Source: Spirochaetales bacterium
GTDB taxonomy: Bacteria; Spirochaetota; Spirochaetia; Treponematales; UBA12059
Length of the DNA: 46,266 nucleotides
Direction of reading: 5' to 3'
Assembly: GCA_016928955.1 (NCBI GenBank)
Contig: JAFGJV010000022.1
Location: 1-46,266, forward strand
Every line of letters begins with the position of its first letter. The stretch's first letter is position 1. This document shows, one piece after another, positions 1 to 46,266 of this stretch. Below the pieces are notes generated by a model. That model was not told the origin of the DNA. It did not search any database and was given only the letters and a program-made list of their open reading frames with translations. The translations under genes were made by a program, and so were the position numbers.

Positions 1-297
1 ACGGCGGGGAGCCTTGCCGAGCAGTCGCGGCGGCTGATGGACGCCATATCGTTCTTCAAGCTGGGGGCTGCGGAGGCGCCGCGAGGTCGGGCTGAGGCAG
101 GCGAGGGCGGTCGACCCGCCCAGCAGCGGCCGGCCCAAGCGCGGCCCGAGCCGGCGCGGGAAGAGCCGGGCGCCCGAACTGCCGGCGTCGCGCAGGCACC
201 GGCAGCGCCGAAGCCAAGCAGGCCCCAGTCCCTGGCCATAGTTCCCCGGCGTGAGCAGAAGGCCGACGCCCGGGATGACGACTTTGTGGAATTCTGA
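1..297 (+). CDS. Methyl-accepting chemotaxis protein, C-terminal end (partial)
   Basis: Only the last 98 residues are inside the window; the frame is open from base 1. The first residues (TAGSLAEQSRRLMDAISFFKL-like, ending in FFKL) match the end of an MCP signalling domain and parallel the last helix of the complete MCP that follows (ends AVAFFKL). After FFKL comes a flexible tail of about 75 residues rich in Ala, Pro, Arg and Glu. The protein ends in DDDFVEF. The last five residues, DFVEF, fit the aromatic-x-x-aromatic pattern of the NWETF-type pentapeptide that tethers CheR (and CheB) in enterobacterial receptors. It lies 57 bases upstream of the next MCP and probably shares its transcript. 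The MCP assignment is strong; the pentapeptide role is inferred. Confidence 0.8.
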   Translation, partial: TAGSLAEQSRRLMDAISFFKLGAAEAPRGRAEAGEGGRPAQQRPAQARPEPAREEPGARTAGVAQAPAAPKPSRPQSLAIVPRREQKADARDDDFVEF

Positions 298-354
298 CGC
301 GGAGACCAACGGAGTTTTGGATCGGCGGGCTTGGCCCGGAGGTAGGAGGAACGA

Positions 355-1980
355 ATGAAAATTGGCGCGCGGTTGACCCTGGGCTTGAGCCTGCTGGGCT
401 TGGTGCTGGTGGCCATAACGGCCTACAGCCTGGTTGTCATGGCAGGCCTCAGTACTGATCTTGAGGAAGTGGTAGTTCGCTTCCTTCCGGCCATCGACTT
501 CCTTGAGCAGGCGGATAGGGATTTCTTCCAGCTCATAGAGGCTGAGCGTACGCAGATACTTGTAAGCCAAGCGGGCTGGACCGATACAAAATGGAAGGAC
601 GCCTGGGAAGAAAATCTACAGCAAGCGGACGAACGCATGGCGGGGTACATAGCTTTGGCAGATACCAGCCAGGAGAAGACGGTATACGCCGCTTTTCTGG
701 CCCGCCGCGGCGAGTGGTACGAATTGGCCAAGCGCGTGATGGATGGGGCCATGAGCCAGGATCCCGAGCGGCTGAACCAGGCGCGGGACCTTGCCTTGGG
801 CATGGCCAGCCAGGCATTCAACCTGATGCGTGAGGAGATCAACAAGCTGGAAGAGCTCGTGATGAACGAGGCGGACGCGCTTGAAGCCCAGGTGCTGGAG
901 CAGACGGCCAGCATACGCACCGCGTTCATCATTATTGCGGTGCTTGCCGTCATAGCCACGGTGGCCCTGTCCGTATTCCTGCAGATCAGCATTACGCGGC
1001 CCATCAAGGCAAGCGCCTATGTGGCCAACCATCTGGCGGACGGCGATTTGGACGTCGATATAGACGAACGCTGGCTCAGGTCCAGGGACGAGGCCGGCGA
1101 CTTGAGCCGCGCCATGGACCAAACGGTCAGGCGCTTGTCCGAGGTTGTAGCCAGCGTGAAGGGCGTCAGCGAGCAGGTGGCGGCCGGTTCGGCCGAGCTG
1201 TCCCAGTCGTCCCAGCAGATGTCGCGCGGCGTGGAAGAGGTCACTCGTTCGGCCCAGCAAATGGCCCAGGGCGCAACCGAACAGGCGGCCAGCGCGGAGG
1301 AAGTGTCCGCCAGCATAGAGCAGATGAGCGCCAACGTCCGCCAGAACGCCGAGAGCGCCACGCAGACGGAGCGCACGGCCACCCAGAGCGCCACGTCAGC
1401 CAGGGAGCGCGCAGACGCGGTGCGGAAGACGGTGGAGGCCATGCGGCAGATAGCCGAGCGGATCGCCATCATCGAGGAAATCGCGCGGCAAACCAACATG
1501 CTGTCCCTGAACGCGAGCATAGAGGCCGCAAGGGCCGGCGAGCACGGCAAGGGCTTTGCCGTGGTGGCCAGCGAGGTGGGCAAACTGGCCGAGCGTTCCA
1601 AGGTGGCCGCCGGCGAGATATCGGAGCTGTCGCGGGACACCATGGAGACGGCGGAGGACGCCGCCACCAAGTTGGAGGCCATGGTGCCCAACATCCAGAA
1701 GACGGCTGAACTGGTGCAGGAAATCAGCGTGGCGTCCAGGGAGCAGGACTCTGGCATCCAGCAGATAACCAAGGCCATCGCCCAGCTCGACTCCGTGATC
1801 CAGCACAACGCGTCGCTATCGGAGGAGCTGTCCGCCACGTCGGAGGAAATTTCCGGCCGGGCCACCATGGTGGCCGGAACGGCCGAGGAGTTGGCCTCCC
1901 AGGCGGGTTCGCTCAAGGAGGCGGTGGCATTTTTCAAGCTGAACCAGCGCGAGCGGCTGATAGGGGACGACAGGGCATAG
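355..1980 (+). CDS. Methyl-accepting chemotaxis protein (membrane receptor)
   Basis: A 541-residue transmembrane chemoreceptor that signals to CheA through CheW. It has a first membrane helix at about residues 8-30, a mostly helical extracytoplasmic sensor of about 155 residues resembling the four-helix-bundle type, a second membrane helix at about 189-211, a HAMP linker to about 265, and a long coiled-coil signalling domain. The signalling tip contains [20 protein letters not shown], the hallmark MCP hairpin. Glu/Gln-rich heptads flank it and are likely methylation sites, although exact sites were not assigned. The start is fixed by AGGAGG at 344-349, five bases before the ATG. Unlike the receptor upstream it ends shortly after FFKL and has no C-terminal pentapeptide. 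It is followed after 37 bases by cheW. The ligand cannot be told. Confidence 0.93.
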
Positions 1981-2017
1981 CGGCCGGTTCGTCAAGCAAC
2001 CTGTAGAGGAGTTAACC

Positions 2018-2533
2018 ATGCGCCAGTATTTGACCTTTGAGCTTGACGGTAAGGCCTACGGCGTGGGCGTGGAGTTCGTCAACTCGGTACTGGATCCTCA
2101 GGACATCACGCCCCTGCCGCGCGCGGCCACCATAGTGACCGGACTGACCAACGTGCGCGGCAACGTGGTGCCGGTGTTCGATCCCCGGGGCATCCTGGCC
2201 CAGACGCTTGTCGACGAGGACATGGTTCCCCAGGGGCAGGATGTACAGGAAGGCTTGGATGTGGCCGAATCCGAGGACGGCGGCATCATCATTTTCGAGA
2301 TAGAGAACGGGACCCTATTGCCCTTTATCGGGCTGGAGGCCGACCGCATAGGGAAAGTCATCCTCCTTGAGGAAGGACAGCTGGCGGCGGTACCGGACTT
2401 TCTGCCGGACGCGGCCACCCGCTACTTTGAGGGTTTCTGCTTTGTGGGCGGCCGCCGCCACTCGATGCTCCGCCTGTCGGCGCTCGCGTCGCGCGAATCG
2501 CTCTTCCCCCAGGAAGGAGGCCGCCGTGCGTAA
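2018..2533 (+). CDS. cheW: Chemotaxis coupling protein CheW
   Basis: A 171-residue CheW-like protein that couples MCPs to the kinase CheA in the cytoplasmic receptor array. It opens with the typical QYLTFELDGKAYGVGVEFVN strand pattern, followed by PLPRAATIVTGLTNVRGNVV, the conserved CheW region, and PVFDPRGIL. It is slightly longer than the usual 150-170 residues because of an acidic insert around residues 65-90. A ribosome binding site (AGAGGAG, about 2004-2011) precedes the ATG. Its 3' end overlaps the start of the STAS gene by eight bases, so the two are translationally coupled. Confidence 0.92.
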   Translation: MRQYLTFELDGKAYGVGVEFVNSVLDPQDITPLPRAATIVTGLTNVRGNVVPVFDPRGILAQTLVDEDMVPQGQDVQEGLDVAESEDGGIIIFEIENGTLLPFIGLEADRIGKVILLEEGQLAAVPDFLPDAATRYFEGFCFVGGRRHSMLRLSALASRESLFPQEGGRRA

Positions 2534-2858
2534 ATTCGTCGTCAAAGCTCCGGCCGAGTGCAGGGTGGACGCCGCGGCGGGACTCAAGACCGAGCTACTG
2601 GCCGCGTTGGACCAAGCCGAGGGCAAGGCGCCGGTTACGCTCGACCTCTCAGGTGTCGAGCGAGCCGATTCGTCTCTTGCGCAACTGGTGCTGGCGTTCA
2701 TGAAAGAAGCCGAGGCGCGCGGCGCGGAAGCCGTGCTGGTCGGCGATACGGGCTTTCGCTCCGTTCCGTCGCTCCTGGGGTGCGACCAAGGTGTTTTTGC
2801 GGGCGCAAAAGCCCCGGCGGCCACGGGCAAGCGCGCGGGCAAGGAGGCGGCCAAATGA
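2526..2858 (+). CDS. STAS-domain protein within the chemotaxis operon
   Basis: A 110-residue protein with the layout of a STAS (anti-sigma-factor-antagonist) domain: VTLDLSGVERADSSLAQLVL around residues 37-56 matches the conserved strand plus DSS loop in which such proteins carry a phosphorylatable serine (here Ser49/Ser50). The GTG start at 2526 is chosen because AGGAGG lies directly upstream (about 2515-2520), and it gives an eight-base overlap with cheW. The end overlaps cheA as ATGA. A longer reading frame upstream overlaps cheW and has no ribosome binding site. Its position between cheW and cheA suggests it acts with the chemosensory complex, possibly as a phospho-acceptor or scaffold. 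That role is an inference from location. Confidence 0.75.
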   Translation: MRKFVVKAPAECRVDAAAGLKTELLAALDQAEGKAPVTLDLSGVERADSSLAQLVLAFMKEAEARGAEAVLVGDTGFRSVPSLLGCDQGVFAGAKAPAATGKRAGKEAAK

Positions 2859-4918
2859 ACGACAGGCTGGTCGAGACCTTCCTGGACGAGGCCCGCGAGC
2901 TTCTGGACGGGCTTGAGGACCATCTCCTTGACCTGGAGAAGAACCCCGAGGACGCGGATGCCCTGAACGCGGCGTTCCGCGCCCTGCATTCGATCAAAGG
3001 TTCGGCGTCCATGTTCGGCTTTGACGACGCAGGCGCCTTTGCCCACGAGGTGGAGGCGGCGCTGGACCATTTCAGGACGGCGCACCTGCCGGTCACGCCG
3101 GAGCTGTCCGACGCCGTGCTGAGGTCCCGGGATTACCTCCGGGTGCTACTGTCCAACCCCGACGCGGTCGAGGATGACGAGCGTGAAGACCTGCTCGGCA
3201 TACTGGTCTCCCTGTCCGGCAAAAAAGTCGCGCCCGGGGGGGGCGCGGCAGCCGAGCTTCCCGAACGCCGGGATACCACGTACCGCGTTACGTACAAACC
3301 GTCAGCCGACTCGTACCGCAGGGGAGTGCGGCCGGAAACGTTGCTTTCGGAACTGCGCGCCCTGGGCAAATCCAGCGTGCGTTGCAGCCGCGAGGCCGTG
3401 CCCCGCCTGGCGGACCTTGAGCCCGACACCTCCTACCTGGCATGGGACGTGCTCCTGACCACGGACAAGCCGCAGAGCGCCATCAGGGACGTGTTCATTT
3501 TCGAGGAAGGCAGCTCAGACATCCATGTGAGCGCCATGGACGCGGCCGAATTCATGGACGGCGAGGAGGTCAAGCGCCTGGGCGAGATACTAGCCGAGAC
3601 TGTCCTGCCGGCGGCCAGCATTCAGGAAGCGCTGTCCAAACAGCGGCCCATAGGCGAGATCCTGGTGTCCGACCTGAACGCGCCGCCGGACGCCGTGGAA
3701 GACGCCTTGTTCAAACAGCGGCATGCGCGCACCGTGGTCCAGAACAACCGCGACGAGGTGGAACGCAAGACCATACGCATACGTTCGGAAAAGCTTGACG
3801 CCCTCCTTAACCTGGTCGGCGAGCTGGTGACCGTGCAGGCCCAGCTGTCCCAGGCCGTGCGCGATTCCGGCGACCGGCACCTGCACGGGATTACGGACTA
3901 CGTCAAGCGGCTGGCGTCCGAGCTCAGGGCCACCAGCATGGAGCTCCGGCTGATACCGGTGGACACGCTGTTCGGGAAATTCAAGCGCCTGGTGCGCGAC
4001 CTGGGCAAGAACCTGGGCAAGGACATAGAGCTGATGGTCGACGGCGGGGAAACCGAAATGGACAAGTCGGTAATCGACGCGCTGACCGACCCGCTGATGC
4101 ACCTGGTGCGCAATTCCGCGGACCACGGGATAGAAAAACCCGAGGAGCGGGAAAAGCGCGGAAAGCCGAGAACCGGCGTCATCAAGCTGTCGGCGTTGCA
4201 TGTCGGGGCCTTTGTCCGTATCTCCGTGGCCGACGACGGCGGCGGGCTCGACCGAGAGCGCATACTGCGGAAGGCAGTTGAGCGGGGGCTGGTAGCGGCG
4301 GATGCCCGCCCGAGCGACGAGGAGATAGATCAGTTCATCTTTGCGCCCGGCTTCTCCACGGCGGAAAGCGTGTCCAACCTGTCCGGACGAGGCGTGGGGC
4401 TGGACGTGGTCAAGACGGCGATAGACCAGCTGGGCGGCACGCTGAACGTCCATGGAGATACGGGCAAGGGAACCGAATTCACGCTGGACATACCGCTTAC
4501 CCTGGCCATCATAGACGGCTTCCTGGTGCGCTCGGGACGGCGCATGTTTGTCATCCCCCTGGCTTCGGTGGATTCATGCTTCGAGCGGGCGCGGCCGGAA
4601 GACCCCGAGCGCCTCATCACGCGGGGCGACGAATTCATACCGTACGCGTCATCCAGGGTCCTTTTTGGCTCGGACGGCGATGCGCCGGAGCGCGAGGAAA
4701 TCGTCATCGTCAGCGTGTTCGACTCGAAACTGGCCATAGGCTTTGACCAGGTGCTTGGAGGCTACCAAACGGTTATCAAGCCCATAGGCGAGGTGGCTCG
4801 CTACGCCATAGGCGTGTCGGGGGCGGCCATCCTGGCCGACGGCGGCATAGCCCTGATCCTGGACGTTGCGGCCCTGGCCAAGAAACTGAAGGATACATCG
4901 GTAAAATCGCAGAAATAA
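2855..4918 (+). CDS. cheA: Chemotaxis sensor histidine kinase CheA
   Basis: A 687-residue class II histidine kinase. Residues 1-105 form the HPt (P1) domain with the phosphorylated His45 in ALHSIKGSAS. A middle region (about 145-255) contains YLAWDVLLTT and IRDVFIF, a P2-like segment seen in some CheA proteins. The dimerisation helices (about 310-370) begin TIRIRSEKLDALLNLVGELV. The ATPase domain has the N box LVRNSADHGIEKPEERE, the G1 box DDGGGLDRE and the G2 box GRGVGLDVVK. A CheW-like P5 domain closes the protein. The start at 2855 is supported by AGGAGG at 2842-2847 and ATGA overlap with the STAS gene; upstream in-frame starts would overlap that gene in full. It phosphorylates a CheY/CheB that must lie outside the window. 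Confidence 0.95.
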   Translation: MNDRLVETFLDEARELLDGLEDHLLDLEKNPEDADALNAAFRALHSIKGSASMFGFDDAGAFAHEVEAALDHFRTAHLPVTPELSDAVLRSRDYLRVLLSNPDAVEDDEREDLLGILVSLSGKKVAPGGGAAAELPERRDTTYRVTYKPSADSYRRGVRPETLLSELRALGKSSVRCSREAVPRLADLEPDTSYLAWDVLLTTDKPQSAIRDVFIFEEGSSDIHVSAMDAAEFMDGEEVKRLGEILAETVLPAASIQEALSKQRPIGEILVSDLNAPPDAVEDALFKQRHARTVVQNNRDEVERKTIRIRSEKLDALLNLVGELVTVQAQLSQAVRDSGDRHLHGITDYVKRLASELRATSMELRLIPVDTLFGKFKRLVRDLGKNLGKDIELMVDGGETEMDKSVIDALTDPLMHLVRNSADHGIEKPEEREKRGKPRTGVIKLSALHVGAFVRISVADDGGGLDRERILRKAVERGLVAADARPSDEEIDQFIFAPGFSTAESVSNLSGRGVGLDVVKTAIDQLGGTLNVHGDTGKGTEFTLDIPLTLAIIDGFLVRSGRRMFVIPLASVDSCFERARPEDPERLITRGDEFIPYASSRVLFGSDGDAPEREEIVIVSVFDSKLAIGFDQVLGGYQTVIKPIGEVARYAIGVSGAAILADGGIALILDVAALAKKLKDTSVKSQK

Positions 4919-4932
4919 TTCTATGGACGCGG

Positions 4933-4961
4933 TCGACTCCGGCGTCCGGTCGCGATACAAT
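4933..4961 (+). promoter_or_regulatory. Predicted promoter of the exbB operon
   Basis: TCGACT (4933-4938), a 17-base spacer and TACAAT (4956-4961) form a sigma-70-like promoter about 80 bases before exbB. The expected start of transcription, near 4968, falls inside the hairpin assigned above as the cheA terminator. The -35 is weak; the -10 is good. Confidence 0.45.
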
Positions 4962-4965
4962 AGAT

Positions 4966-4998
4966 CCATGGGCGGCATGTTCCGCCCATGGATTTTTG
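4966..4998 (+). terminator. Terminator hairpin after cheA
   Basis: CCATGGGCGG (4966-4975) and CCGCCCATGG (4982-4991) pair perfectly across a six-base loop, and two more A-T pairs extend the stem to 12 bp. ATTTTTG follows. It fits an intrinsic terminator for the chemotaxis operon. It also lies at the predicted transcription start of the exbB promoter, so it may instead form a 5' stem-loop on that mRNA. Confidence 0.75.
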
Positions 4999-5041
4999 TT
5001 GTCCGGGCCGGACCTGAAAAACCGGCCCCGTTGGAGGAAGC

Positions 5042-5680
5042 ATGCTCGACCTTATCGTCAAGGGCGGAGTCATATTGTGGATCATCATGGGCCTGGCCTT
5101 GGTGGCCGCCGCCGTCATCATAGAACGTCTTCTGTATTTCAGGCGCATAGGCACGGACGAGGATAAGCTGTTTGCGCGGGTGAAGGGCGCCGTCCAGAAA
5201 GGCTATTACGACGAAGCCCTTTCCATCTGCGACAACAACGAATCGCCCCTGTCCGGTCTGATCAAGGTCGGCATAGACAACCGCAACCAGCCGGAACTGG
5301 CGCAGAAGGAACTGCTCAAGGAAGCGGCCAACCAGGAAGTCCCGCGACTGGAGAAACACGTATCCACGCTGGGCACCATAGCCCACGTGGCGCCTCTCCT
5401 GGGGCTACTCGGCACCGTGACGGGTACCATGCAGGCGTTCGGCGTGCTGGGCAATTTCGGTTCGGTGGCCGATCCGTCCATCCTGGCCAAGGGCGTGTCC
5501 GAGGCGCTGATAACCACGGCGGGCGGCATCATAGTGGCCGTGCCGGCCGTGATGTTCTACAACTACCTGGTTGGCAAGATCAACTTGATCCTGATCCGGA
5601 TGGAAAGCCAGGTGAACAGCCTGATCCTTATGGTCAATTCGGGCAAGCGCCCGTCCTTTCCCCGGGAGGAAAAGCGATGA
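5042..5680 (+). CDS. exbB: ExbB/TolQ/MotA-family proton channel protein
   Basis: A 212-residue inner-membrane protein of the ExbB/TolQ family, which with ExbD forms a proton-driven motor that energises TonB. Three membrane segments are visible: about residues 8-28, 113-135 (VAPLLGLLGTVTGTMQAFGVL, the family signature) and 155-180. A cytoplasmic loop of about 85 residues lies between the first two. The ATG is preceded by GGAGGAAG at 5033-5040. The end overlaps exbD as ATGA, so it is the first gene of an exbB-exbD-tonB-like operon. The length is normal for ExbB or TolQ. The TonB-like third gene favours a TonB rather than a Tol role. Confidence 0.9.
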   Translation: MLDLIVKGGVILWIIMGLALVAAAVIIERLLYFRRIGTDEDKLFARVKGAVQKGYYDEALSICDNNESPLSGLIKVGIDNRNQPELAQKELLKEAANQEVPRLEKHVSTLGTIAHVAPLLGLLGTVTGTMQAFGVLGNFGSVADPSILAKGVSEALITTAGGIIVAVPAVMFYNYLVGKINLILIRMESQVNSLILMVNSGKRPSFPREEKR

Positions 5681-6093
5681 TCCTGGATCGGCGCCTGAAG
5701 GCCCGCATCAATATAGACCTGACGCCGCTCATAGACGTGGTGTTCCAGCTGGTTATTTTCTTCATGATATCCAGCACCTTCAAGACGACGCCCGGCATCG
5801 AGCTGGATCTCCCCTCTTCCACCAGCGCCGAGGCCGTCAGCGTGGCCGAGCTTGGCGTAATTGCGGTTTCAGAAGACGAGGTGTACGTCAACCAGGTTTT
5901 GACCTCGGCGGCCGGGGCCGAGACCGTGGTGCGCGACCAGCTGGAGGGGCTGGTGCCCGAGGACGTCAAGGCCACGCTTGAGGCGGGGGCTGACGCGCCC
6001 TACCAGCTGGTCGTTTCCCTGCTGGACGCGCTGAGGCGCAACGGCGTCGACGAGGTGGGTTTGTCGACGCTTCCATCCAGGAGCGGCCCGTGA
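5677..6093 (+). CDS. exbD: ExbD/TolR-family biopolymer transport protein
   Basis: A 138-residue protein with a short cytoplasmic N-terminus, one membrane helix (about residues 15-37) and a periplasmic domain. The helix starts with INIDLTPLIDVVFQLVIFF, in which Asp20 matches the essential proton-carrying aspartate of ExbD/TolR. The periplasmic part has the typical small alpha/beta layout (VYVNQV, LDALRRNGVDEVGLST). It overlaps exbB (ATGA) and the next gene (GTGA), indicating tight translational coupling and fixed stoichiometry. Confidence 0.9.
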   Translation: MILDRRLKARINIDLTPLIDVVFQLVIFFMISSTFKTTPGIELDLPSSTSAEAVSVAELGVIAVSEDEVYVNQVLTSAAGAETVVRDQLEGLVPEDVKATLEAGADAPYQLVVSLLDALRRNGVDEVGLSTLPSRSGP

Positions 6094-7013
6094 CGGATGC
6101 CCGCGAGCTGTGGCTGAGAGCCCAGGAACGCAAGCGGGCCATCACGTCGCTGGGTTTGGCCTGCGCCGGAGCGGCCCTGCTGTTTGTGGCTGCCCTCGTG
6201 CTTGATCTACTGACCGTGCGCGACTATGGCGACTTCTCCGGGCCGGTAACCGTACGGCTGGGCTCTCCCGAAGCGCCCGACCGGCCGGCCCCCGGACGTA
6301 CCGAACCGGACGCCGCGTTGACCGAACCCGTTACCGCCGAACCTGCCGAGCCACAGCCTCAGGTTTCCCGGCCGGAGCCGGTTCCAGAAGACGGCACAGC
6401 CGCACCCCAGCCAGCGCCAGCCAAGCCCTCCGAGCCGCGGGAGACGGTCCAGGCGCCCACCAAGCCCGCCTTTGCCGTCCAGAAGGGCAGCGAGTCGGGG
6501 AACGCGTACGAGCTGTCGTTTGACGCCGCCGACGGACAGGTCGGGCGGACCTTTGGGCCGCCGATATGGCTGTACATGCCCCTGCCGTACACGGTTCCGG
6601 ACGTGGTGTACCGCGACATTCCCGACTACCAGGGCATAGCCGGAACGGCTGCCCAGCGTAAGGAAGCCTTTGCCACGCTGTATTCCAGGCAAGCCGACGG
6701 CAGCTGGAAGCTGAAAGGCGGTTCCACTCCCGATTATCAGGAGCGTCCGGAGATATGGGCCATGCTTGAGGAAGCCGGCTACGATGTGGCCAACGCGGAC
6801 TACAAAGACGGGAAAAGCCTCCGGCCGGTGGTTATCCTGTTCCGCGTGTCGCCGCTTTCCAGGAGCGGAGAGGTCGTGCTTGAGGATGTTTTCATAGAAA
6901 GCTCGTCCGGATATTCGGACATAGACAAGGCCGTGCGCTACGGCTTTACCCAGGGCCAGTTCCGCAATTCCGGCGCCGTGCCCATCAACGGACGTTTTAC
7001 CTACCGTTTCTAG
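6090..7013 (+). CDS. TonB-like energy transducer
   Basis: A 307-residue protein: a short cytoplasmic N-terminus, one membrane helix at about residues 18-42, a Pro/Glu/Ala-rich linker (about 58-120) of the kind that spans the periplasm in TonB, and a C-terminal domain. The end, with VVILFRVSPLSRSGEVVLED, then ESSSGYSDIDKAVRYGF and a final NGRFTYRF, resembles the TonB C-terminal fold. The middle region (about 130-220) is not recognised. GTG at 6090 overlaps the exbD stop. The gene ends the operon and is followed by a strong hairpin. Its function is presumed to be transfer of ExbBD motor energy to outer-membrane receptors. No such receptor lies in the window. Confidence 0.72.
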   Translation: MTDARELWLRAQERKRAITSLGLACAGAALLFVAALVLDLLTVRDYGDFSGPVTVRLGSPEAPDRPAPGRTEPDAALTEPVTAEPAEPQPQVSRPEPVPEDGTAAPQPAPAKPSEPRETVQAPTKPAFAVQKGSESGNAYELSFDAADGQVGRTFGPPIWLYMPLPYTVPDVVYRDIPDYQGIAGTAAQRKEAFATLYSRQADGSWKLKGGSTPDYQERPEIWAMLEEAGYDVANADYKDGKSLRPVVILFRVSPLSRSGEVVLEDVFIESSSGYSDIDKAVRYGFTQGQFRNSGAVPINGRFTYRF

Positions 7014-7025
7014 CTACCCGCCGCA

Positions 7026-7066
7026 ACGGCCCGCCTCGGCGTTCTGCCGAGGCGGGCCGTATGTTT
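7026..7066 (+). terminator. Terminator hairpin after the TonB-like gene
   Basis: A perfect 15-bp stem pairs 7026-7040 with 7046-7060 across a five-base loop, followed by ATGTTT. It lies 12 bases after the TonB-like stop and before the 3' end of the convergent SPFH gene at 7079. The T-tract is weak, but the stem is very stable and may also block read-through from the minus strand. Confidence 0.75.
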
Positions 7067-7078
7067 CCGTGTACAGGT

Positions 7079-8341
7079 TTATTTTTTGCCCTGGTCAACC
7101 AGGCCGCCGGGCTTGGTCATGCCTTCAAGGGCGGCAGCTATCATGTCGTTGCGGGCCGCCACCACGGCGTCCGGGTGGATGGCCGATATGGGCTCACGGT
7201 CGCCGCCAGCGCCTGTGAGCACGGACACGTGGCCGCTGGGGTAGAGGCTCAGGGTGTCGGCAAAGGGCTCGAACAGACGCTCGAAGTTGTCCAGTACCCA
7301 GGCGCGACGAGCCCCGGTGCCAGCGTCCTTCATGGTGGACAGCGTCACCTCGATCTGCTCAAGCTCGGCCTGGGCCGCCGACTGCCAGCCCGCCACCTCG
7401 GTCTTGGCGCCCAGGACCAGGTTTTCCCTCTGGGCGGCCGCGGGCGTCACGATCTCGGCCTGGAAGCGGCGGCGGAGCATTTCTATGTTCTGCTTCTCGG
7501 CTTCGAGCTCGGCCCTGATGCCAGACGCGCGGGCCCTGGCGTTGGCGCTCTCCTGCTCAACGCCCACCTTGCGGCGCTGGTCTTCCTGGGCAAGGCGGAC
7601 CCTGACGTCAGCCTTGAGCCTGTCCAGTTCGTTTTTGAGGTTTTTGACCTCGGTTTCCGCGCGGCGGGCTTCCGCCTGCTCGGTACTGGCCGAGCGCGCC
7701 TCCGCCTGGGCCTGCCTGGCCTTGGTCTCGGCGTTGGCTGACTGGATGCGCTTGAGCAGGGCCATGTACAGGTCCGGCTCCTCGACGCCGGGCAGGCGGT
7801 GGTCGTCTACGTCCGCTATGTTCATGGTGGTGATTTCAAGGCCGATGTTTTCCAGGTCGTGCTTGCACACGTTGATCATCTTGGCCACCAGGATGTCCTT
7901 GTCCTTCATCACCTGCTCGGGGGTCATGCTGGCTATGGAGTCGCGCAGGTGGCCTTCAATGATGTCCCCGGCTATGCGCGTCAGGTTCTGCCGGTCGGCG
8001 GCTATGTCCATGATGCGGGTCACGGCGTGCGAGCGGCCGGCGTCGTTACCAGCAATAGCAAAGGACACGGTGGCCTTGACGTTGAGCGGCACGATGCCCG
8101 CGGCTATGGCAGAGTCCACCACCACTTCTATGGTGATGGGCGTGAGGTCGAATTTGCTGAATTTCTGCAGGAGCGGGATGATGAACGCCCGCCCGCCGGA
8201 CAGGGTGCGGAAGCCTTTTGCTCCGCCGGCGCCTGAAATGACGCCTAGCTCGTTGCCGCCCACGATCTTCATGTTGGTGAGCAACTGTATCAGGATTGCC
8301 ACGGCCACAAGGCCGCCAAGTACCGCGACGAACGCTATCAT
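7079..8341 (-). CDS. SPFH/band-7 (flotillin-like) membrane protein B
   Basis: A 420-residue protein with one N-terminal membrane helix (about residues 2-22), an SPFH/band-7 domain to about residue 190 (FDLTPITIEVVVDSAIAAG and IIEGHLRDSIASMTPEQVMKD are typical), and a long Ala/Glu/Arg/Gln-rich coiled coil to about residue 330. This is the flotillin/YqiK pattern. Such proteins form membrane microdomain scaffolds or ring-like cages. It is the last gene of a minus-strand operon and overlaps the preceding SPFH paralogue by four bases. The C-terminal region (about 335-420) is not recognised beyond flotillin-like length. Confidence 0.8.
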   Translation of the reverse strand: MIAFVAVLGGLVAVAILIQLLTNMKIVGGNELGVISGAGGAKGFRTLSGGRAFIIPLLQKFSKFDLTPITIEVVVDSAIAAGIVPLNVKATVSFAIAGNDAGRSHAVTRIMDIAADRQNLTRIAGDIIEGHLRDSIASMTPEQVMKDKDILVAKMINVCKHDLENIGLEITTMNIADVDDHRLPGVEEPDLYMALLKRIQSANAETKARQAQAEARSASTEQAEARRAETEVKNLKNELDRLKADVRVRLAQEDQRRKVGVEQESANARARASGIRAELEAEKQNIEMLRRRFQAEIVTPAAAQRENLVLGAKTEVAGWQSAAQAELEQIEVTLSTMKDAGTGARRAWVLDNFERLFEPFADTLSLYPSGHVSVLTGAGGDREPISAIHPDAVVAARNDMIAAALEGMTKPGGLVDQGKK

Positions 8342-9666
8342 CGGGTGCCTCCTTTGGCCGACTCGGGCATGGCCAGCGAACGGATATCCACGCCAAACGC
8401 CTCGGTGAACGTCTTGAGGAAGTCGGCAAAGGCCCGGGGACCGCGATTTACGGCGCCGGAGAAGCCTTCCTGGTCGTTCATGATGACCACGTTGTCCACC
8501 ACGCCGGACGCGGCAGCCGCCCGGTACGCCTCGAACAGGGCGGGCAGTTTTTGCTGGAGGAAGAGCACGCTGACGGCATCGTCGCCGAAACGGGCCAGGA
8601 GTCCCGTCTTGGTCTTGAGGATCTCGTTGCGGGCGCTCTGGCGCACGGCAACCGCCTCCCGCTCGCCCTCGGCCACTATGCGGGCCGCTTCCTCGCGGGC
8701 GGCAGCCTCCAGGGTCACGGACGACTGGTTGCGCAGTTTCTGGAGCTCGATGAGTTCCGCCTGAACGGCAGCCTCTCCCGAGTTCCTGGCCTCAGCTATG
8801 GCCTGGTCGGCCTTGAGCCGGGCTTCCTCTACCATGCCGGCGGATTCCCGGCGGTACACTTCCAGTTCCTCCCGAGTGGCGATGATGGCCTCGTCGGCCT
8901 GGCTCTTGGCCACCTCCATGCGCCTGCGCGAGTCGCTTTCCGCCTGGTCGGCTATGGCGCGGAGCCGCGATTCCTCGATCTCGACCTGGCGGCGTTTCTC
9001 CGCGAGGGTTTTCTGGGCCAGGTTGGCTATGTAGTTGGACGTGTCCCAGATTTTCTGGAGCGACACGGATACCACCTTCATGCCGAAGGAACGCAGGTCG
9101 GAGTTGATGTCCTCCAGCAGTTCGGCGCGGAACTGGGCGCGCTCGCCCACGTCGGACTGGCCGTCGTCGTTGCCAACGTCTTCCATGCCTATGGCCTGGA
9201 GCGGCGTGGCCTTGTTCAGTGCGCCCCGGAAGTTCCCTATCAGGGTCTGCTGCACCTGGTCGTGGATCTGGCGCGTGTCCTTGCCCATCAGGCGCTCGAC
9301 CGCGCTGTACAGCATGGCCTCGTCGTCGTCGTCAATGCACACGCAGGCAGTGGCATCGGCGCCCACCGTGATGCCGTTGGCGCTGTTCACGCCCTCAACG
9401 CGGACGTTGATGGGGAACACGCCAAGGTCCAGGGTGCCCACGGCCTGGAAGTAGGGCAGGACCACGGTACGGCCGCGGTCAACCGCGAAGCCGAACACCC
9501 GGCCGTGGCGTTTCGTCTTGCGGCCAGTGACCACCAGGATGCGGTCCGGGGCAGCCACGCGTATGGTCGCCTTGAGCAGGCCGATAAGCACCAGAAAGGC
9601 GACAATGCCGAGTCCGCCGTAGATGATGCCGGCTGTGTTGGAGAAAATCTCCTTCAGGATGTCCAT
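8338..9666 (-). CDS. SPFH/band-7 (flotillin-like) membrane protein A
   Basis: A 442-residue protein with a membrane helix at about residues 12-34 followed by an SPFH domain (RILVVTGRK, then DATACVCIDDDDEAMLYSAV and LIGNFRGALNKATPLQAIG) and a charged coiled coil (about 210-340) rich in AEARN and EEAAR repeats. The C-terminal part contains ALFEAYRAAAASGVVDNVVI. Its architecture matches YqiK/flotillin proteins. AAGGAGGAG lies nine bases upstream of the ATG on the minus strand. It overlaps SPFH protein B by four bases and follows an NfeD-like gene, the usual flotillin partner. The two SPFH proteins probably assemble together. Confidence 0.82.
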   Translation of the reverse strand: MDILKEIFSNTAGIIYGGLGIVAFLVLIGLLKATIRVAAPDRILVVTGRKTKRHGRVFGFAVDRGRTVVLPYFQAVGTLDLGVFPINVRVEGVNSANGITVGADATACVCIDDDDEAMLYSAVERLMGKDTRQIHDQVQQTLIGNFRGALNKATPLQAIGMEDVGNDDGQSDVGERAQFRAELLEDINSDLRSFGMKVVSVSLQKIWDTSNYIANLAQKTLAEKRRQVEIEESRLRAIADQAESDSRRRMEVAKSQADEAIIATREELEVYRRESAGMVEEARLKADQAIAEARNSGEAAVQAELIELQKLRNQSSVTLEAAAREEAARIVAEGEREAVAVRQSARNEILKTKTGLLARFGDDAVSVLFLQQKLPALFEAYRAAAASGVVDNVVIMNDQEGFSGAVNRGPRAFADFLKTFTEAFGVDIRSLAMPESAKGGTR

Positions 9667-9775
9667 GCTCTGTAACTCCTCCTTGCTGTACGTTGCGTTA
9701 TCTTGGTTTTTAGTCTATCGCGCCGGCAATGGCCGGCCTAACGAGTGGCTGGCGGACATCGCCGCTGCCGGCCCG

Positions 9776-10498
9776 CTAACTTCTCCGTTCAACCCAGTAG
9801 CACTCGTCGTCCCAGTCGACGATCACCGCCTCGGTGCCTTTGGGGAGCGACGCCGCTGGGTCCTTGCACCTGACATACAGCTCCGTCTCCTTGCCGTAGC
9901 GCCTGACCACGGCCTTGCCCATGGCCCCCGGAGCCACGCTCACGCTGATAGTCGCCGTATCCATGAGGAATTCCTCTGGCTTGATGGACGAGTCCAGGTC
10001 CTTACGGATGAAGGATCGGAGCGACCGGGCGAGCACCGCGATGAAGGCGCCGGCCCCGGCGCTCCACGCCAAGGATGCGGCGGCGGGCACGCCCGTCCAC
10101 AGGGCAAAGAGGCCGGTGGGACCGGCGCCCAGGGAGAAGTACACGCCTGTCCTCAGCACGCCGATGGCCTTGGCGACCGCGCGCGTGCCGCGCTCGCCGG
10201 TCATCACCAGCGAGCCGCGCGCGGGCGCGTCGTGGTCTGACTCGTCATGTTGGTCAGCGGCCTGATCGTCGGCCTGGCCGGAATCGTCTCCCGAACCGTC
10301 ATCAACGTCAGCGCTGTCGTCGTCAGAGGCGTCCGAGCTGGCGTCGTCGCCATGGGCTCCGGTATCCGAGCCGCCGTCGTCGTCTGAGTCGGTGTCCTGC
10401 CCTTGGCCGGCATGGTCCAGGGCGCCGAAGAGGTCCACAACGGTCACGCCGAGGCCGAATACGGCAAGGGCCGAATAGAGAACAAACAAAGTGGTCAT
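9776..10498 (-). CDS. NfeD/YuaF-like membrane protein with acidic linker
   Basis: A 240-residue protein. An N-terminal membrane helix (about residues 3-25) is followed by about 60 residues made almost wholly of Asp, Ser, Gly, Ala and His (about 30-92). Then come two further hydrophobic segments (about 112-130 and 134-158) and a C-terminal beta-rich domain of about 60 residues (TISVSVAPGAMGKAVVRRYG, then GTEAVIVDWDDECYWVERR), consistent with the OB-fold of NfeD-type proteins. NfeD/YuaF genes typically sit beside flotillin genes, as here. The promoter upstream has its -10 eight bases before the ATG, and there is no ribosome binding site. The acidic insert is unusual and could bind cations or act as a flexible spacer; this is speculation. 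Confidence 0.68.
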   Translation of the reverse strand: MTTLFVLYSALAVFGLGVTVVDLFGALDHAGQGQDTDSDDDGGSDTGAHGDDASSDASDDDSADVDDGSGDDSGQADDQAADQHDESDHDAPARGSLVMTGERGTRAVAKAIGVLRTGVYFSLGAGPTGLFALWTGVPAAASLAWSAGAGAFIAVLARSLRSFIRKDLDSSIKPEEFLMDTATISVSVAPGAMGKAVVRRYGKETELYVRCKDPAASLPKGTEAVIVDWDDECYWVERRS

Positions 10499-10506
10499 GG
10501 CCCATC

Positions 10507-10536
10507 AGTATGGCCCTCAGGGGCGATAGAGCGCAA
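10507..10536 (-). promoter_or_regulatory. Leaderless promoter of the NfeD-SPFH operon
   Basis: On the minus strand TTGCGC (complement of 10531-10536), 18 bases, then CATACT (complement of 10507-10512), then eight bases to the ATG at 10498. No Shine-Dalgarno sequence fits between, so the mRNA should start at or almost at the start codon. The -35 begins just past the stop of the upstream transferase gene. Confidence 0.5.
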
Positions 10537-10539
10537 GCG

Positions 10540-11331
10540 TCAATGCGTGGCTTGCCCGAGTACCCGGACCCGCGCTTTGGATAACAGAGGGCGGGCGTCT
10601 TCAGCAGGGCGCCGTTCCAGGAAGAAGGCCGGAGACTCGTGACGATAGGCCTCCCTGAGCCGGGGCAAAAACTCGGAACGAGTAACGGGTCGCGCTCCCA
10701 GGGCCAGTTTGTACGGCATTTCCATGCCCAGGTCCCAGAGCTGTACGCCTTCACGGGCCAGGATGGCGGCCAGCGCGTACAGCTGTACGGTGCCCGCGCC
10801 GGACTCCGTGGTAAAGCCGGAAAGGCTGGCGTAGCATGAGCCGACAAGATAGCCGAACTCGCCTGCCACCAGTCCGCCGTTCCGGTACAGCTCGACCGAT
10901 ATCCAGCGGACGCTTCCGGTGGCGGACGAGGCGGCCAGGCTGGCGAACGCGTCGGTAAGCGGCGTGGTAAGCCACCCGTCACCGTGCGCCTTGACGCATT
11001 GGTCCAGCACGCTCCGGAACGACGTGTTCAGGGATACGCGGTACGGATCGGCAGCCCGCACGGCGCTCCTGGTCGGTTTGACGTGTGCAGGGTCGATAAG
11101 GCAGCGCTCAAGATGCAGTTTGGGGGAAAAGAGGATCATGCAGCCCGTACCCGTTGACACCCGCACGGACATGGGCATAAAGCCGGCCAGCGCGGCCCTC
11201 CGGACAGCCGCCGGGTCCACGCGCGGAAAAAGGATGAATTCGCCGCTGTAATCCATGGCCACAAGCTGGTCAGCGCATGCCGCGTAGTTGTCGTCGTCCC
11301 TCAGGGGCAAGCCCCTTTCGTCAAACAGCAC
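10540..11331 (-). CDS. aat: Leucyl/phenylalanyl-tRNA-protein transferase-like protein
   Basis: A 263-residue protein that resembles L/F-transferase, which adds Leu or Phe from charged tRNA to N-terminal Lys or Arg of proteins and so marks them for ClpS/ClpAP. Recognisable family blocks are GFMPMSV near residue 51, LFSPKLHLERCLID, GDGWLTTPLTDAFASL, SVELYRNGGLVAGEFGYLVG and SCYASLSGFTTESGAGTVQLYAL. It is clearly diverged from the proteobacterial enzyme, where the equivalent of the last block is FFGESMFSR. It starts with GTG at 11331. A TATACG hexamer lies 11 bases upstream on the minus strand, and no good ribosome binding site is present. It diverges from the BMP lipoprotein gene, sharing a 103-base promoter region. 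Confidence 0.62.
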   Translation of the reverse strand: MLFDERGLPLRDDDNYAACADQLVAMDYSGEFILFPRVDPAAVRRAALAGFMPMSVRVSTGTGCMILFSPKLHLERCLIDPAHVKPTRSAVRAADPYRVSLNTSFRSVLDQCVKAHGDGWLTTPLTDAFASLAASSATGSVRWISVELYRNGGLVAGEFGYLVGSCYASLSGFTTESGAGTVQLYALAAILAREGVQLWDLGMEMPYKLALGARPVTRSEFLPRLREAYRHESPAFFLERRPAEDARPLLSKARVRVLGQATH

Positions 11332-11356
11332 TGTCGTTTTCCCGTATACCCATTGC

Positions 11357-11386
11357 TTGACCCCTTGGGTGGCAAGGACCTATAGT
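11357..11386 (+). promoter_or_regulatory. Predicted promoter of the BMP lipoprotein operon
   Basis: TTGACC (11357-11362), an 18-base spacer and TATAGT (11381-11386), about 48 bases before the ATG at 11435. Both boxes are close to the sigma-70 consensus. It overlaps the divergent start region of the transferase gene. Confidence 0.6.
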
Positions 11387-11434
11387 CGGCTGGCGTTCCG
11401 CCGTCTGGCGCGCGGGCGTACGAAGGGACCGACC

Positions 11435-12529
11435 ATGACCATCCGAACAATCTGCGTGTTCGCCGCGCTTATGACTATCGCATCCTGCGGAGGGCCGGGC
11501 AAGGCCGACGATCCGTCAGACGTCACATCAAGGCTCATGACCGACGCCACGGGCATAGACGACGAGTCTTTCAGCGCGGCCGGCTGGAAGGGCATGCTGG
11601 CGTACTACGGCGACAGCTGGGACAATCCCGAGGGCAAGGGCCGGCTGTACGACTGGATCACTGTTCCGAGCCACGATCTCTTTGTGCCGTCGCTCAAGCA
11701 GGTGTCCGACCAGGGGTACGGCCTGGTGATCGTGTCCGGGTTTATGTGGGATACCGCCCTGGCCGAGGTTGCCCCGCTGTATCCCGGCCAGAAGTACCTG
11801 ATCATAGACGTCAAGTGGCTGGACGGTCCCAACATCATGCAGGCCAGCTTTGCGGAGCACGAGGGCTCGTATCTGGTCGGTCTGGCGGCGGCCCTGAAAG
11901 CAAGGGCGGACGGCATCGCCACTCCCAGATTCGGCTTTATTGGCGGGGTTCCCGGGCGGGTGATCACCAGGTTTGAGATGGGCTGGATCCAGGGGATTCG
12001 CTCGGTGTATCCGGACGCAGGCTTTGTGGACTATTACGCCAACGCCTGGAACAAGCCCGAGCTGGCCAAGGCCCAGGCGCGGGCCTGGTACGATTCGGGA
12101 GTATACGCCATCTTCAGCGCGGCCGGAGCCACGGGCAACGGAACCATAGCGCAGGCCAAGGAGTACAGGCTGTCGGGCCGCAATGTGTGGGCCGTCGGCG
12201 TGGACGGCGACCAGCATCGGGCCGGCGTGTACGCGGACGGAAAGTCGGCCGTTCTCACGTCCATGCTCAAGCGCGTGGACCGGGCCACCGAGTACGCCCT
12301 GCGTTCCGTGCGCGACGGAAGTTTTGAGGGCCGCGTGTACGAGTTCGGCGCGGCCAACGGAGGCGTGGATTTTGCCGTGTCCAATCCAGAGTTGGGCGAC
12401 GCTATCGTGGCCGCTGTGAACGCGGCCAAGGCCGGCATTATAGACGGCAGTGTTGTCGTGGTACCCGGGTACGCGGAAGCCAAGTCCCTGGGCCTGGCGC
12501 CAGACGGCCTCATGGCCCGAGACGACTGA
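11435..12529 (+). CDS. BMP-family basic membrane lipoprotein (ABC substrate-binding protein)
   Basis: A 364-residue lipoprotein of the PnrA/TmpC/Med family, which binds purine nucleosides in the characterised spirochaete members. A signal peptide ends in a lipobox (TIASC) with the lipidated Cys at residue 18. Family features are TDATGIDDESFSAAGWKG near the N-terminus (usual form: GxxDxSFN), GYGLVIVSGFMWDTALAEVA, EHEGSYLVGLAAAL, FGFIGGVPGRVITRFEMGWI and AVGVDGDQHRAG. The ATG at 11435 is chosen because it begins the signal peptide. A modest GAAGGGA site lies upstream; longer frames upstream overlap the divergent gene. Two permease genes follow. The substrate is probably a nucleoside or related compound; this is inferred. 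Confidence 0.85.
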   Translation: MTIRTICVFAALMTIASCGGPGKADDPSDVTSRLMTDATGIDDESFSAAGWKGMLAYYGDSWDNPEGKGRLYDWITVPSHDLFVPSLKQVSDQGYGLVIVSGFMWDTALAEVAPLYPGQKYLIIDVKWLDGPNIMQASFAEHEGSYLVGLAAALKARADGIATPRFGFIGGVPGRVITRFEMGWIQGIRSVYPDAGFVDYYANAWNKPELAKAQARAWYDSGVYAIFSAAGATGNGTIAQAKEYRLSGRNVWAVGVDGDQHRAGVYADGKSAVLTSMLKRVDRATEYALRSVRDGSFEGRVYEFGAANGGVDFAVSNPELGDAIVAAVNAAKAGIIDGSVVVVPGYAEAKSLGLAPDGLMARDD

Positions 12530-12549
12530 GTCACCGCTGGGCTCGTCCG

Positions 12550-12558
12550 TGCTATACT
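12550..12558 (+). promoter_or_regulatory. Extended -10 element before the first permease
   Basis: TG-C-TATACT (12550-12558) ends six bases before the ATG of the permease gene, and no ribosome binding site is present. No convincing -35 is seen. It could be an internal promoter giving a leaderless permease transcript in addition to read-through from the BMP gene. Confidence 0.35.
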
Positions 12559-12564
12559 GCGGCC

Positions 12565-13725
12565 ATGGACAGGCGCGCGGTGCCCGCCAAAATCGGGTGG
12601 GCCGTTTTTCTGGAACGGCTCACGGCAACGGACGCCCGCCTTGGCGTGGCCGTGGCGGGACTTGGGCTGCTAGCCGGGGGTTTGGTTGCCGCATTGGCCG
12701 GCGGAAGCCCCCTGGGCTTGTTCAGGGCCCTCCTGCAGGCGGCCACTGGCTGGGACGCGGCCAGGCAGGTGTGGAATATCCGCTATGTGGGTGAGTGGCT
12801 GGCTGTGGCCACGCCCCTCATTCTGACCGGCCTGTCCATGGGGTTTGCCGCCCGGGCCGGACTGTTCAACATAGGGGCCGAGGGGCAGTACATAGCCGGC
12901 CTGACAGCGGCGCAATTTGCCGCCCTGTACCTTCCGCCTGTTCCCGTTTTGCACGCTTTCCTATGCGTGGCGGCCGCCCTTGCCGCCGGGGCCGTGTGGG
13001 GCGGCCTGGCCGGCTGGCTCAAGGCGCGGTTTGGCGCCAGCGAGGTTGTGGCCACCATCATGCTCAACTACCTGGCTTTTTATCTGTCACGATGGCTGAC
13101 CCAGGCCATACCGGGCGCCACCACCTACCGCACACCCGCCATCCCCGCCAGCGCCCAGCTGGACGCGGGGTTTCTGAAAACCTTGAGTGGGGGCTCCAAC
13201 CTGGGTTGGGGGTTTTTTGCCGCCCTGGGAGCCGCGCTTCTGTTCTGGTGGCTGCTTGAGCGGACACGGATGGGATACGCGCTCAGGGCTTCCGGGCTGA
13301 ATCCGGACGCCGCCATGGCCGGCGGCATCAATCCCGGCAGGGTTGGGATCTTTGCCATGTGCCTGGCCGGGGCTTTTGCAGGTTTGGCGGGAGCGTCTGT
13401 GGCGCTGGGGTCGTTCAACCACGGAAGGGTCCTGTCGGAGTTCGACAACTACGGTTTCATGGGCATAGCGGTGGCCCTTGCCGGCGGGGCGCGCGGCTTT
13501 GGAGTTGCGGCGGCGGGGCTGTTCTTCGGGCTTTTGGCTAGCGCCCAGACTCTCATGCAAGGGCAGGGCATACCCAGGGAACTCGCCGTCATCGTGTCGG
13601 GCATAGTGGTCATCCTGCTCTCCATGAAGGCTGGCCTGGGCGCCCTGGCCGGAAGGCTCGGAGGAAGCGCAGTGGGGGCGCCATGTGACGCCCGGCCGGA
13701 ACCCGGGGAGGGCAACGGTGGCTGA
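12565..13725 (+). CDS. ABC transporter permease (BMP/nucleoside uptake type) 1
   Basis: A 386-residue integral membrane protein of the BPD_transp_2 permease family (YufP/NupB-like), with about eight to nine hydrophobic segments. The signature region is WLAVATPLILTGLSMGFAAR followed by AGLFNIGAEGQYIAGL, which is typical of nucleoside-type BMP permeases. ASEVVATIMLNYLA and NYGFMGIAVALAGGARGFGV also fit. The Gly/Pro-rich C-terminal tail overlaps the next gene by eight bases. It starts 35 bases after the lipoprotein stop, with an extended -10 hexamer but no ribosome binding site. With the second permease it should form a heterodimeric channel. Confidence 0.87.
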   Translation: MDRRAVPAKIGWAVFLERLTATDARLGVAVAGLGLLAGGLVAALAGGSPLGLFRALLQAATGWDAARQVWNIRYVGEWLAVATPLILTGLSMGFAARAGLFNIGAEGQYIAGLTAAQFAALYLPPVPVLHAFLCVAAALAAGAVWGGLAGWLKARFGASEVVATIMLNYLAFYLSRWLTQAIPGATTYRTPAIPASAQLDAGFLKTLSGGSNLGWGFFAALGAALLFWWLLERTRMGYALRASGLNPDAAMAGGINPGRVGIFAMCLAGAFAGLAGASVALGSFNHGRVLSEFDNYGFMGIAVALAGGARGFGVAAAGLFFGLLASAQTLMQGQGIPRELAVIVSGIVVILLSMKAGLGALAGRLGGSAVGAPCDARPEPGEGNGG

Positions 13726-14638
13726 GTTCCTGCCGTTTCTGCGAACCCTTGCCATGATGGCGGCTCCTCTGGCCATAGCGGGCATGGCGGGGCTGGTTTC
13801 GGAGCGTTCCGGCGTGGTCAACGTGGCTCTAGAGGGCTTGATGGGGGCGGGGGCCTTTGCGGCGGCTGCCGTCCATTACGCGCTGGAAGGTCCGGCGGGA
13901 GCGGCGTCCGCCTGGCTGGCCCTGGGAGCGGCCATGGCTTTTGGGATGGTCTTTGCCCTGCCCCACGCGGCGGCGACCGTTGGCCTTGGGGCAAACCAGG
14001 TGATTTCCGGCATGGGCATTAACCTGCTTTCCTCCGGGCTGACCGTGTTCTTGTGCAAGGCCCTGTTCGGCATGGAACGGACGCCCGTTTTCGGCCTGGG
14101 GCTACTCCCCGGGCTTTGGGGTTTTTATCCCACTCTATGGCTGGCGCTGGCCGTTGTGGCGCTCACCTGGTTCTGGCTGTACCGACTTCCTTCCGGACTC
14201 CGCCTTCGGGCCTGCGGCGAGCACCCGGAGGCCGCTGAGAGCGCGGGGGTGCCGGTACGTAGAGTAAGATGCCTGGCCGTGCTGGCGTCCGGGGCGTTGG
14301 CCGGCCTGGCGGGAGGCGGCATGGTCCTGACGCATACCATCCAGTTCACGCGCGGTACCATAGGAGGGGCCGGGTTCATGGCTTTGGCGGCCGTGTCCCT
14401 TGGCCGCTGGCGGCCGGGCGGCGTGGGTATGGCGGCCAGCCTGTTCGGTCTGGCCGTGGCCGCATCCGTGTATGCCGTCAACTTAGATGCCCTCAGGCGC
14501 TTGCCGCCGGATTTTTTCAGCATGCTCCCGTATGCCGTCAGCCTGCTGGTCCTTGTGGCCCTGCCGAACACGGGCTCATCTCCCCGGGCCGCGGGCTCTG
14601 CCTGGCCCATCCGCCGTGGGCCAGGAGGCTCGCGGTGA
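13718..14638 (+). CDS. ABC transporter permease (BMP/nucleoside uptake type) 2
   Basis: A 306-residue permease (YufQ/NupC-like) with about eight hydrophobic segments. AAPLAIAGMAGLVSERSGVV then NVALEGLMGAGAF is the family signature, followed by GANQVISGMGINLLSSGLTV. GTG at 13718 is preferred: GGGGAGGG lies six bases upstream and it overlaps the first permease by eight bases. An in-frame GTG at 13685 would be a longer but unsupported start. The stop overlaps the following ycaQ-like gene as GTGA. No ATP-binding subunit gene lies in this operon, so the ATPase must be encoded elsewhere. Confidence 0.87.
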   Translation: MAEFLPFLRTLAMMAAPLAIAGMAGLVSERSGVVNVALEGLMGAGAFAAAAVHYALEGPAGAASAWLALGAAMAFGMVFALPHAAATVGLGANQVISGMGINLLSSGLTVFLCKALFGMERTPVFGLGLLPGLWGFYPTLWLALAVVALTWFWLYRLPSGLRLRACGEHPEAAESAGVPVRRVRCLAVLASGALAGLAGGGMVLTHTIQFTRGTIGGAGFMALAAVSLGRWRPGGVGMAASLFGLAVAASVYAVNLDALRRLPPDFFSMLPYAVSLLVLVALPNTGSSPRAAGSAWPIRRGPGGSR

Positions 14639-15831
14639 GCGCCGTTGTGTCCCTGTCCCGGGAAGACGCCGCACGGGTGGCTTTCTGGTCGTCTTTTATG
14701 CCAAGCACCAACGGCCTTGACGAGCGGGCAAGCGCACGGTCCCACCTGTGCAGGCTGGGCCATGTGCAGATAGACACCATATCGGTGGTCGAGCGGGCCC
14801 ACCATCACGTGCTGTGGAGCCGTGACTGCCGCTACAGCCCCCGGGTGCTGGCGTCGCTTGAGGAAACGCCACGGGCGGCCTTCGAGTACTGGGCGCACGC
14901 GGCGGCCTACCTGCCCATGGAAGATTACCGCTTCTGCCTGCCGCGGATGCGGCGCATAGTGGCGGAGGGCCATGAGTGGTTTCCCCACGACGGGCGCGCG
15001 GTACAGTGGGTCCTGGACAGGATCAAGGCGGAGGGGGCCCTGCGCTCCCAGGACTTTCAGAGCGAGGGCGCCCGCGGACCCTGGTGGGACTGGAAACCGG
15101 CCAAGGCGGCCCTGGAGTTCCTCTTTCACTCAGGCACGCTGATGGTGGTCGGCCGGCCGGGTTTCCAGAAGCTCTACGACCTGACCGAGCGCGTGCTGCC
15201 GCCGGAAACGGATACGAGGTATCCGGACCGAGCGGAGATGGCTGATTGGTACCTTGGCCGCGCGGTAACGGCCCTCGGGGTTTTTGCCGACTGCGACCTG
15301 GCCTATCTCCGCAAGGACGCCACAGACGGGCTCTCGGACGCCGTGGACAGGGCGCGCGAGAGGGGCGCGGTGCTGGAAGCCAAGGTTGAGGGCGACGAGG
15401 CCCGCCGGTACTGGATCGGCCAAGGCGCCATGGACAGCATGGCCGTCCCTGCCGATGGCCAAACCTCTGTGCGTATAGTGTCGCCTTTCGACAATCTGAT
15501 CATAGACCGGAGAAGGGCCAAACGGCTCTTGGGACTGGACTACACCGTGGAATGTTACGTGCCGGCGGCCAAGCGGCGCTTTGGCTACTTTGCCCTGCCC
15601 GTGCTGTACGGACACCGGCCCGTGGGCCTTGTGGACTGTAAAGCCGAGCGCAAGGATAAAATTCTCAGGATAGTGCGGTCCAGCGTGGCCATGCCCGGGG
15701 ACCGCAAAGCCCTTGCCCTGAGGCGCTCCTCGTTGGCCAGGAGAGGGGACGCCGCCCACGCTGCCTTGGCCCGGGCCCTTGACGAGTATGCCGCTTTCAA
15801 CGGTTGCTCTATCTGGGAGGCCCTGGGATAG
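14635..15831 (+). CDS. ycaQ: YcaQ-family DNA glycosylase (winged-helix protein)
   Basis: A 398-residue protein of the YcaQ/AlkX/AlkZ family, which excises alkylated bases and unhooks DNA interstrand crosslinks. Near residue 44 is LGHVQIDTISVVERAHHHVL; the Q-x-D within it (QID) is the catalytic motif described for YcaQ. Other family blocks are the following LWSRDCRYSP, AAFEYWAHAAAYLPMEDYRF, and SPFDNLIIDRRRAKRLLGLD with FGYFALPVLYGHRPVGLVDC. GTG at 14635 follows AGGAGG (14623-14628) and overlaps the permease stop. It appears translationally coupled to the permease operon, though no functional link is evident. The length is typical (E. coli YcaQ is about 410). Confidence 0.85.
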   Translation: MSAVVSLSREDAARVAFWSSFMPSTNGLDERASARSHLCRLGHVQIDTISVVERAHHHVLWSRDCRYSPRVLASLEETPRAAFEYWAHAAAYLPMEDYRFCLPRMRRIVAEGHEWFPHDGRAVQWVLDRIKAEGALRSQDFQSEGARGPWWDWKPAKAALEFLFHSGTLMVVGRPGFQKLYDLTERVLPPETDTRYPDRAEMADWYLGRAVTALGVFADCDLAYLRKDATDGLSDAVDRARERGAVLEAKVEGDEARRYWIGQGAMDSMAVPADGQTSVRIVSPFDNLIIDRRRAKRLLGLDYTVECYVPAAKRRFGYFALPVLYGHRPVGLVDCKAERKDKILRIVRSSVAMPGDRKALALRRSSLARRGDAAHAALARALDEYAAFNGCSIWEALG

Positions 15832-15882
15832 GCAAGCTCTTGCGCGCGCGCGCGTGAAGCATTAGGGTTTTCCTGGTCGCCC

Positions 15883-16722
15883 ATGAAAACAAAAATCCGG
15901 AATTCAGCCGCCATTATCGCCGCCACCTACGCGATCGCGGCCACGGCATGGATCGTCCTGTCCGACAGATTGCTCAGCTTTCTTGCTGGAAATGTCGTTT
16001 CCTTGGCCTGGCTACAGACCCTGAAGGGCACGGGTTTTGTGGTGGCCACGGCGGTGATTCTCTTTTTTCACAGCAAATCCCTGATGACGGAACTTGTGCG
16101 AGCCCAGGTGGCCCGAGAGGCCGAGACCCTGGCCTCCCTGCGCGAGAAGGAAGCCCTGCTCAGGGAGATAGCCCATCGCGTCAAAAACAATCTCCAGCTG
16201 ATAGCGAGCATCATGTCTTTGCAGGGCGGCGACTCCTGCTCCCCCGTGCGCGACAAGGTGGCGGCCATGGCGCTGGTACACGAGCTCCTGTATTCATCCG
16301 ATAGCTTGAGCCGGGTGGATCCCGGGGAGCTGGCGGACGGCTTGGCCGTGATCATGAGAGAAAACCATGGCGGCGTGGAATTCCAGTCAGCCGGCGGAGG
16401 TTTCAGCCTGGATGCCGAGCGCGCCGTGCCCGTTGGAATTTTCGTGGCCGAGGCCTGCGACAACGCCGCGCGGCACGCCAAGACGACAGACGGATCCCCG
16501 CTATGCGTCCGCCTGAGCATGCATGCCGAAGACGGCAGGATACAGGTGACTGTGAGCGACAACGGCCATGGCCTTGCCGGGCAGGCGTCCGCTGGAAGCG
16601 CTACCGGCGTGGGCATGGCCCTGATGGATGCCATTGCCGATCAGTTGGGCGGGCGTGTCGACCGTACGGACAGCGGCGGTGCAGTGGTCAGTCTGAGCTT
16701 TCCCCTGAGTCCCAGCGTTTGA
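15883..16722 (+). CDS. HisKA_2-type sensor histidine kinase
   Basis: A 279-residue membrane kinase with two hydrophobic segments (about residues 8-28 and 45-65), a short coiled linker, and a HisKA_2 domain with LLREIAHRVKNNLQLIASIM (phospho-accepting His near residue 98). The ATPase domain has an N-box variant (VAEACDNAARHA), VTVSDNGHGL and GVGMALMDAIADQLGG. HisKA_2 kinases often lack large sensor domains, as here. TTGCGC at 15840, 17 bases, and TAGGGT at 15863 lie upstream and imply a leader of about eight bases; no ribosome binding site is visible. The spacer is an alternating GC run. The 3' end overlaps the convergent secernin gene by 35 bases. No response regulator is adjacent. Confidence 0.82.
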   Translation: MKTKIRNSAAIIAATYAIAATAWIVLSDRLLSFLAGNVVSLAWLQTLKGTGFVVATAVILFFHSKSLMTELVRAQVAREAETLASLREKEALLREIAHRVKNNLQLIASIMSLQGGDSCSPVRDKVAAMALVHELLYSSDSLSRVDPGELADGLAVIMRENHGGVEFQSAGGGFSLDAERAVPVGIFVAEACDNAARHAKTTDGSPLCVRLSMHAEDGRIQVTVSDNGHGLAGQASAGSATGVGMALMDAIADQLGGRVDRTDSGGAVVSLSFPLSPSV

Positions 16723-17905
16723 CCCTGGCGCATAGCGAGATCCGCGCGGCTTCCAGTTCGACGCGGCCTTCGGCATAGTCATCCGTTATCTGGTTGACTT
16801 CCGCCTGGGCTTTGGCCACGTCCAAGGCTTCCGAGTTCATCTCCGCCGGCGCGTGAAGCTTGCGCGAGCGCCAGTAGTCCTCGGCCTGGGCGTTGCCTTC
16901 GTCAAAGGGGCAGCCGTTCCACAGAGGCGTAAAGGCGCCGCTCGTGAGCACGATGGGCTTGTAGAGGTTTCTGCATGGCCAGGGAGCGGCCGTGAACCAC
17001 ACAATGAGCCGGTTTCCGGTCCGCTCGACCAGGAGCGAGCCGGTGGCAGATGTTTTTTGGGGCCAGCCGACGTGCGGGCACACGTCCACGCCGCGTTTGG
17101 GCGAATCCTCCGTGGACAAACCGTGGGCCCGGAGCAGGGCAAAGGCCGCCTGCCTGCCGCCTTCGGCGGCTGAGGGCAGCACGGACAGGATGGCCTTGCC
17201 CAGGCCTTCGGCTTTTTTCACCGGCATGGGCGGACGGCCCTCCACGTAGCGCTTCCACGCCTCTTTTTCGGCTATCCGACCGGCGTCGGATTCGTCAAGG
17301 CACGCCATGCGCTCGTTGACCGGCGCTATGGCCTTGCGGGTGTCCGCGTCCACGCGCTTGTAGTCCACGCCGAGCGTGTAGGCACCCGACAGGGCGGCTC
17401 GCTCCGCGACGTTTGACCAAGCCCAGCGTCGCCCGGCCGTCTCGAGCAGGTAGGAGCCGTCCGCCGCTGTTATGAGGTACGACGAACTGGACGGCTTGTC
17501 GCGGGTATACGGGTCGCGCCAGCCTTGGTCCATGGTTTCAGTGAGCATAATCAAGGCATCGCGCGCCTCCTCGGCGCAGGCGGATGCCATGAGGGCGGCG
17601 CGGAGCAGGTCGGCTCCCGGTACCCCGTCCGCGGCGGCTTTGAAGCGGCTGTACACGGAACTTTGGGCTATTGCCACACCCGCGGAATTGACTCCGGCTT
17701 CCGCGCCGGCCATCCATGCCGGGCCCATGAGTACCATGGACAGGCCCTGGTCAGTCTGGCTGAAATCACGGCCCGAAAAGGAAACGGGTTCTCCTGCCGG
17801 CCGCGCCGGTATCAGGCGAAGGGACGACGCCTCGTCCGCGGGCCGGAGCGACGACGAACCGAGGAAACGAGTGTCGCCCGACAAGAAAAAAAAGGAAACG
17901 CCCAT
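16688..17905 (-). CDS. Secernin-family (peptidase C69-like) protein, nucleophile Cys not found
   Basis: A 405-residue protein clearly related to secernins, Ntn-hydrolase-fold peptidase C69 relatives. Matching blocks are SLRPADEA (usual SxRPxDE), GPAWMAGAEAGVNSAGVAIA, SYLITAADGSYLLETAGRRW and WFTAAPWPCRNLYKPIVL. In active family members a cysteine close to the N-terminus is the nucleophile. Here no Cys occurs before about residue 110, and the N-terminus reads MGVSFFFLSGDTRF. The gene may therefore be inactive, use another residue, or be truncated at its start. ATG at 17905 is chosen because AAGGAG lies eight bases upstream. A GTG at 17914 with TATACT eight bases upstream is an alternative leaderless start that adds three residues. 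An A8 run (T8 in the gene) lies in the first codons. Confidence 0.78.
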   Translation of the reverse strand: MGVSFFFLSGDTRFLGSSSLRPADEASSLRLIPARPAGEPVSFSGRDFSQTDQGLSMVLMGPAWMAGAEAGVNSAGVAIAQSSVYSRFKAAADGVPGADLLRAALMASACAEEARDALIMLTETMDQGWRDPYTRDKPSSSSYLITAADGSYLLETAGRRWAWSNVAERAALSGAYTLGVDYKRVDADTRKAIAPVNERMACLDESDAGRIAEKEAWKRYVEGRPPMPVKKAEGLGKAILSVLPSAAEGGRQAAFALLRAHGLSTEDSPKRGVDVCPHVGWPQKTSATGSLLVERTGNRLIVWFTAAPWPCRNLYKPIVLTSGAFTPLWNGCPFDEGNAQAEDYWRSRKLHAPAEMNSEALDVAKAQAEVNQITDDYAEGRVELEAARISLCARVKRWDSGESSD

Positions 17906-18081
17906 GGTTGGCACTCCTTGGGAGTATAGTGTCGCCAGTTGTTATGCGGCCTGGAAACCTTTCCGCGCGTGAACGAACCGCCCGGCATAAAGGACACACG
18001 CATGGGATCCCGCCGCTTCCAGTATGGCGTTCCGGCAACCGGAGGGCAAGTAACTCCTCGGGATGCATGGCCGCGCCAGAT

Positions 18082-18110
18082 TTGCCCCGGGACAGCACTT
18101 GGACCATAAT
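18082..18110 (+). promoter_or_regulatory. Leaderless promoter of the diguanylate cyclase gene
   Basis: TTGCCC (18082-18087), a 17-base spacer and CATAAT (18105-18110), followed after five or eight bases by the tandem start codons at 18116 and 18119. No ribosome binding site lies between. Confidence 0.5.
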
Positions 18111-18115
18111 GGACG

Positions 18116-19765
18116 ATGATGGGGAAAAAAGTCCGCTCGTCGACAAAACTGGATGCTCGCATAGCCCGCGCCTTATTCCTGGTGCTTGCCGGCCTGAACA
18201 TAGCGCAGCTTGGCCTGGTGGGGACGGGCGCCGGGCGAAAATTCTCCGCCGCTGAAGACGCCCTTTCCGGAGAAGATCTGGGCCGGGCCAAAGCTGTGCT
18301 CGTGTCGGAAGCGGAAAGCCTACTGGCCGTCAGCCGGGAGTTTGGCGCCTGGGACGAGACCAGGCAGTACACCCTGGGGCTGGACCCGTCCTACCCCGAG
18401 CGCAACTTCAACGACGAATGGCTGAAGGCGGCAGGCCTGGACATCATCGTGATCATCAACCCCGACATGGAGCCGGCCTATGTGTGGACCAGGGACGCCG
18501 CGTTTCCGGTGGACCCGGAGCCCGAGGTGTGCAAACTTGGGCAGGTGGACCTGAGCCAGCCGAGAACGTTCTATGAGCGCGTGGGCGGATCGCTTACGAT
18601 GATAGCGGTTTGGCCGGTAACCAATACAGCCATGGACCAGCAACCGGCGGGAGCGGTCATTTTTGGCATGGTTCTGGGCGAAAGGATGCTTGCGTCCATG
18701 GCGGAGAAAACGGGCCTGCCCGCGCGTGTGGCCGGTAGCGTTCCGGAAGACGCCCTGTGGAGGCAATTCGGCGGGCCTGATTCGAAGGATTATGTGTGGG
18801 ACAGGGGAGAGGAACGGGTGCTATCCCTGCCCATGTTCGGCTACGACGGCTCCGAAACGGCCAGGCTGGAAGTGTACCGCGAGCGGACCATACACGGCCT
18901 CTTGCGCTCGTATCTGCGGCAGCTTTCCCTCGCCTTGTTCGTTACCGTGGGTATAACCGCCCTGGTGTTGTTGTACCGGGTGCGACTGATCGTCGTGCGG
19001 CCCCTCGAGCGCGTCATCTCCCATTTATTGGCCTGCGAGCGCGAGGGCCGTGTGGTAGGAACGCTGGACCTGGGCAAGGCCGCGGGCAGGAACGACGAAA
19101 TAGGCAAGGCGGCCGACTGGATAGACGCTCTCCTCATGACCCTGGAGAAACGGCGCGCGGAACTAGAGGGAGCAAACGCCGAACTCAAGCGCCTTGCGTC
19201 CGTGGATCCCCTGACCGGGCTGGCGAACCGTCGCAGTTTCGAGCTCCATGCCCGCAAGGAATTCCGCCGGCTGGCCCGGGACCGCAGGGACAAGAGCCGC
19301 CGTTTCTGCACGTCGGCCTTGCTCTGCGACATCGACCACTTCAAGCCGTACAACGACCGCTATGGGCACCAGGCGGGCGACGCCTGCCTGCGGGCGGTGG
19401 CGTATGCCCTGGCTGGGGAGATCTTCCGGCCGGCGGACGTGGTGTGCCGTTACGGCGGCGAGGAGTTCATTCTCCTGCTACCCGGTACGGACGAGGCCGG
19501 AGCCAGGGTGGTGGCAGACAGGCTTCTGGAGGCGGTGCGCGCTTTGGGCATACCTCACGAGGCGTCGCCGGTGGCGTCCGTGGTGACCATAAGCATAGGT
19601 GCCGCGACCACCGGTTTTGAGGGCGAGGATGCTGATCTGCACGGACTCATTGGCCTGGCCGACAAGGCCCTGTACATGGCCAAGGCAGAAGGCAGGAACC
19701 GCATGGTATTCATGAAGGATCCGGCCGAGTGCAACGGAGACGCTGACGCTCCCGACCTGACCTGA
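18116..19765 (+). CDS. Membrane diguanylate cyclase (CHASE4-HAMP-GGDEF)
   Basis: A 549-residue enzyme that makes cyclic di-GMP. A first membrane helix (about residues 15-36) is followed by an extracytoplasmic sensor of about 225 residues with the CHASE4 pattern (EFGAWDETRQYTLG, then NFNDEWLKAAGLDIIVIIN). A second helix (about 268-290) and a HAMP linker follow. The GGDEF domain from about 360 has DPLTGLANRR, DIDHFKPYNDRYGHQAGDAC and the active site RYGGEEF. RPAD just before it is an RxxD inhibitory (I) site, so product feedback is likely. Tandem ATGs at 18116 and 18119 both fit; the second matches the leaderless spacing better. The preceding 200 bases show no gene and no recognised riboswitch. 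Confidence 0.92.
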   Translation: MMGKKVRSSTKLDARIARALFLVLAGLNIAQLGLVGTGAGRKFSAAEDALSGEDLGRAKAVLVSEAESLLAVSREFGAWDETRQYTLGLDPSYPERNFNDEWLKAAGLDIIVIINPDMEPAYVWTRDAAFPVDPEPEVCKLGQVDLSQPRTFYERVGGSLTMIAVWPVTNTAMDQQPAGAVIFGMVLGERMLASMAEKTGLPARVAGSVPEDALWRQFGGPDSKDYVWDRGEERVLSLPMFGYDGSETARLEVYRERTIHGLLRSYLRQLSLALFVTVGITALVLLYRVRLIVVRPLERVISHLLACEREGRVVGTLDLGKAAGRNDEIGKAADWIDALLMTLEKRRAELEGANAELKRLASVDPLTGLANRRSFELHARKEFRRLARDRRDKSRRFCTSALLCDIDHFKPYNDRYGHQAGDACLRAVAYALAGEIFRPADVVCRYGGEEFILLLPGTDEAGARVVADRLLEAVRALGIPHEASPVASVVTISIGAATTGFEGEDADLHGLIGLADKALYMAKAEGRNRMVFMKDPAECNGDADAPDLT

Positions 19766-19786
19766 CGGCAAACCGAGTGCGTCGCG

Positions 19787-20620
19787 TTATTCCACCCAAC
19801 TGGCTATGTACCTGATATCCGGCGCTTCCGGCGCTTCCGGCGGTCTCGGATCGACAAGCCAGCGTCCCGGCAAGGACAGGGAACTGGCGGCTGCCTCAAA
19901 ATGCCTGAGGGCTATGCCAGCGTCCATGTCCTGGAGCACTACCCCGGGAATGGCGTGGGTGTATACGGGATTCTCCTTGAGGAACAGATGGAACTCCGGT
20001 TTTCCCGTCGAGCCAGTCCTGAGGATACGCCAGGGTTGTTTGTTTGAAGCGGAGGGACCTCTGCGCACGGCCTCCAGGGGCAGGGCCCAGTCCCCGGCGT
20101 CAGCAAGCGGGGTATCCCAGCTGCCGTCAAAAAAAAGCTCTGATGGGGGCAGGCGCGACGACGAGCCGGCAGCCGCCCTGATTACGCGGTCGGCCAGCGT
20201 GGACCGCGCGGCGAGCATGCCCACGGGACTCACCGCCGGCACGATTTCTCCCGGCCGGAGATCCAGGGCCCGTCCCGCCCCTGTCCTGCCAAAGATGCCG
20301 CCGAGCCAGCAGGTGCCCAGACCCAGGGCGGTGGCCGCCAGGATGATGCCTTCCATCGCGTAGCCATAGTCGATGAAGGCCAGCGGGCATTCTGCAACGC
20401 AACCAACGACCCAGGCAGGAGCCTTGCGTATCACGCCGTAGGTGCCTATCCGGCCGCCGCCTATATCCGGGCCAATCAGCCTGAAGCGCGCTTCCGAGCC
20501 GAACACAACCGGCTGGTTAAGCGCCTGAACGAGCGCGGACTCCTCGGCTGGCATGAGCGGCTCGCCGCTGAAGGACCGTGTCGACGTTCTGGAAAAAATG
20601 TTTGCCAGTGTATCGTTCAC
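19787..20620 (-). CDS. Nitroreductase-family flavoprotein (TM1586 type)
   Basis: A 277-residue protein resembling the two-lobed nitroreductases of the TM1586 type, which bind FMN or NAD(P)H. Features are the N-terminal RTSTRSFSGEPL with the usual SxRxF arrangement, YGYAMEGIILAATALGLGTC with WLGG, and AVRRGPSASNKQPWRIL, a cofactor-binding segment typical of the family. The start is GTG at 20620, which overlaps the stop of the upstream kinase gene as GTGA. A longer frame to 20722 overlaps the kinase and is unlikely. The substrate is unknown. Pairing with a sensor kinase in one transcript is odd and may hint at redox sensing; this is inference. It converges with the diguanylate cyclase gene, 21 bases apart, without a terminator hairpin. 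Confidence 0.8.
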   Translation of the reverse strand: MNDTLANIFSRTSTRSFSGEPLMPAEESALVQALNQPVVFGSEARFRLIGPDIGGGRIGTYGVIRKAPAWVVGCVAECPLAFIDYGYAMEGIILAATALGLGTCWLGGIFGRTGAGRALDLRPGEIVPAVSPVGMLAARSTLADRVIRAAAGSSSRLPPSELFFDGSWDTPLADAGDWALPLEAVRRGPSASNKQPWRILRTGSTGKPEFHLFLKENPVYTHAIPGVVLQDMDAGIALRHFEAAASSLSLPGRWLVDPRPPEAPEAPDIRYIASWVE

Positions 20621-21915
20621 GCTGCCGGGTCCGTGCTGAAAACCACGCGGAACGTGCTTCCGGCTCGGGGTGTCGATTCCACCTCCAGCTGGGCGCCGTG
20701 CCGCCGTGCAAAAGCGTCGCATAGAATCAGCCCAAGGCCCGTGCCGTCCTCGCCGTTGGTCCCCTTGCGCCTTACCTTGAGGCCTGGCTTGAAGAGCCTG
20801 GCCGCCAGCTCGGCGTCCATTCCTATGCCCGAGTCCTTCACTTCCAGGACGGACTGCGTGCCATCCTGGCGTATGGAAACGTCCACCCTGCCGCCCGCGG
20901 GGGTGAATTTAATGGCGTTGGCGACAAGGTTCCTGGCCACCGTGTGGATCATGGACCGGTCGCACGAAACGCTGACCTGGCCGGACAGGTCGGCGCTCAG
21001 GCGCAGGCCCTTTGCGGCTGCCAGCGAACGAAGCGTTTCGAGCGCGTCTTCCACGATGCCGCCCAGGTCCTGGACCCGGGGCTGAAAGGGGATCTGGCCC
21101 TGCTGGTCCTGGGCCCAGGTCAGGAGGTTTTCCAGAAGCTCCCGCAGGGACCGTGCGGAGTGGAGGAGCATGCCCGTGTATTCCCGGCGTTCAGACTCGT
21201 TGAGGCCGTAGTTCGGATCGGCCAGCTGTTCCAGGATTCCAATGAACCCGGTCAGGGGGTTCTTGAGGTCGTGGGCTATCAGGCGGAGAAAGAGGTTTTT
21301 TGTGTCGACCAGACCCTGGAGCTGGCGTTCCCTCCGCGCCGCCTCGTATTGCATGACGATGACCAATAGAACGATGCTGAAAAAAATCACAAAAACAAAG
21401 GTCGCGCGCAGATATGGAACCCAGCCGGGCTCAAGGGGTAGCACGGGTTCGAATGGCCAGAAAAACTGGAAAAGGATAAAACTGCCTACGTTGAGCATGA
21501 AAAAAGCTAAAAAAAGAGGCCATTCATCCTTACCCCATACAAGAACGGGTACTAAAGAAAAAAGGAGAAGGAAGTATTGAAATCCTGTTTCCCGCCCAGT
21601 CGCGATGATCGCCACGCACGCCAATGTAACTATTCCAGAATTGAGTATCAGCCGGGCAGGTTTGTAGCGGCCTTTGGCCGAGTATGAGAAACCTAATAAA
21701 AACCACGGGACAAACGCCAGGGTGATGATGGTTAGGGGCAGGAGCCTTTTGGCGTCTTGAAGAAGGTAGAGTATCGGGTAGATAAGAATGCTGACCGTGG
21801 CTATGGACAGAGACGCGTTGAGCATTCTGATCTGGCGCGCCTCGGGGTTCGTGCTTTCATGGCTCGTTCCGAGGTGATAGATGGCTCGCCACAGGTCCGC
21901 GGGGCTTCGTGCCAT
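20617..21915 (-). CDS. Membrane sensor histidine kinase
   Basis: A 432-residue kinase. The N-terminal half has about six hydrophobic segments between residues 30 and 190, a membrane-embedded sensor. The HisKA domain reads FLRLIAHDLKNPLTGFIGIL, with the phosphorylated His near residue 224. The ATPase domain has NLVANAIKFTP (N box), KDSGIGMD (G1) and DGTGLGLILC (G2). The DNA encoding the membrane segments is AT-richer than its surroundings, largely explained by Phe and Ile codons. The start has TATACT six bases upstream and no ribosome binding site, indicating a leaderless mRNA. No response regulator gene is adjacent; the nitroreductase overlaps its 3' end. Confidence 0.88.
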   Translation of the reverse strand: MARSPADLWRAIYHLGTSHESTNPEARQIRMLNASLSIATVSILIYPILYLLQDAKRLLPLTIITLAFVPWFLLGFSYSAKGRYKPARLILNSGIVTLACVAIIATGRETGFQYFLLLFSLVPVLVWGKDEWPLFLAFFMLNVGSFILFQFFWPFEPVLPLEPGWVPYLRATFVFVIFFSIVLLVIVMQYEAARRERQLQGLVDTKNLFLRLIAHDLKNPLTGFIGILEQLADPNYGLNESERREYTGMLLHSARSLRELLENLLTWAQDQQGQIPFQPRVQDLGGIVEDALETLRSLAAAKGLRLSADLSGQVSVSCDRSMIHTVARNLVANAIKFTPAGGRVDVSIRQDGTQSVLEVKDSGIGMDAELAARLFKPGLKVRRKGTNGEDGTGLGLILCDAFARRHGAQLEVESTPRAGSTFRVVFSTDPAA

Positions 21916-21921
21916 GCCTTA

Positions 21922-21949
21922 AGTATATGGCCGCTCGCGAGCCTGTCCA
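21922..21949 (-). promoter_or_regulatory. Leaderless promoter of the sensor kinase gene
   Basis: On the minus strand TGGACA (complement of 21944-21949), a 16-base spacer and TATACT (complement of 21922-21927), then six bases to the ATG at 21915. Both boxes are close to consensus. No room for a Shine-Dalgarno site remains. Confidence 0.6.
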
Positions 21950-22001
21950 TGTCCGCCTGTTTTTTGGGCTCGGGTGTCATCGGCGTGCTCGCGGGCACGG
22001 C

Positions 22002-22030
22002 TTGACGCCAATCAGCGCTTTGTCTATTCT
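22002..22030 (+). promoter_or_regulatory. Promoter of the riboswitch-controlled transporter
   Basis: TTGACG (22002-22007), a 17-base spacer and TATTCT (22025-22030). The expected transcript start, near 22037, lies immediately before the first strand of the riboswitch aptamer, which supports both calls. Confidence 0.65.
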
Positions 22031-22037
22031 CGTTTGG

Positions 22038-22130
22038 TCGATTGGGGAGTAGTCGAACCGTCCCTAGCCAACAACCGGCGCGTTGCGCCTGGCCGGACGG
22101 CCGCCCTGAGCGGGGAGACAAGACCTTTCG
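22038..22130 (+). ncRNA. yybP-ykoY (Mn2+) riboswitch aptamer
   Basis: The leader contains GGGGAGTAG (22044-22052) near its 5' end and CAAGACCTTTCG (22119-22130) at its 3' end. These are the two conserved blocks of the yybP-ykoY manganese-sensing aptamer. Between them, CCGTCC (22058-22063) pairs with GGACGG (22095-22100), GCCA with TGGC, and GGCGC with GCGCC in one long arm that holds an ACAACC internal loop. CCGC/GCGG closes a second arm at 22101-22113. The closing helix (22039-22045 with 22124-22130) has two T-T mismatches, its weakest point. The family is known to switch genes on when Mn2+ is bound. The identification rests on motif recall and pairing, not on a covariance search. Confidence 0.7.
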
Positions 22131-22179
22131 CGCGGCAGACCTGCCAGGATGCGGGTAGCTACGTGGAAGGTCTTTTTTT
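22120..22179 (+). terminator. Riboswitch-controlled intrinsic terminator
   Basis: AAGACCTTTC (22120-22129) pairs with GGAAGGTCTT (22165-22174); three further pairs including a G-T wobble extend the stem to about 13 bp. Seven T residues occupy 22173-22179. The 5' arm is the same strand that closes the aptamer, so aptamer folding and terminator folding exclude each other. It sits about 70 bases before the transporter ATG. Confidence 0.78.
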
Positions 22180-22247
22180 GCAGCGTGTCGGGAACGATAC
22201 TAGCTGTGCGTGGCAAGGGCGGGACTGCCGGCCAAGGGAGGGTGGGA

Positions 22248-23522
22248 ATGAAATACGCGGTGCTTGGGATAGCGGTACTCATGTACGCCCTGGTCATAGC
22301 CCTGCCGCACCGCAAGGTGTGGTTTACGCTCGGAGCCGCCTTGTTGGTGACCGTGCTCGGGGTGGTGAGCCCCGCCCAGGTGTTCGGGGTCCTGATCAAC
22401 TGGAACGTGCTCCTGATTTACATCGGCAGCCTGGTCATAGCCGACCTCTTTATCTACTCCCGCGTGCCGTCCGCCCTGGCCGACAGGATCGTGGAGCGAT
22501 CGCCGTCGCTGGGCATGGGCGTGGTGTTCATCCTCATCATGACCGGGCTCCTGTCAGCCTTTGTGGAAAACGTGGCCACGGTCCTGGTCATGGCGCCCAT
22601 AGCCCTGGCCCTGGCCGACAAGGTCAAGATAGACGCCCGCTTCTTCCTTCTCGGCCTGGCGGTTATGTCCAATCTGCAGGGCACGGCTACCTTGGTAGGC
22701 GACCCGCCGTCAATGATTTTTGCCGGCTACGCGGGCTACTCGTTCAACGACTTTTTCTTCAAGGACGGCCGCCCGTCGATTTTCTTTGCCATCCAGGCGG
22801 CCATGATTGTCGGCGCTGTGTTCTTCTTCTGGTTCTACCGCAAGCACGGCAAGGTCAGGATAGACCTGCCCGCCGAGCGCATCGTGTCGTGGTTTCCCAC
22901 CATCCTTCTTGTGCTTCTTGTGGGCGGGCTGGCCTTGATATCCTTCTTCCACGAGGGCTTCTCGATACTGTCCGGGGCATTTGTGTTCGCGCTCGGGCTC
23001 GTCGGCCTGGCCTGGTACGCGTGGGTTCGCCGCGAGCCCAAGGACAAGGTGCTTGAGCTGGTCAAAAACCTGGACTGGGAGACCATCCTGTTCCTGGTGG
23101 GAATTTTCGTGGTCGTGGGGGCCGTGGCCCAGACCGGCCTTCTTGAGGACCTGTCCAGGGCCCTGGCCAATTTTGTGAACGGGAACGTGCTTCTGGGCTT
23201 TATAGCCATTGTGCTCCTGTCCGTGCTCCTGTCCGGATTTATAGACAACGTGCCGTACATTATCGTTATGCTGCCCGTGGCCGCGTCGCTGTCCTCAGCC
23301 CTCAACCTGAAGCCCGAGCTGTATATGTTCGGTCTCCTCATAGGCTCGTGCATAGGCGGCAACCTCACGCCCTTTGGCGCCAGCGCCAACGTGGTTGCGG
23401 CGGGCATTTTGAAAAAGCGGGGCGAACCGATGAACTTCGGGCGCTGGATAGCCGTGGCCGGCCCCTTTACGGTGCTGACCACGCTGACTGCCGCTGTTTT
23501 CATCTGGCTGGTATGGCGCTGA
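22248..23522 (+). CDS. ArsB/NhaD-type ion transporter (SLC13-like, ion transporter superfamily)
   Basis: A 424-residue membrane protein with about eleven hydrophobic segments and two homologous halves, each with a signature loop: SAFVENVATVLVMAPIALAL near residue 104 and SGFIDNVPYIIVMLPVAASL near 328. TATLVGDPPSMIFA and GGNLTPFGASANVVAAGILK are the matching substrate-site loops of the ArsB/NhaD/P-protein group. Members move arsenite, Na+/H+ or dicarboxylates. The Mn2+-type riboswitch upstream suggests manganese or divalent-cation export here, an inference from regulation. ATG at 22248 is preceded by a GGGAGGGTGGG stretch. A longer in-frame start at 22149 would lie within the terminator region and is rejected. 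A terminator follows. Confidence 0.85.
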   Translation: MKYAVLGIAVLMYALVIALPHRKVWFTLGAALLVTVLGVVSPAQVFGVLINWNVLLIYIGSLVIADLFIYSRVPSALADRIVERSPSLGMGVVFILIMTGLLSAFVENVATVLVMAPIALALADKVKIDARFFLLGLAVMSNLQGTATLVGDPPSMIFAGYAGYSFNDFFFKDGRPSIFFAIQAAMIVGAVFFFWFYRKHGKVRIDLPAERIVSWFPTILLVLLVGGLALISFFHEGFSILSGAFVFALGLVGLAWYAWVRREPKDKVLELVKNLDWETILFLVGIFVVVGAVAQTGLLEDLSRALANFVNGNVLLGFIAIVLLSVLLSGFIDNVPYIIVMLPVAASLSSALNLKPELYMFGLLIGSCIGGNLTPFGASANVVAAGILKKRGEPMNFGRWIAVAGPFTVLTTLTAAVFIWLVWR

Positions 23523-23544
23523 CGAAAAGCTGAACGTTGAAGAC

Positions 23545-23574
23545 AAGCCGTCTGCCCCGCAGGCGGCTTTTTTT
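23545..23574 (+). terminator. Terminator after the transporter gene
   Basis: AAGCCGTCTGC (23545-23555) pairs with GCAGGCGGCTT (23559-23569) with one G-T wobble across a three-base loop, followed directly by five further T residues. A textbook intrinsic terminator, 22 bases after the stop codon. Confidence 0.88.
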
Positions 23575-23592
23575 GCCGGCGTGCTTTTTCTC

Positions 23593-23623
23593 TTGACCCT
23601 CACCTTGCGTGAGGGTTTATCGT
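23593..23623 (+). promoter_or_regulatory. MerR-type promoter with operator palindrome
   Basis: TTGACC (23593-23598) and TATCGT (23618-23623) are separated by 19 bases, the overlong spacer typical of MerR-regulated promoters. The spacer carries ACCCTCAC (23596-23603) and GTGAGGGT (23609-23616), perfect inverted arms around a five-base centre. The regulator gene begins immediately downstream, so autoregulation by DNA twisting is expected, as in TipA/Mta-type regulators. Confidence 0.78.
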
Positions 23624-23629
23624 ATGCGC

Positions 23630-24406
23630 ATGAAACGGGATGACGGCCAGTACACGGTAGGCGCGTTGGCCAAACTTGCGGGAGTGAGCGTCCGGACGCT
23701 CCATCTCTATGACGAACAGGGCTTGGTGGAGCCGTCTGGCCGGTCCGCGGCCGGGTATCGGCTATACGGCCGCGCCGACCTGTTGCGTCTCCAGCAGGTG
23801 CTGTTCTACCGCGAACTGGACGTTCCCCTGGAAGAAATCAAGCGCCTTGTGGACGCGCCGGGTTACGACAACGTGTCCGCCCTGCGCCGCCACCGGCGTT
23901 TGCTGGAACTGAAGGCGGAGCGGCTGTCGGGCCTGATGGTCACGATAGACCGGACCATCCGCGCGCTGAACGGAGAAAGCGATATGTTGAGCGACAAGGA
24001 ACTATATGAAGGTTTCGACGACGAGACCATCGAGCGCTACGAGCGCGAGGCCCAGGAAACCTGGGGCGGCACGGACGCCTACGAGCAGAGCAGGAAACGG
24101 GTCCGCGCCATGAGCAAGGAACAATGGGCGGCCGTGCGCGAGCGGGGGCAGGAAATAACCTTGGCTTTTGCCGACGCTTTCCGCTCGGGCAAGCCGGCCG
24201 ATGGACCTGACGCTTTGGCCGTGTGCAGCCGCTGGGCCGAGCACCTGCGGGCCTTTTACGAGCCCACGCCGGAAATGCTAGAAGGCCTTGGCGCCATGTA
24301 CGCCGACCACCCCGACTTCCGCGCCACCTATGAGGCCTACGCGGTCGGCCTGGCCGACTGGCTGAAGGCCGCCATGCTGGCATACGCGCGCTCGCTCAAG
24401 AAATAA
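23630..24406 (+). CDS. MerR-family regulator with TipAS effector domain
   Basis: A 258-residue transcription regulator. Residues 8-75 form a MerR winged helix-turn-helix (YTVGALAKLAGVSVRTLHLY, then DEQGLVEPSGRSAAGYRLYG). A dimerisation coiled coil follows (about 78-115). The C-terminal 130 residues form a TipAS-type domain (LYEGFDDETIERYEREAQET, FYEPTPEMLEGLGAMYADHP), a pocket that binds hydrophobic or thiopeptide-like ligands in TipA relatives. ATG at 23630 lies six bases after the -10 box and implies a leaderless mRNA. ATG at 23624, two residues longer, has GAGGG eight bases upstream and is an alternative. No other target gene is obvious; a hairpin follows the gene. Confidence 0.9.
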   Translation: MKRDDGQYTVGALAKLAGVSVRTLHLYDEQGLVEPSGRSAAGYRLYGRADLLRLQQVLFYRELDVPLEEIKRLVDAPGYDNVSALRRHRRLLELKAERLSGLMVTIDRTIRALNGESDMLSDKELYEGFDDETIERYEREAQETWGGTDAYEQSRKRVRAMSKEQWAAVRERGQEITLAFADAFRSGKPADGPDALAVCSRWAEHLRAFYEPTPEMLEGLGAMYADHPDFRATYEAYAVGLADWLKAAMLAYARSLKK

Positions 24407-24418
24407 CAACGACGATGG

Positions 24419-24451
24419 GAGCGCGGCCGGCCTGCGGCCGGCCGCGCTCTT
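24419..24451 (+). terminator. Terminator-like hairpin after the MerR gene
   Basis: A perfect 14-bp, very GC-rich stem pairs 24419-24432 with 24436-24449 across a three-base loop, followed by only two T residues. It abuts the -35 box of the next gene (24450). Confidence 0.6.
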
Positions 24452-24479
24452 GCTGCGCCGCGCCGCGGTGGGCTAGGCT
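24450..24479 (+). promoter_or_regulatory. Leaderless promoter of the rlmI-like gene
   Basis: TTGCTG (24450-24455), an 18-base spacer and TAGGCT (24474-24479), then seven bases to the ATG at 24487. No ribosome binding site is present. Confidence 0.5.
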
Positions 24480-24486
24480 TAAGCCT

Positions 24487-25704
24487 ATGGATAGCAAACC
24501 TGTCATCACGCTCAAGCCCCGGGAGGAAGACCGCCTTATGCGGGGCCACCCGTGGGTATACGACAACGAGATCGCGGCCGCAGACGGCGCGCCCGTGCCC
24601 GGAGGCGAGGTGTTGCTGAAGAGCGCCAGGGGAAAGTTCCTGGGCTCCGCCCTGTGGAGCCCAGCGTCCAAGATACGGGCCCGGCGCTATTCCAGGCTGG
24701 ACGAGCCGTTCGACCGTAGCTACGTGGTAAAGCGGCTCCGTGAAGCCCTGGCCTGCCGCCTCCGCCACAGAAACCTGGAAATAGATTCCATGCGCGCCGT
24801 TTTTGCCGAGGCCGACGGGCTGCCCGGCCTGATCGTGGATCGCTTTGTCGGGAGCCACGGTTCCGAGAGAGGTTCTTGGCTGTCGGTGCAACTCTTGTCC
24901 AGGGGCGTGGACGAGCGGCGGGCCGATATTCTCCTGGCCTTGGACGAGGTGTTCGCGCCGGACGGAATCATGGAGCGGAGCGACGCTCCCGTGCGGGCGC
25001 TGGAGGGACTGGCTCCTCGATCGGGCGTGGCCGCCGGCTCGGTGCCGGACAGCGTCGTCATACGGGAGAACGGGCTGGACTTTGCGGCCCATATCGGCTC
25101 GGGCCAGAAAACCGGCTGGTTCCTGGACCAGCGGGAAAACCGTGCCGCCGCGGCCAGCTACGCGCATGGGCGCTCGGTGCTGGACGTGTTCTGCAATCAA
25201 GGCGGCTTTTCCCTGGCGTGCGCGGCCAGCGGCGCGTCGGCCGTGCTGGCCGTGGACTCGTCCGCCGACGCGCTGGCGTCGGTCGAGGAGAACGCCAGCC
25301 TGAATGGCCTACAAGCCGTCGTGCGCGCCAAGGAAGCCAACGCGTTTGATTTCCTGCGGGAGGAGGAGAAGAGCGGCAGGCGTTATGGCCTGGTTGTCCT
25401 TGATCCTCCGGCTTTTGCCAAAAACAAGGCATCCCTTGAAGGCGCGGTACGGGGCTACAAGGAAATAAACCTGCGCGCGCTCAAGCTGCTCGAGCCAGGC
25501 GGCGTGCTGGCCACGTTCTCGTGCTCGTTCTGGCTGTCGCGCGAACGTTTTCTGGACGTGCTCGACAGCGCCGCCGCCGACGCTGGGCTCACGCTCAGGT
25601 ACCTTGAGGAACTCAGGCAGGCTCCTGACCACCCGGTCATCTCCGGTTACGCGGAGTCGCGCTATCTCAAAGGCTGTATCGTGGAGGTCGTCGGGCCCCG
25701 CTGA
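24487..25704 (+). CDS. rlmI: RlmI/RlmK-like 23S rRNA cytosine methyltransferase
   Basis: A 405-residue class I SAM-dependent methyltransferase of the RlmI type (m5C1962 of 23S rRNA in E. coli). The N-terminal PUA-like part reads LKPREEDRLMRGHPWVYDNE, followed by GLPGLIVDRFVG and SGQKTGWFLDQRENR, characteristic of the family. The SAM-binding loop is VLDVFCNQGGFSLACAASGA, the catalytic region LVVLDPPAFAKNK, and SCSFWLSRERFLDV matches the C-terminal cysteine segment. ATG at 24487 begins the conserved PUA region and has a -10 box seven bases upstream. A longer frame starts inside the upstream hairpin and is rejected. The length is typical (E. coli RlmI is 396). Confidence 0.88.
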   Translation: MDSKPVITLKPREEDRLMRGHPWVYDNEIAAADGAPVPGGEVLLKSARGKFLGSALWSPASKIRARRYSRLDEPFDRSYVVKRLREALACRLRHRNLEIDSMRAVFAEADGLPGLIVDRFVGSHGSERGSWLSVQLLSRGVDERRADILLALDEVFAPDGIMERSDAPVRALEGLAPRSGVAAGSVPDSVVIRENGLDFAAHIGSGQKTGWFLDQRENRAAAASYAHGRSVLDVFCNQGGFSLACAASGASAVLAVDSSADALASVEENASLNGLQAVVRAKEANAFDFLREEEKSGRRYGLVVLDPPAFAKNKASLEGAVRGYKEINLRALKLLEPGGVLATFSCSFWLSRERFLDVLDSAAADAGLTLRYLEELRQAPDHPVISGYAESRYLKGCIVEVVGPR

Positions 25705-25721
25705 GGCCCGGGCGCTCGGCG

Positions 25722-25750
25722 TTGACGCAGTCCGGCGCTGGGTTTACCCT
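25722..25750 (+). promoter_or_regulatory. Leaderless promoter of the aminopeptidase P gene
   Basis: TTGACG (25722-25727), a 17-base spacer and TACCCT (25745-25750), then seven bases to the ATG at 25758. No ribosome binding site is present. The -35 begins 18 bases after the rlmI stop. Confidence 0.55.
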
Positions 25751-25757
25751 GAGTGCC

Positions 25758-27158
25758 ATGTTTGACCCACAGGTATACGCGGCCAGGCGGGCCGCCCTGA
25801 TCCGTAAGCTTGCGGAGCGCGGCGCGCGCGGCGGCCTGGTTGTTTTTCCCGGCAACCATGAAGCCCCCATGAATTATCCGGACAACACCTACCGTTTCCG
25901 CCAGGACTCCAGTTTCCTGTATTTCTTCGGCCTTGCCGAGCCGGACCTGGCGGCTACGCTGGACCTGGATTCCGGTGCGGCGACGCTGTACTGCGGCGAG
26001 CTGTCCCAGGACGACCTGGTGTGGACGGGGCCGCGCCCTAATCGGGCGGAACGTGCCCGGCTGTGCGCAGCGGACGCCCATGCAGATACGGACAGGTTGG
26101 CCTCAGACCTGGCCGCGGCCACAACGGCCGGGCGACCCATTCTCTACCTGCCGCCCTACCGGGCGGACACCCGAGCAGAACTCGCGTCCCTTTTGGGCTT
26201 GCCGCTTGAAGCCGTGAACGGAAAGGCGTCCATGGACCTAATCCGCGCGGCCATCGCCCTGCGTGAGATCAAGGATTCGGGAGAAGTGGCCCAGATCGAG
26301 CTGGCCGTGGACCGCAGCATAGCCATGCACAAGGCGGTGATCCGGGCCGCCAGGCCGGGCGTCACGGAGGCCGATCTCATGGCCCTTGCCTACCGCGAGG
26401 CTCTGGCCGGCGGCGGCATGCCGTCTTTCCCGCCCATAGCCACCACGCGCGGCGACGTGCTCCATAACCACGGGTACGGGCATACGCTAGAGTCCGGAGG
26501 GCTCTTTCTTCTGGACGCTGGGGCGGAAACAGGCTCGGGCTACGCCGGAGACCTGACAAGCACCTTTCCGGTGGATGCCCGGTACAACGAGCGGCAGCGC
26601 GCCGTGTACGAGATAGTCCTGGCGGCCGGCCGCGCCGCGTCGTCGCTTATACGGCCGGGAGTGCCTTACCGGGACGCCCACCTGGCGGCCGCAGGCGTCA
26701 TAGCCCGGGGGCTTGCGGACCTGGGCATCCTGAAGGGCAATCCCGACGACGCCGTGGCCAGGGGCGCCCATGCCTTGTTTTTCCCGCACGGCGTGGGCCA
26801 CCAGATGGGCCTGGACGTCCACGACTGCGAGGCCCTGGGCGAGCTCAACGTGGGCTATGCCGAGGGCGAGACCAAGAGCGCGCAGTTCGGGCTCAAAAGC
26901 CTGCGGATGGCCAAACCTGTCAAGCCTGGCATGGTCCTGACCGTGGAGCCGGGAGTTTACTTTATCGGGGGCTTGATCGCCGCCTGGAAGACGGAAGGCA
27001 GGTTTGCCGATTGCATAGACTACGAAGAGGCCGAGCGCTGGGTCGGCTTTGGCGGCGTGCGCAACGAGGAAGACTGGCTGGTGACGGAATCGGGCGCGCG
27101 GAAGCTGGGCGGAGACTTTGACAAGTCCATAGAAGCCATGGAGTCGCTCAGGGCCTGA
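25758..27158 (+). CDS. pepP: Aminopeptidase P (M24 metallopeptidase, Xaa-Pro aminopeptidase)
   Basis: A 466-residue cytoplasmic M24B peptidase that removes N-terminal residues preceding proline. The N-terminal AMP_N domain is visible (GLVVFPGNHEAPMNYPDNTY, FRQDSSFLYFFGLAEPD). In the pita-bread catalytic domain the metal ligands appear in LLDAGAETGSGYAGDLTSTF (two Asp), FPHGVGHQMGLDVHD (His), LTVEPGVYF (Glu) and GGVRNEEDWLVTESG (Glu), so all five are present. ATG at 25758 gives the usual N-terminus and has a -10 box seven bases upstream. It converges with the rod-binding gene, four bases between stops, within a hairpin that spans both stop codons. Confidence 0.92.
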   Translation: MFDPQVYAARRAALIRKLAERGARGGLVVFPGNHEAPMNYPDNTYRFRQDSSFLYFFGLAEPDLAATLDLDSGAATLYCGELSQDDLVWTGPRPNRAERARLCAADAHADTDRLASDLAAATTAGRPILYLPPYRADTRAELASLLGLPLEAVNGKASMDLIRAAIALREIKDSGEVAQIELAVDRSIAMHKAVIRAARPGVTEADLMALAYREALAGGGMPSFPPIATTRGDVLHNHGYGHTLESGGLFLLDAGAETGSGYAGDLTSTFPVDARYNERQRAVYEIVLAAGRAASSLIRPGVPYRDAHLAAAGVIARGLADLGILKGNPDDAVARGAHALFFPHGVGHQMGLDVHDCEALGELNVGYAEGETKSAQFGLKSLRMAKPVKPGMVLTVEPGVYFIGGLIAAWKTEGRFADCIDYEEAERWVGFGGVRNEEDWLVTESGARKLGGDFDKSIEAMESLRA

Positions 27159-27169
27159 AAACTCAGGCC
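27152..27169. repeat. Inverted repeat spanning two convergent stop codons
   Basis: GGCCTGA (27152-27158) and TCAGGCC (27163-27169) form a perfect 7-bp stem with a four-base loop. The arms contain the TGA stops of pepP and of the convergent rod-binding gene. There is no T-tract on either strand, so it is not a classic terminator. Confidence 0.6.
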
Positions 27170-27507
27170 TGTCCGCCGCCGCGTATCAGTTCCAGGTACA
27201 CCTGGTCGGCCAGGCCAAAGCCTGCGTTTTTGGCCATGGACTTTGCCCGTTCCTCGTACAGCATGTCCTCGAACACGTCTTGGGCAAAGCCGCCGTCCAG
27301 CAGGTCGGTTTTGCCCACCGTGGCCCGCATTTCCTTGAGCATCATCTGCACGAACAGCGACTCGAATTCCACGCACTGCTCGTACAGCTTGCCCGAGCGG
27401 TCTATGTTTTTGGGTTGGATTACGTCGGTTCCCGAACCCTGGAGGGCCGAGGGAACCTTTATGGGCTGGTAGCGCCAGGCGGCTGACGCGCTCGTGTCCA
27501 CGGTCAC
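27163..27507 (-). CDS. Flagellar rod-binding protein (FlgJ N-terminal-like)
   Basis: A 114-residue protein matching the N-terminal rod-capping domain of FlgJ and lacking the muramidase half, as in spirochaetes. The conserved block YEQCVEFESLFVQMMLKEMR (usual: xxFExxFxxxxLKxMR), LLDGGFAQDVFEDMLYEERA and NAGFGLADQVYLELIR are family hallmarks. It starts with GTG (27507), with AAGGGG upstream on the minus strand. It lies 12 bases downstream of flgG and is co-transcribed. It should act in periplasmic assembly of the flagellar rod. Confidence 0.85.
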   Translation of the reverse strand: MTVDTSASAAWRYQPIKVPSALQGSGTDVIQPKNIDRSGKLYEQCVEFESLFVQMMLKEMRATVGKTDLLDGGFAQDVFEDMLYEERAKSMAKNAGFGLADQVYLELIRGGGQA

Positions 27508-27519
27508 TCAGGCCACCCC

Positions 27520-28314
27520 TTAGCGTTTCAGGTTCGTGGCCGTACCCAGCATGTTGTCGCTGGTCTGTATGGCCTTGGAATTGAATTCGTAAGCGCGCTG
27601 GGCGGTGATCATGTTGACCATCTCCCGCACAACCGACACGTTGGACATTTCCAGGAAACGGTGGATGGTCTTGCCCATGCCGTCAAAGCCCGGGCGCCCG
27701 GGTATGGGATCCCCGGAGGCGTTGCTCAGCTTGAACAGGTTCTCGCCCACGGCGGTCAGGCCCACGGGGTTGGGGAAGCGGTACAGCTCGATGCGGCCCA
27801 CGTCTATAGGGTCGTCCAGGCCGGGCACCTTGACGCTGATGCGGCCGTCCTGGCTGACGTTCAGGCTTTCAGGTATGAAGTTTTCCGGCAGGACCACTTC
27901 CGGCATCAGCTTGTAGCCGTTGGACGTCACGATCTGGCCGTTTGCGTCTATCTTGAAGGAGCCGTCCCTGGTGTAGCCGTAACTGCCGTCGTACAGCATG
28001 ACGCGGAAAAACCCGTCGCCCATGATGGCAATGTCCGACACGTTTTCCGTGTTCTGGAGGGCGCCCTGGGTGAACTGCCTCTGGGTGGCCGCCAGCTTGA
28101 CGCCGTGGCCCATCTGAACCGGCACGGGCACCACAGTGTCCTCGGTGGCCGGAGTCCCCGCCACGCGCACCGTCTGGTATATCAGGTCCTCAAAATCGGC
28201 CCGCATACGCTTATAGCCCGACGTGTTCACGTTGGCCAGGTTGTTGGATATCGTGTCTATGCTGGCCTGTTGGCCTATCATGCCGCTGGCCGCAGTCCAC
28301 AAGCTTCGTACCAT
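27520..28314 (-). CDS. flgG: Flagellar basal-body distal rod protein FlgG
   Basis: A 264-residue rod protein of the flagellar basal body. The N-terminus has the rod signature (LWTAASGMIGQQASIDTISN, NLANVNTSGYKR). The middle has IMGDGFFRVMLYDGSYGYTR and DGSFKIDANGQIVTSNGYKL, and the C-terminus has LEMSNVSVVREMVNMITAQR then AYEFNSKAIQTSDNMLGTA. These match FlgG closely, and spirochaete FlgG in particular. GGGGAGAG precedes the ATG on the minus strand, with a GGGGCG/CGCCCC hairpin just upstream. It is followed by the rod-binding gene and transcribed away from the PKS-NRPS cluster. Confidence 0.95.
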   Translation of the reverse strand: MVRSLWTAASGMIGQQASIDTISNNLANVNTSGYKRMRADFEDLIYQTVRVAGTPATEDTVVPVPVQMGHGVKLAATQRQFTQGALQNTENVSDIAIMGDGFFRVMLYDGSYGYTRDGSFKIDANGQIVTSNGYKLMPEVVLPENFIPESLNVSQDGRISVKVPGLDDPIDVGRIELYRFPNPVGLTAVGENLFKLSNASGDPIPGRPGFDGMGKTIHRFLEMSNVSVVREMVNMITAQRAYEFNSKAIQTSDNMLGTATNLKR

Positions 28315-28367
28315 GAGCTCTCCCCGGGGCGAGCGCGCCCCATCCTTACTATGGTCGGCGCGTCTAT

Positions 28368-28397
28368 GCTCAACATTGAGCGACGCTTTTTGCGTCG
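28368..28397. repeat. Two adjoining palindromes upstream of flgG
   Basis: GCTCAACATTGAGC (28368-28381) is a perfect palindrome with a two-base centre. It adjoins CGACGC-TTTTT-GCGTCG (28381-28397), a 6-bp stem with a T5 loop. They lie 54-83 bases upstream of flgG and may be operator sites or transcript structures. No protein is known to bind them. Confidence 0.5.
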
Positions 28398-28551
28398 AGC
28401 GCCGCGTCGTTAGCCAAGCGCGCGGACGGGGGCCTGGGCGGTCGCCGTACTTGAATGAAGATTCGTTATCGCGCGCGCAAATGATTGAAAAAACAAGGCG
28501 CGGCGAAGCACGGGCCGATTCTATTTGAGCGTCTTCCCCGTAATAAGGGAG

Positions 28552-28577
28552 CCTCGAAAAATTTCAGGTTTTCGAGG
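28552..28577. repeat. Hairpin A of the AT-rich region
   Basis: CCTCGAAAA (28552-28560) pairs perfectly with TTTTCGAGG (28569-28577) across an eight-base loop. AAGG (28545) and CCTT (28582) can extend it beyond a small internal loop. Confidence 0.7.
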
Positions 28578-28595
28578 GTTACCTTAGAAAACCTA

Positions 28596-28615
28596 GCGTT
28601 TTCGGCCGAAAACGC
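28596..28615. repeat. Hairpin B: 20-bp perfect palindrome
   Basis: GCGTTTTCGG directly followed by CCGAAAACGC is a perfect loopless palindrome, symmetric enough to be a dimeric protein-binding site as well as a hairpin. CCT before and AGG after can extend the pairing with one bulged base. Confidence 0.7.
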
Positions 28616-28616
28616 A

Positions 28617-28654
28617 GGGAACCTCTAATAACCATGGGGTTTTTAGAGGTTCCC
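28617..28654. repeat. Hairpin C: 12-bp perfect stem with inner stem
   Basis: GGGAACCTCTAA (28617-28628) pairs with TTAGAGGTTCCC (28643-28654). Inside, AACC pairs with GGTT after one T-T mismatch. No T-tract follows on the plus strand. The arms recall dispersed intergenic repeats of some Treponema genomes, but this is from memory and unverified. Confidence 0.7.
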
Positions 28655-28688
28655 ATAATTAGTAAACGATAAATTCCGCGAGAAAAAT

Positions 28689-28717
28689 TTGACAGATCCA
28701 ATAAGCCGTTGTAGCGT
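28689..28717 (+). promoter_or_regulatory. Predicted promoter of the PKS-NRPS operon
   Basis: TTGACA (28689-28694), a perfect -35, with a 17-base spacer and TAGCGT (28712-28717). It lies just after the three hairpins and about 175 bases before the PKS-NRPS start codon. The -10 is moderate. It is the best promoter candidate in the region. Confidence 0.55.
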
Positions 28718-28894
28718 GACTCTCTGCGGCGTTACGTTTCTATTCCGCTCGGGAATACCAAGCCGTGCTCCGCGGTCCGGTTATTAATTCATAGCCCATA
28801 GATCTCGTATAGGAAGTCTTCCGCCGGGAGTTTCGTCGTCTCCGGAGGAACCGGGGCTTCTTCTACCCCGCACGCTTCCGAGATGGAGGATGGA

Positions 28895-31800
28895 ATGAAG
28901 TCCAAGGCGGCCAGGGAACCCATCGTCATAGCGGGTATTGGATGCGCGTTCCCGGGAGGGGCGGATTGTCCCGACGCGTTCTGGAAACTGCTCCTTGACG
29001 GCAGGGATACGGTGACCACCGTGCCGCCCAGCCGTTGGGACGCCGATGCCTTCTACCACCCGGACTGGACCGTGTACGGCAAGATACACAGCAAGTACGG
29101 GTCCTTCCTTTCGGACGAGCAGCTGGAAACCTTTGACCCCCTGTTCTTCGGAATTCCCCCGCTGGCCGCCCAGAAGATGGACGTGCAGCAGCGCTGGCTC
29201 CTGGAGGCGTCGTTCCGGGCGCTTGAGGACGCGGGCGTAGGGTTGGAAACCGTGGACGGCTCCAACTGCGGTGTCTACATAGGCGTATCCGCCAAGGAAT
29301 ACGGCGAGCTGGTCATGAGCGACCATGTCCGCGACGTCATAGACGGCAACAGCATAGTGGGCAACTCGGCCGCCATTTGCTCCAACCGCATATCGTACAT
29401 CTTCAACCTGAAGGGTCCCAGCATCACCATGGACACGGCCTGCTCGTCGTCCTTGGTCGCCCTGCACACGGCCTGCCAAGCTATCTGGAACGGGGATATA
29501 GACGCGGCCCTGGTGGGCGGCGTCAACGCCATATTGTCGCCTGAAGTGTCATTGGCCTTTTCCACCGGCGGCTACCTGTCGCCGGACGGGCGCTGCAAGG
29601 CCTTTGACCACAGGGCCAACGGCTATGTGCGCGCTGAGGGCGTGGGCGTGGTGTACCTTCTGCCGGCGTCCAAGGCGCGCGACGCGTACGCGTCCATATT
29701 GGGCACGGCCCTGACCCAGGACGGCTTTACCGTGGGTATCAGCCAGCCTGATCCCGAAGCCCAGGCTCGGGTCATCCGGAACGCGTGCGCGTCGGCCGGC
29801 GTGGATCCGGCCGAGCTGTCGTACGTGGAGGCGCACGGCACGGGCACCGCCGTGGGCGATGTAGTGGAAGCCCAGTCCATAGGCCGGGCGGTGGGGCAGG
29901 CGCGCGGAGACGCGGGGCCGATCCTTGTCGGTTCGGTAAAAACAAACATAGGCCACTGCGAGCCTGCCTCCGGCATGGCGGGCCTTGTCAAAGTGGCGCT
30001 CAGCCTGAAGGAAGGCGTCATTCCCGGCAACCTGCATTTCCAGAAACCCAACCCCGGTGTGGATTTTGACCAGCTCAATATAGAAGTGGCTGTGGGACAG
30101 AGAGCCTGGCCGAACGGCCGGCGGCTGGCCGGCGTCAATTCCTTTGGCTTTGGCGGCACCAACGCTCATGTGGTGCTCGGAGAGGCGCAGGATGTTCCGG
30201 CGCCCAAGAAAACCGCCGCGGCCGCCCCTCGGCCGCTGTTTACCCTGAGCGCCAGGTCCAAGAAGGCGCTCTCCGCTTCCATGCTGAGGTACGCCGACTG
30301 GCTGGACGAGCATCCCGACCTGAACATGAACGACGTATGCGCCACCCAGGCCTTGCACCGCTCGGCCTTTCCCTGGCGCTTTGCGTTAGGCGTGCGCGAC
30401 CGGGAAAGCCTGTCCGCACTGCTCAGGCAGGCGGCCACGGGCGACGCGCCCCAGGGCTCGGCGCTGGGACGGGCGGAAGATGCCAGACCGGGCGTGGCTT
30501 TTGTGTTCTCGGGCCAGGGCGGCCAGTGGTGGGGTATGGCCCGGGACCTGATGGACGGCAGTCCCTCCTTTATGGAAACGCTCCGGCTGTGCGCGATCAC
30601 GATACAGTCCTTCACGGGCAGGGATCTTGAAGCGGAGCTACGCAAAGACGAGGAAAGCTCGATAATCGGCACATCGTTCGGGCAACTGGCATTGCTGGCC
30701 GTGCAGATGGCCTCGGTGAGCCACTGGGCGTCCCTGGGCGTCAGGCCGGCAGCCGTGGTTGGCCACAGCATAGGCGAGGTGGCCGCGGCCTGGACTTCCG
30801 GCGTCATCGGGCTGGAAGACGCCATACGCATCGTGTACCAGCGCATGCTGGTTTTGGACGAGATATCCGGTTTTGGAACCATGTTGGCCGTTGGCCTGTC
30901 GGAGAAAGACGCCGAACGCTATCTGGCAGACTCCGGCCTGAGCTCGGAGATAGGCACGGTCAACGGGCCGTCCTTGGTCACCTTCTCAGGCGCCAGGGAC
31001 GAGCTGGAACGGGCGGCCGCCGATCTGGAAGCCAAGGGCGTGTACGCAAAATTCCTCAAGGTTACCGGCCCCTTCCACAGCCGCCACATAGAGCGCTACC
31101 GGGAACGAATCGTGGGGGAATTCGCCTATCTCAGGCCCGCATCCCCGACTGTACCCTACTATTCGAGCGTTAGCGGCTCGTTGCTGTCCGGTCCCATCTT
31201 TGACGCGGACTACACCTACCGCAACCTCAGACAGCGGGTGCGGTTCGCCCAGGCTATAGAGCGCATGATAGACGACGGCTGGACCAGCTTTGTGGAAATC
31301 GGGCCGCATCCCAGCCTGGTGCCCTACGTGGCCGAGACGGCTACGGCTAGGCGCCGGCCCTGCCAGGTGTTGCCGACCATGCGGCGCAAGGAAAACGACT
31401 GGGACGTATGCCTGGCCACGCTGGCCGCCCTCCATGTCCAGGGTTGTGACGTGGACATAGGCGCGCCCTGGAAGGACGGGACCTATGTCCGCCAGAGGCC
31501 GCCGGCCTATCCCTTCCAGAAGGAACGCTACTGGTTCGAGAAAGCCGCGTCCAGGGCGTCGCGCATGGGCCGCCGCGTCCATCCCCTGGTCGCGTCGCGC
31601 TCCGACCTGCCCGGCAGGGAGGGCACCCATGCCTGGAAGCTGATGCTGTCCAAGCGTGTGGTGCCGTGGATAGCCCAGCATGTGGTGCAGGGCGGCATCA
31701 TCTTCCCGGCCGCGGGTATATGCGAAACGGCCCTGGGCTGCGCCCAGGACGCCTTTGGCGAGCGCTTCGTCGCCCTGGAGGATCTCAGGTTCATGCAGGG

Positions 31801-34800
31801 CGTGTACCTTCCCAAGGGCGACGAGGAGGAGCCGGAGATCGTGCTGTCCGTGTCGGGCGACGACGGGTCCTTCAGCGTGGCGTCCCGGCCGGCTGACGCG
31901 TCCGGGGCCTGGACCACGCACTGCGCCGGCCGCATGACCCACCGGGGCCGGGCACCGGACCGCGACATACCCGATGTGGCCGTGGCGCGAGCGTCGTTCA
32001 CGGAGGCGGACCGGGACGATTTTGAGCCCATCTACCGCAAGATGGCGGAGAACGGCCTTGAGCTCGGTCCGTCGTTCCGCGCAATCAGGCGTATATGGAT
32101 ACGGGCAGGCGGGCAGTGGCTGGGCGAGGCTTACGGCGAGGTGGAGGCGGACGAGCGCGACGGCTTTGACCTGGACTCGTACAACATACACCCGGCCGTG
32201 CTGGACTCCTGCTGGCAGATTCTCATCCCGGTGATCGTGCGTCACACGGGTGACGACGACATGCTGTGCCTGCCCGTGTCCGTGGGCAGTTTCAGGTTGT
32301 TGCGGGCGCCTCGAGGGGTCCTCTCCTGTTACGGGCGCCTGCGCTCCACGGACGGCCGGTCCTTTGTGACCGACGTGTGGGTATACGACGCCGAGGGCCG
32401 GCCCTGCCTGGAAATCCTGGGCTTTACCGTGCGGCACATAGAAGGCACCGGCCATGACGCGGCCGCGCGCGTGGCCGCCATAAGCTACCGCCCCAGCTGG
32501 AACGACTCTCCCCTGGTGCTGGCCGAGGGCGCCGTGAAAACGCTGCCGTCGGACATGAGGCCGGGAGGAACCTGGCTGGTGTTCATGGACGCCGCGCAGT
32601 CGCTTGGCGGCGTGGTGGTCGGCCTTAGGGAACTCGGTGAACGCGTGGTGGTGGCGCTGCCGGGCGTTTCCTATGACCTGCGTGGCGACGAGGCGACTCT
32701 GGCGCGGCAAGACGCCGGGGATATGGCCCGGCTCGTGGCCGAAATGGGTCCCGGGAGCGTTCGCGGCCTGGTGTACGGCTGGAGCCTGGACCGCGCGACG
32801 GCCGCCGGACAGGCCTTTGGCGACGGGTCCGCGGCCGCCCTGGAGACGCTTGCCCTGCTCCGGCCGCTGTGCGCGCTTCCCCAGCCGCCGCGGACCTGGG
32901 TGCTGACGCGTCAGGCTTCAGACGCGGGCCCCGATCCCGATCCCGCCCTTGCCGGAGCTGTGGGCGTGGCCCGGGTGGCCATGCATGAGCATCCGGCTTT
33001 GGCGCTGACCCTGGTGGATATGGACTCGGATGGCGCTCCGCCCTTGGACGAATTCCTGCGCCGAGAGAACGACGAGGAAGTGGCCTGGCTGGGAGACAGG
33101 CGCGTGGCCCGCGTGATTGTCCACACGGACCCAGACCGGGAGCGCCTGGACGCCCTGAAGCCGCTGGACAAAAATACGGTCTTTGGCCTGGCTCTGGACA
33201 GGCAGTCCGGTTCCGATACGGCTGTCCTTCGGGCCGTCCAGGCTCCGGTCCCCGGACCCGGGGAGGTTGAAGTTCTGGTGTCGCATGTGGCACTGGACAC
33301 CAAAGGACGGCTGTCCGGCCCGGCGGATGCCTACCCGGCCCGGGCTTTTTCCGGAGTGGTCGGTAGGGTGGGGCCCGGCGTGGCGGGATTCTCGGAAGGC
33401 GACGCGGTGGCCGGTGTCCTGGCGGCCGCGCCAGCCAATAGGCTGCGTGTGGACGCGCGGTGCCTGCGCGTTTTGAAACCTGGCGCGGACCCGGCCCAGG
33501 CAGCGGCCGCTGAATGGAACGGGCTCGTGGCAGCCTCCGTGCGCGGCACGCTCGCGGGGCTTGCCGCTGATGCGTCCGTTGTGGTGGTGGCCAGCCCTTC
33601 GTCGCCCTGGCGTGAACTTGTGGCGGCCCTGGGCACCCGGCCCGTGTCAGTGGCTCCCGTGGGCGGCCTGGATTCGGCGGAGCTTGAGCGCGCTGGCGCC
33701 GTGGCCGTTCCGGAAGGCGCCGAACTGGGCGCGGATGCCGTGGTGTGCCTGGCGGCGGAAGCCAATCTGTACCTGGCGTCCCGATCCTTGCGCCACGGAG
33801 GCCTGATCGTGGTGGCCGACCGCGCCTGCCTGGACGCGGGGGGACAGGTGCCCGCGTCGGTATTGTCGCGCTGTTCGAGTGTGACCACGGTGGATGAAAC
33901 GGCACTGGATGGAAATCACGAGGCATTGCCGGGTCCGTTCCGGCTGTTCACGCTTGCCCAGGCTTCCGATGCCTTGTCCGCGCGCCGGGCGGGGCCCTGC
34001 GCCGTGCTTGACCTGGGCGCCACTGAAGGCGCTAGTTTGTCTCCGGCACGGAGTCTGGCCGAGCTGGTCAGGGCGGACGCCACGTACGTGGTTACGGGAG
34101 GCCTAAAAGGACTCGGCCTGGCCATCAGCGAATTCCTGTGCACAAGCGGCGCGCGTCACCTGGTGCTGGTCGGGCGGAGCGGCGCGGACAGCGACGAGGC
34201 CCGCGCCGGGCTGGTAAAACTGGAAGACGCGGGCGCGGTCGTGCGGGTGGTCAGGGGAGACGTCAGCGACCCGAGCGTTGCGGAATCCTTGTTCCGACAG
34301 GACGGATTCCCACCGGTGCGCGGCGTGGTGCACTGCGCCGCCGTGTTTGATGACGCCCTGCTGGCCGATATGGACGCGGAGCGCTTCCTTGGCGTATACG
34401 GCCCAAAGGCACGGGGTGCTTTCAACCTGCACAGGGCGGCCGGTCCCATGGATTTCTTCCTCTGTTTCAGCTCAGTGTCCGCCGCCTACGGCAATCCCTC
34501 GCAGGCCAATTACGCGGCCGCCAACGCCTATCTGGATTCCCTGTGCCTGAGTCGTCGTGTCCGCGGGCTTGGCGGCCTGGCTTTGGCCTGGGGCGTGATA
34601 GGCGGCGCAGGGTACGTGGCCCGGAACGGCAAGGTGGCCGACATGCTGGGCGCCCAGGGCTGGAAACCCCTGTCCTTGCGCGACATAGGGGAGACCCTGG
34701 ATGCCTACCTGCCGGCCGACCCGGGCTACCGCCTGGTCATGGACCTGGATTGGGCCAAGCTCGGGCAGATCAACCCAGCCGACCGGAGCAGCGCCCGCTT

Positions 34801-37800
34801 TGGCGCCCTGACAGGCGCAGGGTCGGGCCCGTCGGAATTGTCCGATAGCCTGGCCGACCGTCTGGCCACATTGGATCCCACGGAAGCCAAAGCTGTTCTT
34901 GAGGCCGAGTTGTCCGCCCAGGTGGCGCGCATAGCCGGCCTGGCCCTGGACGACGTGGATCCGGACGAGCCCATCACGGCGCTCGGGCTGGACTCCCTCA
35001 TGGTCAACCAGCTGCGCAACTGGATCATGGCGGCGCTCAAGACCCAGGTAACCATGATGAAGCTGATGATGGGGCCCAGCGTCAGGGCCCTGGCGGGTTC
35101 CCTGCTGGACGGCAGCTCGGACGCCGCTACCGAGGGCAATGAAACCAATCCCTTCTCCAAGCCCATACCGGCGGCTCCGGACGCGGACAGCTATCCGGTG
35201 ACGTCCAGCCAGCGCCGCGTGCTCCTGTTGTCGCACCTGGACCCGTCCAGCGTCAACTACAACATACCCGTGGCCGTGCGCATACGCGCGGACGTGGACC
35301 CCGAGCGGGCCCTGGCGGCCTTCCGTACCCTGGTGCAGTCCTACGAGACCCTCCGCACGTCCTTTGTGTTCGAGGGCGGCGAATTCCGCCAGCGCGTGCA
35401 CAGCCGTGTGGACATAGAGGCGGCCTACGACGAGTTTCCGGAAACGGAGGTGGATCTCCGCCTGGCCGCGTTCTTCAAGCCGTTTGACCTCGGCAAGGCT
35501 CCGCTCTGCCGGGCCCTGGTGGCCAAGCTGGCCGAACGCGACTACCTCCTGGTCATCGAGATGCACCATTCCATCATAGACGCCAATTCGGGCGGCATAC
35601 TTCTGGACGCCTTTTTCAGGATTTACTCGGGCGCGGAACCCGAGCCCGAGCGCGTCCGCTACCGCGACTACGCCGTGTGGGAGGCGGGCCTCCGCGCGGA
35701 CGGGGCCTACGCGGGAAGCGAGGCGTTCTGGCTGGACAGGCTGAAGGGTCCGCTGCCGTCCCTGGACTTGCCCACCGATTTCCCGCGGCCACGGCGGCAG
35801 AGCTTTGAGGGTGACGAGGTGCGCTTCAGGCTCGGTCCCGCCCGCGTGGGCCAGCTGAAGGACCTGGCCGCCAAGACGGGCGCCACCCTGTCCATGGTGC
35901 TCCTGGCCGCGTTCAAGACCCTCCTCCACCGCTACTCGGGCCAGGAGGACATGATCGTGGGCCTGCCGGCTTCAGCCAGGCGGCACGCCGACCTGGAGCG
36001 GCTCATGGGCATGCTGGTCAGCACCATACCCCTGCGGAGCGCGCCGGCGTCGCGCAAGCGCTTTGTGGACTACCTGACCGAGCTCAAGGGCATAGCCATA
36101 GAGTCATACGAGAACCAGGACTATCCCTTTGACGACCTCTTTGAGCGCCTGGTGGTGGACCGCGAGCTGAGCCGCAATCCCCTGTACGACGTGTCCTTCA
36201 CCTTCCAGGACGTGGACCTGTCCTTCTCCGCTCTGGCCGCCGACGGATCGGTGGATGCGTACCGCCTGCCCAGGCGGGCGGTGCGTTTTGACCTGGGCCT
36301 GGAGTGCTTTGAGCGCGACGAGGGCGTGGACGTGGCCCTGTGCTACGCAACCAGGCTGTTCCGTCCGGAAAGCGCCCGGCGCATGGCTTCCAGCCTTGAG
36401 CGCATCCTGGACGCCGTGTCGGAAGATCCCAAGCTGAAAATAGGCGAACTGCCCGTGCTCTCGGAAGCCGAACGGGCCATGCTGGCAAGCGGCATGGAAC
36501 GCCGCGCGGACATTCCGGACGGCTCGTGGTTCGGGCTGTTCGAGATGGCGGCCGCCGCACACGCGGACAAGCCGGCTCTGGTCGGAACCGCTGGCGTTGT
36601 CCTTTCGTACGGCGCCCTTCTGGACCGGGCCCTGAGGGTGGCCGGCGCCGTGCTCGGCGCAGGGGCAACACCGGGGCAGAGGGTGGCCGTGCTGGCCGAG
36701 CGCCATGAGGACACGGTGGCGGCCATCCTCGGGGTGCTGGCGGCCGGCTGTTCCTTTGTTCCCTTTGACCCGGCGTATCCGGACGCCCGCCTTGCGGACA
36801 TGGCCGGGGACGCGGGCATTCGTCTGTGCCTCGGCCGGGCGGCCTTGAAGGATAGGGCCAGCGCGGTCGGCCTGGGCTTTGTCGATTCCCAGGGAGGCGA
36901 TCGGGCCGCCACCGCCACGCCCAGTTCAGGCGGGGACGAGGCCTACGTCATCTTTACCTCCGGTTCCACAGGCCGGCCCAAGGGCATAGCCGTCAGCCAC
37001 CGGAGCCTGCTCAACTACTGCTCATGGCACAACCGCCACTACGGGCTGGGGCCGGGCGAGGTGTGCTCCAAGTACGCGTCGTTCTCCTTTGACGGCGGCC
37101 TCAAGGAATTCCTGCCGCCTCTCCTGGCGGGAGCCGCCGTGGCGGTTGTACCGGACGACCCGGACCTGCTCCTGGACACGGAAAACCTGGCGCCCTGGCT
37201 GAAAGAACGTTCGGTCACTTGCGCGTACTTCCCCACGCCGGTGGCCGAGGAATTCATGAAAGGCGACCATGACCTGCCGGCCCTGAAGGCCGTCATTGCC
37301 GGCGGCGACAGGCTGCACGGGTACCGGCCGCTGAGCTATGCCCTGTACAACCACTACGGACCGGCCGAGTGCACCATATCGTCCACGGTCCACAGGGTGG
37401 AGCGGGGCGGGCCGTCCGTGCCCATAGGCCGGCCGATAGACAACACGGCCGTCTATGTGCTGGACGGGGATTCCACCCTGGTCCCTCCCGGCGTTTACGG
37501 GGAGATATGCATAGCGGGAGCCGGCGTTGCCCTTGGGTACGTGGACGGCGACGACCGGGGCCGCTTCAGGCAGGATCCCTTCTATCCCGGCCGCCTCATG
37601 TACCGCACCGGAGACTACGGCCGCTGGTCGGGCGGCGGTGACCAGGTCCTGGAATTCGCCGGCCGCAGGGACGGCCAGGTCAAGGTGCGGGGGCACCGCG
37701 TGGAAACGGCCGACGTGGAAGCGGCCATGGGCGGACTGCAGGGCGCCGGCCGCGTGCGCGTGCTGGCCCTGGGCGACAATTTGGCCGGCTGTTGGGACGG

Positions 37801-39580
37801 CCTCCCGGCTGAGGCGGCCATGCGGGCCCACCTGTCCCGGTTCCTGCCCGCGTACATGGTCCCGACTATTCTGCGCCGGGTGGACTCCTTCCCGCTGACC
37901 GTGCACGGCAAGGTCGACGACGACGCCTTGAGGGCTGTCTGCGCCTCCCGGCCGGACGACGGCGCGCCGAGCGCCGAGTTGACCGAGGACGAGCGTCGCC
38001 TGGCTGATATTTGGGAAGGGGTGCTTGGCTCAAGGCCGCGCTCGCCAGATGACGGGTTCTTTGAGCTGGGCGGCAACTCGGTGAGCGCCATGCGCCTGAT
38101 CCACGCCATCCGCGGGGAACTGGGCGTGGACCTGCCCATGCGCGACGTGTTCTCCGCCAACGACCTGGGAGAGATGGCCAGGGCCATAGCGTCCCGGGGC
38201 ACGGCATCCGGCGACGCGGTGCCTGCCGCTTCTCCCTCCGCCGACTATCCGGTGAGCCGGTCTCAGGAAGCCATTCTGTTGATGGGCGACGCCTATGGAG
38301 CGAGCGCCGCGTACAACGAGGCGGGCGCGGTGATAGTGCCCTATCGCGTCGACCCTGGCCGCCTGTCCGCCGCCCTCCGCGTCCTTCAGGACCGCCATGA
38401 CGCGCTTCGCATGTATTTCCGGAGAAACGGCGCCGAGTACCGGCAGATCCTGGCTGACGGCATGGAGCCGCCCGTGTTCGAACTGGGCGCGCTTGCCGGG
38501 CTTGATCCCGCCCAGGCCGCCAGCGCGGCGGTCAAACCCTTTGACCCGACTCGGGCGCCCTTGTACCGGGTGTCTCACGGTCGCCTGGACGGAGGCAAAA
38601 GCCTCCTGGTCTTCGATTTCCACCACGCCATCATGGACGGCGCGTCCATAGGTGTTTTTGCGTCCGAGCTTGGGGCCTTGCTGGATGGCCGGGACCTGCC
38701 CCCGGCGCCGGCGCGAACCTTCCGGGATTTCAGCTCTTGGTTCGCGTCCCGGGGCGACGTGGAGACGGACCGGGCCTGGTGGCTGACCACCTTCTCTCCG
38801 CTGGCCGGACCCTTCCTCCTGCCCGTGGACCGGCCCCGCTCTCCGGTACCCGATTACCGCTCGGCGGAGTACGCCATGGAGCTGGACGCGGACACGGTGG
38901 CCAGGGCGGCCGTCACGGCGGCCGCGGCCAAGGCCAGCCTCTTCTCGTACTTCCTGGCCTGCATGGCCGTTGTCCAGTCGCGGTACGCCGGCACGGCCAG
39001 CTGCGTCATCGGCACGGTGGACGAGGGGCGCGGTCGGCCCGAATCGGCCGGGGTCCTGGGACCCTTCATGCGCACCTTGCCCATACTCTGCGAGGTGGAC
39101 GGCCGGGCCGGTTTCCTGGACGTGCTGTCCGGCGTGGCCGCCAATCTGGCCAACGCTATTGACCACGACGGCTACGCCTACGAGCGCCTGGCCGAGGAAC
39201 TTGGCCTCAAGCGCGTGCCGGGAACGCATCCTTTGTTCCAGACCATTTTCGCGTGGCAGAACGGCGAGGAAGGCCGCTCCGTGGTCGAGGCCATGGGCCA
39301 CGACGCCGTGAGGGCCGACTCGGGGGCGGCCAAGTTCGAGATTCTGGTTGACGGGACGCCCACGGCGGATGGCCGGGCGGAGTTCAGGTTTGAGTACCGG
39401 GCTGCCGTGTACGACGAGTCGAGCATCAGGCGCCTGGCTGAGGATTTTGCATCGGTGTGCGCCCACGCCGCCCGCGAGCCGCGCTGTCCGGCGGCCGAGC
39501 TCGGGCTTGAGCCGGCCGCGCAGGGTGCCGGGGAGCTGACCGAGGGCGGCTTTGACTTCAACGGGGGAGCCGAGGCATGA
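28895..39580 (+). CDS. Hybrid type I PKS-NRPS megasynthase (KS-AT-DH-ER0-KR-ACP-C-A-PCP-C)
   Basis: A 3561-residue assembly-line enzyme. KS (about residues 8-430) has Cys183 in DTACSSS, His314 in EAHGTGT and His354 in NIGHCE. AT (533-830) has Ser625 in GHSIGE and GPFHS, closer to malonyl- than methylmalonyl-type. DH (894-1185) has His929 in HxxxGxxxxP and Asp1104. A KR structural part precedes a degenerate ER (about 1438-1690) with no NADPH loop. KR (1730-1955) has TGGLKGLG, Ser1860, Tyr1873 and a B-type-like FDD. ACP carries Ser2034. C1 (2099-2536) has HHSIIDA, A1 spans 2544-3007, PCP carries Ser3062, and C2 (3117-3561) has HHAIMDG. ATG 28895 has GGAGG five bases upstream. There is no loading or N-terminal docking domain. 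The stop overlaps the next gene (ATGA). Confidence 0.96.
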   Translation: MKSKAAREPIVIAGIGCAFPGGADCPDAFWKLLLDGRDTVTTVPPSRWDADAFYHPDWTVYGKIHSKYGSFLSDEQLETFDPLFFGIPPLAAQKMDVQQRWLLEASFRALEDAGVGLETVDGSNCGVYIGVSAKEYGELVMSDHVRDVIDGNSIVGNSAAICSNRISYIFNLKGPSITMDTACSSSLVALHTACQAIWNGDIDAALVGGVNAILSPEVSLAFSTGGYLSPDGRCKAFDHRANGYVRAEGVGVVYLLPASKARDAYASILGTALTQDGFTVGISQPDPEAQARVIRNACASAGVDPAELSYVEAHGTGTAVGDVVEAQSIGRAVGQARGDAGPILVGSVKTNIGHCEPASGMAGLVKVALSLKEGVIPGNLHFQKPNPGVDFDQLNIEVAVGQRAWPNGRRLAGVNSFGFGGTNAHVVLGEAQDVPAPKKTAAAAPRPLFTLSARSKKALSASMLRYADWLDEHPDLNMNDVCATQALHRSAFPWRFALGVRDRESLSALLRQAATGDAPQGSALGRAEDARPGVAFVFSGQGGQWWGMARDLMDGSPSFMETLRLCAITIQSFTGRDLEAELRKDEESSIIGTSFGQLALLAVQMASVSHWASLGVRPAAVVGHSIGEVAAAWTSGVIGLEDAIRIVYQRMLVLDEISGFGTMLAVGLSEKDAERYLADSGLSSEIGTVNGPSLVTFSGARDELERAAADLEAKGVYAKFLKVTGPFHSRHIERYRERIVGEFAYLRPASPTVPYYSSVSGSLLSGPIFDADYTYRNLRQRVRFAQAIERMIDDGWTSFVEIGPHPSLVPYVAETATARRRPCQVLPTMRRKENDWDVCLATLAALHVQGCDVDIGAPWKDGTYVRQRPPAYPFQKERYWFEKAASRASRMGRRVHPLVASRSDLPGREGTHAWKLMLSKRVVPWIAQHVVQGGIIFPAAGICETALGCAQDAFGERFVALEDLRFMQGVYLPKGDEEEPEIVLSVSGDDGSFSVASRPADASGAWTTHCAGRMTHRGRAPDRDIPDVAVARASFTEADRDDFEPIYRKMAENGLELGPSFRAIRRIWIRAGGQWLGEAYGEVEADERDGFDLDSYNIHPAVLDSCWQILIPVIVRHTGDDDMLCLPVSVGSFRLLRAPRGVLSCYGRLRSTDGRSFVTDVWVYDAEGRPCLEILGFTVRHIEGTGHDAAARVAAISYRPSWNDSPLVLAEGAVKTLPSDMRPGGTWLVFMDAAQSLGGVVVGLRELGERVVVALPGVSYDLRGDEATLARQDAGDMARLVAEMGPGSVRGLVYGWSLDRATAAGQAFGDGSAAALETLALLRPLCALPQPPRTWVLTRQASDAGPDPDPALAGAVGVARVAMHEHPALALTLVDMDSDGAPPLDEFLRRENDEEVAWLGDRRVARVIVHTDPDRERLDALKPLDKNTVFGLALDRQSGSDTAVLRAVQAPVPGPGEVEVLVSHVALDTKGRLSGPADAYPARAFSGVVGRVGPGVAGFSEGDAVAGVLAAAPANRLRVDARCLRVLKPGADPAQAAAAEWNGLVAASVRGTLAGLAADASVVVVASPSSPWRELVAALGTRPVSVAPVGGLDSAELERAGAVAVPEGAELGADAVVCLAAEANLYLASRSLRHGGLIVVADRACLDAGGQVPASVLSRCSSVTTVDETALDGNHEALPGPFRLFTLAQASDALSARRAGPCAVLDLGATEGASLSPARSLAELVRADATYVVTGGLKGLGLAISEFLCTSGARHLVLVGRSGADSDEARAGLVKLEDAGAVVRVVRGDVSDPSVAESLFRQDGFPPVRGVVHCAAVFDDALLADMDAERFLGVYGPKARGAFNLHRAAGPMDFFLCFSSVSAAYGNPSQANYAAANAYLDSLCLSRRVRGLGGLALAWGVIGGAGYVARNGKVADMLGAQGWKPLSLRDIGETLDAYLPADPGYRLVMDLDWAKLGQINPADRSSARFGALTGAGSGPSELSDSLADRLATLDPTEAKAVLEAELSAQVARIAGLALDDVDPDEPITALGLDSLMVNQLRNWIMAALKTQVTMMKLMMGPSVRALAGSLLDGSSDAATEGNETNPFSKPIPAAPDADSYPVTSSQRRVLLLSHLDPSSVNYNIPVAVRIRADVDPERALAAFRTLVQSYETLRTSFVFEGGEFRQRVHSRVDIEAAYDEFPETEVDLRLAAFFKPFDLGKAPLCRALVAKLAERDYLLVIEMHHSIIDANSGGILLDAFFRIYSGAEPEPERVRYRDYAVWEAGLRADGAYAGSEAFWLDRLKGPLPSLDLPTDFPRPRRQSFEGDEVRFRLGPARVGQLKDLAAKTGATLSMVLLAAFKTLLHRYSGQEDMIVGLPASARRHADLERLMGMLVSTIPLRSAPASRKRFVDYLTELKGIAIESYENQDYPFDDLFERLVVDRELSRNPLYDVSFTFQDVDLSFSALAADGSVDAYRLPRRAVRFDLGLECFERDEGVDVALCYATRLFRPESARRMASSLERILDAVSEDPKLKIGELPVLSEAERAMLASGMERRADIPDGSWFGLFEMAAAAHADKPALVGTAGVVLSYGALLDRALRVAGAVLGAGATPGQRVAVLAERHEDTVAAILGVLAAGCSFVPFDPAYPDARLADMAGDAGIRLCLGRAALKDRASAVGLGFVDSQGGDRAATATPSSGGDEAYVIFTSGSTGRPKGIAVSHRSLLNYCSWHNRHYGLGPGEVCSKYASFSFDGGLKEFLPPLLAGAAVAVVPDDPDLLLDTENLAPWLKERSVTCAYFPTPVAEEFMKGDHDLPALKAVIAGGDRLHGYRPLSYALYNHYGPAECTISSTVHRVERGGPSVPIGRPIDNTAVYVLDGDSTLVPPGVYGEICIAGAGVALGYVDGDDRGRFRQDPFYPGRLMYRTGDYGRWSGGGDQVLEFAGRRDGQVKVRGHRVETADVEAAMGGLQGAGRVRVLALGDNLAGCWDGLPAEAAMRAHLSRFLPAYMVPTILRRVDSFPLTVHGKVDDDALRAVCASRPDDGAPSAELTEDERRLADIWEGVLGSRPRSPDDGFFELGGNSVSAMRLIHAIRGELGVDLPMRDVFSANDLGEMARAIASRGTASGDAVPAASPSADYPVSRSQEAILLMGDAYGASAAYNEAGAVIVPYRVDPGRLSAALRVLQDRHDALRMYFRRNGAEYRQILADGMEPPVFELGALAGLDPAQAASAAVKPFDPTRAPLYRVSHGRLDGGKSLLVFDFHHAIMDGASIGVFASELGALLDGRDLPPAPARTFRDFSSWFASRGDVETDRAWWLTTFSPLAGPFLLPVDRPRSPVPDYRSAEYAMELDADTVARAAVTAAAAKASLFSYFLACMAVVQSRYAGTASCVIGTVDEGRGRPESAGVLGPFMRTLPILCEVDGRAGFLDVLSGVAANLANAIDHDGYAYERLAEELGLKRVPGTHPLFQTIFAWQNGEEGRSVVEAMGHDAVRADSGAAKFEILVDGTPTADGRAEFRFEYRAAVYDESSIRRLAEDFASVCAHAAREPRCPAAELGLEPAAQGAGELTEGGFDFNGGAEA

Positions 39581-42500
39581 ACGCGTTCGAGCGGGAGCTA
39601 TTCAGGGAAAACGAGCGGTATGCCGGAGCGCGGGAATTTTTCCGCCCCATGCTTGAAGCAGGCGCGGGCGGGCCGTGGTCCACCGTTTCCGAGACGCGGG
39701 TGACCAGGACGGACGCGCTGTCCGACGAAGCGGCGGGCCTGGCCCTGCGCGTCGCCCGGGGAGACGACGTGTCCCTCCTGGCCTTGTTCGCGCAATCGCT
39801 GGGCCTGATCCTGGGCCGCTGCTTCATGGTGGACGGCCTGACAGCCTGGCTGGATCTTGAGGAGCGGAGCGGCGGCCGCCCCTCCCTGCCGCTGCGCTTT
39901 CCCGTACGCTCGGGCGGCTTTGCCAAAAACCTGGTGGAAGCGCGCGGCCTGATCGTCAGGGCAGGCGCTTTTGGGGATTTTGACGCGGCTGCCTTGCTTG
40001 ACGGAGCGGCATCCTTCCGCGCGCTCGAGTTGTGCGTGGGGAAGGCGCGACAGGCCCCAGACCGGGCCCCGGCCGACGTGTCGGCCGCCCTGCTACGGAC
40101 AGACAAGGGCCTTGCGCTGGAGTTGTCGTATAAGCCGTCCTGCCTGCCGGACGCCCTGGCAACGGCCATGGCGGGCTACCTGTCCAAGCTGTGGGCAAAC
40201 GCGTTGGCCGATCCGCAAGCGTCGCCGGAGGAACCGGATTTTATTCCTGCCGCCGAAACCGAGCGCATCCTGGACCAGTGGTCGCGTAGGGGGCGGACGG
40301 ACGACTGGTCGTATCCGGAAAAAAACCTGGCCACCCTGTTCGAGGAAACGGCGCGCGCCCACGCGGACAGGGTGGCTATCAAGGCCGACGGCCGCTCCCT
40401 AACCTACGCCGAGCTTGAACGGGCCAGCGCCGTCCTGGCCACCCGGATCATCAAGGTGGCTGGAGGCCCGGGCAAGCGCATAGGCCTGTTGGCCGACCGC
40501 TCGGCCGGAGCCGTGGTCGCCCTGCTCGGCGCGATCCGGGCGGGTTGCGCCTACGTGCCGCTGGATCCCGACCACCCGGCGGAACGGACGGTCTTCATGG
40601 CCAAGGACGCGTCCCTGTCGGCCATACTGCATCCGGGTTCCCTGGCCGAAGCGGCCGGGAACATAGCGGCGGCGTCTGGCGTCCCTGCGCTGTTGGACTA
40701 TGACGGTCCCGAGCGGCACGAACGCGCTGAGCTGCCCGTTCCTTCGCTGGACGACGCGGCATACGTCATATACACGTCCGGAACCACGGGAGCGCCCAAG
40801 GGCTGCGAGCTCAGCCACCGGAACGTGGCGCGGCTCATGAAGGCTCGCGCTCTGCCTTTTTCCTTCACCGAGCGGGACGTGTGGTCCCTTTTCCATTCGT
40901 TCTGTTTTGATTTCTCCGTGTGGGAAATCTGGGGAGCCCTGCTGTACGGCGGCACGCTGGCCGTGGCCGGGGATGCCGAGCGGGCCGACCCGTCGGTTTT
41001 CCGGTCTTTCCTGGAGGCGGAGGGCGTGACCGTGCTCAGCCAGACTCCCACGGCTTTCTACCGCCTGGCCGAGGCGTGCCGCGACAAGCCGCTTCCCTCC
41101 GTGCGCGAGGTGGTGTTCGGCGGCGAGGCGCTCAAGTCCCGTCTGCTGGCTGCCTGGTCGGCCTCCCACCCCGGGGCGCGCCTGGTCAACATGTACGGCA
41201 TCACCGAAACCACGGTCCATGTCACCTGGAAGGTCCTTGGGCCCGACGACCTGGCCCGCGGTTCGCGTTCCGTGGGCACGGCCCTGCCCACGCTCAGGGT
41301 ATTTCTCCTGGATGCCGCCGGCAGGGTTCAGCCAGCGGGGGCCGTTGGCGAGATATGCGTGGAGGGGCTAGGTTTGGCAACGGGCTATATCAACCAGCCT
41401 GAGCTGACGGCAACCCGCTTTGCCCCCAATCCCCACACCGGCGAGCGCCTGTACCGCTCGGGCGACCTGGGCCGCTGGACGGTGGACGGTGAGATCGAGT
41501 ATCTGGGACGCCGCGATTCCCAGGTGAAAATCCGGGGGCACCGGATAGAGCGCGGCGAGGTAGAGTCAGCGGCGGCCAGGCACGACGCCGTGAGTTCGGC
41601 GGCATGCGCCGCGCGGACTGACAAGGACGGCGACAGCTATCTGGCTCTGTGGTACGCAGCGTCGCGGCCCGTGTCCTTTTCGGAAATGCGCGCGCACCTG
41701 GCCGAGCTCCTGCCCGCGTACATGGTGCCCTCGGCCATGGTCCAGGTAGACGCCCTGCCCTGCACGGCCAACGGCAAGGTGGACCTTTCAGCCCTGCCCG
41801 ACCCCGAGCGGCGTTCTGGTAGCCACGGCAGGAAGCCCGACGGCGAGCTGGAGGAAGCCATGGCGCGCGCCTGGGGAGAGGTGCTTGGCGTCGAGTCGCC
41901 CGGTATGGACGACAACTTCTTCGAGTGCGGCGGCGACTCCATCAAGGCCATGCAGATAGCCGCCCGCCTGAACGACCACGGCCTGTCCCTGGACGTAAAG
42001 GAGCTGTTCCGGCATCCAACGCTGGACGAGCTCAAACCTTACGTCAGGCCCCTGTCTAGGATACCTCCGCAGGAAGCGGCGTCCGGGCCTTGTCCGTTGT
42101 CGCCCATTCAGGAGCGCTTTTTCAGCCTGGGCGAGGCGGGCATGGATGTAGACAACCAGGCCATGGTCCTCCGCGCGCCCGGCGGCTTTGACCGTGAGGC
42201 CTTGGCATCAGCCCTGAACGCCGTTTTTGAGCGTCATGACGCCTTCCGTCTCCGTTTCACAAAGGGCGACGGCGGCGTATGGTCTTCCGCCTATGCCGAC
42301 GCCCGGGCGCCGGCCATCCAGGAATTCCCCAAGGCTGATGACGCCGGGCAGGCTCTGCTGGACGCCGGCCGGGAGCTGAACCGGCCCTTTGACCTGGGGT
42401 CGGGACCCTTGCTCAGGTTCGGGCTTGTGCCCGCGGAGGACGGCGACTACCTGGCCATCGTTGCCCACCACCTGGTCATGGACGGCGTGTCCTGGCGCAT

Positions 42501-43452
42501 CGTGCTTGAGGACCTGGGCGTGGCCTACGCCCAGGCCGTCAAGGGCACGGCAGCATCCTTCCCGCTCCGGAGCGACAGCTACGCCGCCTGGGCGGGATGG
42601 CTGAGAGGGCCAGGCGCAGAGCAGGCCGGGGACACCGCGGACGCATGGCTGGCCATCGGGCAGGACCGGGATCCGTGGCCGGCTGCGGATGGTGCCGCCG
42701 GCTCGCGCTCGGACGCCCGCCTGAAGGCCTTCTCCCTGGACCCTGCACGGACCGAGGAGCTTCTGACCCGCGCATGGAAAGCCTATTACGCGGAGCCGCG
42801 GGACCTGATCCTGGCGGCCCTGGAACTGTCCCTGCCCCCTGAGGCCGGTGAGGGTTCGCTGGTCATAGACATGGAGGGGCACGGCCGCGACGTTCCCTCC
42901 GACCAGCTGGACGTGTCGCGCACGGTCGGCTGGTTCACGTCCATCTATCCGGTGCGCCTGCCGCGCTCCGGCGGCCAGCCAGGGGTGGCGGTCCGAGAGG
43001 CCAAAGAAGCACAGAGGGGCCTGCCTCCGCATCAAAGCTGGGGCGTGCTCAAATATATACTGGGCCATCCGGCCGCCCAAAAGCGCAGGTCCGGCATACT
43101 CTTCAATTTCCACGGGGAGGTGGACGGTTCCGGGCGTTCGGGGGATTTTGAGGTTGCCGACCTGCCCCTGGGGGCCCTCCAGTCGCCGGAACGCCCGCTG
43201 GACTATCCCCTGGAACTCAACCTGATCGTGCGCTCGGGACGCCTGCACTGCGTGCTCAAGTACGATTCAACGCGCCTGGAACGGGCCGTGGTGGACAATA
43301 TGTCGGCCGCCTTCCGCAAAAACCTGGACGCCGTAATCGGGCACTGCCTGTCCCTGCCCGAGGCCGTGCACACGCCCAGCGATTTTGGCCTGTCAGGCGG
43401 CGTGGATAGCGACGACCTGGCCGTGCTTGCCAAGGTGGCGGCGGACCTGTGA
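39577..43452 (+). CDS. NRPS: half C domain, A (Thr-like), PCP, epimerase
   Basis: A 1291-residue non-ribosomal peptide synthetase. Residues 1-225 resemble only the C-terminal lobe of a condensation domain and have no HHxxxDG motif. The A domain (about 245-740) has YVIYTSGTTGAPKG and YRSGDLGRW. Its ten specificity residues read D-F-W-S-V-G-M-V-H-K, very close to the threonine code DFWNIGMVHK. PCP Ser788 lies in GGDSIKAM, the form usual before epimerases. The E domain (about 841-1260) has SPIQERFF, HHLVMDGVSW (His964), EGHGRD, RTVGWFTSIYP and FNFHGE. It should therefore load Thr, accept the chain from the C2 domain of the preceding protein, and deliver D-Thr or D-allo-Thr. It overlaps the upstream gene by four bases. 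Confidence 0.95.
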   Translation: MNAFERELFRENERYAGAREFFRPMLEAGAGGPWSTVSETRVTRTDALSDEAAGLALRVARGDDVSLLALFAQSLGLILGRCFMVDGLTAWLDLEERSGGRPSLPLRFPVRSGGFAKNLVEARGLIVRAGAFGDFDAAALLDGAASFRALELCVGKARQAPDRAPADVSAALLRTDKGLALELSYKPSCLPDALATAMAGYLSKLWANALADPQASPEEPDFIPAAETERILDQWSRRGRTDDWSYPEKNLATLFEETARAHADRVAIKADGRSLTYAELERASAVLATRIIKVAGGPGKRIGLLADRSAGAVVALLGAIRAGCAYVPLDPDHPAERTVFMAKDASLSAILHPGSLAEAAGNIAAASGVPALLDYDGPERHERAELPVPSLDDAAYVIYTSGTTGAPKGCELSHRNVARLMKARALPFSFTERDVWSLFHSFCFDFSVWEIWGALLYGGTLAVAGDAERADPSVFRSFLEAEGVTVLSQTPTAFYRLAEACRDKPLPSVREVVFGGEALKSRLLAAWSASHPGARLVNMYGITETTVHVTWKVLGPDDLARGSRSVGTALPTLRVFLLDAAGRVQPAGAVGEICVEGLGLATGYINQPELTATRFAPNPHTGERLYRSGDLGRWTVDGEIEYLGRRDSQVKIRGHRIERGEVESAAARHDAVSSAACAARTDKDGDSYLALWYAASRPVSFSEMRAHLAELLPAYMVPSAMVQVDALPCTANGKVDLSALPDPERRSGSHGRKPDGELEEAMARAWGEVLGVESPGMDDNFFECGGDSIKAMQIAARLNDHGLSLDVKELFRHPTLDELKPYVRPLSRIPPQEAASGPCPLSPIQERFFSLGEAGMDVDNQAMVLRAPGGFDREALASALNAVFERHDAFRLRFTKGDGGVWSSAYADARAPAIQEFPKADDAGQALLDAGRELNRPFDLGSGPLLRFGLVPAEDGDYLAIVAHHLVMDGVSWRIVLEDLGVAYAQAVKGTAASFPLRSDSYAAWAGWLRGPGAEQAGDTADAWLAIGQDRDPWPAADGAAGSRSDARLKAFSLDPARTEELLTRAWKAYYAEPRDLILAALELSLPPEAGEGSLVIDMEGHGRDVPSDQLDVSRTVGWFTSIYPVRLPRSGGQPGVAVREAKEAQRGLPPHQSWGVLKYILGHPAAQKRRSGILFNFHGEVDGSGRSGDFEVADLPLGALQSPERPLDYPLELNLIVRSGRLHCVLKYDSTRLERAVVDNMSAAFRKNLDAVIGHCLSLPEAVHTPSDFGLSGGVDSDDLAVLAKVAADL

Positions 43453-43477
43453 TGGACCATACAAAGGACATTGCGCC

Positions 43478-46266
43478 ATGAAGGAATCCGCGGTTCTGGA
43501 CGCGTATCCGCTCAGTCCCCTGCAGGAGGGCATGCTCTTCCACTACCTGGCGGAAGGACGCGGCGACCTGTACGTGGAACAAAGCTGCCTGCAGGTGGAC
43601 GGCAACCTGGACGAGGACCTTCTGGCCCGGGCCATAGGCCAGACCTGCGCCCGCCATGACTGCCTGCATGCCATTTTCCCGCACGAGGGACTCAAGCGCC
43701 CCCTGCAGGTGCTCGTGAAGGCGCGACCGTTCTCCTTTGAGGCCAGGCGTGACATCAGCCGCATGAGCCAGGCCGAGCGCGGCGCCTTGCTGGCGGGCTA
43801 CCTGGAGAGCGACCGCGCCAGGGGCTTTGATCTTGCTTCAGGGCCTCTCCTGCGCGTGGCAACTTTCAGGGAAGGCCCTGGCCGCGTCACCCTGGTGTGG
43901 ACCTTCCATCACATCATCATGGACGGCTGGTCCCTGGGCGTGTTCCTTGGCGACCTGTTTTCCGTCTACGGTTCCCTGGCGTCCGGGAGCCCCCTGCCCA
44001 GGCCTCCGGCCTTCCGGTATCGCTCGTACATAGAGTGGCTTGCCGCGCGCGACCAGGCCGCGGACAAGGAGTTCTGGGCGGCGCGGCTCGGGGACCTGCC
44101 CGACGGCTCTTATTTGAAACCCTGGGGCGGAACCCCAGAACGCGCCGGCCGCCTGGGCAAGGCCGAGGCCGCTGTTGGCCAGGCGGACTATGACGCCCTG
44201 TGCGCCCTGGCCGCGTCATGGAACGTAACGCCGGGCCACCTGTGCCAGGCCGCATGGGCCCTGGTGCTCGGAAGGTATTCCGGCTTCCAGGACGTGTGCT
44301 TTGGCGTTGTCGTGGCAGGCAGGCCGGCAAGCCTCCCGGGCGCGGAAACGGCCGTTGGCTTGTTCATCAACACCGTGGCCCGCAGGCTGGCCTGGTCCGA
44401 CGCCGAGGGCATGCGCCATCTGGCCGAACGCGCCCGCGACTCCGCCGCCGAGGAGGCGGCGCACGAAAATTCGTCGTTATCCTCGGTTCAGGAAGCCGCC
44501 GGACGGTCGTCGCTCTTTGACACGCTGTTCATATACGAGAATTACCCTGGCGAGCGGCGCTACGGCGATTGCGTGGTGCGCCAGCTGGATAGCTACGAAC
44601 GCACCAACTATCCGGCCGCCCTGGTCCTGGTTCCCGGAAGCGGGCTCAAGCTGATCCTCAAGTATGACCAGGGCTTCTATGACCAGCGTTTTTCCCAGGC
44701 GGTGTTGGACGCCTACGCGTCGTTCCTGCGCAGGCTGGTAGCCGCTGGGGACGCTCCCGCGGATTCGTTCCGCCTGCCTGTTCCGGCCAGGCCGGATTCC
44801 GCCGGGGTTGGCGACGACGAATGGTCGGCCACGGTGCTGGATCCTATCCAGACGAGCGTGGATCGGGTTCCGGACGCCATTGCCGCGTCCGACCCGTCAG
44901 GCAGCCTGAGCTACAGGTCGTTGTGGGACGCGGCCGGACGCGCGGCCGCCAGGCTCCGCGTGGCTGGCGTAGGCCCGGGCAACGTGGTCGGCGTGTCGCT
45001 CGGGCACGGCACGGACGCCCTGGCCTGCGTGCTCGGCGTGCTCCGGTCCGGGGCCGCCTACCTGCCGCTCGATCCGGGCCTTCCGTCCGCCAGGGTCGGC
45101 TACATCCTCCGAGATTCGGGCGCGTCCTGCCTGGTTGCCAGCGGCGGCCTGGCCGCGGCCGACTGGGGCGTTTCCCTGTTGTCGCCAGAAGTCCTGCTTG
45201 CCCCCGGTGCCGCGCCGGAAGCGCCGGAGACAAGCCCGGGCGCGGACGATCCGGCCTACGTCATCTATACCTCCGGCTCCACGGGCGAGCCAAAGGGCGT
45301 GGAAATCAGCCACCGTAATCTGGCGTCGTATCTAGCATGCGCGGCCCGTGAGTACGCGGATGGCAGTCCGGTGTCCATGCCCTTCATCACGAGCATATCG
45401 TTCGACCTCACGGTCACGTCCATGTTCCTGCCCCTGGCCACGGGCGGGGCTGTCATAAGCCCGGACGGAAACGACGTGGGCGAGAAACTGGTCCGCGCGT
45501 TGGGGAATCCGGACATCAACGTCATCAAGCTCACGCCTGCCCATTTGCGTCTGCTGGCGGGCATGGCTCGCGCGACGCCCGCGCGCCGGCGGCTGTTCAT
45601 AGTAGGCGGCGAGGCCCTGTCCGTGGACGCCTGCCGCGGCCTGATTTCGGCCCTTGGCCCGGATACCGGCATTGTCAACGAGTACGGCCCAACAGAGGCC
45701 ACCGTGGGCTGCATAGTCCATCGCTTTGATCCTGAGCGCGACAAGGGCGCCTGGGTGCCCATCGGGCGGCCGCTGCCGAACGCGCTGGTCCGGGTGGTGG
45801 ACGACCAGGGTCGGATCCTGCCCCCGGGAGCTGTGGGCGAGCTCGAGCTGGGCGGCTCAGGTCTTGCGCGGGGCTACCGCGGAAAACCCGAACTGAGCGC
45901 GGAGCGCTTTGTTGAGCGCGACGGCCGGCGCTGGTACCGCTCCGGCGACTACGGGCGCCTGGGTCCGGACGGGCTGGTCGAGTACCTGGGCCGGCGCGAC
46001 GGGCAGGTGAAGATACGCGGCCACCGGGTGGAGCCGGCCGAGCTTGAGCGCGCGCTCGGGGAGTGTCCCGGGGTGGCCGAGGCGGCGGTCAGCGTGCGCC
46101 GGGACGCGGGCGGAGAACCCTACCTGAGCGCCTTTGTGTCGCCCGCCGGGCTGGACGCGGTGGCCGTGCTTGCCTGGCTCCGGGGTCGCCTGCCTGGGTA
46201 CCTGGTGCCGGCGCGCCTTACGGTGCTGGAGCGCCTGCCGGTGAACCGCAACGGCAAGGTGGACGT
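43478..46266 (+). CDS. NRPS: C (D-accepting type), A (Asn-like), partial
   Basis: The frame is open from the ATG at 43478 to the right edge (929 complete codons). The C domain (about residues 5-440) starts YPLSPLQEGMLFH, typical of domains that follow an epimerase (DCL type), and has His144/His145 in HHIIMDGW. The A domain (from about 455) has AYVIYTSGSTGEPKG, NEYGPTEATVG, WYRSGDYGRL and GQVKIRGHRVEPAELE. The ten specificity residues read D-L-T-K-I-G-E-V-G-K, one conservative change from the asparagine code DLTKLGEVGK. The window ends at the A10 motif (NGKVD), so the PCP and any later modules or thioesterase lie beyond. It is 25 bases downstream of the epimerase gene, with a weak AAAGGA site. 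Confidence 0.93.
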   Translation, partial: MKESAVLDAYPLSPLQEGMLFHYLAEGRGDLYVEQSCLQVDGNLDEDLLARAIGQTCARHDCLHAIFPHEGLKRPLQVLVKARPFSFEARRDISRMSQAERGALLAGYLESDRARGFDLASGPLLRVATFREGPGRVTLVWTFHHIIMDGWSLGVFLGDLFSVYGSLASGSPLPRPPAFRYRSYIEWLAARDQAADKEFWAARLGDLPDGSYLKPWGGTPERAGRLGKAEAAVGQADYDALCALAASWNVTPGHLCQAAWALVLGRYSGFQDVCFGVVVAGRPASLPGAETAVGLFINTVARRLAWSDAEGMRHLAERARDSAAEEAAHENSSLSSVQEAAGRSSLFDTLFIYENYPGERRYGDCVVRQLDSYERTNYPAALVLVPGSGLKLILKYDQGFYDQRFSQAVLDAYASFLRRLVAAGDAPADSFRLPVPARPDSAGVGDDEWSATVLDPIQTSVDRVPDAIAASDPSGSLSYRSLWDAAGRAAARLRVAGVGPGNVVGVSLGHGTDALACVLGVLRSGAAYLPLDPGLPSARVGYILRDSGASCLVASGGLAAADWGVSLLSPEVLLAPGAAPEAPETSPGADDPAYVIYTSGSTGEPKGVEISHRNLASYLACAAREYADGSPVSMPFITSISFDLTVTSMFLPLATGGAVISPDGNDVGEKLVRALGNPDINVIKLTPAHLRLLAGMARATPARRRLFIVGGEALSVDACRGLISALGPDTGIVNEYGPTEATVGCIVHRFDPERDKGAWVPIGRPLPNALVRVVDDQGRILPPGAVGELELGGSGLARGYRGKPELSAERFVERDGRRWYRSGDYGRLGPDGLVEYLGRRDGQVKIRGHRVEPAELERALGECPGVAEAAVSVRRDAGGEPYLSAFVSPAGLDAVAVLAWLRGRLPGYLVPARLTVLERLPVNRNGKVD

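Follow-up and report, generated by a model that had tools for sequence, protein, structure and literature searches.

A P2-less yybP-ykoY-type leader and a candidate manganese exporter of the CitMHS/ArsB superfamily in Spirochaetota

The leader and its neighbors in the window

The window, a stretch of 46,266 nucleotides from a Spirochaetales bacterium, contains a leader RNA and a transporter gene on the plus strand. A sigma70-type promoter (22002–22030) can be read from the sequence as a -35 element TTGACG (22002–22007), a 17-nt spacer, and a -10 element TATTCT (22025–22030). It is followed by an aptamer of the yybP-ykoY type without a P2 helix (22038–22132), an intrinsic terminator (22120–22179), and an open reading frame that starts at 22248 and ends at 23522. 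The product is a 424-aa transporter of the CitMHS/ArsB superfamily, which is a candidate Mn2+ exporter. A MerR/TipAS-type regulator (PF07739, 23609–24406) is encoded just 3' of the transporter gene on the same strand. Farther downstream (28883–39580), the translation of a 3565-aa ORF resembles a hybrid PKS-NRPS, which is unusual at spirochaete genome size.

The switch helix of the aptamer is P1.1, in which the 5' strand CGAUUGG (22039–22045) is paired with 22124–22130 and contains two U-U mismatches. The first conserved block, GGGGAGTAG in the window (22044–22052), supplies the 5' strand of L1, GGGGAGUAG, and the first two G of this block close P1.1. The 3' strand of L1, CAAGA (22119–22123), was placed by alignment. 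Between the two strands of L1, a short P1.2 helix joins UC (22053–22054) to GA (22117–22118) and covaries between UU/AA and UC/GA. The P3 arm (22058–22100) is composed of P3.1 (CCGUCC/GGACGG, 22058–22063 and 22095–22100), L3, and P3.2 (GGCGC/GCGCC, 22077–22081 and 22085–22089); the 5' strand of L3 is GCCAACAACC (22067–22076). P4 is a hairpin, CCGC CCUGA GCGG (22101–22113), that also covaries.

The second conserved block, AAGACCTTTC (22120–22129), serves at the same time as 5' arm in a strong hairpin (22120–22174, -32.8 kcal/mol) that ends in seven T residues (22173–22179). The 5' arm of this terminator includes the 3' strand of P1.1. A first-pass annotation of this DNA had described the two blocks, the promoter, and a terminator that shares the strand closing the aptamer. 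All were located as described, the blocks in dozens of relatives as well, and the promoter position also recurs.

Conservation and class of the leader

Orthologs of the transporter are spread across the Spirochaetota and many are preceded by the same leader, a survey that the first-pass annotation had recommended. The leaders of the orthologs present, in order, GGGGAGUAG, UCAACA in an internal loop, ACAAGACC, and a terminator. A covariance model, R1, was made from 11 of these leaders and its use in a search identified 52 leaders in 49 of the 294 genomes of the order. Within an alignment of 50 leaders, 88.3% of the cells are paired and 21 of 25 pairs have changed on both sides; these counts are inflated by the fitting of the alignment to the model, but the slid and shuffled controls are nonetheless far apart from them. 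The covariation score was 0.497, compared to 0.07–0.142 when the alignment was slid, and none of 500 shuffles scored as high. Covariation, the lack of which was to have told against the riboswitch in the first reading, is therefore strong, and it supports helices P1.2, P3.1, P3.2, and P4. P1.1 also covaries in the relatives, where 95.8% of its cells pair and three pairs present two-sided changes.

Outside of the helices, the L3 motif is kept as either CAACA or GUCA, and both the L1 5' block and its 3' strand, CNAGAC (22119–22124 in the window), are near-invariant. Of 59 homologous leaders, 46 contain an exact complement to the P1.1 3' strand of at least 8 nt, followed by a run of five or more T. 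In 45 of 56 leaders, and in 7% of shuffles, a sigma70-like promoter lies upstream; its -10 element mostly ends 7–11 nt 5' of the aptamer. Dozens of relatives share these blocks and helices, the terminator, and the placement of the promoter, and this comparison of sequences indicates that their occurrence in the window is not due to chance.

The RF00080 match above threshold that the first-pass annotation had proposed as a check was not obtained: scanned alone, the window leader gave no match even at E ≤ 10. Similarly, a scan of the host genome with RF00080 returned no match and a scan of the 46-kb window with all of Rfam returned no family at threshold. Across the 294 genomes, RF00080 produced five matches, the highest of which (32.6 bits) was below the gathering score of 45 bits. 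Four of these are upstream of MntP, identified by Pfam for the L094 protein and by close similarity for the other three, and one (L098) is upstream of a CitMHS ortholog. Among sister leaders, weak detection was observed for L048 (E = 4e-4), with an alignment that covers GGGGAGUAG and UCAACAUAC, and for L098 (E = 2.7e-4), which has the same transporter downstream. The silence of RF00080 in the window is probably due to the loss of the P2 helix that it models.

A model that was built from the leaders of 11 MntP and two P-type ATPase genes only, R3, gave a single match in the 46-kb window, which spans the full aptamer (22038–22132, 33.3 bits, E = 3.3e-7). R3 also detected nearly all of the tested leaders of CitMHS, OadB, GDT1, Na/Ca-exchanger, and SufC genes, with E-values from 2e-17 to 2e-5. 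Another model, R2, that was trained on spirochaete leaders recovered the validated E. coli K-12 mntP riboswitch (33.9 bits, E = 2e-6) and scored the E. coli alx riboswitch weakly (15.7 bits). The window copy scored 64.3 bits with R2 as a member of the R2 training set. Because the sister leaders score weakly and the cross-trained R3 model finds the window leader, the RF00080 result was not taken as a refutation.

A plain attenuator, with a functional terminator and coincidental yybP-ykoY blocks, would agree with the lack of an Rfam match in the window. This explanation is already refuted by the comparative data, specifically the covariation, the cross-trained R3 model, and the recovery of E. 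coli mntP as a positive control, and its probability is negligible. These comparisons, along with the retained metal-sensing core, support the assignment of the leader to the yybP-ykoY class made in the first reading, and the window leader is a homolog from a divergent branch of that class in which P2 is absent.

The same leader was not found upstream of CitMHS homologs from 15 non-spirochaete genomes, nor in an Rfam scan of 11 CitMHS-homolog loci from other phyla; both are weak negatives that had no positive control there.

Aptamer structure and proposed switching

No P2 helix was identified in the window copy or in most of its relatives, and the junction is therefore three-way. In P2-less leaders, 13–16 nt separate GUAG from L3, compared to 27–28 nt in the relatives that have kept P2 (L018, L019, L024, L029, L048, L098, L158, and L159). 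A second, P2-containing subtype with an L. lactis-like L3 (GUCA...) is found upstream of the CitMHS orthologs L018, L019, L024, L029, and L098. A single gene family is thus served by both structural forms of the switch. The possibility that the three-way junction is a wholly new architecture was dropped, as such a junction has been reported in the yybP-ykoY riboswitch of S. pneumoniae mgtA (PMC9495176). The first-pass description of two blocks and helical arms is retained; the missing P2 and a weakened P1.1 had been overlooked.

The P1.1 helix of the window copy has five of seven pairs, and its duplex energy is -4.4 kcal/mol compared to -8.5 kcal/mol for the consensus. There is an extra bulge 5' of L3, and a rival hairpin is predicted that could sequester L1. 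On its own, the window aptamer has a minimum-energy fold no better than that of shuffled sequences (z = -0.31), and for this reason comparative evidence was used instead.

The mismatches, the bulge, and the weaker duplex could indicate that the family is a Mn2+ riboswitch of which the window copy is decaying, with switching lost through the two missing P1.1 pairs. A relative, L115, does have a truncated CitMHS gene behind an intact leader. Nucleation of P1.1 is known to involve two G-C pairs (PMC11087558), however, and both are retained in the window copy. Both loops, P3, P4, the promoter, the terminator, and the ORF are all intact, and U-U mismatches are also present in the P1.1 helix of L048. 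Decay of the window copy is thus considered unlikely.

In structures of the class, an invariant Mn-sensing adenine contacts Mn2+ through N7 (A48 in X. oryzae and A41 in L. lactis, PMC6754395). By alignment position only, the counterpart in the window is A22073, within CCAACA of L3. The conserved core and the regulon described below both point to Mn2+ as the ligand, and the overlap between P1.1 and the terminator argues for control in the ON direction. It is therefore likely that the window leader is a Mn2+-type ON riboswitch. According to this mechanism, RNA polymerase would start at the aptamer. At low Mn2+ concentrations, the P1.1 3' strand (within AAGACCUUUCG) would be drawn into the intrinsic terminator and transcription would stop. 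When Mn2+ is high, the ion would bridge L1 and L3 and P1.1 would be held, blocking the terminator. As a result of this antitermination, the transporter would be made and excess Mn2+ removed.

Targets of the leader and comparison with known systems

The 52 leaders of the order precede approximately 29 CitMHS genes, ten OAD_beta genes in nine genomes, nine MntP genes, two P-type ATPase genes, one Na/Ca exchanger gene, and one SufC-SufB operon. The commonest target is the CitMHS transporter. Additional targets across the phylum are MntP (L164), P-type ATPases (L166, L169, and L176), CitMHS (L168), and GDT1/UPF0016 (L171, from partly N-masked sequence). One genome has an array in which the RNA is followed by mntP and CitMHS (L153). 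The homology of the RNA, its covarying helices, its promoter and terminator architecture, and the presence of the same RNA upstream of established Mn-exporter families are supported directly.

Most genomes with a match have exactly one leader, which is upstream of one of several unrelated transporter families. This arrangement suggests that the transporter families under the leader may be functionally interchangeable, and the alternation is the strongest argument that the CitMHS and OadB proteins do the same job as MntP. A genome-wide mutual exclusion of MntP and CitMHS was considered and rejected, as PF02659 is present in 192 of the 294 genomes, including the host. What alternates between genomes is the gene that bears the leader; the mntP gene of the host (L136, G000:C47:65225-65695) has no detectable leader of this class.

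A stand-alone gene for OAD_beta, or OadB, the beta subunit of the sodium-pump decarboxylase, is directly 3' of the leader at L110, L113, L114, L116, L117, L120, L121, L123, L139, and L160, representing nine genomes. The identity was confirmed with PF03977 for L113 and L139, and no alpha subunit was seen beside the OAD_beta genes at the loci read. L113 also contains a match to the TD-1 RNA (RF03155) on the minus strand (1197–1316), which at 50.3 bits is under the cut-off of 64.5. At L145 (G240:C1:2311280-2313372), the leader has a non-transporter target, the SufC-SufB operon for Fe-S assembly. At L115 (571–717), the CitMHS gene behind the intact leader ends after 48 codons and represents a decayed copy.

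Since OAD_beta and the Na/Ca exchanger are both sodium-linked, the P2-less variant might have an altered ligand, either Na+ or Ca2+, with the transporter handling that ion. Oxaloacetate decarboxylase can be under the control of Na+-I riboswitches (PMC9337991), and tighter binding of Ca2+ than of Mn2+ has been reported for the three-way-junction mgtA riboswitch of S. pneumoniae, though Mn2+ activates transcription more (PMC9495176). The same P2-less RNA, however, is upstream of MntP, P-type ATPases, and GDT1, and the L1/L3 core is unchanged, including the invariant adenine. No match to the Na+-I (DUF1646) family was made in the Rfam scans of the window and the leader, and in Vibrio vulnificus a Na/Ca-exchanger gene, yrbG, is also under a yybP-ykoY riboswitch (PMC13274385). 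A change of ligand is therefore quite improbable and Mn2+ is preferred.

The window ORF matches PF03600 (CitMHS) with an E-value of 2.4e-68 and a score of 231 bits, well over the gathering cut-off of 31.9, and PF02040 (ArsB) with an E-value of 3.8e-14. The closest solved structures, both matched over the full length of the sequence, are VcINDY (4f35, 4.6e-19) and ArsB (10tp, 1.7e-7), and the match to VcINDY is taken to fix the fold of the transporter. With respect to the NCBIfam models for ArsB, NhaD, and DASS, the protein is far under the cut-offs (TIGR00785: 74.3 bits, cut-off 198.6), and the two SN(T) motifs of the DASS family are absent. The positions of these motifs in VcINDY are instead occupied by E107-N108-V and D333-N334-V, and E107, N108, D333, and N334 are invariant in all 13 aligned orthologs. 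The acidic residues found at both re-entrant tips would appear to favor a cation over a dicarboxylate. The label of an ArsB/NhaD fold in the first-pass annotation is appropriate for the superfamily; the best Pfam match is to the CitMHS family, with VcINDY and ArsB as the closest solved structures.

Characterized members of CitMHS, the best Pfam family, import metal-citrate. The RNA might then sense Mn2+ while the CitMHS protein moves a Mn2+-linked solute, such as metal-citrate, protons, or another anion, in a response to Mn excess. The SufC-SufB operon behind one leader demonstrates that some targets are not exporters. In opposition to this role, an ON switch driven by metal excess fits efflux over uptake, the CitMHS gene alternates with known Mn exporters between genomes, and the SN(T) carboxylate/Na+ motifs of DASS are replaced by E-N and D-N. 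A role other than export is a possible but minority reading, and Mn2+ efflux by the CitMHS-type protein itself, for which the regulon argues, is moderately favored.

Reviews of bacterial Mn exporters list MntP, CDF, P-type ATPase, UPF0016/GDT1, and TerC proteins (PMC9334652, PMC13274385). An exporter of the CitMHS/ArsB/NhaD or OadB type was not found in the non-subscription literature searched, though a prior mention of CitMHS under the switch is possible. As a candidate Mn2+ exporter from the CitMHS/ArsB superfamily, the transporter would probably represent a previously undescribed kind. For the phylum as a whole, there is an even chance that Spirochaetota place a P2-less Mn2+ riboswitch on whichever exporter a genome has, with the CitMHS/ArsB protein and the stand-alone OadB as unrecognized Mn2+ exporters. 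If true, the few protein families recognized as Mn2+ exporters in bacteria would gain one and possibly two members, and the P2-less leaders would provide a natural test of the need for P2 and a four-way junction in Mn2+ sensing. A whole Mn2+ riboswitch branch in the Spirochaetota, cultured Treponema parvum included, would then have been missed by the Rfam model.

In comparison to known systems, the transporter matches VcINDY over its full length but has E107-N and D333-N in place of SN(T), and it matches ArsB yet is far below the NCBIfam cut-off for that family. The MntP, P-type ATPase, and GDT1 genes of Spirochaetota share the leader with the CitMHS-type and OadB genes, whose proteins are absent from the lists of both reviews. 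As described in PMC9495176, the S. pneumoniae mgtA switch is also three-way, responds to Mn2+ and Ca2+, and controls a cation exporter, a P-type ATPase; the likeness is one of description. The spirochaete leader has the GGGGAGUAG and CNAGAC strands of L1, the L3 adenine, and the P3 and P4 arms in common with the yybP-ykoY RNAs of RF00080 (L. lactis yoaB, X. oryzae, and E. coli mntP and alx). Both have a P1.1 switch helix, with five of seven pairs in the window copy, that overlaps an intrinsic terminator, and gene families are shared with the sister loci. In contrast, the spirochaete leader is without P2, scores under every RF00080 threshold, and controls CitMHS and OadB genes.
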